From contig JAQICC010000157.1 of assembly GCA_027858735.1 (NCBI GenBank), positions 1 through 44,585 of the forward strand: a stretch of 44,585 nt of DNA, read 5' to 3'. The position numbers and the translations under genes were made by a program. Position 1 is the stretch's first letter; each line of letters opens with the position of its first letter. Below, piece by piece: positions 1-44,585 of the stretch. The stretch comes from Salinivirgaceae bacterium. GTDB taxonomy: Bacteria > Bacteroidota > Bacteroidia > Bacteroidales > SZUA-534. The notes beneath the pieces were generated by a model. That model ran no database searches, had not been told where the DNA came from, and saw nothing but the letters and a program-made list of their open reading frames with translations.

Positions 1-117
1 TTTCGTTACTCTTGCATTTCAACCAGTCATTTACGAAAGTAAACTCCTGATTTTCAATGCTGCGAAAGCCTCATTCTTGGAGCTTTCTTATCAGAGACCG
101 AGTTTTCTTGCACGCAC
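1..117 (-). other. Possible degraded coding remnant or dispersed repeat
   Basis: The minus strand has a protein-like frame here, broken by one TGA. The part after the stop reads GFRSIENQEFTFVNDWLKCK, and the part before it contains KTRSLIRKLQE. The pieces are too short to assign to a family and there is no start codon. It could be the end of a gene truncated at the window edge, a decayed fragment, or a dispersed intergenic repeat. It lies directly beside the inverted-repeat element at 126-400. Confidence 0.25.
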
Positions 118-125
118 TACTTATT

Positions 126-400
126 TAAATTTAAATGACTATCCGCTTTTGTACCCAATTTTAAATACCTAAAACCTAATGCTTTAATAATTGTTAGGAC
201 TATGTTTTAGGCAATAATTAAGATTTTTCATTCTAATAAAATTCATTTAGGACGATTTTATGAACGTGCTATTTTAAGTAATACAAATCGAATTTTGGTA
301 GTAGTTTAGTAATCTGTACGTTACCATATTTCAACAAAAAATGAGGGTCAAAATGATTAACTATTTTGGGGGTGAAGAAGCGGATAGTCATTTAAATTTA
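126..400. mobile_element. MITE-like element, 23-bp terminal inverted repeats, 8-bp target duplication
   Basis: Bases 126-148 and 378-400 are perfect 23-bp inverted repeats (left end starts TAAATTTAAATGACTATCCG). The homology continues imperfectly inward. The 8-mer TACTTATT occurs immediately outside both ends (118-125 and 401-408), as expected for a target-site duplication; the next base also agrees. The 275-bp interior has no credible ORF but contains a smaller hairpin (CTAAAAC near 169 pairing with GTTTTAG near 203). Together these are the marks of a non-autonomous transposon mobilised by a transposase elsewhere. I cannot assign the parent IS family. The rest of the gap up to 542 shows nothing recognisable. 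Confidence 0.8.
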
Positions 401-542
401 TACTTATTTTAGCATGAATTATCTAGTAATATATTAGCGCTACTTCTATTTTAAACAAAAAAAACTTGATTACGCTTATCAAGAAATACTAACTTATGTA
501 ATGTGAGTAATTTTCCAATAAAAGTAAATTTATACTCCTGAA

Positions 543-1292
543 ATGAAAACTTACTTAAATGTATTAAAATCTAACAGAGACCTAATCTGGGTAACACTTT
601 TTGCCATAGCCATGGCCATGCTAGAAAGTGCTGTGGTTATTTATTTACGCGAATTGTACTATCCTGAAGGATTTGCATTTCCGCTTAAAGAAACCTCATA
701 TACTGTTGCTATTACCGAATTATTCAGAGAATTTGCCACCCTAATAATGTTAATTGCTATTGGAATTTTGGTAGGAAAAACCAAGATAGAACGATTTGCA
801 TGGTTCATTTACAGCTTCGCCATTTGGGATATTTTCTATTATATTTTTTTGTATCTCATTATTGACTGGCCTCTCACCCTGAGCGACTGGGATGTTCTAT
901 TTCTTCTTCCAATCATGTGGGTTGGGCCTGTCTGGGCACCTGTTCTACTATCGCTCTTAATGATAATATTCGCTTTATGTATTTTATACTTTTCAAAAAC
1001 AAATATTACAACAACCATATCGTGGAAAGAATGGGCCTTGTTAATGAGCGGTTCCGTAATTGTGATTATTTCTTTCTGTATAGACTTTTATCAATACATG
1101 ACTACACAATTTCCTGCTAATAGCATTGGAGAATTGTTTTTTTCGAAACATACTTTTGATTATGCAGCCAATTATATTCCCCACCATTTCAATGTTGGTT
1201 TATTTGCCCTAGGCAGCACCGTAATTTTATTAGGGATTGGTAGGTTTATAAAACTGAATGTAAAACCACGCAGCAAGCTTACAAGAAATTAA
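543..1292 (+). CDS. Polytopic membrane protein of unknown function
   Basis: The product is a 249-aa very hydrophobic protein with about six or seven predicted membrane segments (roughly residues 14-34, 58-77, 84-108, 121-148, 163-182 and 217-238). It has no cleavable signal, and its charged tail (KPRSKLTRN) is probably cytoplasmic. I do not recognise the family. Aromatic and acidic residues beside the first segment (AMLESAVVIYLRELYYPEG) and the central WDVLFLLPIMWVGPVWAPV stretch look like conserved blocks. It stands alone, between the MITE-like element and a convergent DUF4249 gene, so context gives no functional hint. The ATG at 543 is preceded by AT-rich sequence without a Shine-Dalgarno site, which is normal for this phylum. 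Confidence 0.7.
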   Translation: MKTYLNVLKSNRDLIWVTLFAIAMAMLESAVVIYLRELYYPEGFAFPLKETSYTVAITELFREFATLIMLIAIGILVGKTKIERFAWFIYSFAIWDIFYYIFLYLIIDWPLTLSDWDVLFLLPIMWVGPVWAPVLLSLLMIIFALCILYFSKTNITTTISWKEWALLMSGSVIVIISFCIDFYQYMTTQFPANSIGELFFSKHTFDYAANYIPHHFNVGLFALGSTVILLGIGRFIKLNVKPRSKLTRN

Positions 1293-1336
1293 AGTAGGAA
1301 AATAAACTTTTTTAGAGTGAAATTATAATTTGAACT

Positions 1337-2137
1337 TTATTTTACCACCATAGTATCTGTAATAACCATACAAACGCCAAACCACCCGCGAACACCATTT
1401 TTGAAATTGCTGGGCACATTACCTTGCTCTATATCAAATAGTCCGCCACGCCATTGTGTTTCAATTAATAATGAACGTATAAAATCTTGATGTTCGTTAC
1501 TTAACGAATACTTTTTTCGAGTTAAGATAGTTCCTTTTGGAAACCATATTTCCTGCTTATCAGGGCCAAATTCTTCAGGAATATCAATATTATTCAAGGT
1601 GTAATGGGTTGTTTGAGCATAGCAGCTTCCGTAATATTGACAATATTCAGGTACAGATGACCAATCATAATAAACCTCTGTCATGGCTGGCAAATCGCTT
1701 CCACCGTATACAAATTTGTATAATTCCCCCTTTTGATAAACCGTATCGTTTTTAAAAGGGGTTATCGGTTCCATTTTTGCTAGTGCAGTGTCAATATGCC
1801 CATTATATTCAACAATTAAACCATAATCTTTATCGATACTTGCGGCGAAGGGTTCTGACACATACAAACCACCTGTGCCAATAGGTACAAATTCAGCAGA
1901 GTTAGTACCATCAGTAATATAAACATGAGCATTTAAAATTGGCACCGATGCCTGGTTAAATTCGCCCGATGACTGATACACATAAACCTCCTGCGATATA
2001 AACTCTCCGGTAATTATGGCATCAACAACAATAATTGATTCCGGATTTGGAAAAACCATTGAACCCTTCTCTTCACAGCCTGTTATTAGCAAAGCACTCA
2101 TAAAAATTAAGCTATATTTTATTGCGAATTTGGGCAT
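1337..2137 (-). CDS. DUF4249-family outer-membrane-associated lipoprotein
   Basis: The product is a 266-aa protein with a lipoprotein signal peptide (ALLITGC, lipidated Cys at residue 21). The mature part begins with the strand-rich pattern typical of DUF4249 (IIVVDAIITGEFISQEVYVY and later NAHVYITDG). In Bacteroidota, DUF4249 lipoproteins are usually encoded directly after a TonB-dependent receptor with an N-terminal carboxypeptidase-like domain, and that is the arrangement here: its start lies 2 bp after the stop of the receptor gene. By inference it is a surface or periplasmic partner of that receptor in binding or uptake of an unknown substrate. The C-terminal half holds three Cys residues (EYCQYYGSCYAQ and GVCMVI). 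Confidence 0.8.
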   Translation of the reverse strand: MPKFAIKYSLIFMSALLITGCEEKGSMVFPNPESIIVVDAIITGEFISQEVYVYQSSGEFNQASVPILNAHVYITDGTNSAEFVPIGTGGLYVSEPFAASIDKDYGLIVEYNGHIDTALAKMEPITPFKNDTVYQKGELYKFVYGGSDLPAMTEVYYDWSSVPEYCQYYGSCYAQTTHYTLNNIDIPEEFGPDKQEIWFPKGTILTRKKYSLSNEHQDFIRSLLIETQWRGGLFDIEQGNVPSNFKNGVRGWFGVCMVITDTMVVK

Positions 2138-2139
2138 GG

Positions 2140-4836
2140 TTAAAATTTTAAATTATAAGTTATCGAAGGTATTACGGAAAAAACGTATCGCTTGGTAACA
2201 ATTTGTTCTTGCATATTCAATTTATCCATGGGTATTTCAAAGTTGCCATCGGCATTGCTTGTTTTTGTGGTGTACAAAAAAGCCGGATTTTTATATCCAA
2301 AGAAATTGAAAACAGAAATTACCAAATGATGCTCGAAATTTTTGGTGCCCTTGTTCAATTTAAAATCACTGCCAATATCAATTCTTTTATAATCGGGCAG
2401 TTTACCATTATTTTGCTCACTGTAAACAGGAACTTGACTGCCCCTATAATAATAAAACGATGTTGGTGTTGTAATTCGCATGCCCGAAGCATACATAAAA
2501 TTTAAGGTAGCTACCCAGCGGGGCTTAACACTATAGCCAATAGCTAACGAAAAATCAACAGGTCGGTCGGGTCGTGCTTTATATTCTCTTCCTCCATTTA
2601 ATCCATCTATCTGAAGTAAACTACGCGTAAAGCCATATCCTAACTGTCCTGTAAATCGGCCTTGAGTCTTTTTAAGCAAAAGTTCAAATCCATATGCTTT
2701 CCCATCGCCTTGTCGTAATTCACCTTCCAAGTATGGGTTTAACAGAGTTTTGGCATGATAAGCATATCCAATTTGGTTATAAAGCGTTTTATAATAAATA
2801 TCAGCATTAAACTCAATGTTTTTTAAAGGCCATACCTTTGCATAACCCAAGTTATAAATGTTGGCTTTTTGTGGCTTTATATTTGGCCCCGAAGGCAACC
2901 AAACTTCTAAAGAATTAAAGGGACTTATGCTGTTATTAATTAAATTTACATGTTGCAAAGTGCGATTATACGATGCTTTAAACGAAGCATATTTTCCTGA
3001 TTTATAAGAGAATGATATTCGAGGTTCAAAAGCTCCTGTCGAATAATAAGTCTCTCCCTCTTCGTAAGTGTTGAAATCAAGCGGTTTATAATTTTCATCG
3101 TAGTTAACCACAAAGGCTTTACCCGAATTGCTCCAATTGGTAAAACGAATGCCATAGTTAAGCAATAACTTTTCAGTAATATTAATTTCGTTGCCTGCAT
3201 AAGCAATAAATTCAAACGAATTGTTTGGCGAAACGGTATAATCAAGTGGTAATTCAGGTGAGTTATGATTTCCGGGGTTAAAAAAATAGCTTCCCAATTT
3301 AATTCCATAATTTATTTGATTTCCAGGATTTAAAAACCACGAAAACTCCGATTTTAAATGTCCACTTGAAATACGTGAATTCCAATGCTCTTTTTTATCA
3401 TAGTCGGTATACATAAAGTAATTGTATCGGCTGGTATAAAAGGTCGTATTTGAAAACAACCTATCACTATATAAATGATTCCAACGTAATGTTAAAGATG
3501 TGTTTCCCCATTCTAATCCACCTGCAACAGCCTCTGATTCCTCTGTTATAAATTTATCTCCGCCCTTATACATAGTCAAAAAAAGTCTATCTTTTTTTCC
3601 TAATCGCAGATTAACTTTAGCTGTAAAATCAGTGAAATAAAAATCTTTAATATTAGGCTGAGCTGCCTTAATAAACATTCCAAAATGCGACCTTCGATAC
3701 GACACAAAATACGAGCTTGATTGCTTTTTTATGGGGCCCTCAATACTAAAACGCGTTGATGCAAGCCCCAAACTACCACTTCCCGAGAAACGTTCCATAT
3801 TGCCATCTTTTGTTCTAATATCAACCAATGATGATAAGCGACCACCATATTGAATAGGAAAATCAGCTTTATAAATGTTAGTAGTCTTTACAGCATCAGG
3901 TATTATCGGCGTAAAAAGTCCCAACATATGCGAAGGATTATAAATAGGTGCCTCATCGAGCAATATCAAATTTTGATCGCGATTGCCTCCTCGCACATAA
4001 AAATAGCTTGATCCATCGCTCTGAAAACTTATGCCCGGTAAGTTGTCAAACGATTTAAGCATATCGGTTTCGCCCAAAACCGCAGTTTGCTTTTTAACCT
4101 CAATGGGATTTATTTCTGTTTGGGCAGCTAAAAATCTAAATACTAAGGCTTCTTTATCAACTGAGCTAACAATAATTTCATCAACCATTGAAGCTACAGG
4201 CTGTAAATTAATGTTCCACTTATAGTTATTGAATAACTGCACGGTTTCACTTTTTACAGTATATCCCAAGTAGGAAGTTTCCAATTTATAGGCTCCCTCG
4301 GGCAGAGTTAGTGAGAAAAAACCGTAATTATTGGTCGTAGTCCCCACATTGGTTTCAGCATTAAACACAGCGGCTCCAATCAATGCTTCTTGGTTTTTAG
4401 CATCCGTTATGTATCCGCTAATGGTATATTGTTTCTTTCGTGAAGGGGGTTCAATTTCCAACTTTTGCAATTTGCCCACTTTTAAAACCACATGGTTTTC
4501 AACATGTTCATATTTTAAACCCGATTTTTGAAATACTCCTTTAAGTACTTTTTCTAATTCACATTCAGCACATTTATAAGAAATTAAAGTATCCAGCGGA
4601 ATAGCTTTTGAGTTATATGAAAACTTGGTGCCCGATTTTTTCGAAATATCCTTTAATATTTGCTTCAAAGAGGTATCCTTATAATCTACAGAAATTTTAA
4701 TGTTAGTAGCCAATTCTTGAGCTAGCACCGGATTAACACCATGCAGCAAATAAAATGCAATACATAGAATATGAATTTTCGCTAAGCATTTAAATGAACC
4801 CATTATATCGGTTGATATTTTGGTATTTCTTAGCAT
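2140..4836 (-). CDS. TonB-dependent receptor with STN and carboxypeptidase-like domains
   Basis: The product is an 898-aa outer-membrane transporter/signal transducer. Domains in order are a signal region (to about residue 40), an STN domain (about 45-115, IKISVDYKDTSLKQILKDI), a CarboxypepD_reg-like beta-sandwich (about 137-220, ISGYITDAKNQEALIGAAV), a plug (about 235-340, containing GSSYFYVRGGNRDQNLILLD) and a beta-barrel to the C-terminal aromatic residue (SIITYNLKF-type end). STN domains contact FecR-type anti-sigma proteins, and a fecR gene lies just upstream, overlapping by 7 bp (ATGCTAA). The substrate cannot be read from the sequence. The barrel has no frameshift. Confidence 0.9.
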   Translation of the reverse strand: MLRNTKISTDIMGSFKCLAKIHILCIAFYLLHGVNPVLAQELATNIKISVDYKDTSLKQILKDISKKSGTKFSYNSKAIPLDTLISYKCAECELEKVLKGVFQKSGLKYEHVENHVVLKVGKLQKLEIEPPSRKKQYTISGYITDAKNQEALIGAAVFNAETNVGTTTNNYGFFSLTLPEGAYKLETSYLGYTVKSETVQLFNNYKWNINLQPVASMVDEIIVSSVDKEALVFRFLAAQTEINPIEVKKQTAVLGETDMLKSFDNLPGISFQSDGSSYFYVRGGNRDQNLILLDEAPIYNPSHMLGLFTPIIPDAVKTTNIYKADFPIQYGGRLSSLVDIRTKDGNMERFSGSGSLGLASTRFSIEGPIKKQSSSYFVSYRRSHFGMFIKAAQPNIKDFYFTDFTAKVNLRLGKKDRLFLTMYKGGDKFITEESEAVAGGLEWGNTSLTLRWNHLYSDRLFSNTTFYTSRYNYFMYTDYDKKEHWNSRISSGHLKSEFSWFLNPGNQINYGIKLGSYFFNPGNHNSPELPLDYTVSPNNSFEFIAYAGNEINITEKLLLNYGIRFTNWSNSGKAFVVNYDENYKPLDFNTYEEGETYYSTGAFEPRISFSYKSGKYASFKASYNRTLQHVNLINNSISPFNSLEVWLPSGPNIKPQKANIYNLGYAKVWPLKNIEFNADIYYKTLYNQIGYAYHAKTLLNPYLEGELRQGDGKAYGFELLLKKTQGRFTGQLGYGFTRSLLQIDGLNGGREYKARPDRPVDFSLAIGYSVKPRWVATLNFMYASGMRITTPTSFYYYRGSQVPVYSEQNNGKLPDYKRIDIGSDFKLNKGTKNFEHHLVISVFNFFGYKNPAFLYTTKTSNADGNFEIPMDKLNMQEQIVTKRYVFSVIPSITYNLKF

Positions 4837-5807
4837 CCTTCACCTTTAAGATATATGGTGTTGCCCTGCTTTGTTATTTCTAAATCGAGGGTAGATTTAA
4901 GAACTTTTAGCACCGATGCCAGATCTTTCTGATTAAACTCAACAGTAACAGCACAGTCCTTAACAGAATCGGCAACTTCAAATTGAATATGATACACATT
5001 CTGCAAAATTTCAGCCACCCTTAACAACGATGTATTTTCGAAACTAATTTCATAGGTTTTCCATGAAATATCATTGATTTCAATTCGAGCATGTTTTTTT
5101 ATTGCCTTCTCTCGTTTCATATAAATACCTGTTTCACCGGCATTTAGTACAGTCTGCTTTTTCGGTTCTTTCGTTTCGTACAATTCCACAACCCCCTCAA
5201 CTACAGTTACCTTAACTTTATCTTGATGCTTATAGGCCCTTACATTAAATTGCGTACCCACCACTTTAATACTTGCTCCTTGAGCATCAATAATAAATGG
5301 CATATTCGGGTTTTTGGCAACATCAAAAAAGGCCTCACCTTTAAGCGATAAATTTCTATTGTCTTTACCAAAATTTTTTGAGTAGCTTAACTTTGAATCA
5401 GCATTTAACGTTACCACAGATCCATCAGGCAGATTAATGGTTTGAACTTGTGCCATTTGTGTTTTGGTCGACACTTTTTGAGTTTGATTATAAAATAAAA
5501 AGCTCAAACCAAATACTATTATAACAGTTGCAGCTATCTGCATTATGCGCGATAAACTAATTATCCTACCTCCTTTTGAAATGGTTCTATCTAAATGTTT
5601 CCATTCCGCATCAACATCAATTTCGGCATGTTTATAATCATCGCCAGTTAACAACCAGAGTTTTGCAAAAGCAGAAAATTCACTTTTATTTTCATCCGAA
5701 GCATCACGCCATTCCTCAGCCTGAATGCGTTCTGCATCATTGGCCTCATTGGCCAGATATCTGCTTAGCAGTTCAATTGGGACGGTATGTTTGCTTTTGT
5801 TATTCAT
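4830..5807 (-). CDS. FecR-family anti-sigma factor / signal transducer
   Basis: The 325-aa single-pass membrane protein has a cytoplasmic N-terminal part (about 1-80, LLSRYLANEANDAERIQAEEW) expected to bind the ECF sigma factor. One membrane segment (about 86-105, IMQIAATVIIVFGLSFLFY) follows, then a periplasmic FecR domain (about 120-220, INLPDGSVVTLNADSKLSYS and GEAFFDVAKNPNMPF) and a C-terminal DUF4974 domain (about 250-322) that resembles an STN fold. In the Fec/Css-type pathway the receptor STN domain signals through FecR to release the sigma factor encoded upstream. The gene overlaps the receptor start by 7 bp, which implies translational coupling. Confidence 0.9.
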   Translation of the reverse strand: MNNKSKHTVPIELLSRYLANEANDAERIQAEEWRDASDENKSEFSAFAKLWLLTGDDYKHAEIDVDAEWKHLDRTISKGGRIISLSRIMQIAATVIIVFGLSFLFYNQTQKVSTKTQMAQVQTINLPDGSVVTLNADSKLSYSKNFGKDNRNLSLKGEAFFDVAKNPNMPFIIDAQGASIKVVGTQFNVRAYKHQDKVKVTVVEGVVELYETKEPKKQTVLNAGETGIYMKREKAIKKHARIEINDISWKTYEISFENTSLLRVAEILQNVYHIQFEVADSVKDCAVTVEFNQKDLASVLKVLKSTLDLEITKQGNTIYLKGEGC

Positions 5808-5848
5808 ATTTTCTATTTAGTACACACATAGAATATGGTATACCCTTA

Positions 5849-6409
5849 TTACATATTTGTATTTTTTAATAAAAACAGAATTAATAAATAAATATAATCT
5901 TTCAATTCTACCTTAAGTACTTTTAACGCTTTCGACATTTGTGCCTCAACAGTTTTTACCGATATGTTTAGATGCTCAGCAATTTCAGCATACTTTTTAC
6001 CCTCAAAACGGCTAAGTTCAAATACTTCTTTACATTTTTGGGGCAGTTTTTGAATGGCGCTGTTTATTTTCCCTTCCAATTCCGAAACCTCCATAGAATC
6101 AGTAAACTCCCCTCTCTCTAAAGTTGCAGCATGCACTTCATCATCTTCGCTATTCACAAATTTCTTTTTGTCACGAATAGCATTCATACTGCGGTTGTAA
6201 ACCGAAGTGAAAAGATACGATTTGGCCGGTTTATCAAATTCAAACTCATTTCTATTTTCCCAAATTTTTACAAAAACATTGTGTACCACTTCTTTACTTG
6301 AATCTAAATCGCCCAAATATTTTTGGGCAAAATACACCAATGGTGTAAAGTGCTCATGAAAAAGCGCTTCAAGTTTTTGTTTTAATATGGTATCATTGTT
6401 GGCCACCAT
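5849..6409 (-). CDS. ECF-type RNA polymerase sigma factor
   Basis: The product is a 186-aa sigma-70 family protein of the small extracytoplasmic-function type. Region 2 lies around residues 20-85 (FTPLVYFAQKYLGDLDSSKEVVHNVFVKIWENR). Region 4 with its helix-turn-helix lies around 125-175 (QKLPQKCKEVFELSRFEGKKYAEIAEHLNISVKTVEAQMSKAL, seen in parts). It is first in the minus-strand unit, 41 bp before the FecR gene and two genes before the TonB receptor. This is the standard order for cell-surface signalling loci, and it probably drives transcription of the receptor unit. The hydrophobic end (YLLILFLLKNTNM) is a little unusual but common in Bacteroidota members. Confidence 0.92.
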   Translation of the reverse strand: MVANNDTILKQKLEALFHEHFTPLVYFAQKYLGDLDSSKEVVHNVFVKIWENRNEFEFDKPAKSYLFTSVYNRSMNAIRDKKKFVNSEDDEVHAATLERGEFTDSMEVSELEGKINSAIQKLPQKCKEVFELSRFEGKKYAEIAEHLNISVKTVEAQMSKALKVLKVELKDYIYLLILFLLKNTNM

Positions 6410-6530
6410 TTATTGTAAATATTGACTAAAATAAGGATTGTTTTTTAAATACGACGCATAAATTTTGTCAAGATGTTATTTTCAAAATACAATACACCTT
6501 TATATTCAATATCAATAAAACCAAATAGCT

Positions 6531-6960
6531 ATGCATCAAAAAACATTCAAAATAATTGTCTATTGTGTTTTAGTATTATTTCTTGAATTAGTTTCATTCC
6601 ATAATCATAACCAAAATCAAGACGATGGCCACGACCACGCCCAGAAATCATCGGAACAGAATCATGATTCAAACGACACACACGATAACCATGAAGACCA
6701 TGAGAGCCATATATAGATGATTGCGATAGCAACAAGGCACACGAACATGCATCAACACGTATAACAACGATTAACAATGGTTACGAACTTTTTATGAAGA
6801 TGCCCTTATTGATAGCAAATAAATCGGGGTCGTATTCAGCCACACAAATATTTGTATCGTTTGGGGGCAACTGAAAAACCTGCCCCACACCATCCATGGT
6901 AACATGCATTAATGATTTTAAATACGCCCTTTCATCACCTTGCTTTACATAAATACTTAC
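6531..6960 (+). pseudogene. Decayed N-terminal remnant of a CusB-like efflux adaptor
   Basis: An ATG at 6531 opens a 61-codon frame with a hydrophobic leader and a His/Asp-rich stretch (DDGHDHAQKSSEQNHDSNDT), ending in TAG at 6714-6716. Shifting to the frame that starts at 6716, translation continues as DDCDSNKAHEHAS and then NNGYELFMKMPLLIANKSGS, running to a TGA at 6872-6874. The last stretch matches the intact adaptor at 14999-16570, which reads QNGYELFMEMSTMIVRESAS after a similar leader and His-rich region. Beyond the TGA a fragment resembling the same beta domain (KTCPTPSMVTCI) can be read. The pump-binding parts are absent: the FISUMP unit begins at 7022 on the other strand. I read this as a broken paralogue. 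The first 61 codons might still be expressed as a small His-rich exported peptide. Confidence 0.55.
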
Positions 6961-7021
6961 TATAGGCATATCATTATGTTTTACAATAAAACATAGTTTT
7001 TGACCATGTTTTAAAGTTCTA

Positions 7022-10000
7022 TTATTCTGAATCTTTAATACACCTTACGCTATACGCATCATCTTTATTTTCATTATAAATTTGAATATCAGCATTGTTG
7101 TACTTAAACCTAATTGCTGTTGCATTTCTACTGCTTGGCTCGTCTGCTGACCAAAAATGGGCTTCCTGTTCCAAATAAATATAACCCATAGAAAAAAATG
7201 AAACCGAAGCCATGCCTCCTGGTAATACAGAAAATCCACAAGTATCAACGGCCCCTGTATTTGGTGACCTCCACCTCGGATGTTGATCAGGGACAGTGCG
7301 TACACTTTTTAACACACCACCCGCCAGTTCTTTACCCCCAACTGTGTCAATCAGGATTTGCCACTCGTCTAATCCAGGCAAATGATAACCATCAGGACAT
7401 ACTTCCAAAGCATCTTGCCATGTATATAGTCGGCCGTAATAGGTAAGGTTATCATCATCATCATCGTAAATATAACCTGATTCTGCAACTTTAGTCTTCA
7501 AATTCTCCGCCATCCATATTTGCCCAGAAATATCTACCAGTTTATATGAGTTCGAGTTCGCATCAAACAAAGTATCATTATAAATAACAACCTGGGTAAT
7601 CAGCGTTAACTCCTTCACAGAATCGGGTCTAGCAAAATTCAAAGGCAATTGAATTAAACCTATTGCCGACAGGGTATCCACTCTGGTGCTATCATAATTG
7701 GCAATACTCCAATCAATTTTTAGATTATGATGTACCAAATTGGTGTCCGCTATTATGGTACTGTCAGGCAATAATTGCATTATATTATTGTAATTTGACA
7801 ATCGCATTACCCGAACAGTATCAACAATACTAATGCTACTGACAAATACTACTTGTTTTACTGTTTGAGGTACCGGATTAGTATAATTGCGCCCTATGCC
7901 TTGGGGTAAATTAAAAGAACCCGATATGCTATTGTACCCAAATTCCCATGAATTATAACTGCCATATGAACCCCAATTAACCTTCACTTTATGGTATAAA
8001 CTATCAGTATCAATAATTTGAATAGAATCGGCAATATAATTTACTAGACTATCAGCTGGAGTACCAAAATCAACAGATACTGTATCTGGATGAAATGCTT
8101 GCATAATTACCGCTTGGCTTTTTAATGCCAGTTGGTAACCTTGCGATTCTCCTCGAGTGTTTTTAGCATACGCCCTTACATATATAGTGGTTGAAGGAGT
8201 TACCCCCGTTAATTTAAGCTCATAAGTTCCTAACCCATTACCTACCTGAACTTTTATTCCAGTAAATTGAGGGTCAGGTTCGGTTCCGTAATAAAACCCA
8301 CGGTCAAATACATTTGAACCACCCGATGAATTCACATTCCCAAACAGGGTTATTGAATATGGCTTAGTTAGAGCAGAATCAACAGTTTCTACTTTAGGTA
8401 TAAAGATACCTACATCATTATCTTTTATGCACCTAATTGCACATCCCCATCTCTTATAAGTACTTCCAACAGCAATATCTTGGTCTTTATACAGGCGTAA
8501 ATATATCACATTGGCTTTTTCCTTACTCAGTGAATTGGCCCATAAAAATGCATTCCTTCCAGGAGTTTGATTTTGGCTTAATTCACTGCGGTATCCCCCT
8601 GGAACTATTGATAAACCATACTTGTTTGTTGCCAAAACATCTGAATTGCTACTATTCCATCTGGGATGTTCAGAGGTATTACATTCATCACTATACGAGG
8701 AATTCTCCTGCCTACATGATATTAATTTTCGCTCACCAATATCTCCCCCCATTGGTTTTGCAAACTCTTGTAATTCGCTCCATTCGTTTAGCGTAGGAAC
8801 ATGCCATGAATCGGGACAAATATTCTTTTCGCTTTCAACAACAAAAAAGTTATAAAGTGCACCATAATAATTACTCCAACTTACATCTGCCATAGGCCAA
8901 GTATAGGCTGGGCCAACTGCATTCGCCCAGTCAATAACATTGTCACCAATAAAAGGGATAGGGGTGCCATCATTAAATTTTTTAACTTTCAAATCGGATG
9001 TAAGCCAAACCTGATTGCCAATAATTACAGTTCCGTACTCATTGCCATCAATATCAAAAACCGTAGTAAACGAACCAATATCTTCAGGTTGTATATCGTA
9101 CCACCGTTCACCGTCATACCATCCTGTAACATTTCTTTCTAGATTCGGTGTTTGTTCACTTTCAATTCCGCTCGAGAATATCATATAGGTATAGGCTATC
9201 GGAACTTTAAAACTGCACCAAGGATTCCCGTTCGTAGGCAACTCCATTAATTCACCCGGTGTTGAATCTGAAAATGTTTCACCATTACTATTCCATAACC
9301 TTATATAAACCTTTTGCCAACCATTTGGATTATTGTAATATACGGTAAATGTACTGTCATTTCCGTATTGGGGCAATGTTTTAAAAGTATACTGCAACCC
9401 TAAACTGGTATCTACAGAATTTATAGCAAAAGCCTTGTGATAATAGATAGTATTAGGATTTAAGTTATTTAATACAAAGGAATACTCCACTTCATTTGAA
9501 TTTACAATAACTTTTTCGCCCGTTATTTCAGGGTTGCGTTCTTTGCCCCACCAAAACCCTTTTTGTATTATGGGCAAGCCCCCTGTATTTGTTATTGCAC
9601 CACACAAACGGGCTGAAGTGTCAATTATTTCAATAGCGATTTGTGTTTTTACAGATGGTGCTGCAGGTTCCAATACCTGCACAAGAGTAGCTACCTGCAA
9701 GTCTAAAGGATTATCAGCATGTTGCGTTACCCCACTGGGTAAATAAAATTGACCTAAAGCCTCGTATTGCCCAGCACTATCCTGCTTATAGTTAATAAGT
9801 TTCCATAATAATGAGACGGTATGCGTATTTGTATCAGAATCAATTATTTGAGTTGCTTTAGACAGTCTATCCTTTACTATTGAATCGGTTGTATTAAATT
9901 CCACCTGTATTGAATTCACACCTGCTATGTTTACCAAACATGGTAAATTTTCGAATGTAATAACAACTAAAGTGTCAGAATGCCACACGCAGTTATCGCC

Positions 10001-10291
10001 CCCATCTGCAGTTACTTTAGCACGATAATACATAATATCATTTTCTGCCCTTACATTTAACACATCACTTTGTTGGTCTGTAAGGTCTTTAAAATCTATA
10101 CCATCAAATGCATTTTGCCATTGAACCTGACCCGTATAATCATTTAATTGGAAATAAATGGTATCATTAGCCATAACTTTTATGGTATCGGTTCCATAAT
10201 AATTTTCGGCATAACAGATACTTAGCTCAAATAAAAGGATTACTAGTAAAGATGTTCTCAAAAATAACTTTGTGCTACTATATTGTATCAT
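7022..10291 (-). CDS. Large exported multidomain protein with two FISUMP domains
   Basis: The product is a 1089-aa exported protein (signal peptide to about residue 28). Modules in order are an Ig-like N-terminal domain (about 30-115, TGQVQWQNAFDGIDF), a group-4 bacterial Ig-like domain (about 120-210), an FN3-like domain (about 214-308) and a region like starch-binding module 26 (about 312-405, YYNNPNGWQKVYIRLWNSNG). These are followed by a first FISUMP domain (about 410-625, NEYGTVIIGNQVWLTSDLKV ending in RCIKD), another FN3-like domain (about 630-730), two more Ig-like repeats (about 731-900) and a second FISUMP domain (about 905-1089, IWMAENLKTK to YSVRCIKDSE). FISUMP (TIGR02145) has no established function. 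There is no obvious C-terminal T9SS signal. The gene is last in a three-gene unit, 5 bp after its paralogue. Surface binding of glycan or protein is only an inference. Confidence 0.85.
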   Translation of the reverse strand: MIQYSSTKLFLRTSLLVILLFELSICYAENYYGTDTIKVMANDTIYFQLNDYTGQVQWQNAFDGIDFKDLTDQQSDVLNVRAENDIMYYRAKVTADGGDNCVWHSDTLVVITFENLPCLVNIAGVNSIQVEFNTTDSIVKDRLSKATQIIDSDTNTHTVSLLWKLINYKQDSAGQYEALGQFYLPSGVTQHADNPLDLQVATLVQVLEPAAPSVKTQIAIEIIDTSARLCGAITNTGGLPIIQKGFWWGKERNPEITGEKVIVNSNEVEYSFVLNNLNPNTIYYHKAFAINSVDTSLGLQYTFKTLPQYGNDSTFTVYYNNPNGWQKVYIRLWNSNGETFSDSTPGELMELPTNGNPWCSFKVPIAYTYMIFSSGIESEQTPNLERNVTGWYDGERWYDIQPEDIGSFTTVFDIDGNEYGTVIIGNQVWLTSDLKVKKFNDGTPIPFIGDNVIDWANAVGPAYTWPMADVSWSNYYGALYNFFVVESEKNICPDSWHVPTLNEWSELQEFAKPMGGDIGERKLISCRQENSSYSDECNTSEHPRWNSSNSDVLATNKYGLSIVPGGYRSELSQNQTPGRNAFLWANSLSKEKANVIYLRLYKDQDIAVGSTYKRWGCAIRCIKDNDVGIFIPKVETVDSALTKPYSITLFGNVNSSGGSNVFDRGFYYGTEPDPQFTGIKVQVGNGLGTYELKLTGVTPSTTIYVRAYAKNTRGESQGYQLALKSQAVIMQAFHPDTVSVDFGTPADSLVNYIADSIQIIDTDSLYHKVKVNWGSYGSYNSWEFGYNSISGSFNLPQGIGRNYTNPVPQTVKQVVFVSSISIVDTVRVMRLSNYNNIMQLLPDSTIIADTNLVHHNLKIDWSIANYDSTRVDTLSAIGLIQLPLNFARPDSVKELTLITQVVIYNDTLFDANSNSYKLVDISGQIWMAENLKTKVAESGYIYDDDDDNLTYYGRLYTWQDALEVCPDGYHLPGLDEWQILIDTVGGKELAGGVLKSVRTVPDQHPRWRSPNTGAVDTCGFSVLPGGMASVSFFSMGYIYLEQEAHFWSADEPSSRNATAIRFKYNNADIQIYNENKDDAYSVRCIKDSE

Positions 10292-10296
10292 ATGAA

Positions 10297-12720
10297 TTAA
10301 TCTTTAGCTATTTTTATACACCGAACCGAATAACCATCCCTTTTTGTTTCTCCAATTATAGAAATCGTTTCATTGGAATAAAAACCCAACACTACAGCCA
10401 CCGGCATTAATCGGTTATGAATACTACTTACTTCGATAGTATTACTCCAAAAAACAGCAATTTCACCAGCATCCCAACCATTACCTCCTTTTTCGCCGGC
10501 AGGTAATGCAGAAAACCCTGAAATATTATTAGAAGGGTTGGGTAACTCCCAACGCGGATGCACATCGGGGTCGGTACGCGTACTTTTAAACTCGTCACCA
10601 TACCCAAAAAAGAAAGTGCCGGTACTTACATCAGCCATATCCATACTCGTAACATATACAACCAATTGATTCCAATCATCTCGGCTTGGCATCCGGTATC
10701 CGACAGGGCAAATATTGTGGGAGTTTGTTACAGCATAGAAATTGTATAAGCCTCCATAAATATCTCCCCACTGTTTATTATTATCAAACCATTGAAAAGC
10801 ACCAATTTCATCGCTTGCCCATGCATTGTCATCTTCCAAATTGGGTATAATGGTTCCATCCTGATAATGAGTAACCTTTAGGTTTTCAGCCATCCACACC
10901 TGCGCACCAATACGTTGAGTTTGGTAGGTATTGTTATCATAATCGCGAACAGGTGTATCCGGCTTAAAAACCGGCAACCCTGTAGTAAACTGAATATCAT
11001 TTATTGAATATGTTGTACCGCCGGAATTTGTGGCAAATGCTCTAATATAATATTTTGTGCTGGCTGTTAAACCGTAAACAGTTTTACCAAAAGCACCCGA
11101 ACCACTTCCCATAACAACCTTACTTCCACCGCTTGTATGTGGATTTGGGCTTTTACCCCAATATACGCCTCTCTCGGTAACCGGCGCCCCCACCATTGAC
11201 TCGCAATTTCCGTTTATTAAAACCGAATTATAACCAATATTTTGAGCCGCATCGAGCTCTACAACATCTGGTGGCCTTGCCTCATTTTCACCATCAACCT
11301 CGTACAGTATCCATTCGGCAATGGGTAAGTTTGTATTAAAATTGGCTACTTTTTTACCCAATATTTCCACTTTATAACCTAAATTAGCATCTACCCCTGC
11401 TTTAACAGCAAATTCCCAATCAAGACCTTTGGTTTCAAACTCCCCTTTTAAATAGGGCTCCAAGTTTATATAAGGCCCCTGAGTGCCGGCTATCTCCATA
11501 TACACTTGCGGCACCACACTAAATTGTGCCCCTGCAGTAAAACCAAACTCGGGTTTCTCAACATGGGGATCAAATCCAGCATGCGTATCCCAAATGGTGC
11601 TCCATTTAGGGTCGTTATCGCGATTATACTGAGCCCCTACAGTTGTTGAAATATTCGATGTGTAACCCATTTCAATACTTCCGCTTACTCCAAAACCCAT
11701 ACTAACTGTAGCAGTAATGGTATATTCCATAAATATTGGAACAACACCCATAAAATAGGGACCTACCCGATATTTTACAATATCAAAATCTTTTGAAAAT
11801 GTTTTACTCACCGAACACGACAACTCCATTTCCAAATCGTGCTCAATATTGCCTTGTAAAGCCATTTTAACCTTTTGTAGTTTAAACCACTTTATTTTAA
11901 AACTTCGTATTAATGCGGGTTCAAATTTTAGCGATCCTTTAGTTACGGTTAATGATATTTCACCTGCTTCACCGGTTTCCTCATCTTCAACCGAGGCTGT
12001 AAAGCTTACTTCATCTCCAAAAACAATACCCTTGCCATCTTTTGAATGTTTTGCGCCAGGTATCATGTAGATTACCTCAACCGGAACAGGCACACCACCA
12101 ATCATGGCTCCTTTATCCGATGTCATAAGTATTTTGGTTGAATCGGTAATGTCTAAATATTCAAAAACATCCTCAACAGTTGCTTGCTCTGTTTTTACCT
12201 CGGCATAATTACCATCGTGCATAACCTCTGTTACTTTTCGCAAATACCCCTTACCCTTTGAGCCCACCAATACCATTCCAGTATCAACCCGTTGGGCTTC
12301 TTCACCTTTGTACTTGTATATGCCCAATTCTATTTCTGTTGTATCAGAAACCAGTTCCATATTAGAATTATCAACCAAAAAGACATCATCACTTATTTTT
12401 GAAACCGAAACATATTTGGTTTCAGAATAAAAGAGTTCGCATTTACCGGCTCTTACTTCTGCCCTAAAATAAGCAGTGCTGTCAGCCACGTATTGCAATA
12501 CAGACTGATTCTCTCCCGGCATATCACTCCACACCTCACCGTCAGACGATTGTTGCCATTGAACCTGCCCGCCATGTTCACCCAGATTAAAAACTATGGT
12601 ATCGCTTAATTCTGCCTCAACATCAGGACCAAAATAGAATGCTTTTTGCCCCACAGCTTGAAAATGGATTAATGTAATTGCTAAAAAAGCAACAACACAA
12701 ATCAGTTTAGCTATTTTCAT
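10297..12720 (-). CDS. Exported protein with one C-terminal FISUMP domain
   Basis: The product is an 807-aa protein with a signal peptide (about 1-24, ending AVGQ). Its N-terminal Ig-like module (about 25-108, GGQVQWQQSSDGEVWSDMPG) is clearly paralogous to that of the downstream 1089-aa protein. A long region of about 370 residues, rich in beta strands and Gly, follows and matches nothing I recognise. After it come an FN3-like module (about 490-585, RGVYWGKSPNPHTSGGSKVV) and a FISUMP domain (about 590-807, YQTQRIGAQVWMAENLKVTH to DGYSVRCIKIAKD). No T9SS sorting domain is visible at the C-terminus. It is the second gene of the unit, 9 bp after the short T9SS protein, and probably acts outside the cell with its neighbours. 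Confidence 0.83.
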   Translation of the reverse strand: MKIAKLICVVAFLAITLIHFQAVGQKAFYFGPDVEAELSDTIVFNLGEHGGQVQWQQSSDGEVWSDMPGENQSVLQYVADSTAYFRAEVRAGKCELFYSETKYVSVSKISDDVFLVDNSNMELVSDTTEIELGIYKYKGEEAQRVDTGMVLVGSKGKGYLRKVTEVMHDGNYAEVKTEQATVEDVFEYLDITDSTKILMTSDKGAMIGGVPVPVEVIYMIPGAKHSKDGKGIVFGDEVSFTASVEDEETGEAGEISLTVTKGSLKFEPALIRSFKIKWFKLQKVKMALQGNIEHDLEMELSCSVSKTFSKDFDIVKYRVGPYFMGVVPIFMEYTITATVSMGFGVSGSIEMGYTSNISTTVGAQYNRDNDPKWSTIWDTHAGFDPHVEKPEFGFTAGAQFSVVPQVYMEIAGTQGPYINLEPYLKGEFETKGLDWEFAVKAGVDANLGYKVEILGKKVANFNTNLPIAEWILYEVDGENEARPPDVVELDAAQNIGYNSVLINGNCESMVGAPVTERGVYWGKSPNPHTSGGSKVVMGSGSGAFGKTVYGLTASTKYYIRAFATNSGGTTYSINDIQFTTGLPVFKPDTPVRDYDNNTYQTQRIGAQVWMAENLKVTHYQDGTIIPNLEDDNAWASDEIGAFQWFDNNKQWGDIYGGLYNFYAVTNSHNICPVGYRMPSRDDWNQLVVYVTSMDMADVSTGTFFFGYGDEFKSTRTDPDVHPRWELPNPSNNISGFSALPAGEKGGNGWDAGEIAVFWSNTIEVSSIHNRLMPVAVVLGFYSNETISIIGETKRDGYSVRCIKIAKD

Positions 12721-12729
12721 AATTCAGAG

Positions 12730-13122
12730 TTAAAGAATTACTAATCGTGAAATGGCTTCAGCACTTCCACCTTGCACTTTTACCATATATACACCACGGT
12801 TTAAATGTTGCAAATTCAGTGTTCGTTCAGATTTTGAACCAAAAAGCAATACACTTCGAAACACTTCAACCGAAGTAATATTATACACAATTGCTGTTAA
12901 CTCCCCTGAGTGTTTAAAACCTATGGTTTCAATGGTAATAAAACCATTACTCGGATTCGGATAAAGGTTAATTTCAGGTAGTTTATTTTCAATTTGGTTA
13001 ACCGATGTTAAACATTCAATTAAACCCGGCTGCTCAATTTTAACATCAACATATCGGGTTTGACCTGATAACTCTATTGATGCAAAAAGCAAAACCAGTG
13101 CGATAAAAGGAGTGGACTTCAT
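12730..13122 (-). CDS. Short T9SS type A sorting-domain protein
   Basis: The 130-aa product has a signal peptide (about 1-20, FIALVLLFASIELSGQ), a linker of about 30 residues, and a Por_secretion-tail-like C-terminal domain from about residue 50 to the end (INLYPNPSNGFITIE, then RGVYMVKVQGGSA and the final SRLVIL). Such domains direct proteins through the type IX secretion system for release or surface anchoring. Here almost no cargo precedes the signal, so the protein is nearly a stand-alone sorting domain. It may be the eroded end of a larger secreted protein or a small structural component. It is first in the unit with the two FISUMP proteins, 24 bp from the left end of an IS481-like element. 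Confidence 0.8.
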   Translation of the reverse strand: MKSTPFIALVLLFASIELSGQTRYVDVKIEQPGLIECLTSVNQIENKLPEINLYPNPSNGFITIETIGFKHSGELTAIVYNITSVEVFRSVLLFGSKSERTLNLQHLNRGVYMVKVQGGSAEAISRLVIL

Positions 13123-13172
13123 AAAAAACAGATTTGGTGGCTTAAATGTAAAGTTTCACTACGTTGTTAATG

Positions 13173-13234
13173 TTTTTTTCTCTCCCCTTATGAAGTGGAG
13201 CTTTAGCGGAACGTAATAAGGGGAGAGAAAAAAA
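13173..13234. repeat. Long hairpin upstream of the transposase gene
   Basis: Bases 13173-13191 (TTTTTTTCTCTCCCCTTAT) pair perfectly with 13216-13234, giving a 19-bp stem with a 24-nt loop. It lies between the left IS end and the transposase promoter. Neither strand has a T-run after the stem, so it is not a normal intrinsic terminator. It could fold in read-through RNA entering from outside and limit transposase expression, as hairpins do in some other IS, or it could be a captured dispersed palindrome. Confidence 0.7.
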
Positions 13235-13259
13235 ACGTCCTAAAAAAGACTTGTTTTAT

Positions 13260-13267
13260 TAAATTTG
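13260..13267 (+). promoter_or_regulatory. Candidate -7 box for the transposase
   Basis: TAAATTTG fits the Bacteroidota -7 consensus TAnnTTTG, 22 bp before the transposase ATG. No clear TTTG -33 element is present at the usual distance because the hairpin ends there. Confidence 0.4.
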
Positions 13268-13289
13268 TTTCGACAAAAACTTATTAATT

Positions 13290-14312
13290 ATGAAACAAGA
13301 ATATCATTCGAACGCAGTAACAAATGTACATATTCGTACTGAAATAAGTGATAGTAAGGCAACAAATTTTGAGTTAGCTCAAAAATATAACACATCAGAA
13401 GCAACTGTAAGTAAGTGGAAAAATAGAGTTGATTTATTAGATAAGAGTTCGAGGCCTAATAAAATAACCTACGCTTTAACACCCATAGAGCAAGCATTGG
13501 TTGTTTCGATACGACAATCAACATGGTTGCCAATAGATGAAGTTTGGGAGACCTTATTAAAAGAAAACACTAATATTTCGAGAAGTTCAGTATATCGCTT
13601 GCTTGTTAGGAATCACATTAACACTGTACCAAAACAGGAAAGAGAAAAGGCTAAGAAATTTAAAGAGTATGAACCTGGGTATTTACACGTTGACGTAACC
13701 TATTTGCCTAAATTTGGAGGTAAGAAATACTATTTGTTTGTTGCTATAGATAGGGCTACAAGAGCTTTGTATTACTATATTTATGACGCCAAGACAAGTG
13801 AAAATACAGAGGATTTTATGAATAAATGTTTGGATTATTTTCCTTTTAAAGTAATCTCACATGTGTTAACAGATAATGGATTGGAATTTACAAATAGGTT
13901 TATAAAATCTAAAAAAGGAGAACCTTGTAAAAAACTATCAAAATTAGACATTATTTGTGAAGATAATAATATTGAACACAGACTCACAAAACCTTATACA
14001 CCAAAGACTAACGGTATGGTAGAAAGAGTGAATGGTACAATTAAAAATGGCACAATCTTAAGAGAAAAATATCAAAGTGTGGAACAGATGAAAATAGCCT
14101 TATCAATGTTTCATGTGCATTATATGCTATATAGAAGACATGGTGGAGTTAGACGAGAGTTAAATGTAAAAACACCTTTTAATGCAATTGAAAAATGGTA
14201 CGAATTAAAGCCTGAATTATTTAAAGAAAAGCCAATAGATTTTAAAAATAAATTATTAACTATGCAACAAGTTTATTATGCAAGTCTTCGTAAACAACCT
14301 TGTGAAACTTGA
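13290..14312 (+). CDS. IS481-family transposase
   Basis: The product is a 340-aa DDE transposase. The N-terminal helix-turn-helix part (about 10-75) includes NFELAQKYNTSEATVSKWKN and is followed by an HTH_29-like region (about 65-110). The integrase catalytic core (about 125-290) shows the acidic triad context: Asp in YLHVDVTYLPKF, Asp in VLTDNGLEFT and Glu in NGMVERVNGTIK. Length and motifs fit an intact IS481 enzyme, with no frameshift, so the copy may be active. It moves the element by cutting at the TGT/ACA ends. The ATG at 13290 follows the -7 box by 22 bp. Codon use is a little more AT-rich than in neighbouring genes. Confidence 0.92.
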   Translation: MKQEYHSNAVTNVHIRTEISDSKATNFELAQKYNTSEATVSKWKNRVDLLDKSSRPNKITYALTPIEQALVVSIRQSTWLPIDEVWETLLKENTNISRSSVYRLLVRNHINTVPKQEREKAKKFKEYEPGYLHVDVTYLPKFGGKKYYLFVAIDRATRALYYYIYDAKTSENTEDFMNKCLDYFPFKVISHVLTDNGLEFTNRFIKSKKGEPCKKLSKLDIICEDNNIEHRLTKPYTPKTNGMVERVNGTIKNGTILREKYQSVEQMKIALSMFHVHYMLYRRHGGVRRELNVKTPFNAIEKWYELKPELFKEKPIDFKNKLLTMQQVYYASLRKQPCET

Positions 14313-14406
14313 CAATTAAATACGTAATTTACTCATTGTTTTTTAAAATTTATCAATAACTTGAATGTTTTTTATTGATTTAAAACAGATATATTAAATG
14401 AGTTGT

Positions 14407-14414
14407 TATTTTTG
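14407..14414 (+). promoter_or_regulatory. Candidate -7 box for the efflux locus
   Basis: TATTTTTG fits TAnnTTTG, 9 bp before the ATG at 14424, so the transcript would be nearly leaderless. A convincing -33 TTTG is not seen. The site is about 95 bp right of the IS. Confidence 0.4.
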
Positions 14415-14423
14415 CAATATAAT

Positions 14424-14801
14424 ATGATGCAAATTCTCAAAATAACTGTACTATGGATCGCCGGAACTTTAGTTTTAGGCCATGGCATTATTCCGCATCA
14501 TCATCATGATGAAAAACAGGATCGTTGTGCAGAAGATAGTAAGAATCACAATCATGAAATTTCATTAAATTTTGCCGATAATTGTTGTCAGAATAACAAA
14601 GCTCATAATAACATTTGCAGCTTAGATCAAAGGACTCTTGTTAAAGATTATCAAGTACCTTTTGCAGCTCTTGTTAACGTCAATTTTAAACTTTCAATTT
14701 CTGAAAATTGTTCAAACTCTCAGTATAACAATTTTCGCTTAAATATAATAACCGAAGTCTTTCGAGATGAAAGTCCTTCTCGTGCACCTCCAATGGCATA
14801 A
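14424..14801 (+). CDS. Small His-rich exported protein of the DUF6769 type
   Basis: The product is about 125 aa if started at the tandem ATGs at 14424/14427; an upstream TTG would extend it but overlaps the promoter-like box. It has a hydrophobic leader, the cluster GIIPHHHHDEKQ, and an NHNHE segment. Two Cys in CCQNN and a third in NICSL follow, then a short tail. Small proteins with this layout are commonly found directly before CusBAC-type efflux genes in Bacteroidota (the DUF6769 type as I recognise it). The His and Cys residues suggest metal binding in the periplasm, perhaps as a sensor or chaperone, but that is inference. The efflux adaptor gene follows after 197 bp. Confidence 0.65.
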   Translation: MMQILKITVLWIAGTLVLGHGIIPHHHHDEKQDRCAEDSKNHNHEISLNFADNCCQNNKAHNNICSLDQRTLVKDYQVPFAALVNVNFKLSISENCSNSQYNNFRLNIITEVFRDESPSRAPPMA

Positions 14802-14998
14802 TATCGAAGCCCACTTTCTTTAATAAAATTATAGAATTTATACACTAATTTAATTGTAAGAGATATTCAGCATCTGAATAATTTCATTACTGACGATATA
14901 TATTTTAAAAAAAGGAAGAAGACAAAGGGAGACACAGGACGTAATATCCACTTCCATCAACCAATTTAAAATTAAAATAAATTACTAAATAATTTAAA

Positions 14999-16570
14999 AT
15001 GAAAATTAAATTTTTCAACATAATAATTGTTGCAATAATAGCATCAACTCCTATTTATTTCTCGTGCAGCAACCAACAAAATGCACACGATCATTCTAAT
15101 GAAACTGCTGTAGATGAGCATGAAGGGCTCGATCATGGTGTAGAAGAAAGTGAAGATAACCATTCATCGGAAGCCGATGAACATAAGCATGGAACAACTT
15201 CTTATACGGTATTCCAAAATGGATATGAGCTTTTTATGGAAATGTCAACAATGATTGTGCGCGAAAGTGCGAGTATGACAATTCACATTACCCGATTATC
15301 AGATTACAAACCCATCCAGGCTGAAGAAATCAAGGTTTCGCTGAACGGTGAAAAAACCTATAACACCAATGCTCATGGTCATTTAACTGGAATATATCAT
15401 GCTGCATTTAAGCCAAAGCAAACAGGCTCTTATCAATTAAACATTGATTTCAACGATCTAAACAAAAACCTTCAATTTACAGTCGATTCTATAACGGTTT
15501 ATCTAAATCACGACCAATTGCCCAATACTCCTGAAGAAGAAGCTGGTCTTATTCCTTATCTTAAAGAACAAGTATGGACGGAAGATTTTGGAATTTATAA
15601 AGTTCAGTCTCAAGCCTTTTCAAGAGTAATAAAAACATCTGGTGAAATATTACCTGCCCCTGGCGACGAAACTATTATTACAGCCCTTCACTCAGGAACA
15701 GTTAGCCTTAGAAATTTGCTTATAGAAGGAAAAAAAGTAAGCCAAGGCGATGTAATAGGTATTATTTCAAGCGATTTGATACATCAAAACCTAACAAATG
15801 ATTATTTGGAAGCCAAAAATAAATTCACAAAAGCCAATATGGATTATGAACGTGCAAAAAATTTAATTGATGAAAAACTAATCTCGGAGCGAGAATACTC
15901 CGAAACAAAATTGAATTACAAAAGCACAAAAAATGCCTTCAATAATATTGCTAAATTTTATAGTGATGGCAATGAGAATGTAAAGGCTTCAATGAATGGT
16001 TTTATTCGGTCCGTTTTTGTACGTGAAGGTCAATTTATTAATGAAGGACAGCCTATAGCTACCATTATTCAGAATAAAAAAATTATATTAAAAGCCGACA
16101 TTCCCCAACAATACAACCATTTGGCTTCGGGTATTTACGCTGCAAATTTTTCACCCGTTTACACCAATAAATTATTTAGCACAAATGATTTAAATGGAGA
16201 ACGTTTAAGCTATTCGTCAGCCTTACCGGCTAACAGTTTGTTTACTTCGGTTAATTTCGAACTCGACGCATCCAATGAAATAATGCCCGGCTCTTATTGT
16301 CAAGTATTTTTAAAATCGGCTGCAACAAAAAACACTTTAATCACTCCGGTTTCAGCACTCATGGAAGACCAAGGCAATTATTTTGTTTTCATCATGGCTA
16401 ATGGCGAACATTACAAAAAAACTTACATAACCATTGGCGATTCCGACGGCGAGTTTGTAGAAGTTTTATCGGGTATTGCTGAAGGTGATTATGTGGTTAA
16501 TAAAGGCACCTACAAGGTTTACTTAGCCTCATTAGGAACAGCTGCACCAACTCAATCACATGCACATTAA
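14999..16570 (+). CDS. CusB-like RND efflux periplasmic adaptor
   Basis: The product is a 523-aa membrane-fusion protein. A leader ends in a possible lipobox (IYFSC, Cys23). It is followed by a His/Asp/Glu-rich region (about 28-70, HDHSNETAVDEHEGLDHG) likely to bind metal, and then an N-terminal beta domain (about 72-165, QNGYELFMEMSTMIV). The adaptor core comes next: barrel-sandwich halves around 215-255 and 330-360 (ASMNGFIRSVFVREGQFINE), flanking an alpha-hairpin (about 260-320, EAKNKFTKANMDYERAKNLI), then beta-barrel and membrane-proximal domains to the end. It links the inner-membrane pump to the TolC-like channel encoded after it. A decayed paralogue of its N-terminus lies at 6531-6960. 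Confidence 0.88.
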   Translation: MKIKFFNIIIVAIIASTPIYFSCSNQQNAHDHSNETAVDEHEGLDHGVEESEDNHSSEADEHKHGTTSYTVFQNGYELFMEMSTMIVRESASMTIHITRLSDYKPIQAEEIKVSLNGEKTYNTNAHGHLTGIYHAAFKPKQTGSYQLNIDFNDLNKNLQFTVDSITVYLNHDQLPNTPEEEAGLIPYLKEQVWTEDFGIYKVQSQAFSRVIKTSGEILPAPGDETIITALHSGTVSLRNLLIEGKKVSQGDVIGIISSDLIHQNLTNDYLEAKNKFTKANMDYERAKNLIDEKLISEREYSETKLNYKSTKNAFNNIAKFYSDGNENVKASMNGFIRSVFVREGQFINEGQPIATIIQNKKIILKADIPQQYNHLASGIYAANFSPVYTNKLFSTNDLNGERLSYSSALPANSLFTSVNFELDASNEIMPGSYCQVFLKSAATKNTLITPVSALMEDQGNYFVFIMANGEHYKKTYITIGDSDGEFVEVLSGIAEGDYVVNKGTYKVYLASLGTAAPTQSHAH

Positions 16571-16593
16571 TTCCTTTTGCAGTCTTAAGCCCA

Positions 16594-16644
16594 CAGTGAG
16601 CAGTCAAGTAGCAATACCAAAAACTGAGAACTGGAGACTGATGA
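16594..16644. repeat. Intergenic repeat of the ACTGAGAACTGGAGACTG type
   Basis: The gap between the adaptor and pump genes contains GACTG/ACTGA-rich sequence (ACTGAGAACTGGAGACTGAT) that resembles one arm of the hairpin at 21136-21189. Similar CAGTTTTCAGTTCTCAG-type repeats are widespread between genes in Bacteroidota. Only partial similarity is visible here. Confidence 0.5.
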
Positions 16645-16674
16645 CTAAAATACTCACAATATAAAATTAAAAAA

Positions 16675-19600
16675 ATGCTTAACGCAATTATAAAATACGC
16701 ACTGAATAACCGAATATTAGTTTTGGTTTGCTCAGTATTATTAATGGCTGCAGGAACCTACACTACCTTTCAAATGGAGATTGATGTTTTTCCTGACCTA
16801 ACAGCTCCTACGGTTGTAATTATGACAGAGGCTGAAGGTATGGCTCCTGAAGAAGTGGAAAAACTTGTTACGTTTCCCATTGAAACTGCGGTTAATGGCG
16901 CAACGGGTATTCGTCGTGTCCGTTCATCATCGGCAATGGGATTCAGCATTGTTTGGGCCGAATTTGAATGGGGCACGGATATTTACAATGCCCGCCAAAT
17001 TGTTAGCGAAAAACTAATTACCATAAAAGACCAATTACCCGAAGGCTCTGGCAGCCCAACATTGGCACCACAATCGAGCCTAATGGGCGAAATACAGGTG
17101 GTAGCATTAACTGCCGACAGTACCGACATGATGACCTTACGAACACTCGCTGATTGGGATGTTCGTACCCGACTGCTTGCTACAGGTGGCATTGCTCAGG
17201 TGGCTGTATTTGGAGGTGAGTTCAAACAGTATCAAATTCTTATTGACCCCCTAAAAATGCATCATTACAAGGTGGGTTTGAATGAATTAACCCAAGCTGT
17301 TTCAAACATGAACCACAACGTTCCCGGCGGATATATTGACCAGTACAACAACAACTATATTATTCGAGGAATGGCACGCACTACTGATGTAAACGAAATG
17401 GGCAATACGCTTATTAAGTTTGCTCAAAACAGCCCCATTCGACTGAAAGATGTTGCTGAAATAAAAATAGGCTCAGCTCCGAAGCTAGGTGAAGGTTCAT
17501 ATGGCGGCAAAAACTCGGTAATATTAACTATAACAAAGCAACCCAATATAAATACGCTAGAGCTCACCAAAAAAATTGAAGAAAACCTTGCTACAATTCG
17601 AAAAACATTACCTCCCGATGTTGAAATCCATACGGATATTTTTAATCAAGCCGATTTTATAGAACGCTCGGTAAATAACGTTGCCAGAGCATTGCTTGAG
17701 GGCGGATTTTTTGTAATGATTATTCTGTTTTTATTCTTAATGAACTACCGCACCACCCTCATATCATTATTAGCTATTCCGCTTTCAATGATGGTAGCAA
17801 TTATTATTATTCAGATGCTCGGTTTTACCATTAACACCATGAGTCTGGGAGGAATGGCCATTGCCATAGGCTCGCTGGTTGACGATGCCATTATTGATGT
17901 AGAAAATGTATATAAACGCCTGCGCGAGAATGTGCAATTAGATAAAAAAGATAGAAAACCCACTCTAACAATAGTGTATGATGCCTCTGTTGAAATTCGA
18001 GCATCCATTTTAAATGCAACCCTAATAATAATGGTAGCCTTTATTCCGCTATTTTTCCTTAGCGGGATGGAGGGCCGCATGTTGAAGCCTCTGGGCATAA
18101 CATACATTATTTCATTATTTGCATCGTTAATAGTGGCACTTACTGTCACACCCGTTCTTAGCTCATTGCTATTAACAAACGAAAAACGATTAACCCGATT
18201 TCAAAAAGGCAGTTGGGTTGAACGAAAACTTAAAAAGGTGTATCACAAGCTGCTTGAAAAGGTAATTCATCATCCTAGAATTATCATTATATCTGCTTCA
18301 GTTTTATTTCTGGCTTCTGTTGGTTTAATAACCTTGCAAGGAAGAAGTTTTTTACCCGATTTTAATGAAGGAACCTTAACTATTTCAACCTCGGCCATGC
18401 CAGGAATTTCATTGGAAGAGAGTAACAAATTGGGTGCCGAAGCGGAAAACCTATTATTGTCGATTCCTGAAATTGAAATAGTTGAGCGCCGAACCGGCCG
18501 TGCTGAACTTTCCGAACATTCATTTGGTTCCAACGTATCGGAAATTGATGTACCCTATACCTTGACAGACCGTTCTCCCGAAGAGTTTCTGGCTGATGTT
18601 CGTTCAAAACTGGGTTCAATAAATGGAATTGCCTATGAAGTAGGACAACCCATTAGCCACCGCATTAATAAAATGTTATCGGGTTCCAAAGCCAGTATTG
18701 CTATAAAACTGTTCGGAACCCATTTGGGCGAAATGTATCAGTCTGCCAATGAAATTAAATCAGCTATTCAGAATATTGAAGGCCTGGTTGATTTAAATGT
18801 GGAGCAGCAAGTAAGCATTCCGCAGATACAAATTAAACCCAAGCGTGAAATGCTAGCCCGATACGGAATTACCATGAACCAATATTTAGAGTTCATAAAC
18901 GTAGCTTTTAATGGAAAAACAGTGAGCGAAGTGTTTGAAGGCGAAAAATCATTCGATTTAGTTGTTCGCTTTGCCGATGAATATCGAAATACTATAAGTT
19001 CAATTAGCGACGCTTTAATTACTACCCAATCAGGTCAGAAAATACCCTTATCGTTCGTTGCTGAAATTCAATCGGCGAAAGGACCCAATACCATCAATCG
19101 CGAAAATGTACAACGTAAGCTGGTAATTTCGGCCAATGTTGCCGAGCGCGATTTACGTAATGTGGTAAACGATATTCGAGAAACCATTGATAAGGAAATT
19201 GACCTTCCTGAAGGATACCGTGTTGAATTTGGCGGTCAGTTTGAAAGTGAAGAAAAAGCCAGCAAAATTTTACTCTTTGCAAGTATTCTGGCCCTAATGG
19301 TAATTTATTTATTGTTATATCAAGAGTTTAAAGACCTAAAACTTACCAGCATTATTATGATTAATCTGCCCTTGGCGTTGATTGGTGGTGTAGTTGCCAT
19401 CTGGTTGACTTCTGGCGAACTCAACATTCCTGCAATTATTGGTTTTATTACGCTGTTTGGTATTGCAACAAGAAATGGCATATTATTAGTGTCAAGATAC
19501 ACTGCTCTTAAGGAACACGGCATGCCACTTGAAGATAGAGTTTTAATAGGTTCAGCCGATAGATTGATTCCCATTTTAATGACCGCCTTAACTGCTGCAT

Positions 19601-19776
19601 TAGCCTTAGTTCCGCTGGCTCTAAAAGGCGACATGCCGGGTAATGAAATTCAAAGCCCCATGGCAATAGTTATACTTGGTGGCTTGTTAAGCTCAACCTT
19701 ACTTAACGGATTTGTAATTCCTGTTGTGTATTTGGTTTTGAATAGAAAAGAAGAAAATTTAGAGCAATATAAATAG
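16675..19776 (+). CDS. CusA/CzcA-like heavy-metal RND efflux pump
   Basis: The product is a 1033-aa inner-membrane proton/metal antiporter with the usual two-fold layout: a membrane helix (about 10-30), a large periplasmic loop, helices 2-6, then a second loop and helices. The heavy-metal-efflux signature in helix 4 is present (AIGSLVDDAIIDVENVYKRL, about residues 397-416), with acidic residues for proton relay. Other family blocks are FNEGTLTISTSAMPGISLEE, MLSGSKASIAIKLFG and the C-terminal GIATRNGILLVSRY. Not all positions of the CusA methionine relay look conserved (GSNVSEIDV where CusA has a Met), so copper/silver specificity should not be assumed. It pairs with the adaptor before it and the TolC-like protein after it. 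Confidence 0.92.
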   Translation: MLNAIIKYALNNRILVLVCSVLLMAAGTYTTFQMEIDVFPDLTAPTVVIMTEAEGMAPEEVEKLVTFPIETAVNGATGIRRVRSSSAMGFSIVWAEFEWGTDIYNARQIVSEKLITIKDQLPEGSGSPTLAPQSSLMGEIQVVALTADSTDMMTLRTLADWDVRTRLLATGGIAQVAVFGGEFKQYQILIDPLKMHHYKVGLNELTQAVSNMNHNVPGGYIDQYNNNYIIRGMARTTDVNEMGNTLIKFAQNSPIRLKDVAEIKIGSAPKLGEGSYGGKNSVILTITKQPNINTLELTKKIEENLATIRKTLPPDVEIHTDIFNQADFIERSVNNVARALLEGGFFVMIILFLFLMNYRTTLISLLAIPLSMMVAIIIIQMLGFTINTMSLGGMAIAIGSLVDDAIIDVENVYKRLRENVQLDKKDRKPTLTIVYDASVEIRASILNATLIIMVAFIPLFFLSGMEGRMLKPLGITYIISLFASLIVALTVTPVLSSLLLTNEKRLTRFQKGSWVERKLKKVYHKLLEKVIHHPRIIIISASVLFLASVGLITLQGRSFLPDFNEGTLTISTSAMPGISLEESNKLGAEAENLLLSIPEIEIVERRTGRAELSEHSFGSNVSEIDVPYTLTDRSPEEFLADVRSKLGSINGIAYEVGQPISHRINKMLSGSKASIAIKLFGTHLGEMYQSANEIKSAIQNIEGLVDLNVEQQVSIPQIQIKPKREMLARYGITMNQYLEFINVAFNGKTVSEVFEGEKSFDLVVRFADEYRNTISSISDALITTQSGQKIPLSFVAEIQSAKGPNTINRENVQRKLVISANVAERDLRNVVNDIRETIDKEIDLPEGYRVEFGGQFESEEKASKILLFASILALMVIYLLLYQEFKDLKLTSIIMINLPLALIGGVVAIWLTSGELNIPAIIGFITLFGIATRNGILLVSRYTALKEHGMPLEDRVLIGSADRLIPILMTALTAALALVPLALKGDMPGNEIQSPMAIVILGGLLSSTLLNGFVIPVVYLVLNRKEENLEQYK

Positions 19777-19782
19777 AATTTA

Positions 19783-19918
19783 GAAGAAGCTATCTAAAAA
19801 GTCACGGTGTGAATGTATTTGCTTAATAGTTAACTATTAAAACACATATAATCAGTTAATTGAAAATTCACGCCGTGACTATTTATTAAATAATTAAGGC
19901 TTTTTAGACACGCTCTTC
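19783..19918. mobile_element. MITE-like inverted-repeat element flanked by TA
   Basis: This 136-bp element lies between the pump and the outer-membrane protein genes. Its ends are imperfect inverted repeats (left GAAGAAGCTATCTAAAAAG; right end, reversed, GAAGAGCGTGTCTAAAAAG). The dinucleotide TA lies directly outside both (19781-19782 and 19919-19920). Inside are a second pair of arms (GTCACGGTGTGAAT at 19801-19814 with its near-complement at 19866-19879) and a perfect 18-bp palindrome TTAATAGTTAACTATTAA at 19823-19840. TA duplication is typical of IS630/Tc1-mariner-type transposition, so an IS630-derived MITE is the likely identity. As RNA it would fold strongly and could tune expression of the outer-membrane gene. 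Confidence 0.65.
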
Positions 19919-19945
19919 TAAGCCCAAACTTCAAAAAATAAAACA

Positions 19946-21130
19946 ATGAAATATATAATTTTCACACTTACCGTTTTGACCTTGGTATTGACCAACGATC
20001 CATCAAACGCTCAATCATCGCTCACAAATTACCTAGATGCCGTAAAAATGAACAACAAGTCCTTACAATCGGCAAATAATTATACCGAAGCAGTTAAAAT
20101 GGCCGCAAAAACAGGGTTAACTCCTAATAATCCTGAATTTGAATTTGGCTATTTTCCAGGTAATACTGATGCCATTGGCACAAAACAAGTTCTTGGAATT
20201 TCGCAATCGCTCGATTTTCCGAGTACCTACATATACAAAAATAAAATATCGGGAAAAAGCCAACAAATTGCAGATTTAGAGTTGCAAAAAATACAGCAAC
20301 AAACCTTGCTTAATGCCTCCAAGGTATGGAGTTCTGTGGTTTATTTAAATAAACTAGCCAAAAACTACAGCAAAAGAACTGCCGACGCACTACAAATGGT
20401 AAGTTTTTATTTAAAAAAGCAAGAAAATGGAGATGCCACTCAGCTAGAAGTAAATAAAGCCAAGCTTTTTCTACTAAGTGTTCAAAATAAAAATCGTTTA
20501 AATCAAAGTTATTTAAAAAACAACAACGAGCTTTTAAAACAGTTTAATGGTGGTAGAGAATATACGGTAAACGACACTGTTTTTTATTCTGTCCCATTGA
20601 AAGAATGGTCTGCTATAAAAACCGAAATTGATAGCTTATTGCCTGAATTAAAACAATTCGTGATTGAAAACCAGATGGCTGAATTAAACCTCAAATTAAA
20701 TAAATCGGCATGGTTACCCAATCTTATGCTAGGCTATGAAAGCGAAGAAATTTTAGGCGATACATACAGCGGCTTAAAGGCTGGATTATCCATTCCATTA
20801 TGGGAAAATAAAAACACCATTAAAAAGGCAAAAGCCGATATCGTTTTCATTCAATCACAAGCTGAAAGCGCACAGATTGAATTGTATGGTGAATTTCATA
20901 GTTTATATATTGAGGCTGAAGCCTTGCAAAACAACTTAAAAGAATTTGAGGCAAATTTGAGTGATATGAATAATGAATATTTATTATCACGATCACTAGA
21001 ACTTGGTCAAATTTCGGCTATTGAGTATTTTATTGAACTCGATTATTTCTATAATATTATTGACGATCTGCTTGAACTTGAATCGCTATATCAATTAAGT
21101 TTGGTGGAATTATATAGGTATAAATTGTAA
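19946..21130 (+). CDS. TolC-family outer-membrane efflux protein (CusC-like)
   Basis: The product is a 394-aa protein, somewhat shorter than usual for TolC-family proteins (about 420-480 aa). It has a signal peptide ending SNAQ at about residue 23 and no lipobox. Long amphipathic helical segments fit the OEP fold (about 50-200 and 230-390). The strand-forming blocks are NPEFEFGYFPGNT and LPNLMLGYESEEILGDTYSGLKAGLSIPLW, the latter typical of the second repeat. It would form the outer-membrane channel of the tripartite pump with the adaptor at 14999 and the RND protein at 16675. A MITE-like element separates it from the pump gene. Confidence 0.85.
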   Translation: MKYIIFTLTVLTLVLTNDPSNAQSSLTNYLDAVKMNNKSLQSANNYTEAVKMAAKTGLTPNNPEFEFGYFPGNTDAIGTKQVLGISQSLDFPSTYIYKNKISGKSQQIADLELQKIQQQTLLNASKVWSSVVYLNKLAKNYSKRTADALQMVSFYLKKQENGDATQLEVNKAKLFLLSVQNKNRLNQSYLKNNNELLKQFNGGREYTVNDTVFYSVPLKEWSAIKTEIDSLLPELKQFVIENQMAELNLKLNKSAWLPNLMLGYESEEILGDTYSGLKAGLSIPLWENKNTIKKAKADIVFIQSQAESAQIELYGEFHSLYIEAEALQNNLKEFEANLSDMNNEYLLSRSLELGQISAIEYFIELDYFYNIIDDLLELESLYQLSLVELYRYKL

Positions 21131-21135
21131 GCCTT

Positions 21136-21189
21136 CAGTTTTCAGTTCTCAGCCTTCATCCATTTTTTTAGGCTGAGGACTGAAAACTG
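21136..21189. repeat. Intergenic palindromic repeat between convergent genes
   Basis: CAGTTTTCAGTTCTCAGCCT (21136-21155) pairs with 21170-21189 over 20 bp with one G-U wobble and a 14-nt loop. It fills the gap between the convergent TolC-like and nuclease genes, so it could end transcription both ways. It lacks a T-run after the stem but has seven Ts in the loop. The sequence belongs to the same repeat type as 16594-16644. Confidence 0.7.
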
Positions 21190-21190
21190 G

Positions 21191-22576
21191 CTACTGATCC
21201 AGATCCTCCACATAAATAACCTTTTCATAATTCTCTTTTCGCAAGCAGTTTTTTATTATCTGCTGAACTTCCCTATTGTCGTTATAACTTTTAATGCAGT
21301 CACCAAACTGCCCAATATCGCTTGTAAATTCAGTATTTATATAACCAAAGCCTGTATAATGTCCTTTTCTTACAGCAATAACTGCCTTTTCATCAACACT
21401 TCTACCCTTGTCTAATATATAAAAATCAGAAACCCGATACTCAAATGATTTAATAAGAGCCATGGCTCGTTCATTATAATCCTTCGCGCTCTCCTTACCA
21501 ATACAAGCCCCTTTGCATATGTCAATACCCTGATGAAAGCAAGCCCCATCGGTTTTGTATAAACCACTCAACTTTTGACATAATTGATACTTTTCCACCA
21601 TTTTGAAAAAGTAGTTTTTTCCTTCTGCGCTATTTGCAAAGGCAGCTATGGGCAATCCTGAATTTTTATTAACCGTACCCAAATTAAATACCACATAGCC
21701 ATTTGGGTCATAGCCCGAAAACAAACAGTAAGTAAACATCGATCTTCTTTGTGCTCTATTGTATATGGGTTTAAATTGTTTTATTTCCTCCGACTCTTTC
21801 AAAAGAGCAACCAATTCACTCCCTGTTAATTCAAAGGTGATTTCGTTAACCTTTTCTCGCATTTCAAGGGCTTTTCGTCCACCTGAATTTCTTAAATGTT
21901 GTGCAGTCCTCTTTTTTATATTTATGCTTTTTCCAATGTATATTAGGTTCTTGTGCTCATCATAAAAATAGTATACACCAATAGCTTCGGGTAACTTCGC
22001 TAAAATCTCCCTATGTAGTGATGAGTCAATGCCTTTTAATAGTTTATATTTTTCAGGATCAGCTGCTTCAGCAAAAGCCTCGTTTTTTGAAAGCAATAAT
22101 TCAAAAAGCTTAACCGTGGCAAGTGCATCACCTGCCGCACGGTGCCTGCCATTTATTTTAATATCTAAATCATCACAAATTTTTCCTAAACTATACGAGG
22201 CATGACCAGGCAAAAGTTTCCGGCTTAATCTTATAGTATCTAATATTTTTCGTTCATAGCCAAATCCCAAATTTTTAAACTCTTGCTTAACAAATCCATA
22301 ATCGAAATTTACATTATGGGCTACAAAAATGGTATCTTCGGTTATGTTCACAATCTGTTTTGCAACCTCGTAAAACTTAGGAGCACTGGCAACCATTTCG
22401 TTAGTTATCCCAGTTAAACCGGTAATATAGGGCGGAATGTACATCTCCGGATTTATCAATGTTTCAAACTCCTCAATAACCTTCTCACCATCGTGAACAA
22501 AAATGGCTATCTCAGTAATCTTCTCCGTTTTCGGACTCCCACCTGTGGTTTCAATATCTATTATAGCGTATCTCAA
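21191..22576 (-). CDS. DnaQ-like exonuclease fused to GIY-YIG nuclease domain
   Basis: The 461-aa product has an N-terminal DEDDh 3'-5' exonuclease (about 1-165) with Exo I IIDIETTGG (Asp7, Glu9), Exo II HNVNFDYGF and Exo III HRAAGDAL. A UvrC/Cho-like GIY-YIG domain follows (about 200-275, IGVYYFYDEHKNLIYIGKSI and later KRTAQHLRN). A C-terminal region (about 280-461) includes three Cys in DGACFHQGIDICKGACIG. This fusion is widespread in Bacteroidota and resembles proteins annotated as DNA polymerase III epsilon or exonuclease/Cho-like. A DNA repair role is likely but the substrate is unproven. The gene lies 34 bp after the nitroreductase gene and may be co-transcribed with it. Confidence 0.88.
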   Translation of the reverse strand: MRYAIIDIETTGGSPKTEKITEIAIFVHDGEKVIEEFETLINPEMYIPPYITGLTGITNEMVASAPKFYEVAKQIVNITEDTIFVAHNVNFDYGFVKQEFKNLGFGYERKILDTIRLSRKLLPGHASYSLGKICDDLDIKINGRHRAAGDALATVKLFELLLSKNEAFAEAADPEKYKLLKGIDSSLHREILAKLPEAIGVYYFYDEHKNLIYIGKSINIKKRTAQHLRNSGGRKALEMREKVNEITFELTGSELVALLKESEEIKQFKPIYNRAQRRSMFTYCLFSGYDPNGYVVFNLGTVNKNSGLPIAAFANSAEGKNYFFKMVEKYQLCQKLSGLYKTDGACFHQGIDICKGACIGKESAKDYNERAMALIKSFEYRVSDFYILDKGRSVDEKAVIAVRKGHYTGFGYINTEFTSDIGQFGDCIKSYNDNREVQQIIKNCLRKENYEKVIYVEDLDQ

Positions 22577-22610
22577 TTCGTTCTCTCTCCTTCAATCTAA
22601 TTCAATCCCC

Positions 22611-23147
22611 TTAAATCACATCCAATCTATTCTTATGAATCTTTTCAAACTTCAAATTCATATGAGTATAAGTCGGTTTTACCTCATCTTTATAACCAAT
22701 GGCAAGTACCGACAAAATCTCATGTTCATCGCCTAAATTTAAAACCTTTTTTAAATTTACGGTAGCCGATTTTCCATCAGCAGTTCCACGCAGTCTCATT
22801 TGAACCCAACAGCACCCTAATCCTAGATTCTCAGCCTCTAACATTATAAATGTCGACGCAATCGCAGCATCTTCAACCCAAACATCGTATTTCAATGAAT
22901 CAGCCACCACAATAATTGCCAATGGTGCTTTTGCTAATAATGCGGCACCATGCTCCTTCGCTTCTGACAGTTGCTGCAATATTTCAGCATCATCAACCAC
23001 AATAAACTCACATGGATAAACTCGTTTCCCGGATGGTGCCAACAAAGCTGCCTCTATTAGTTTCTCAATTTTATCACCTTCAATGGGTTTACTTGTATAC
23101 TTTCTTATGCTACGTCTGGTATAAATTATTTCTTCAAAATTAGCCAT
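22611..23147 (-). CDS. Nitroreductase-family flavoprotein
   Basis: The product is 178 aa from the ATG at 23147 (MANFEEIIYTRRSIRKY). A longer frame from 23225 adds a 26-residue stretch unlike the family, so the internal start is preferred. The N-terminal RRSIRKYTSKPI and LLAPSGKRVYPCEFIVVDD blocks are the FMN-binding signature. LGLGCCWVQMR and the C-terminal LAIGYKDEVKP complete the fold of a small, dimeric, FMN-dependent NAD(P)H oxidoreductase. The natural substrate (nitro compounds, quinones or others) cannot be read from the sequence. Confidence 0.9.
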   Translation of the reverse strand: MANFEEIIYTRRSIRKYTSKPIEGDKIEKLIEAALLAPSGKRVYPCEFIVVDDAEILQQLSEAKEHGAALLAKAPLAIIVVADSLKYDVWVEDAAIASTFIMLEAENLGLGCCWVQMRLRGTADGKSATVNLKKVLNLGDEHEILSVLAIGYKDEVKPTYTHMNLKFEKIHKNRLDVI

Positions 23148-23263
23148 GTCTATTTTTTTAATAAAAAAACAATTACAAATAGTAAAGATACATGTTGGAA
23201 TCTGCCATGCAAAAAAGTTATTCACAAAATGTAAAAACTCTTTTTAAAATATAGTTAAGCTTA

Positions 23264-23271
23264 TATCTTTG
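23264..23271 (+). promoter_or_regulatory. Promoter -7 box of the DUF4494 gene
   Basis: TATCTTTG is a full match to TAnnTTTG, 20 bp before the ATG at 23292. The sequence about 20 bp further up is T-rich without a clear TTTG. Confidence 0.55.
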
Positions 23272-23291
23272 GCAACCTAAAATTTATAGAT

Positions 23292-23843
23292 ATGAACACT
23301 TGGTTTGAATGCAAAGTAAAATATGAGAAATTGGGTCCCGATGGTAAAGATAAAATGGTGTCGGAACCCTATTTAATAGATGCAGTTTCGTTTACCGAGG
23401 CTGAAAGTAGAATACATAAAGAGTTAGAACCTTATATTTCTGGAGAGTTTTTTGTAGCAACCATTAAAATTGCAAACTACTCTGAGTTAATACCAAACGA
23501 AGAGGGTGATCGCTGGTTTAAATGCAAAGCTGCATTTATTAGCCTTGATGAAGAAAAAGGAATCGAAAAACGCTCCAATACATATGTTTTGGTACAAGCC
23601 AATAATGTAAAAGAGGCTTATGATAATTTAACCAAAGCCTACAGCGATTCAATTGCCGATTTTGAAATTCCAGCCATTCAAGAATCTCCATTAATGGATG
23701 TATTTAAATACGGATCTGATGATGATAAAATTCCGGATAATTTGACTCCATTAAGTGATTTTGATAGAGACGACAAAGAAAAGGAAAACTTAATGATTGA
23801 AGAAGATATTGAGGAAGGTATTGAGGAAGATACAGAAAAATAA
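23292..23843 (+). CDS. DUF4494 domain protein
   Basis: The product is a 183-aa soluble protein with no signal or membrane segment. The conserved DUF4494 core spans about residues 1-150 (WFECKVKYEKLGPDGKDKMV, AVSFTEAESRIHKELEPY, WFKCKAAFISLDEEKG). Two similar halves each begin with W-F-x-C-K, which suggests an internal duplication. The tail (about 155-183) is very acidic (EEDIEEGIEEDTEK). The family is confined largely to Bacteroidota and its function is unknown. The gene stands alone with its own promoter and terminator. Confidence 0.85.
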   Translation: MNTWFECKVKYEKLGPDGKDKMVSEPYLIDAVSFTEAESRIHKELEPYISGEFFVATIKIANYSELIPNEEGDRWFKCKAAFISLDEEKGIEKRSNTYVLVQANNVKEAYDNLTKAYSDSIADFEIPAIQESPLMDVFKYGSDDDKIPDNLTPLSDFDRDDKEKENLMIEEDIEEGIEEDTEK

Positions 23844-23867
23844 CTCTAACACAATAAAATTAAAATT

Positions 23868-23901
23868 AAAGCAGGTTTACTTATCGTTCACCTGCTTTTT
23901 T
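23868..23901 (+). terminator. Intrinsic terminator after the DUF4494 gene
   Basis: AAAGCAGGT (23868-23876) pairs with ACCTGCTTT (23890-23898), with a 13-nt loop, and the stem runs into a T-tract ending at 23901. Confidence 0.85.
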
Positions 23902-24038
23902 ATTATATTCATCACAGTTTGTTCAATTTTGAATTTATGAAAGCAACCTAATTATTGACAAAATCATCTACTTATCGTCCGAAAAAATTGTAAATTGCAG
24001 ATTGCATTTGAATATTTAAAGTATTAAACCCAAGAGAT

Positions 24039-26666
24039 ATGAAAAAGAGTTACCGAGCATTAACAATTTTCGCAACATTTTTGTTGTTCATAAGTGCCAC
24101 TGTACTTCAAGCCCAAACCAAAGAGGAATGGCTCAAACAACAACAAGCCGACCGCCAAAAATTCAATGAAGACTACAAAGCCGGATTTGAGAAATTCAAA
24201 CAAGAGCGAGACGAAGCCATTCAGAAAATGGATGAAGAATTTAAAGAATTTCTTAAACAAGAATGGGCTAACTACGATTTATTCAAAGCCGAACAACGCC
24301 AACCTGAACCTAAACCTGAAGGTACTCCAGTATTTGAGGCTACAGGTGAGAAGGCTGCCACTCAACTAAAGGTTGAGGCTCCAAAAAAAGTAGAATCGCA
24401 AGCAATAGCACCAGTTTTGCCCATATTGGCTAAAAGTGCACCTGAGGATTATCAACCAAAATCATCCTCTTTTGGATTTTACGGATCTGATTTGAAAATG
24501 CAATATGATTCAAAATTCATCACATCATTCCCCACTATTATAAGCGAAGAGGTTATTGCAAACAAATGGGATGAAATGAGTCAGACAAATTATCCCGATA
24601 TCATTGATCAATTAAACAGCTACAAATCCCAAATGAATTTAAATGATTGGGGTTACTATTTATTGGTAAAAAATGCATCAAAAAAGATTTCATCAAACGA
24701 AAATGCACAAATATATCTTGAATGGTTTCTTCTTACAAAATCTAATTATAAAGCACGTTTAGCATTTAAAGATTCAAAGCTATTTTTACTGCTACCTTCG
24801 TCGAACAATATATATGGTATGCCATTCTTTACCTTCGATAATTTGCGGTATTACCTGATTAATGGAAAAGAGAGTGACATTTTTACCTATGACCGAGATT
24901 TTCCTGAAGCACGTATTATTATGGACTTAAATATGTATAAGCCCATAACAACTGAAACATTGCTTAAAACAAAACCGGTAAAATTTGAATTCGATGGCCA
25001 GGAATATGCCTTTGATGTTAAATACAATCAAAATGCCATTAACTTTTATAGCGACTATCCTTTAGCCGATATTGAAGTATATTTTGATGCTACAATTACC
25101 TTACAAACTAAAGAATCGTTAACCGATGGTCTATTACCCATAATAAAAGATAAACCGGAATCAGAAGCCGCACTTATATTGCTCCGTTTTGTACAAACTG
25201 CATTTGAATATCAAACTGACCAGCAACAATTTGGACAGGAGAAATTCTTTTTTCCTGACGAACTATTTCATTATGCAGCTTCCGATTGTGAAGATAGATC
25301 AGTACTATTCTCGTACTTAGTAAAGGAGTTATTAGGACTTGATGTTATTGGCTTAAATTACCCAGGACATATGGCTACAGCAGTCAAATTCAACGAAGAA
25401 GTGGTTGGCGATTATATTAATTATAAGGGAGATAAATATGTGGTTTGTGATCCAACCTTTGTAAATGCTCCAATCGGTCAAACTATGCCTCAGTATGCCG
25501 ACAACAATGCAATTATTGTAGAACTTAAAACGTCTCAAGATTTGTTAGGGAAAGGCCGCAAATACTGGCGATTAGCCAATAAAAAAGGTTTATACCAAGG
25601 TGGTAATGGTAAAAACATTGTATTTGATGAGGATAACAATGCTTACCTATGCGGATATTTTAAAGGAGATGTTAACTTTATTGGGCATCCTTTAAAATCT
25701 ACCAACAATACCAATGATATTTTCGTGGCAAAAATTTCACCCGAAAATGGTGTTGAATTCGCTATTAAAATTGGTAGCGCTGGTAACGACATTGCATACA
25801 ACATTACTCTTGGCAAAGACAATAGTTTTTACTTTACAGGATCGTTTAACAAAAATATTAAGGTGGGTACCAAAACTCTTAAAGTAAAGAACAACAGCGA
25901 TGTATTTTTAGCTAAATGCTCCCGTGATGGAGAAGTTCAGTGGGTTAACCAAGCCGGTATTGAACAATTAGACAGCTTAACCAATATGTTTGTTGCCCAT
26001 TTCGATGAAAATGGGAAAAAACTTTGGACTCGAGCCTATGAAGAATCTGAAGACTTTAGCGATTATGGAATTACTGTTGATGAATTGGGAAAAGCATATA
26101 TTACAGCATCACTCTTAGCATCTGCAGGTATGGATGTTTCAACTAAATCGTACGAAAGTTATACTGCTTTTGATCCTATTGAAACTTTGAAAAAAGAAAA
26201 TGATAAACTTGTAGCTCAAAAATACGATCAAGGTATTGCAGGATTATTCGCTGTTTTAAGCCTTATTAACAGCAGCGGAAATTCTTTACCTGGCGGACAA
26301 GCGCAAAAAGCTTTGGATCAATACAATCCTACTTTCAGAAAGAAATCACCTGCTATCTATGAAAATATTGGTAGAATTGAATTTATAAAAAATGCACAAG
26401 GCATTGTTACCATTAGAACAGACGACGGGGCTCCAGTAAACTTTGCAGCACTTAAAGTGAATAACAACTCCAAAATTAAAGTGAGCATGTATAATAGTGG
26501 AAATGCTCAAATTGATATACTTTCTGGTGTTTTAGTGGGAAAAGCTATTATTTGGTATAATTTAAATTTTATTCGATTATTTAAAGATACAGGAGATCTT
26601 ATGTTTGATTACGATGCTGATCATACCCAAAAGAAAATGAACGTGAGTAAAGATATTCTGTATTAA
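24039..26666 (+). CDS. Large exported protein with coiled coil, transglutaminase-like and SBBP-like regions
   Basis: The 875-aa product has a signal peptide (about 1-25, VLQAQ). A highly charged helical segment (about 27-85, KEEWLKQQQADRQKFNEDYK) should form a coiled coil. A beta-rich region follows (about 130-390). A transglutaminase-like core (about 400-490) shows Cys in ASDCEDRSVLFSYLVKELLG, His in NYPGHMATAV and Asp in YVVCDPTFVNAPIGQ, the classic triad order. Then come SBBP-like repeats (about 520-680, YLCGYFKGDVNF, FYFTGSFNKNIKV and AYITASLLASA) and a C-terminal region without a T9SS signal. Such proteins could be proteases, cross-linkers or structural envelope proteins; activity cannot be decided. 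Neighbouring genes do not help. Confidence 0.8.
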   Translation: MKKSYRALTIFATFLLFISATVLQAQTKEEWLKQQQADRQKFNEDYKAGFEKFKQERDEAIQKMDEEFKEFLKQEWANYDLFKAEQRQPEPKPEGTPVFEATGEKAATQLKVEAPKKVESQAIAPVLPILAKSAPEDYQPKSSSFGFYGSDLKMQYDSKFITSFPTIISEEVIANKWDEMSQTNYPDIIDQLNSYKSQMNLNDWGYYLLVKNASKKISSNENAQIYLEWFLLTKSNYKARLAFKDSKLFLLLPSSNNIYGMPFFTFDNLRYYLINGKESDIFTYDRDFPEARIIMDLNMYKPITTETLLKTKPVKFEFDGQEYAFDVKYNQNAINFYSDYPLADIEVYFDATITLQTKESLTDGLLPIIKDKPESEAALILLRFVQTAFEYQTDQQQFGQEKFFFPDELFHYAASDCEDRSVLFSYLVKELLGLDVIGLNYPGHMATAVKFNEEVVGDYINYKGDKYVVCDPTFVNAPIGQTMPQYADNNAIIVELKTSQDLLGKGRKYWRLANKKGLYQGGNGKNIVFDEDNNAYLCGYFKGDVNFIGHPLKSTNNTNDIFVAKISPENGVEFAIKIGSAGNDIAYNITLGKDNSFYFTGSFNKNIKVGTKTLKVKNNSDVFLAKCSRDGEVQWVNQAGIEQLDSLTNMFVAHFDENGKKLWTRAYEESEDFSDYGITVDELGKAYITASLLASAGMDVSTKSYESYTAFDPIETLKKENDKLVAQKYDQGIAGLFAVLSLINSSGNSLPGGQAQKALDQYNPTFRKKSPAIYENIGRIEFIKNAQGIVTIRTDDGAPVNFAALKVNNNSKIKVSMYNSGNAQIDILSGVLVGKAIIWYNLNFIRLFKDTGDLMFDYDADHTQKKMNVSKDILY

Positions 26667-26848
26667 ATTTAAATTCCATAATAAAACACTAATTTACTCG
26701 TTTTAACAGTAAACCAACTAGATAAAGAATAAAGCAACGCAATCGATTGCTAATACATTAATTGGTGATTAACAATAACTTACACCAGCTTTTAGCAAGC
26801 TTTTAGAAGACTAAAATAAGAAACTATTTAAAAAGCAAATGCAAACTT

Positions 26849-26877
26849 TTTGTAACATCTAATAATTAATACTTTTG
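26849..26877 (+). promoter_or_regulatory. Promoter of the T9SS-sorted protein gene
   Basis: TTTG at 26849-26852 and TACTTTTG at 26870-26877, separated by 17 bp, match the Bacteroidota -33/-7 promoter. The 5' leader to the ATG at 26957 would be about 75 nt and AT-rich. Confidence 0.7.
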
Positions 26878-26956
26878 TTGCCATAAAAATGAAAGAGTAG
26901 CACTTGCTATCATAAACTTTTTAATATTTTAATACATTAATTTTTAATTTCTAATT

Positions 26957-27586
26957 ATGAGAAAAATTTACACTGCTATTACAATTTTATTATTCTCGGC
27001 ATCTGCTTTTGCTGGGATTGGAACGGATTTTATTTCGGGTTCCGTTCAAGAACAAGTTAGTACTTCTATTACTACCTATGCTATAGATGGTCAGTTGGAA
27101 GACGCTGTTATTGATGAAGATGCAGCTACCGTTACTGTAAAATTAACTGAAGGAACCGATGTATCAGCTCTGGTTCCTACATTCACACTTGCTGAAGGTG
27201 CAGTTAGCTACATTGAACAAGTTACACAAACTACTGGTGAAGCTGTGGATTTTGGCGATGATGCTTCAGTTGTTTACAATGTTGTTAATGGTGCTGACTC
27301 GAGAGAATGGACTGTATCAATCGATTTCTTTAGTACTGTCAACGAAACATCATTAGATGTTGTATCAATGTATCCAAACCCGGTTAACAATGCATTAACT
27401 ATTTCTAACATGGAAGGCGTTAAAGAAGTTATTGTTAGCAATGTTTTAGGTCAAGCATTAATTGCTAAGCCTGTAAGCGGAATTGAAACAACAATCAACA
27501 CTTCTGATTTCAGAACTGGTATTTACATTGTAACTCTTGTTTCTGAAAACGGTTTAACTCGTTCAGAAAGAATTATCAAAAAATAA
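26957..27586 (+). CDS. Secreted protein with T9SS type A sorting domain
   Basis: The 209-aa product has a signal peptide (about 1-19, FSASAFAG). It is followed by one beta-sandwich of about 90 residues (about 35-125) resembling the DUF5018/cadherin-like repeats of Bacteroidota surface proteins (ALVPTFTLAEGAVSYIEQVT, NGADSREWTVSIDF). A Por_secretion-tail sorting domain runs from about residue 138 to the end (VSMYPNPVNNALTISN, FRTGIYIVTLVSENG, ending ERIIKK). It should be exported by Sec, then secreted or anchored by the type IX system. The strong promoter and terminator around it suggest an independently and possibly highly expressed gene. Its specific role is unknown. Confidence 0.85.
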   Translation: MRKIYTAITILLFSASAFAGIGTDFISGSVQEQVSTSITTYAIDGQLEDAVIDEDAATVTVKLTEGTDVSALVPTFTLAEGAVSYIEQVTQTTGEAVDFGDDASVVYNVVNGADSREWTVSIDFFSTVNETSLDVVSMYPNPVNNALTISNMEGVKEVIVSNVLGQALIAKPVSGIETTINTSDFRTGIYIVTLVSENGLTRSERIIKK

Positions 27587-27607
27587 GTTTAAAACTTATA
27601 TAGAAGA

Positions 27608-27636
27608 AAAGCTGCCCAAAAGGCAGCTTTTTTTTT
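27608..27636 (+). terminator. Intrinsic terminator after the T9SS gene
   Basis: AAAGCTGCC (27608-27616) pairs with GGCAGCTTT (27622-27630) around CAAAA, followed by Ts to 27636. It is the clearest plus-strand terminator of the window. Confidence 0.93.
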
Positions 27637-27760
27637 GTCCATAGTCGCATAAAAACATTTGCAAAGCTCCATATATCCATAAAAGAATTATTAAAAAGGG
27701 CAACTTGCCTGCTGCAATTATTTATTTAGCAGACTAGATTAAGGGAAGAAAAGCTCAGCG

Positions 27761-29065
27761 TTATTCTAATTCTTGTAGATATTTTAATAAATCAGCAACA
27801 ACAAATGTACTTCCTCCAACAAAAATTAAATCGTTTGGTTTTGCCTTGATTTTCGCTGCTAAAAAAGCATCAGGCACATTTGAAAAGAATGTATTCTGAA
27901 AACCTAATTTGGCTGCTACTTTTGCTAGCTTCTCACTATTATAAGCCCTTGGAATTTCAGCTTGCGTAAAATAGTATTGTGCACCTTGGGGTAATATACG
28001 AAGTATACTATCAACATCTTTGTCATCAACAGTTCCAAAAACAATATGCAAATTTAAATACTGTTCATTTTTTAGTTGCTCAAACACATAATTCAACCCC
28101 TCCTTATTATGTCCAGTGTCACATATTACTTTTGGATTATCTTGTACCACAAACCAGCGACCTAATAATTTTGTATTTATTATAACTTTAGACAGGCCAC
28201 TAATTATAGCATGTTTAGGTATATTAAAATACGGTATCAATACTTGCAATGCACCAAATACAGGAATGATATTCCTTTTCTGATAATGACCTATTAAATC
28301 TAATGAAACAGTATAAGTGGTTCCACTTTGCTCGTTTCTAATAGCAATTTCTTGAAAACTACCTGCACTTTTTAAATCCCTGATACTAAATCTTCTTTCC
28401 GAAAAGCAAATAAACGATTCTTTCTCTTCTGCCTTTTTTCGAAAAACAGGTTCAGTGTCTTCGTTTAATTCACCAATAATTACAGGCACTTCTTCCTTTA
28501 TAATTCCGGCCTTTTCCTGAGCAATTTCACTTAATGATTTACCGAGAAAAGAGGTGTGATCCAACCCAATATTTGTAATTATTGAAACTACCGGATTAAT
28601 AATATTCGTGGAATCGAGCCTACCTCCCATTCCAACTTCAATAACGGCGACATCTACCATTTGCTCTTTAAAATAATTAAAAGCCATAGCTACAGTCATT
28701 TCAAAAAAAGAGGGCCCCAATTCATCTATAATATCTTTATTTTTGGTAACAAAATCCACAACATCTTCCTCCGAAATCATCTGTCCATTTATCTTGATCC
28801 TTTCACGAAAGTCCAATAGATGCGGTGATGTATAAAGTCCTGTTTTTAAGCCGGCCTCCTGTAAAATGGATGCTATCATATGCGAAACCGATCCTTTGCC
28901 ATTTGTTCCTGCAACATGTATAGCTTGAAAGTTTCGGTGTGGATAATCAAAGTGTTTATCTAAAGCCAATGTATTGTTTAAGTTTGCCTTATAGGCTGCT
29001 TTACCATCTCGCTGGTACATTGGGAGCTGTGAAAAAAGATATTGTATAGTTTGTTTGTAGTCCAT
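27761..29065 (-). CDS. folC: Folylpolyglutamate synthase / dihydrofolate synthase
   Basis: The product is a 434-aa Mur-ligase-family enzyme that adds glutamate to dihydropteroate and to folates using ATP. It has the P-loop AIHVAGTNGKGSVSHMIASI (about 49-68), GLYTSPHLLDFRERI, the VIEVGMGGRLDSTNI block, TNIGLDHTSFLG and the C-terminal ligase motif VICDTGHNKEGL. Length and order fit a complete bifunctional FolC. It is transcribed alone, divergent from the phoH-like gene with 135 bp between them. No folP or folate operon is nearby. Confidence 0.95.
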   Translation of the reverse strand: MDYKQTIQYLFSQLPMYQRDGKAAYKANLNNTLALDKHFDYPHRNFQAIHVAGTNGKGSVSHMIASILQEAGLKTGLYTSPHLLDFRERIKINGQMISEEDVVDFVTKNKDIIDELGPSFFEMTVAMAFNYFKEQMVDVAVIEVGMGGRLDSTNIINPVVSIITNIGLDHTSFLGKSLSEIAQEKAGIIKEEVPVIIGELNEDTEPVFRKKAEEKESFICFSERRFSIRDLKSAGSFQEIAIRNEQSGTTYTVSLDLIGHYQKRNIIPVFGALQVLIPYFNIPKHAIISGLSKVIINTKLLGRWFVVQDNPKVICDTGHNKEGLNYVFEQLKNEQYLNLHIVFGTVDDKDVDSILRILPQGAQYYFTQAEIPRAYNSEKLAKVAAKLGFQNTFFSNVPDAFLAAKIKAKPNDLIFVGGSTFVVADLLKYLQELE

Positions 29066-29200
29066 AAATAATTCTGTAAAAATACTAATTCATAACTAAA
29101 TGCGACTATTGAATTAAACTAAATATCCGTAAGGTAATTTTAAATTGAATATATATTTTCCTATCTTTAATATAATTCACTCACCCAAAAACTAGATATC

Positions 29201-30529
29201 ATGAAAAATAACATCAAATTTTTTATTCTCGATACAAATGTACTACTACACGATTTCAGTTGTATTTATAATTTTCAAGATAATGACATTGTAATTCCTA
29301 TTGTGGCTCTCGAAGAGCTCGATAAATTCAAGAAAGGCAATGATCAAATAAATTTTAATGCGCGCGAATTTACGCGATCCTTAGACAGTTTAATTGAGGG
29401 CGATATACCTACAGAAGGTATTTCACTTGGTAAAGGTCGCGGAAAACTATTTCTGGAAACTGGCAAACCTTTTTCTCAAGAAATGAAGGACTCATTTGGA
29501 GAACAAACTGCCGATCATAGAATTTTGGCTATTGCCAATCATTTAAAAAACAAAAACAATAAGCGTAAAGTAATTTTAGTAACTAAAGATATAAACTTAC
29601 GTGTAAAAGCTAAGTCACTTGGTATTTTTGCAGAAGACTACTCTTCCGACAAGGTTCAAAATATTGATGAGCTTCATAAAGGGATAGATACTATTGAGAA
29701 TATGGAAGCTGATTTAATTAACCGACTATATCAGAATTATGATGGCATTCCTATAGCAGATTTTGGTTTTAAAAGAGAAATTGAAGCTCATGAATATATT
29801 ATTTTAAAAAGCATTGGGAAAAGTGCTCTTACTCATTTCAATCCTCTTCAAAAGACTTTAGATTGTATTGAAAAAAAGAAAATATTTGGAATTGAACCTA
29901 GAAATGCAGAACAAACCTTCTCATTAGACGCTCTTATGAGGCCTGAAGTATCTTTAGTTTCCCTTACAGGTAAAGCTGGAACTGGTAAAACTCTATTGGC
30001 CTTAGCTGCAGCATTGCAACAGAATCACATGTACGATCAGGTCTTTCTTGCTCGTCCAATAGTACCCTTAGCAAATCGCGACTTAGGTTTTTTACCTGGC
30101 GATGTAAATGATAAAATAGGCCCATACATGCTACCTTTATATGATAACTTGGGAGTAATAAAACATCAGTTTAAAACAAATAGTAAAGAGGTTTTGAAGA
30201 TTGAGGAAATGCTAAAAGATGAAAAATTATTAATAACCCCATTAGCTTACATTAGAGGTCGAAGTTTATCAAATATTTTTTTTATTGTAGACGAAGCTCA
30301 AAATTTAACTCCTCACGAAATTAAAACTATTGTAACTCGCGCAGGAGAAGGTACCAAGATAGTATTTACAGGCGACATTAACCAAATTGACTCACCATAC
30401 CTTGATACCAAATCGAATGGACTAACATATTTAACTGACCGAATGAAAGGTCAAGAACTTTTTGCACATGTAAACTTAATTAAAGGAGAACGAAGTATTC
30501 TTGCTGAGTTAGCTAGTGATCTTTTATAA
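29201..30529 (+). CDS. PIN domain-containing PhoH-family ATPase
   Basis: The product is a 442-aa fusion of an N-terminal PIN nuclease domain (about 5-150, FFILDTNVLLHD and VALEELDKFKKG, with acidic residues in DHRILAIA and VTKDINLR) and a C-terminal PhoH P-loop ATPase (about 235-440). The Walker A is GKAGTGKTLLALAAAL (about 257-272), Walker B FFIVDEAQNLTPHE, and sensor-like FTGDINQIDSPYLD. Such PIN-PhoH proteins (PhoH2/YlaK-like) act on RNA in tested members, coupling unwinding with cleavage. Not all are toxin-linked, and no antitoxin gene is seen here. A hairpin follows the stop. Confidence 0.92.
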   Translation: MKNNIKFFILDTNVLLHDFSCIYNFQDNDIVIPIVALEELDKFKKGNDQINFNAREFTRSLDSLIEGDIPTEGISLGKGRGKLFLETGKPFSQEMKDSFGEQTADHRILAIANHLKNKNNKRKVILVTKDINLRVKAKSLGIFAEDYSSDKVQNIDELHKGIDTIENMEADLINRLYQNYDGIPIADFGFKREIEAHEYIILKSIGKSALTHFNPLQKTLDCIEKKKIFGIEPRNAEQTFSLDALMRPEVSLVSLTGKAGTGKTLLALAAALQQNHMYDQVFLARPIVPLANRDLGFLPGDVNDKIGPYMLPLYDNLGVIKHQFKTNSKEVLKIEEMLKDEKLLITPLAYIRGRSLSNIFFIVDEAQNLTPHEIKTIVTRAGEGTKIVFTGDINQIDSPYLDTKSNGLTYLTDRMKGQELFAHVNLIKGERSILAELASDLL

Positions 30530-30537
30530 TGAAGAGA

Positions 30538-30562
30538 ATGCCTCTCAAAAATTGAGAGGCAT
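30538..30562. terminator. Hairpin between convergent phoH-like and DUF3467 genes
   Basis: ATGCCTCTCAA (30538-30548) pairs with TTGAGAGGCAT (30552-30562) around a 3-nt loop. There is no T-tract on the plus strand, so it is a weak or processing-type terminator, possibly two-way. Confidence 0.6.
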
Positions 30563-30635
30563 ATATAAAAAGAATAAAGTCATTTTCTTTAACTTATCAA
30601 AATTATAGATCACAGAAGTGTATTTTAAAATAAAT

Positions 30636-30959
30636 CTATGCCTGTGCTGTTGGTCCACCAAAATTCATTGGCATATTGGAACCACCACCACCTTCAATAT
30701 TTTTTATTTTACCATGTAACGCTTCATATTTTGATATATTATCTTGCAAAGCACCTAAAAGCCTTTTAGCATGTTCTGGTGTAAGTATTATTCTTGATTT
30801 AACTTTTGCTTTTGGAACTCCTGGCATTATTCTTACAAAATCAAGAACAAACTCTGCGCTTGAATGGGTAATTACTGCCAAATTAGAGTACACTCCTTGG
30901 GCTACATCTTCACTTAATTCAATATTTAATTGATTTGATTTTTTAGCGTTATCTTCCAT
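30636..30959 (-). CDS. DUF3467 domain protein
   Basis: The product is a 107-aa soluble protein. The DUF3467 core covers about residues 10-80 (LNIELSEDVAQGVYSNLAVI, HSSAEFVLDFVRIMPGVPKA, RIILTPEHAKRLLGALQDNI) and a Gly/Met-rich tail follows (GGGGSNMPMNFGGPTAQA). Function is unknown. It lies just after the rpoC terminator on the same strand, so it may be transcribed by read-through or from a promoter in the 105-bp gap. This linkage with rpoC recurs in Bacteroidota as far as I recall. Confidence 0.88.
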   Translation of the reverse strand: MEDNAKKSNQLNIELSEDVAQGVYSNLAVITHSSAEFVLDFVRIMPGVPKAKVKSRIILTPEHAKRLLGALQDNISKYEALHGKIKNIEGGGGSNMPMNFGGPTAQA

Positions 30960-31017
30960 CTTATTATTACTTAAATTTTAATACAAATTTAATAAAATAA
31001 ATTTGAGTTGGTGATAC

Positions 31018-31043
31018 AAAAAAGGCCGACAAAAACGTCGGCC
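31018..31043 (-). terminator. Intrinsic terminator of the rpoBC cluster
   Basis: In the minus direction GGCCGAC (31043-31037) pairs with GTCGGCC (31030-31024), and six Ts follow. It lies 22 bp after the rpoC stop codon. Confidence 0.93.
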
Positions 31044-31064
31044 CTATATTGCATAATTTTATAA

Positions 31065-34000
31065 TTATTCTTGTCCTATCTCTTCTCGCTTTGCAGCCAA
31101 AAGAGCTTCATATTCCTCTTTATTGCCAACAATCATATTAGAGAATCTTCTTGTACCTGTACCTGCTGGAATTAAATGACCAACAATTACATTTTCTTTC
31201 AATCCCTCTAGCTTATCAATCTTTCCATTAATTGCAGCTTCGTTCAACACTTTAGTAGTTTCCTGGAACGATGCGGCTGACATAAAGCTTTTAGTTTGAA
31301 GTGCAGCACGTGTAATACCTTGAAGTATCTGACTCGAAGTTGCCGGAACAGCATCTCTGCTCTCAATAAGTTTCAAGTCTTTTCTACGAAGAATTGAATT
31401 CTCATCGCGAAGTTTTCTAGCAGTCACAATTTGCCCTGGTCTTAAAATAGAATCACCACCGTCAACAATAACTTTTTTATCCCATATCCAGTCGTTTTCT
31501 TCCATGAATATGTTTTTATCAATAATCTGTTTTTGTAGAAATTTAGTATCACCTGGATCAACAATATCCACTTTACGCATCATCTGACGAACGATAACTT
31601 CAAAGTGTTTATCGTTAATTTTCACACCTTGCAAACGGTAAACCTCTTGAACCTCATTTACAATATACTCTTGTACTTTAGTTGGTCCCTTAATTGCTAG
31701 GATATCTGATGGTGTAATAGCTCCATCTGATAAAGGAGTACCTGCCTTAACATAGTCATTTTCTTGAACCAAAATCTGTCTTGAAAGTGGCACTAGATAT
31801 TTAACTATTTCAGCTGTACGAGAAGTTACAATAATTTCACGGTTTCCTCTTTTTATTTTACCAAAGCTAATCTCACCATCAATTTCAGCAACTACTGCAG
31901 GATTAGAAGGATTACGCGCCTCAAACAATTCAGTTACACGAGGCAAACCACCGGTAATATCACCAGTTTTACCTACCGAACGTGGAATTTTAACAATTAC
32001 TTGTCCAGTGTTCACCGCATCGCCTTCATTTTTAACAATGTGCGCACCAACTGGTAAATTGTATTGTTTAAGCTGTTCTCCTGCTTTATTTACAATTTTT
32101 ACTCCAGCATTTTTAGTTTTATCTCTGGTTTCAATAATTACTTTTTCCTTAAATCCAGTCTGCTCATCAGCTTCTTCACGGAAAGTAATCCCTTCTTCAA
32201 CATTATCAAAACTAATAAAACCAGATGCTTCAGAAACAATCACAGCATTATAAGGATCCCACTCACAAATAAGTTCACCTTTGCTGACTTTAGCTCCTTC
32301 TTTTACATAAAGTTTTGATCCGTAAGGAATAGAGTTAGTGGAAAGAACTAAACCTGTATTTTTATCAAATAATTTAGCTTCACCTAAACGTCCAATAACA
32401 ACATATGATTTAATACCATCTTCCTCGAATTCAACTGTACGAAGTTCTTCAAACTCAATTTTTCCATCGTAGCTTGCAACTACATTAGCTTGAGATGCAA
32501 TATTACCAGCAGTACCCCCTACGTGGAATGTTCGAAGTGTTAGCTGTGTACCTGGTTCACCAATTGACTGTGCAGCAATTACACCCACAGCTTCACCTAT
32601 TTGAACCATTCTACTGTTTGACAAGTTTCTTCCGTAGCATTTTGAGCAAACTCCAATTTTTGATTCGCACGTTAACACTGAACGTATTTCAACTTGTTCA
32701 ATCGGAGAATCTTCAAGTACCTTTGAAATCTCCTCAGTAAACTCCTCACCTGAAGAAATAATTATGTCTCCACTGATTGGATGATATATATCATGAACTG
32801 ATGTTCTACCAAGCACTCTTTCGTATAATGTTTCTACGATTTCTTCATTCTTTTTAAGTGTCAATGCAACAAGACCTCTTAATGTACCACAATCTGGTTG
32901 TGTTATAATAACATCTTGTGAAACATCAACCAATCGACGCGTTAAGTAACCCGCATCAGCAGTTTTAAGGGCAGTATCAGCAAGACCTTTACGAGCACCG
33001 TGAGTTGAAATAAAGTACTCAAGTACAGAAAGCCCCTCTTTAAAGTTTGAAAGAATTGGATTTTCAATAATCTGACCACCTGCGGCACCTGATTTCTGAG
33101 GCTTGGCCATAAGACCACGCATACCAGACAGCTGACGAATTTGCTCCTTAGAACCCCTTGCACCAGAATCAAGCATCATATAAACAGAGTTAAAACCCTG
33201 ATTATCTGAACTTAATTGATTCATTAAAATCTGTGTTAGCTTAGCATTGGTGTGTGTCCAAATATCAATAATCTGGTTATAACGTTCGTTATTAGTAATG
33301 AAACCCATGTTATAGTTATTCTTAACTTCATCAACCTGAGCATATCCCTCATCAACAAGAATTTGTTTTTCTGCAGGAATAATAACATCACCTAAATTAA
33401 ACGATAGTCCACCTTCAAAAGCAATTCGGTATCCTAAATCTTTAATATCATCTAGGAAATTTGCAGTAACAGCAGTACCACACTGCTTATAAATATTTCC
33501 AATAATGTCGCGAAGTGATTTTTTTGTTAGAACTTCATTAATAAAACCAACTGCTTCGGGAACACATTTGTTAAAAAGTACCCTTCCAAGTGTAGTTTCA
33601 ATAAGAATTTCTTTCAACTCTCCATCAACAATATCCCTAGTTTTAACCTTTATATTGGCATGTAGTGCAACTCTTTTTTCATTAAAAGCAATTGTTGCCT
33701 CTTCTTCCGAATAAAACATTAATCCTTCGCCAAGAACACCTACTCTACCTTTGGTTACATAATATAGTCCTAGAACCATATCCTGCGATGGAACAGTAAT
33801 TGGTGCACCATTAGCAGGGTTCAAAATATTATGAGAACCAAGCATTAACATTTGAGCTTCAAGAATTGCAGCATTGCCTAATGGTAAGTGAACAGCCATC
33901 TGGTCACCGTCAAAGTCAGCATTAAAAGCCGTACATGCTAGCGGGTGAAGTTGAATAGCTTTACCTTCAATAAGTTTAGGCTGAAAAGCCTGAATACCTA

Positions 34001-35330
34001 AACGGTGTAGTGTTGGTGCACGGTTAAGTAGCACCGGATGACCACGTAAAACGTTTTCTAGAATATCCCATACTACAGGGTCTTTTCTATCCACAATTTT
34101 CTTCGCCGATTTTACAGTTTTTACAATACCGCGCTCTATAAGCTTACGAATAACAAAAGGCTTGTAAAGCTCCGCTGCCATATCTTTTGGAATACCACAT
34201 TCGTGCATTTTCAATTCCGGACCAACCACAATAACCGAACGTGCACTATAATCAACCCTTTTACCAAGTAGGTTTTGACGAAAACGTCCCTGCTTACCTT
34301 TCAAGCTATCGCTTAAAGATTTTAAAGCACGGTTACTTTCTGTTTTAACAGCATTGGCTTTTCTAGAGTTATCGAATAATGAATCAACAGCTTCTTGAAG
34401 CATACGTTTTTCATTACGTAAAATTACTTCAGGAGCTTTAATTTCGATTAATCGTTTTAAACGATTGTTACGGATAATAACTCGACGATACAAATCGTTA
34501 AGGTCAGACGTCGCAAATCTACCTCCATCAAGTGGAACTAGAGGACGTAATTCTGGTGGAATTACTGGAACAACTTTTACAATCATCCATTCAGGACGAT
34601 TGCGTCCTTTTGATGCACGGAACGATTCAACAACTTGCAGACGCTTTAAAGCCTCATTTTTACGTTGTTGTGATGTTTCTGTATTTGCTTTATGACGTAA
34701 CGAATACGATAATTCATCAAGATCTAATCGCTCTAACAGGCCATGAAGTCCTTCAGCACCCATTTTTGCGATAAATTTATTCGGATCGGAATCCTCAAGG
34801 AATTGATTTTCCTTAGGTAACTTCTCCATAAAATCAAGATACTCTTCTTCTGTTAAGAAATCCAAATATTGAACGCCCTCTTCAGTTAGTGTGCCTGGAT
34901 TTATAACTACGTATCTTTCGTAGTAAATAATCGTATCCAATTTTTTTGTAGGTAAACCTAACAAGTAGCCGATTTTATTTGGTAATGATTTGAAATACCA
35001 AATATGTGCTACTGGAACAACAAGTTGAATGTGTCCCATACGCTCACGGCGTACTTTCTTTTCTGTTACCTCAACACCACAACGGTCACAAACAATTCCT
35101 TTATAACGAATTCGCTTGTATTTACCACAATGGCATTCATAATCTTTTACAGGCCCAAAAATTCTCTCACAAAACAACCCATCTCTTTCGGGTTTGTATG
35201 TACGATAATTAATGGTTTCTGGTTTTAATACTTCACCACTTGAACGTTCTAGTATCTCTTCTGGAGAAGCTAAACCAATTGAAATCCTCGTAAAATCACT
35301 CTTTACTTTATTTTCCCTTCTAAAGGCCAT
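31065..35330 (-). CDS. rpoC: DNA-directed RNA polymerase subunit beta'
   Basis: The product is the 1421-aa catalytic subunit of RNA polymerase. The N-terminal zinc site is CHCGKYK with CDRCGVEV (about 66-88). The Mg-binding active-site motif is [15 protein letters not shown] (about 464-478). Bridge-helix and trigger-loop regions include the [20 protein letters not shown] and [12 protein letters not shown] stretches. The second zinc site is [16 protein letters not shown] (about 885-900). The end [22 protein letters not shown] is the usual C-terminal tail. Length is normal for Bacteroidota. It follows rpoB after 61 bp that contain a terminator-like hairpin. Confidence 0.98.
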
Positions 35331-35355
35331 AAAAGAAAGTTTTAATAGATTATGG

Positions 35356-35381
35356 AAAAAGAATGGGTAGTATACCCATTC
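35356..35381 (-). terminator. Terminator-like hairpin between rpoB and rpoC
   Basis: In the minus direction GAATGGGTA (35381-35373) pairs with TACCCATTC (35369-35361) around a 3-nt loop, followed by TTTTT (35360-35356). As it sits inside a co-transcribed pair, partial termination or RNA processing is more likely than full stop. Confidence 0.75.
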
Positions 35382-35391
35382 CCTAATTACT

Positions 35392-38300
35392 TTATTCTAA
35401 ATTCACGCTTAGTCCTAAACCACGCAGCTCATGTAACAATACATAAAGCGACTCAGGTATTCCAGGATTTGGCATTGGTTCACCTTTTACGATTGATTCG
35501 TAAGCTTTAGCTCTACCTATTACATCATCAGACTTAATAGTAAGAATCTCTTGAAGTATATTGGCTGCGCCAAATGCCTCAAGTGCCCAAACCTCCATTT
35601 CACCAAAACGCTGTCCACCAAATTGTGCTTTACCACCAAGAGGTTGCTGTGTAATCAGTGAATATGGTCCAATTGAACGAGCATGCATCTTATCATCAAC
35701 CATGTGACCTAGCTTAAGCATGTAAATAATACCTACTGTAGCTGGCTGGTGAAATTCCTCTCCAGTATTACCATCATAAAGTTGGGTACGTCCAAAATCA
35801 GGAATATTTGCTTTACGTGTATAATCTGTAATTTGATCAAGCGTAGCACCATCGAAAATTGGCGTTGCAAATCTTAAGCCTAATTCTTGTCCTGCCCATG
35901 CAAGTACTGTTTCATAAATCTGCCCAAGGTTCATACGTGACGGTACCCCAAGAGGATTAAGTACAATATCTACAGGTGTTCCATCGTCAAGGAAAGGCAT
36001 ATCTTCAGCACGAACAACTTTAGCAACAATACCTTTGTTACCATGACGTCCTGCCATTTTATCACCAACTTTTATCTTACGTTTTTTAGCAATATATACT
36101 TTGGCAAGCTGAATAATTCCATTTGGAAGTTCATCACCCACCGTTATATTGAATTTTTTACGTTTAATATCACCCTCAATTTCACGTAGTTTAACCAAAA
36201 AACTATGAAGTAAAGCAGCAATAGTATCATTCTTTTGCTTATCAGTAGTCCACTTATTTGGATTAACATTGGTGTAATCAATATCCTGCAGTATTTTTTG
36301 AGTAAATTTAGTACCCTTCGTAATTATATCAGCACTATAATAGTCCTTAACTCCTTGCGAAACTTTACCATTAACAAGTACAAAAAGTTTGTCAATAAGT
36401 TTGGCTTTTACTTCAGCAGATTTGCGTTCTTGCTCATCGTCAAGTTTCTGAAGTAAAGGCTTTTCAGCAGCTTTCACTTTTTTATCTTTAACTGAGCGAG
36501 AAAATAGTTTTTTATCAATTACTACACCTGACAATGATGGTGAAGCCTTTAAAGACGCATCTTTAACATCACCGGCTTTATCACCAAATATAGCACGAAG
36601 AAGCTTTTCTTCAGGAGAAGGATCTGATTCACCTTTTGGAGTAATTTTTCCAATCAGAATGTCACCAGGCTTCACATGTGCTCCAATTCTTATTAAACCG
36701 TTCTCATCAAGGTTTTTAGTAGCGTCTTCACTAACGTTTGGAATATCAGCAGTTAATTCTTCTAATCCACGTTTTGTGTCGCGAACTTCTAACATATATT
36801 CATCAACGTGCAATGAGGTGAAAATATCATCACGAACTACACGTTCTGAAATAACAATAGCATCCTCAAAGTTATACCCTTTCCAAGGCATAAATGCAAC
36901 CTTTAAGTTTCTGCCTAAAGCCAGTTCGCCTCCTTCGGTTGCATAACCTTCAGTAAGTACTGAACCATAAGAAACTTTATCGCCTTTGGCAACAATAGGT
37001 CTTTGATTTACGGATGTATTTTGATTGGTTTTTTGGAACTTAGTTAAGTGATATCGTTTTGTATCATCATCAAAACTGATAAATTTATTTTCGTCACTTC
37101 TATGGTAACGAACTACAATTTCCTCAGCATCAACAAATTCAACTACGCCGTCACCTTCAGCAGTAATCATATTCCTTGAGTCAACAGCCACCTTACCTTC
37201 AATACCAGTTCCAACAATAGGAGCTTCAGGCTTCAATAATGGAACAGCCTGACGCATCATGTTCGATCCCATCAATGCACGGTTTGCATCATCATGCTCC
37301 AAGAAAGGGATTAACGATGCTGCAATTGATGCAATTTGGTTCGGCGCTACATCCATTAGTTGAATCTCTTTAGGTTCAACGACAGGATAGTCAGCTTCAA
37401 GACGAGATTTTACGCGTGGATTCACAAAGTTACCATCTTCGCTAAGTGGCGCATTTGCTTGAGCAATAATTTTTTGTTCTTCCTCTTCCGCACTTAAATA
37501 GATTACTTTATCAGCATCTAACTCTACAACCCCCTCTTGTACAGTACGATAAGGGGTTTCTATAAAACCAAGCTGATTAATTTTAGCAAATACACAAAGT
37601 GAAGATATCAGTCCAATGTTTGGTCCCTCAGGAGTTTCAATTGGACAAAGACGTCCATTGTGCGTATAGTGAACATCACGAACCTCAAAACCAGCTCTTT
37701 CGCGAGATAAACCACCTGGTCCTAATGCTGACATACGACGTTTGTGTGTCATTTCAGCCAATGGATTGGTTTGATCCATAAATTGCGAAAGTGCATTCGT
37801 TCCAAAGAACGAGTTAATTACACTTGATAATGTTTTAGAGTTGATTAGATCAACAGGCGTAAATACCTCATTGTCGCGTACATTCATTCGCTCACGAATT
37901 GTACGAGCCATACGTGCTAAACCTACACCAAATTGATTCATTAATTGCTCACCAACAGTACGTACACGACGGTTACTTAAGTGGTCAATATCATCAACAT
38001 CAGTTTTACTATTTATAAGTTCAATCAGGTATTTAATAATCTGAATGATGTCTTCCTTTGTAAGAACTTTGACATCCATTTCAGAATTTAAACCTAATTT
38101 CTTGTTTATTCTATATCTACCTACTTCTCCTAAATCGTAACGTTTGTCAGAGAAAAATAGTTTTTCAATTACATCACGTGCAGTAGCCTCATCTGGTGGT
38201 TCTGAGTTCCGTAATTGACGGTAAATATGCAGAACAGCTTCCTTTTCTGAGTTACAAGGATCTTTTTGTAAGGTATTATATATAATACCGAAATCAGCAG

Positions 38301-39204
38301 TATTGAAGTTTTCTTTGTGCAATAAAATACTTTTTGCACCAGAATCAACAATTTCATCAATATGTTCTGGTTCAATTTGAGTTTCACGATCAATAATGAT
38401 TTCATTACGCTCAATTGAAACAACCTCACCAGTATCTTCATCAACAAAATCCTCAATCCATGATTTAAGAACACGTGCAGCTAATTTTCGGCCAACTATT
38501 TTCTTTAATCCTGATTTAGAAACTTTAATCTCATCGGCCAGACCAAAAATTTCAAGAATGTCTTTATCACCCTCATAACCAATAGCTCTTAAAAGAGTAG
38601 TTACAGGTAATTTCTTTTTACGATCAATGTAAGCATACATGACACTATTAATGTCAGTAGCAAACTCAATCCATGATCCTTTAAATGGGATCACTCTCGC
38701 TGAATATAGCTTAGTACCATTTGCATGGACACTTTGACCGAAGAATACACCAGGAGATCGGTGAAGCTGCGATACAATTACTCTTTCAGCTCCATTAATA
38801 ACAAATGTTCCTTTTGGTGTCATATAGGGAACTATCCCTAAATACACATCCTGCACCACAGTATCAAAATCTTCATGATCAGGGTCGGTACAGTACAATT
38901 TAAGTTTTGCCTTTAAGGGAATACTGTATGTTAATCCACGCTCAATACATTCTTCAATGGTATATCGCGGTGGATCAATAGAATAATCTAAAAATTCTAA
39001 AACAAAATTATTACGGGTATCCGTAATAGGAAAATTGTCGTTAAAAACATTAAATAATCCCTCTGCCTTCCTCTTTTCAGGAGTGGTATTTATTTGGAAA
39101 AAATCAGTAAAGGATTTTAATTGAACTTCTAAAAAATCAGGATATTCCAACTGATTTTTTATACTAGCAAAACTAATCCTTTCTTGATAAGTGTTTGAAG
39201 CCAT
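35392..39204 (-). CDS. rpoB: DNA-directed RNA polymerase subunit beta
   Basis: The product is the 1270-aa second-largest RNA polymerase subunit. The rifampicin-binding segment (about 465-505) reads [20 protein letters not shown] and [20 protein letters not shown], with the Asp, His and Ser of the sensitive form. The conserved [13 protein letters not shown], the [13 protein letters not shown] block, [12 protein letters not shown] and the C-terminal [20 protein letters not shown] are present. It follows rplL with a 98-bp gap containing an attenuator-like hairpin and precedes rpoC. No inserts or breaks are seen. Confidence 0.98.
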
Positions 39205-39239
39205 AATTACAAAAATAAATTGAACTTAAAAATAACAAC

Positions 39240-39277
39240 AAAAAGGCTTAATCCCGAGTAACTCGGGACTAAACCTT
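39240..39277 (-). terminator. Attenuator-like hairpin between rplL and rpoB
   Basis: In the minus direction AAGGTTTAGTCCCGAG (39277-39262) pairs with CTCGGGATTAAGCCTT (39258-39243): 16 bp with two wobbles and a 3-nt loop, ending in five Ts (39244-39240). Its place equals that of the E. coli rplL-rpoB attenuator, which lets ribosomal protein mRNA exceed rpoBC mRNA. Confidence 0.85.
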
Positions 39278-39302
39278 GTAAGTTTTATATTATTGGAGTG
39301 TC

Positions 39303-39680
39303 TTATTTAAGTTCAACTTCAGCTCCAGCTTCTTCTAATTTAGCTTTTAATGCTTCAGCTTCGTCTTTAGTTACTCCAGTTTTAATTTCTTTCGGGGCAC
39401 TATCAACAACTTCTTTTGCCTCTTTAAGTCCAAGACCAGTAAGTTCTTTAACTAATTTTACAACTTGAAGTTTTTGTCCACCAGCAGCGTTAAGGATTAC
39501 ATCGAATTCAGTTTTTTCTTCTGCAGCACCTGCGTCACCATCAGCTGCAGGACCAGCAACAGCTACAGCAGCAGCAGCAGGTTCAATTCCGTACTCTTCC
39601 TTAAGGATTTCAGCTAATTCATTAACCTCTTTTACAGTTAAGTTTACCAACTCTTCCGCAAATTTCTTTAAATCTGCCAT
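39303..39680 (-). CDS. rplL: 50S ribosomal protein L7/L12
   Basis: The 125-aa product is the stalk protein that recruits translation GTPases. The N-terminal dimerisation helices (about 1-33, [20 protein letters not shown]) are followed by an Ala/Gly-rich hinge (about 36-55). The C-terminal domain is [20 protein letters not shown], then [20 protein letters not shown]. It lies 40 bp after rplJ. Confidence 0.97.
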
Positions 39681-39720
39681 TTTCCTCTATTTTTTAATTT
39701 TAATGTTTACTAAATAATAA

Positions 39721-40239
39721 TTACTCTTTCTCTGATAATGTTTTTAAAACGCCTGTCACTATCTGACCGCCCGATTGAAGGGCAGACACAACATTTTTAG
39801 CAGGTGATTGAAGCAAGCTGATTACATCAGCAATAAGTTCATTTTTAGATTTGATATTAGCTAGAGCATCTAGCTGATCATCTCCCAAATAAACGTTTTC
39901 TTCAACATACGCTGCTTTGACGATAGGCTTATCGCTCTTCTTTCTTAATTCCTTAATTAGTTTACCAGGAATATTTCCAGTTTCGGTAAACATGATAGAA
40001 GTAGCGTCTTTTAAAACATCAAACATCTCTGAATAATCTGCTTCCGATTGCTCCATAGCTTTCTTCAACAGGGTATTCTTAACAACAATCAGCTCAATTT
40101 CTTTTTCAAAGCATTTTCTTCTTAAATTACTGCTATCTTCAGCATTCAATTCTGAAATATCAGTTAAATAGAAGTGACTTGCTTCTTTAAGCTTTTGAGC
40201 TAAATTATTAATTATAATTGCCTTATCTTCGCGCTTCAT
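39721..40239 (-). CDS. rplJ: 50S ribosomal protein L10
   Basis: The 172-aa product is the base of the ribosomal stalk and carries L7/L12 dimers on its C-terminal helix. The N-terminal RNA-binding domain (about 1-130) includes REDKAIIINNLAQKLKEASH and IELIVVKNTLLKKAMEQS. The C-terminal part NVVSALQSGGQIVTGVLKTL binds L12. The gene is 11 bp after rplA, so a long L10 autoregulatory leader of the E. coli type is not possible in this gap. Confidence 0.96.
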   Translation of the reverse strand: MKREDKAIIINNLAQKLKEASHFYLTDISELNAEDSSNLRRKCFEKEIELIVVKNTLLKKAMEQSEADYSEMFDVLKDATSIMFTETGNIPGKLIKELRKKSDKPIVKAAYVEENVYLGDDQLDALANIKSKNELIADVISLLQSPAKNVVSALQSGGQIVTGVLKTLSEKE

Positions 40240-40250
40240 AACAAATAATT

Positions 40251-40946
40251 TTACTCGTCAATTGATTTAACATCTAATGGAATACCGGGGCTCATGGTAC
40301 TTGAAATAGTTACACTTTTCATGTACGTACCTTTCGCTGCAGTAGGTTTTAGTTTTAGAATTGTATCAAGCATTAAAAATGCATTTTCGAAAAGCTTTTC
40401 AGCATCAAACGAAACTTTACCAATTCCTGCATGAATAATTCCAAACTTATCCACTTTAAAGTCGATTTTACCTTGCTTAACCTCTTTAACAGCAGTACCA
40501 ATATCCATTGTTACTGTTCCGCTTTTAGGGTTAGGCATTAAACCACGGGGTCCAAGGACTCTACCAAGGGCACCAACTTTAGCCATTACAGGGGGCATTG
40601 TGATAATGACATCAATATCAGTCCATCCACCTTTAATTTTTTCGATGTAGTCATCGAGGCCAACATAATCGGCACCTGCGGCTTTAGCTTCCTCCTCCTT
40701 TTCTGGAGTACATAGCACTAAAACTCGCGTATCTTTCCCTGTTCCATGAGGTAATGAAACAACACCACGTACCATTTGATTTGCTTTTCGAGGATCGACA
40801 CCCAAACGGACATCAATATCAACTGAAGCATCAAATTTCGTGGTAGTTACCTCTTTAACCAACTTAGTAGCACCTGATAATGAGTACAGTTTACCTGCCT
40901 CAATTTTATCAGCAACTTTCTTTCTGTTTTTGGTTATTTTAGCCAT
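40251..40946 (-). CDS. rplA: 50S ribosomal protein L1
   Basis: The 231-aa product is the L1-stalk protein and, in many bacteria, a translational repressor of its own operon. Two domains can be seen: domain I in the N- and C-terminal parts ([20 protein letters not shown], and [20 protein letters not shown]) and domain II in the middle, with [20 protein letters not shown]. It follows rplK by 20 bp. Confidence 0.97.
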
Positions 40947-40966
40947 TTTTTACTCGAGGTATTTAA

Positions 40967-41410
40967 TTAATTATCACCGGGGAAATCACCTTTTACGGCA
41001 ATACCCATGCTACGTGCAGTTCCTGCAACCATTTTCATTGCTGATGACATTTTAAATGCATTTAAATCGGGCATTTTTTCTTCAGCAATTTCTTTTACCT
41101 GTTCCCAAGTTAAAGAAGCAACTTTCACACGGTTTGGCTCAGCCGATCCGCTTTTAACTTTTACTGCTTCTAAAATAGCTACAGGTACAGGTGGTTTTTT
41201 AATGATAAAGTCAAACGACTTATCAGAATAAACCGTAATGATAACAGGTAGCACTTTACCGGCACTGTTTTGTGTTCTTGCATTAAATTGCTTACAGAAT
41301 TCCATAATATTCACACCCTTAGAACCAAGGGCGGGACCAACTGGTGGAGAAGGATTTGCTGCTCCTCCTTTAATCTGCAATTTAATTAATGCTTCAACTG
41401 TTTTTGCCAT
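40967..41410 (-). CDS. rplK: 50S ribosomal protein L11
   Basis: The 147-aa product binds 23S rRNA at the GTPase-associated centre. The N-terminal domain is [20 protein letters not shown] followed by [18 protein letters not shown]. The C-terminal RNA-binding domain has [20 protein letters not shown] and RSMGIAVKG. It is 11 bp after nusG and starts the rplKAJL group. Confidence 0.97.
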
Positions 41411-41421
41411 AATAAAATAAT

Positions 41422-41958
41422 TTACTCTTTAACAACCTGCATAAAACTTAGTTCAACGGGTGTTTTGCGCCCAAAGATTTTAACTGAAACTTTCAGCTTT
41501 TTCTTCTCCTCGTTTACCTCTTCAATAATACCGCTGAAACTATTAAAAGGTCCGTCAATTACTTTGACAGTTTCTCCCACAATATATGGTATATTAATTT
41601 CCTCGTCGCTTTCGGCGAGTTCATCAACCTTACCCAATATGCGGTTTACTTCTGACATCCTTAAAGGTGTGGCCTCTCCGCCTGTACCAAGGAAGCTTAG
41701 TACATTTGGAATGTTTCGAATGATATGAGGTATTTCACCAACTAAAGCAGCTTCAATAAGAACATATCCAGGAAAGAAACTTCTCTCTTTGCTAATTTTT
41801 TTGCCGTTACGTATCTGATAAATTTTTTCTGTCGGAATTAAGACCTGGGAGACGTATTCCTCCATTTTCAGATGAGCAATTTCGCTTTCGATTTGTTCCT
41901 TTACTTTCTTTTCCTTACCGCTTATTGCGCGTACTACATACCACTTCTTTTCCATCAC
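41422..41958 (-). CDS. nusG: Transcription termination/antitermination factor NusG
   Basis: The 178-aa product has an NGN domain (about 1-110, [20 protein letters not shown] and [14 protein letters not shown]) that binds the RNA polymerase clamp. The KOW domain (about 125-178, [20 protein letters not shown]) contacts Rho or ribosomal S10 in model species. The gene is 12 bp after secE, the usual bacterial arrangement. Confidence 0.97.
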
Positions 41959-41970
41959 TAATAAGGAAGA

Positions 41971-42165
41971 TTAATAAAACATACTGTAAACGAGTTCCAT
42001 CACTTTCGTAAATGAAACATCCATAACATAGATGACAAGGGCTATAATAAGGGAAGCAACCATTACAACTACCATACTATTTTGCAACTCTGGCCATGAA
42101 GGCCAAGTTACTTTGTGCACTAATTCATTGTATACTTCTTTAAAGTATTCTTTAATTTTACGCAT
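41971..42165 (-). CDS. secE: Preprotein translocase subunit SecE
   Basis: The 64-aa product has an amphipathic N-terminal helix (IKEYFKEVYNELVHKVTWPS, with the conserved KVTWPSWPEL) and a single membrane helix (about 31-53). This is the short bacterial form of the SecYEG clamp subunit. It lies 16 bp after the tRNA-Trp gene. Confidence 0.95.
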   Translation of the reverse strand: MRKIKEYFKEVYNELVHKVTWPSWPELQNSMVVVMVASLIIALVIYVMDVSFTKVMELVYSMFY

Positions 42166-42181
42166 ATTAAAATAAAATTAG

Positions 42182-42254
42182 CACGGGAGGAGCGACTCGA
42201 ACGCCCGACACCTGGTTTTGGAGACCAGTGCTCTACCAACTGAGCTACACCCGT
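42182..42254 (-). tRNA. tRNA-Trp (CCA)
   Basis: The 73-nt cloverleaf has anticodon stem CTGGT/ACCAG around CTCCAAA (anticodon CCA). D-arm GCTC...GAGC and T-arm TTCGAGT are present, and the acceptor ACGGGTG/CTCCCGT has one T-T mismatch. The 3' CCA is not encoded. It lies between tuf and secE. Confidence 0.95.
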
Positions 42255-42261
42255 TTGTTAT

Positions 42262-42288
42262 AAAAAGAACCCAAAAGCATGGGTTCTT
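42262..42288 (-). terminator. Terminator-like hairpin after tuf
   Basis: In the minus direction AAGAACCCA (42288-42280) pairs with TGGGTTCTT (42273-42265) around a 6-nt loop, and Ts follow to 42262. It separates tuf from tRNA-Trp/secE and could reduce read-through. Confidence 0.8.
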
Positions 42289-42301
42289 ATATATATTTTT
42301 A

Positions 42302-43489
42302 CTACTCAATAATTTCAGTAATCTGACCTGCTCCTACTGTTCTGCCACCTTCGCGAATTGCGAAACGTAGACCAACATTACAAGCAACTGGAGTAATTAA
42401 GTTAATTGAAATAGTAACATTATCACCAGGCATAACCATTTCAGTTCCTTCTGGTAATTTAATTTCACCTGTAACATCCAATGTGCGGATATAGAATTGA
42501 GGACGGTAATTATCATGGAATGGAGTATGACGTCCACCTTCTTCTTTCTTCAATACGTAAATTTCAGCTTTAACCTTAGTATGAGGTTTAACGGTTCCTG
42601 GTTTTGTAATTACCATACCACGTTTAACTTTATCTTTATCAATTCCACGTAGTAATATACCAACATTATCACCAGCACGACCTTCGTCTAGAATCTTACG
42701 GAACATCTCAACACCAGTACATACAGTTTTCATTGCTTGAGCACCAAGACCAATTAGCTCCATTGCTTCACCAGTTTTAATTATACCAGCTTCAATTCTA
42801 CCAGTAGCAACTGTACCACGTCCTGTAATTGAGAATACATCTTCAACAGGCATAATAAATGGTTTGTCTACATCTCTAACTGGAAGTGGAATCCATGTAT
42901 CTACTGCATCCATAAGCTCCATTACTTTCTCAACCCATTTCTCTTCACCGTTAAGGCCACCAAGAGCTGAACCACTAATTACAGGAGCGTTTTCACCATC
43001 AAACTCATAAAAGTCTAACAATTCTCTTACTTCCATTTCAACAAGCTCTAAAAGCTCTTCGTCGTCTACCATATCAACCTTGTTTAAGAAAACAACGATT
43101 TTAGGTACGTTTACCTGACGAGCCAATAAGATATGTTCGCGAGTTTGTGGCATTGGACCATCAGTTGCAGCACATACTAGGATTGCTCCATCCATCTGAG
43201 CAGCACCCGTTACCATGTTCTTTACATAGTCGGCGTGACCCGGACAGTCTACATGAGCGTAGTGACGGTTCGCTGTTGAATACTCAACGTGTGCAGTATT
43301 AATAGTAATACCACGTTCCTTTTCCTCAGGAGCGTTATCGATAGAATCGAAGCTACGCATCTCTGAAAGACCTTTTTCTGCTAATACTTTTGTAATAGCC
43401 GCGGTCAAAGTTGTTTTACCATGGTCTACGTGACCAATAGTTCCAATATTAACGTGAGGTTTATCCCTCTTAAACGTTTCTTTAGCCAT
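42302..43489 (-). CDS. tuf: Elongation factor Tu
   Basis: The 395-aa GTPase delivers aminoacyl-tRNA to the ribosome. Its G motifs are GHVDHGKTT (about 19-27), [11 protein letters not shown] (switch I), DCPGHADY (about 81-88), [10 protein letters not shown] (about 136-145) and [10 protein letters not shown]. Domains II and III follow, with [20 protein letters not shown] and [15 protein letters not shown] at the end. Length is standard. It follows four tRNA genes and precedes tRNA-Trp. Confidence 0.98.
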
Positions 43490-43539
43490 AATTACCTATT
43501 ATTACTAATTCGACATAAGTTTTACATTCCCAGTCTTAG

Positions 43540-43611
43540 AGCCAATGACGAGAATTGAACTCGTGACCTCTTCCTTACCAAGGAAGCGCTCTACCCCTGA
43601 GCTACATCGGC
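43540..43611 (-). tRNA. tRNA-Thr (GGT)
   Basis: The 72-nt cloverleaf has anticodon stem CTTCC/GGAAG around TTGGTAA (anticodon GGT). Acceptor GCCGATG pairs with CATTGGC (one G-T), and the T-arm is GAGTTCAATTCTC. Confidence 0.95.
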
Positions 43612-43622
43612 AAAAAACATTG

Positions 43623-43695
43623 AGCGGGAGACGATGCTCAAACTCGCGACCCTCAGCTTGGAAGGCTGATGCTCTATCAACTGAGCTACTCCCGC
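43623..43695 (-). tRNA. tRNA-Gly (TCC)
   Basis: The 73-nt cloverleaf has anticodon stem TCAGC/GCTGA around CTTCCAA (anticodon TCC) and a perfect acceptor stem GCGGGAG/CTCCCGC. It is 11 bp before tRNA-Thr (GGT). Confidence 0.95.
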
Positions 43696-43818
43696 TTGTT
43701 ATTCTTTAAAATTTCAATAAAATCAAGAACTTTAATCAATTATAAGCCGTAGTATTCAACCTCCGATGCTATCGGAAAACCTATTATATTAAGTTTATGT
43801 TGAGCTTCTACAGCTTAG

Positions 43819-43901
43819 TGGGGAGAGCAGGATTCGAACCTGCGAAGTCATAAGACAACAGAGTTACAGTCTGTCCCAGTTGGCCGCTTTGGTATCTCCC
43901 C
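43819..43901 (-). tRNA. tRNA-Tyr (GTA)
   Basis: The 83-nt type II tRNA has anticodon stem ACAGA/TCTGT around CTGTAAC (anticodon GTA), a long variable arm (TGTCTTATGACTTC region) and acceptor GGGGAGA/TCTCCCC. Confidence 0.95.
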
Positions 43902-43971
43902 AAATAATTTATTCTAAGAACGCTAACACAATATTTTCAAGTATTGTGCATTTTTAAGCTAAATTTGTTAG

Positions 43972-44045
43972 AGCCGATAGGCGGATTCGAACCGTCGACC
44001 TGCTGATTACAAATCAGCTGCTCTGACCAACTGAGCTATATCGGC
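43972..44045 (-). tRNA. tRNA-Thr (TGT)
   Basis: The 74-nt cloverleaf has anticodon stem GCTGA/TCAGC around TTTGTAA (anticodon TGT) and acceptor GCCGATA/TATCGGC. It is the first gene of the minus-strand cluster. Confidence 0.95.
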
Positions 44046-44088
44046 AATGTTTTATAGAACGCTATTACTAACCTCCCAAAACGGTTGG

Positions 44089-44096
44089 CAAATGTA
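44089..44096 (-). promoter_or_regulatory. Candidate promoter of the tRNA-tuf-rpoBC cluster
   Basis: On the minus strand TACATTTG fits TAnnTTTG, 43 bp before tRNA-Thr (TGT). A TTTTGG lies about 23 bp further up and may serve as the -33 element. The AT-rich tract between and above them would favour strong transcription. Confidence 0.55.
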
Positions 44097-44585
44097 TGAA
44101 TTTATTTTTTTAATTACACCAAAATGTTTTGATTTTTTTTTCAATTAATTCATTTTATTAAACACCTCTTACGTCAAAGTAATTATAGTATTAATTTACT
44201 GCACTTTACACACTTAACTTATCAATTAATAATTATGCATTTTTTGTAAATCTATTGCTTTTTATATTTGTTTGGCAAGACATTTTTGTAAAAACTAAAA
44301 ATTCTCATGATAATCATCCAAAATTAATACTAATTTATGCGCAGACTATTTGCCTTATTAGAAACAAAAACAATTAAGGCTTTTATGCGTACTTTATTTC
44401 GTGACAGTTCCAAAGTAAAAAAGAAAAAATCCCACTTTTGAGATTTTTTCTTTCGCCTTTATAAATATATTACCCAAATTGAGCGATTCGCTATCGCAAA
44501 TCTGCTCAATCGACTGAGGTCTTGTAAGGTTTTCATACTTTTCGTTTCCCCGAAATAATCGGGGCAGGCTACTCAAAATGTGAAA
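44097..44585. other. AT-rich intergenic region at the window edge
   Basis: No credible gene was found. The minus-strand 60-codon frame at 44394-44576 runs through a hairpin and matches nothing I know. AAAGAAAAAATC (44420-44431) pairs with GATTTTTTCTTT (44442-44453), a 12-bp stem followed on the minus side by Ts. This suggests a terminator for a minus-strand gene beyond the right edge. A small CCCCGA/TCGGGG hairpin lies at 44548-44564. Confidence 0.5.

Follow-up and report, generated by a model that had tools for sequence, protein, structure and literature searches.

The 259-bp stretch at positions 134 to 392 of the window (the whole stretch of DNA that was analyzed, 44,585 nucleotides; contig 81 in a draft genome of 452 contigs and 5,989,328 bases, hereafter the source genome) is a non-autonomous miniature transposon (MITE), very probably one with its ends at 134 and 392 that was moved by a transposase of the IS1595 family. 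Its copies and their boundaries, the 8-bp duplications, the tips in common with a resident insertion sequence (IS) and the transposase gene were observed directly. Comparison of these sequences suggests that the resident transposase moved the MITE, and the window copy would have landed beyond an older insertion of a separate element, here called repeat B. The features at the start of the window are as follows.

1 to 117, plus strand: repeat B, cut by the contig start and a separate element from the MITE; found at no fewer than 40 places in the source genome, the window included.
118 to 125, no strand: left copy of the outer direct repeat TACTTATT; its first six bases are the TANNTA duplication (TACTTA) of repeat B.
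126 to 133, no strand: left copy of the target duplication TAAATTTA, 8 bp and palindromic; it abuts AATGACT, as in three paired MITE and four paired IS copies.
134 to 392, plus strand: MITE, 259 bp, non-coding; other copies in the source genome start and stop there, and paired 8-bp duplications fix the ends.
134 to 156, plus strand: left terminal inverted repeat AATGACTATCCGCTTTTGTACCC, perfect over its first 15 bp; it begins the MITE left end, which over 28 positions has 26 identical to the resident IS1595-family IS at its right end.
370 to 392, minus strand: right terminal inverted repeat AATGACTATCCGCTTCTTCACCC, placed by the inverted-repeat match and comparison with the IS ends.
393 to 400, no strand: right copy of the target duplication TAAATTTA, 8 bp, placed by the paired-junction rule.
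401 to 408, no strand: right copy of the outer direct repeat TACTTATT, at the start of the single-copy flank.

The boundaries of the MITE (AATGACT...AGTCATT) were set by its other copies in the source genome. A search of that genome with positions 118 to 408 gave 19 matches: the window itself, eight contig ends lying inside the element, a pattern expected for repeats in draft assemblies, and ten short matches, each of them an IS end or one of the window copy's own inverted ends. Left ends of the MITE were located on contigs C194, C132, C320, C188 and C88, and right ends on C421, C40 and C92; this whole-genome search thus returned at least six copies, the window copy included. For all three right ends outside the window, the adjacent 8-mer was that of a left end on another contig (C132/C421, ATTTTTAA; C188/C40, TTATTTAA; C320/C92, TAATTTTT), and two of the five left ends, C194 (AAAACCTA) and C88 (TTAGACTT), had no partner in the assembly. 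Beyond AATGACT/AGTCATT, all eight of these ends differed from TAAATTTA. By the rule of paired 8-mers seen in the other copies, the window copy runs from 134 to 392 and its duplication is TAAATTTA.

The initial annotation had described an intact MITE-like element at 118 to 408 with 23-bp perfect ends and TACTTATT as its 8-bp target duplication. The element is a MITE, but its ends are 134 and 392. The letters were read correctly, as 126 to 148 and 378 to 400 are perfect 23-bp reverse complements, but these 23 bp include the target duplication TAAATTTA, which is its own reverse complement and so adds 8 bp to the inverted repeat at either end. The duplication is most likely not TACTTATT, which lies outside TAAATTTA. 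The true terminal repeats are perfect over 15 bp and agree at 20 of 23 positions overall. In 500 first-order Markov resamplings of window positions 1 to 1500 the longest perfect inverted repeat was 16 bp or less, and the 23-bp repeat is therefore not a product of chance. No credible open reading frame was present in the MITE stretch (longest complete one, 40 aa), in agreement with the initial description. The element is short and without a transposase gene, has inverted repeats in common with an autonomous IS (an identical 13-bp tip), and occurs as dispersed copies with target duplications (the window copy and three contig-end pairs).

The other copies were 97-99% identical over the aligned parts, and the non-window copies were nearly identical among themselves. 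The recent non-autonomous transposition proposed at the outset is upheld by this, the MITE being multi-copy and apparently recent. At position 208 the window copy had a base that all five other copies reaching it lacked, and at position 279 the same was true against four of four. The window copy therefore stands slightly apart from the others, which is perhaps why it was assembled whole.

As to the source of the ends, these had initially been said to resemble no nameable IS family, with a parent IS expected elsewhere in the genome. The expectation was borne out, and the family can be named: the ends belong to IS1595, and an IS of that family with the same 13-bp tip, AATGACTATCCGC, is resident in the source genome. 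The tip had 21 exact matches there (reversed control, 0), and all were assigned, 10 to MITE ends, 10 to IS ends and the last to an end of a second MITE. For the IS there were six left ends (C348, C31, C39, C181, C201 and C319) and four right ends (C150, C152, C87 and C84), and at least six IS copies are present. Each of the four right ends paired with a left end by 8 bp (TAAAATTA, TAAAAAAA, TAGTTTTA and TTACTTTT), and two of the six left ends (C31 and C181) were without a partner in the assembly. Contig C348 holds the left 951 bp of the IS with 298 transposase codons up to the contig end, and the last codons and the right end lie on C150 and others; from the overlap of these unjoined pieces the whole IS is estimated at about 1.0 kb.

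The readable transposase (298 aa) scored 205.5 bits against NF033547 (transpos_IS1595, cut-off 75), 79.2 bits against PF12762 and 27.8 bits against PF12760, the last two also above cut-off, and carries a zinc ribbon and a DDE-type domain. With an IS1595-type transposase and A/T-rich 8-bp duplications at its paired ends, the resident IS is, judged by its sequence, a member of the IS1595 family. Over 28 positions, the MITE left end and the IS right end agreed at 26, and the MITE right end agreed with the IS ends at 19 and 22, the higher figure being for the IS right end. Contig C119 carries the second MITE (L035 1501-1920), 420 bp long, which also has the AATGACTATCCGC tip, with one mismatch at its right end; TATTTCTT flanks it on both sides, and its interior is unrelated.

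We propose that the MITE, which encodes nothing, keeps terminal inverted repeats that would be recognized by an IS1595-family transposase. Supplied by full-length IS copies (about 1.0 kb, AATGACTATCCGC tip), the transposase would bind both MITE ends in trans and insert the element into A/T-rich DNA, with 8 bp duplicated; the target here would have been TAAATTTA. This copy would have landed just beyond the older repeat B insertion, with its TANNTA duplication TACTTA. Several points count against this explanation: the interior of the MITE has no trusted similarity to the resident IS beyond the ends, the right MITE end fits the IS ends less well than the left does, left ends without partners remain in both elements (two of five in the MITE, two of six in the IS), and the exact outer TACTTATT repeat must be a coincidence. 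Derivation of the MITE from the resident IS by simple internal deletion was rejected, as apart from the ends only short, chance-like matches were obtained.

Within this explanation it is possible, if unlikely, that the mover was another IS1595 transposase, from a lost or unassembled parent that also supplied the MITE interior. The unrelated interior and the partial match of the right end would fit such a parent, and further IS1595-type transposase genes or remnants were found in the source genome on C408, C213, C204, C177 and C163. The resident IS, in contrast, has the same 13-bp tip and duplication length and is multi-copy, whereas the stretch fetched from C213 showed one degenerate tip (2 mismatches) and that from C408 no tip within 3 mismatches.

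The outer TACTTATT repeat bears on where the mobile unit ends. TACTTATT occurs on the plus strand of the window only twice (118 to 125 and 401 to 408), and the chance of the outer match at one given position, by base composition, is about 6e-5. It is a genuine repeat that the standard insertion model does not explain. The target may have read TACTTATT-TAAATTTA-TACTTATT before the insertion, or else the unit, on one occasion, took an old duplication along when it moved. The first is favored because eight junction pairs or elements (three MITE pairs, four IS pairs and the C119 element) duplicate 8 bp directly outside AATGACT. The second corresponds to an improbable mobile unit of 275 bp at 126 to 400, with 23-bp perfect ends and TACTTATT as the true 8-bp duplication, for which the transposase may have cut 8 bp outside both ends and taken the old palindromic TAAATTTA along. 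One step would then explain an exact repeat of the family's duplication length flanking TAAATTTA on both sides; TACTTATT is A/T-rich like other targets, and an insertion beside the TACTTA of repeat B would need no second TACTTATT beforehand. Such a unit requires a double mis-cut, however, which is seen nowhere in the present data for IS1595 elements, and TAAATTTA stands outside the tip in none of the eight other MITE ends; the same eight junctions all duplicate the 8 bp adjoining AATGACT. A further repeat behind the right TACTTATT was considered and rejected, as window positions 393 to 545 gave, besides themselves, short weak matches to the source genome among the matches listed (best E 0.066, 18 bases).

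That the MITE is a fixed structured RNA or a regulatory repeat merely resembling a transposon is very improbable: the whole stretch folds far better than its shuffles (z -5.99), but the interior by itself does not stand out (z 0.69 and -0.89), so that the fold is due to the inverted ends, the flanks of the copies are unrelated and show 8-bp duplications, the other genomes searched yielded no full-length copy, and no Rfam family matched over the MITE at gathering threshold (the only matches in the window were five distant tRNAs). With an interior that folds like shuffles and no Rfam match at gathering score, a regulatory or RNA role for the element was rejected.

Returning to the IS1595-moved MITE, a full-length copy was found neither in 59 relatives nor in 392 other genomes of the order (overlapping sets). 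Matches at E ≤ 0.001 occurred in 3 of 60 and 8 of 393 genomes, the source genome being counted in both, with at most 12 and 2 candidates per genome scored, respectively, such that weak copies could be missed. Outside the source genome these matches were the tip alone (G035, G376) or internal stretches of 25 to 64 positions. Plasmid and phage collections gave no match to the MITE at E 1e-5. As no full-length copy appeared in the genomes searched, the MITE looks lineage-specific and recent. The initial annotation had set against mobility the combined finding of no copy in any relative and the 275 bp conserved as regulatory sequence; neither half was found as far as tested, copies being present in the source genome and full-length matches absent from the relatives searched.

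In other Bacteroidota, too, the tip of the MITE and the IS is found next to a related transposase. The 17-mer AATGACTATCCGCTTTT was found in 56 stretches of a collection of 84,980 species genomes, many of which may be noise, the chance expectation being about 30 under even base composition. Six of the 56, from three genomes, adjoined a piece of related transposase: in L075, L117, L122 and L127 (one Chitinophagales MAG) the match was 19-20 residues at a contig edge, in L097 it was 49% over 259 aa, and in L080 49% over 45 aa. In G035 (L025) the tip lies 34 bases ahead of a transposase start (66% identity over 105 aa).

As in the IS1595 family, the resident IS combines a zinc-ribbon and DDE-type transposase with terminal inverted repeats and A/T-rich 8-bp direct repeats; direct repeats of this length and composition are also reported for the family member ISApl4 (PMC12561309). 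The tip printed there for ISApl4 is GGGGCTGTACTAGA, which differs from AATGACTATCCGC. Unlike IS1595 insertion sequences, the MITE is without a gene. By description it resembles the ISHwa6/IS1595 MITE of Haloquadratum walsbyi (165 bp, 7 copies, IR 25, DR 8; PMC3852290) in being short and non-coding with IS1595-type ends, and differs from it in host domain, length and copy number. Among the Bacteroidota, BrickBuilt and other MITEs of Porphyromonas gingivalis are described in PMC4596501 as having ends that match a known IS family and no transposase remnant inside. The present MITE is like BrickBuilt in this respect, but according to the same source BrickBuilt has IS5-type ends, duplications of variable length and an internal minisatellite; two other P. 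gingivalis MITEs are given there with ISPg3 ends. As far as the searches reach, the present MITE is therefore new as a sequence and not as a kind, an ordinary IS1595-type MITE. It adds a small, recent case of this type with a likely parent in the same genome, and illustrates that a palindromic target duplication can pass for a terminal repeat, which is relevant to automatic MITE annotation.

Repeat B is the more novel lead. In the source genome its complete form is GTCTC(A)GCAAGAAAACTCC ... GAGTTTTCTTGCACGCAC, 141-146 bp (one copy was read as 153 by a looser pattern), and a both-end pattern gave 96 exact matches there, whereas the reversed control gave none. Complete elements were present at 35 of the 40 loci examined and absent from the other 5; four of the 35 ran into a contig end, and of the 31 with both flanks, 18 had an identical TANNTA hexamer on both sides, two source-genome copies with one left flank in common not being independent. 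Among eight further copies from other genomes, counted after exclusion of two that repeat earlier copies, five had the TANNTA duplication. In the window the right duplication, TACTTA at 118 to 123, opens the left TACTTATT.

For the structure of repeat B, 19 copies from six genomes (seven from the source genome, seven from G004) were aligned out of the 35, a choice that reduced near-duplicates and left out most of those with long inserts. A structure of 38 pairs (A2) held in 94.7% of cells, and both partners had changed in 18 pairs and 48 cells. Slid controls gave no more than 10 such pairs and 14 such cells, and the observed values were not attained in any of 500 shuffles, A2 having been derived from the same alignment, which favors it over slid versions. 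On the opposite strand the fold was a different one, with both partners changed in 15 of its 29 pairs. Such covariation shows that a palindrome has been kept but does not prove an RNA, because long inverted repeats can stay matched otherwise than by selection on RNA. A covariance model found repeat B at E ≤ 0.001 in 49 of 198 genomes of the order and 44 of 151 genera; the 49 include the source genome and three model genomes, and 13 of them reached the limit of 16 scored candidates. No Rfam match at gathering threshold was obtained for L142 and L155, both of which contain complete copies, so repeat B is not placed in a described RNA family by an Rfam match, and plasmid and phage collections gave no match to it.

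A limited search of the source genome and five others found no autonomous partner of repeat B. Of 16 stretches taken around source-genome ends that looked unpaired, the eight inspected showed copies with a mutated partner end, short variants, apparent insertions into repeat B, or no visible partner end. The strict end pattern had 80 matches in the five other genomes, 74 of them in G108, where complete inward-facing pairs were short (about 140-230 bp). Wider G108 pairs within 10 kb (C105, C140, C90) were rejected, as one end in each already belonged to a short copy.

ERIC sequences are non-coding, long imperfect palindromes of about 130-150 bp, with many copies in many genera. To our knowledge they have no known transposase. 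Repeat B is like them by description, in size, non-coding palindrome, copy number, spread and want of a known transposase, and differs in its 6-bp TANNTA duplication. ERIC is named among the MITEs in PMC3733652. Among the literature titles and abstract openings listed, no description of the MITE or of repeat B was seen, a weak negative as these were mostly of papers available without subscription. We tentatively regard repeat B, with somewhat less than even confidence, as a family of structured mobile elements, about 140-190 bp long, that occurs across the order and is so far undescribed; its members would insert at TANNTA with a 6-bp duplication, and their long palindrome would be kept by compensatory changes across genera. 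If so, it would be a new kind of ERIC-like repeat, and a structure-dependent mobile element or mobile structured RNA would persist across the order without a visible transposase. Should this hold, repeat B matters more than the MITE, given its presence in about a quarter of the sampled genomes, its duplications and its strong covariation.

Several individual copies of repeat B were irregular. Past the same inner stretch, L209 (C181) runs into DNA with a 347-residue frame that may be IS110-like. A small insert lies at the same point as this C181 break in L210 (C26), and the copy in L213 (C286) ends abruptly within the central hairpin, close to other frames. Other elements may land preferentially in repeat B. 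At L202 208-241 (contig 79 of the source genome) a 34-bp stretch has repeat B-like ends and TAAATA on both sides, and is possibly a minimal repeat B relic. In the G004 copies L177, L178, L180, L182 and L183 the loops contain extra segments (about 20-27 bp, with much CCTGCC/GGCAGG-like sequence), which appear to be yet another small palindromic repeat lodged inside repeat B.
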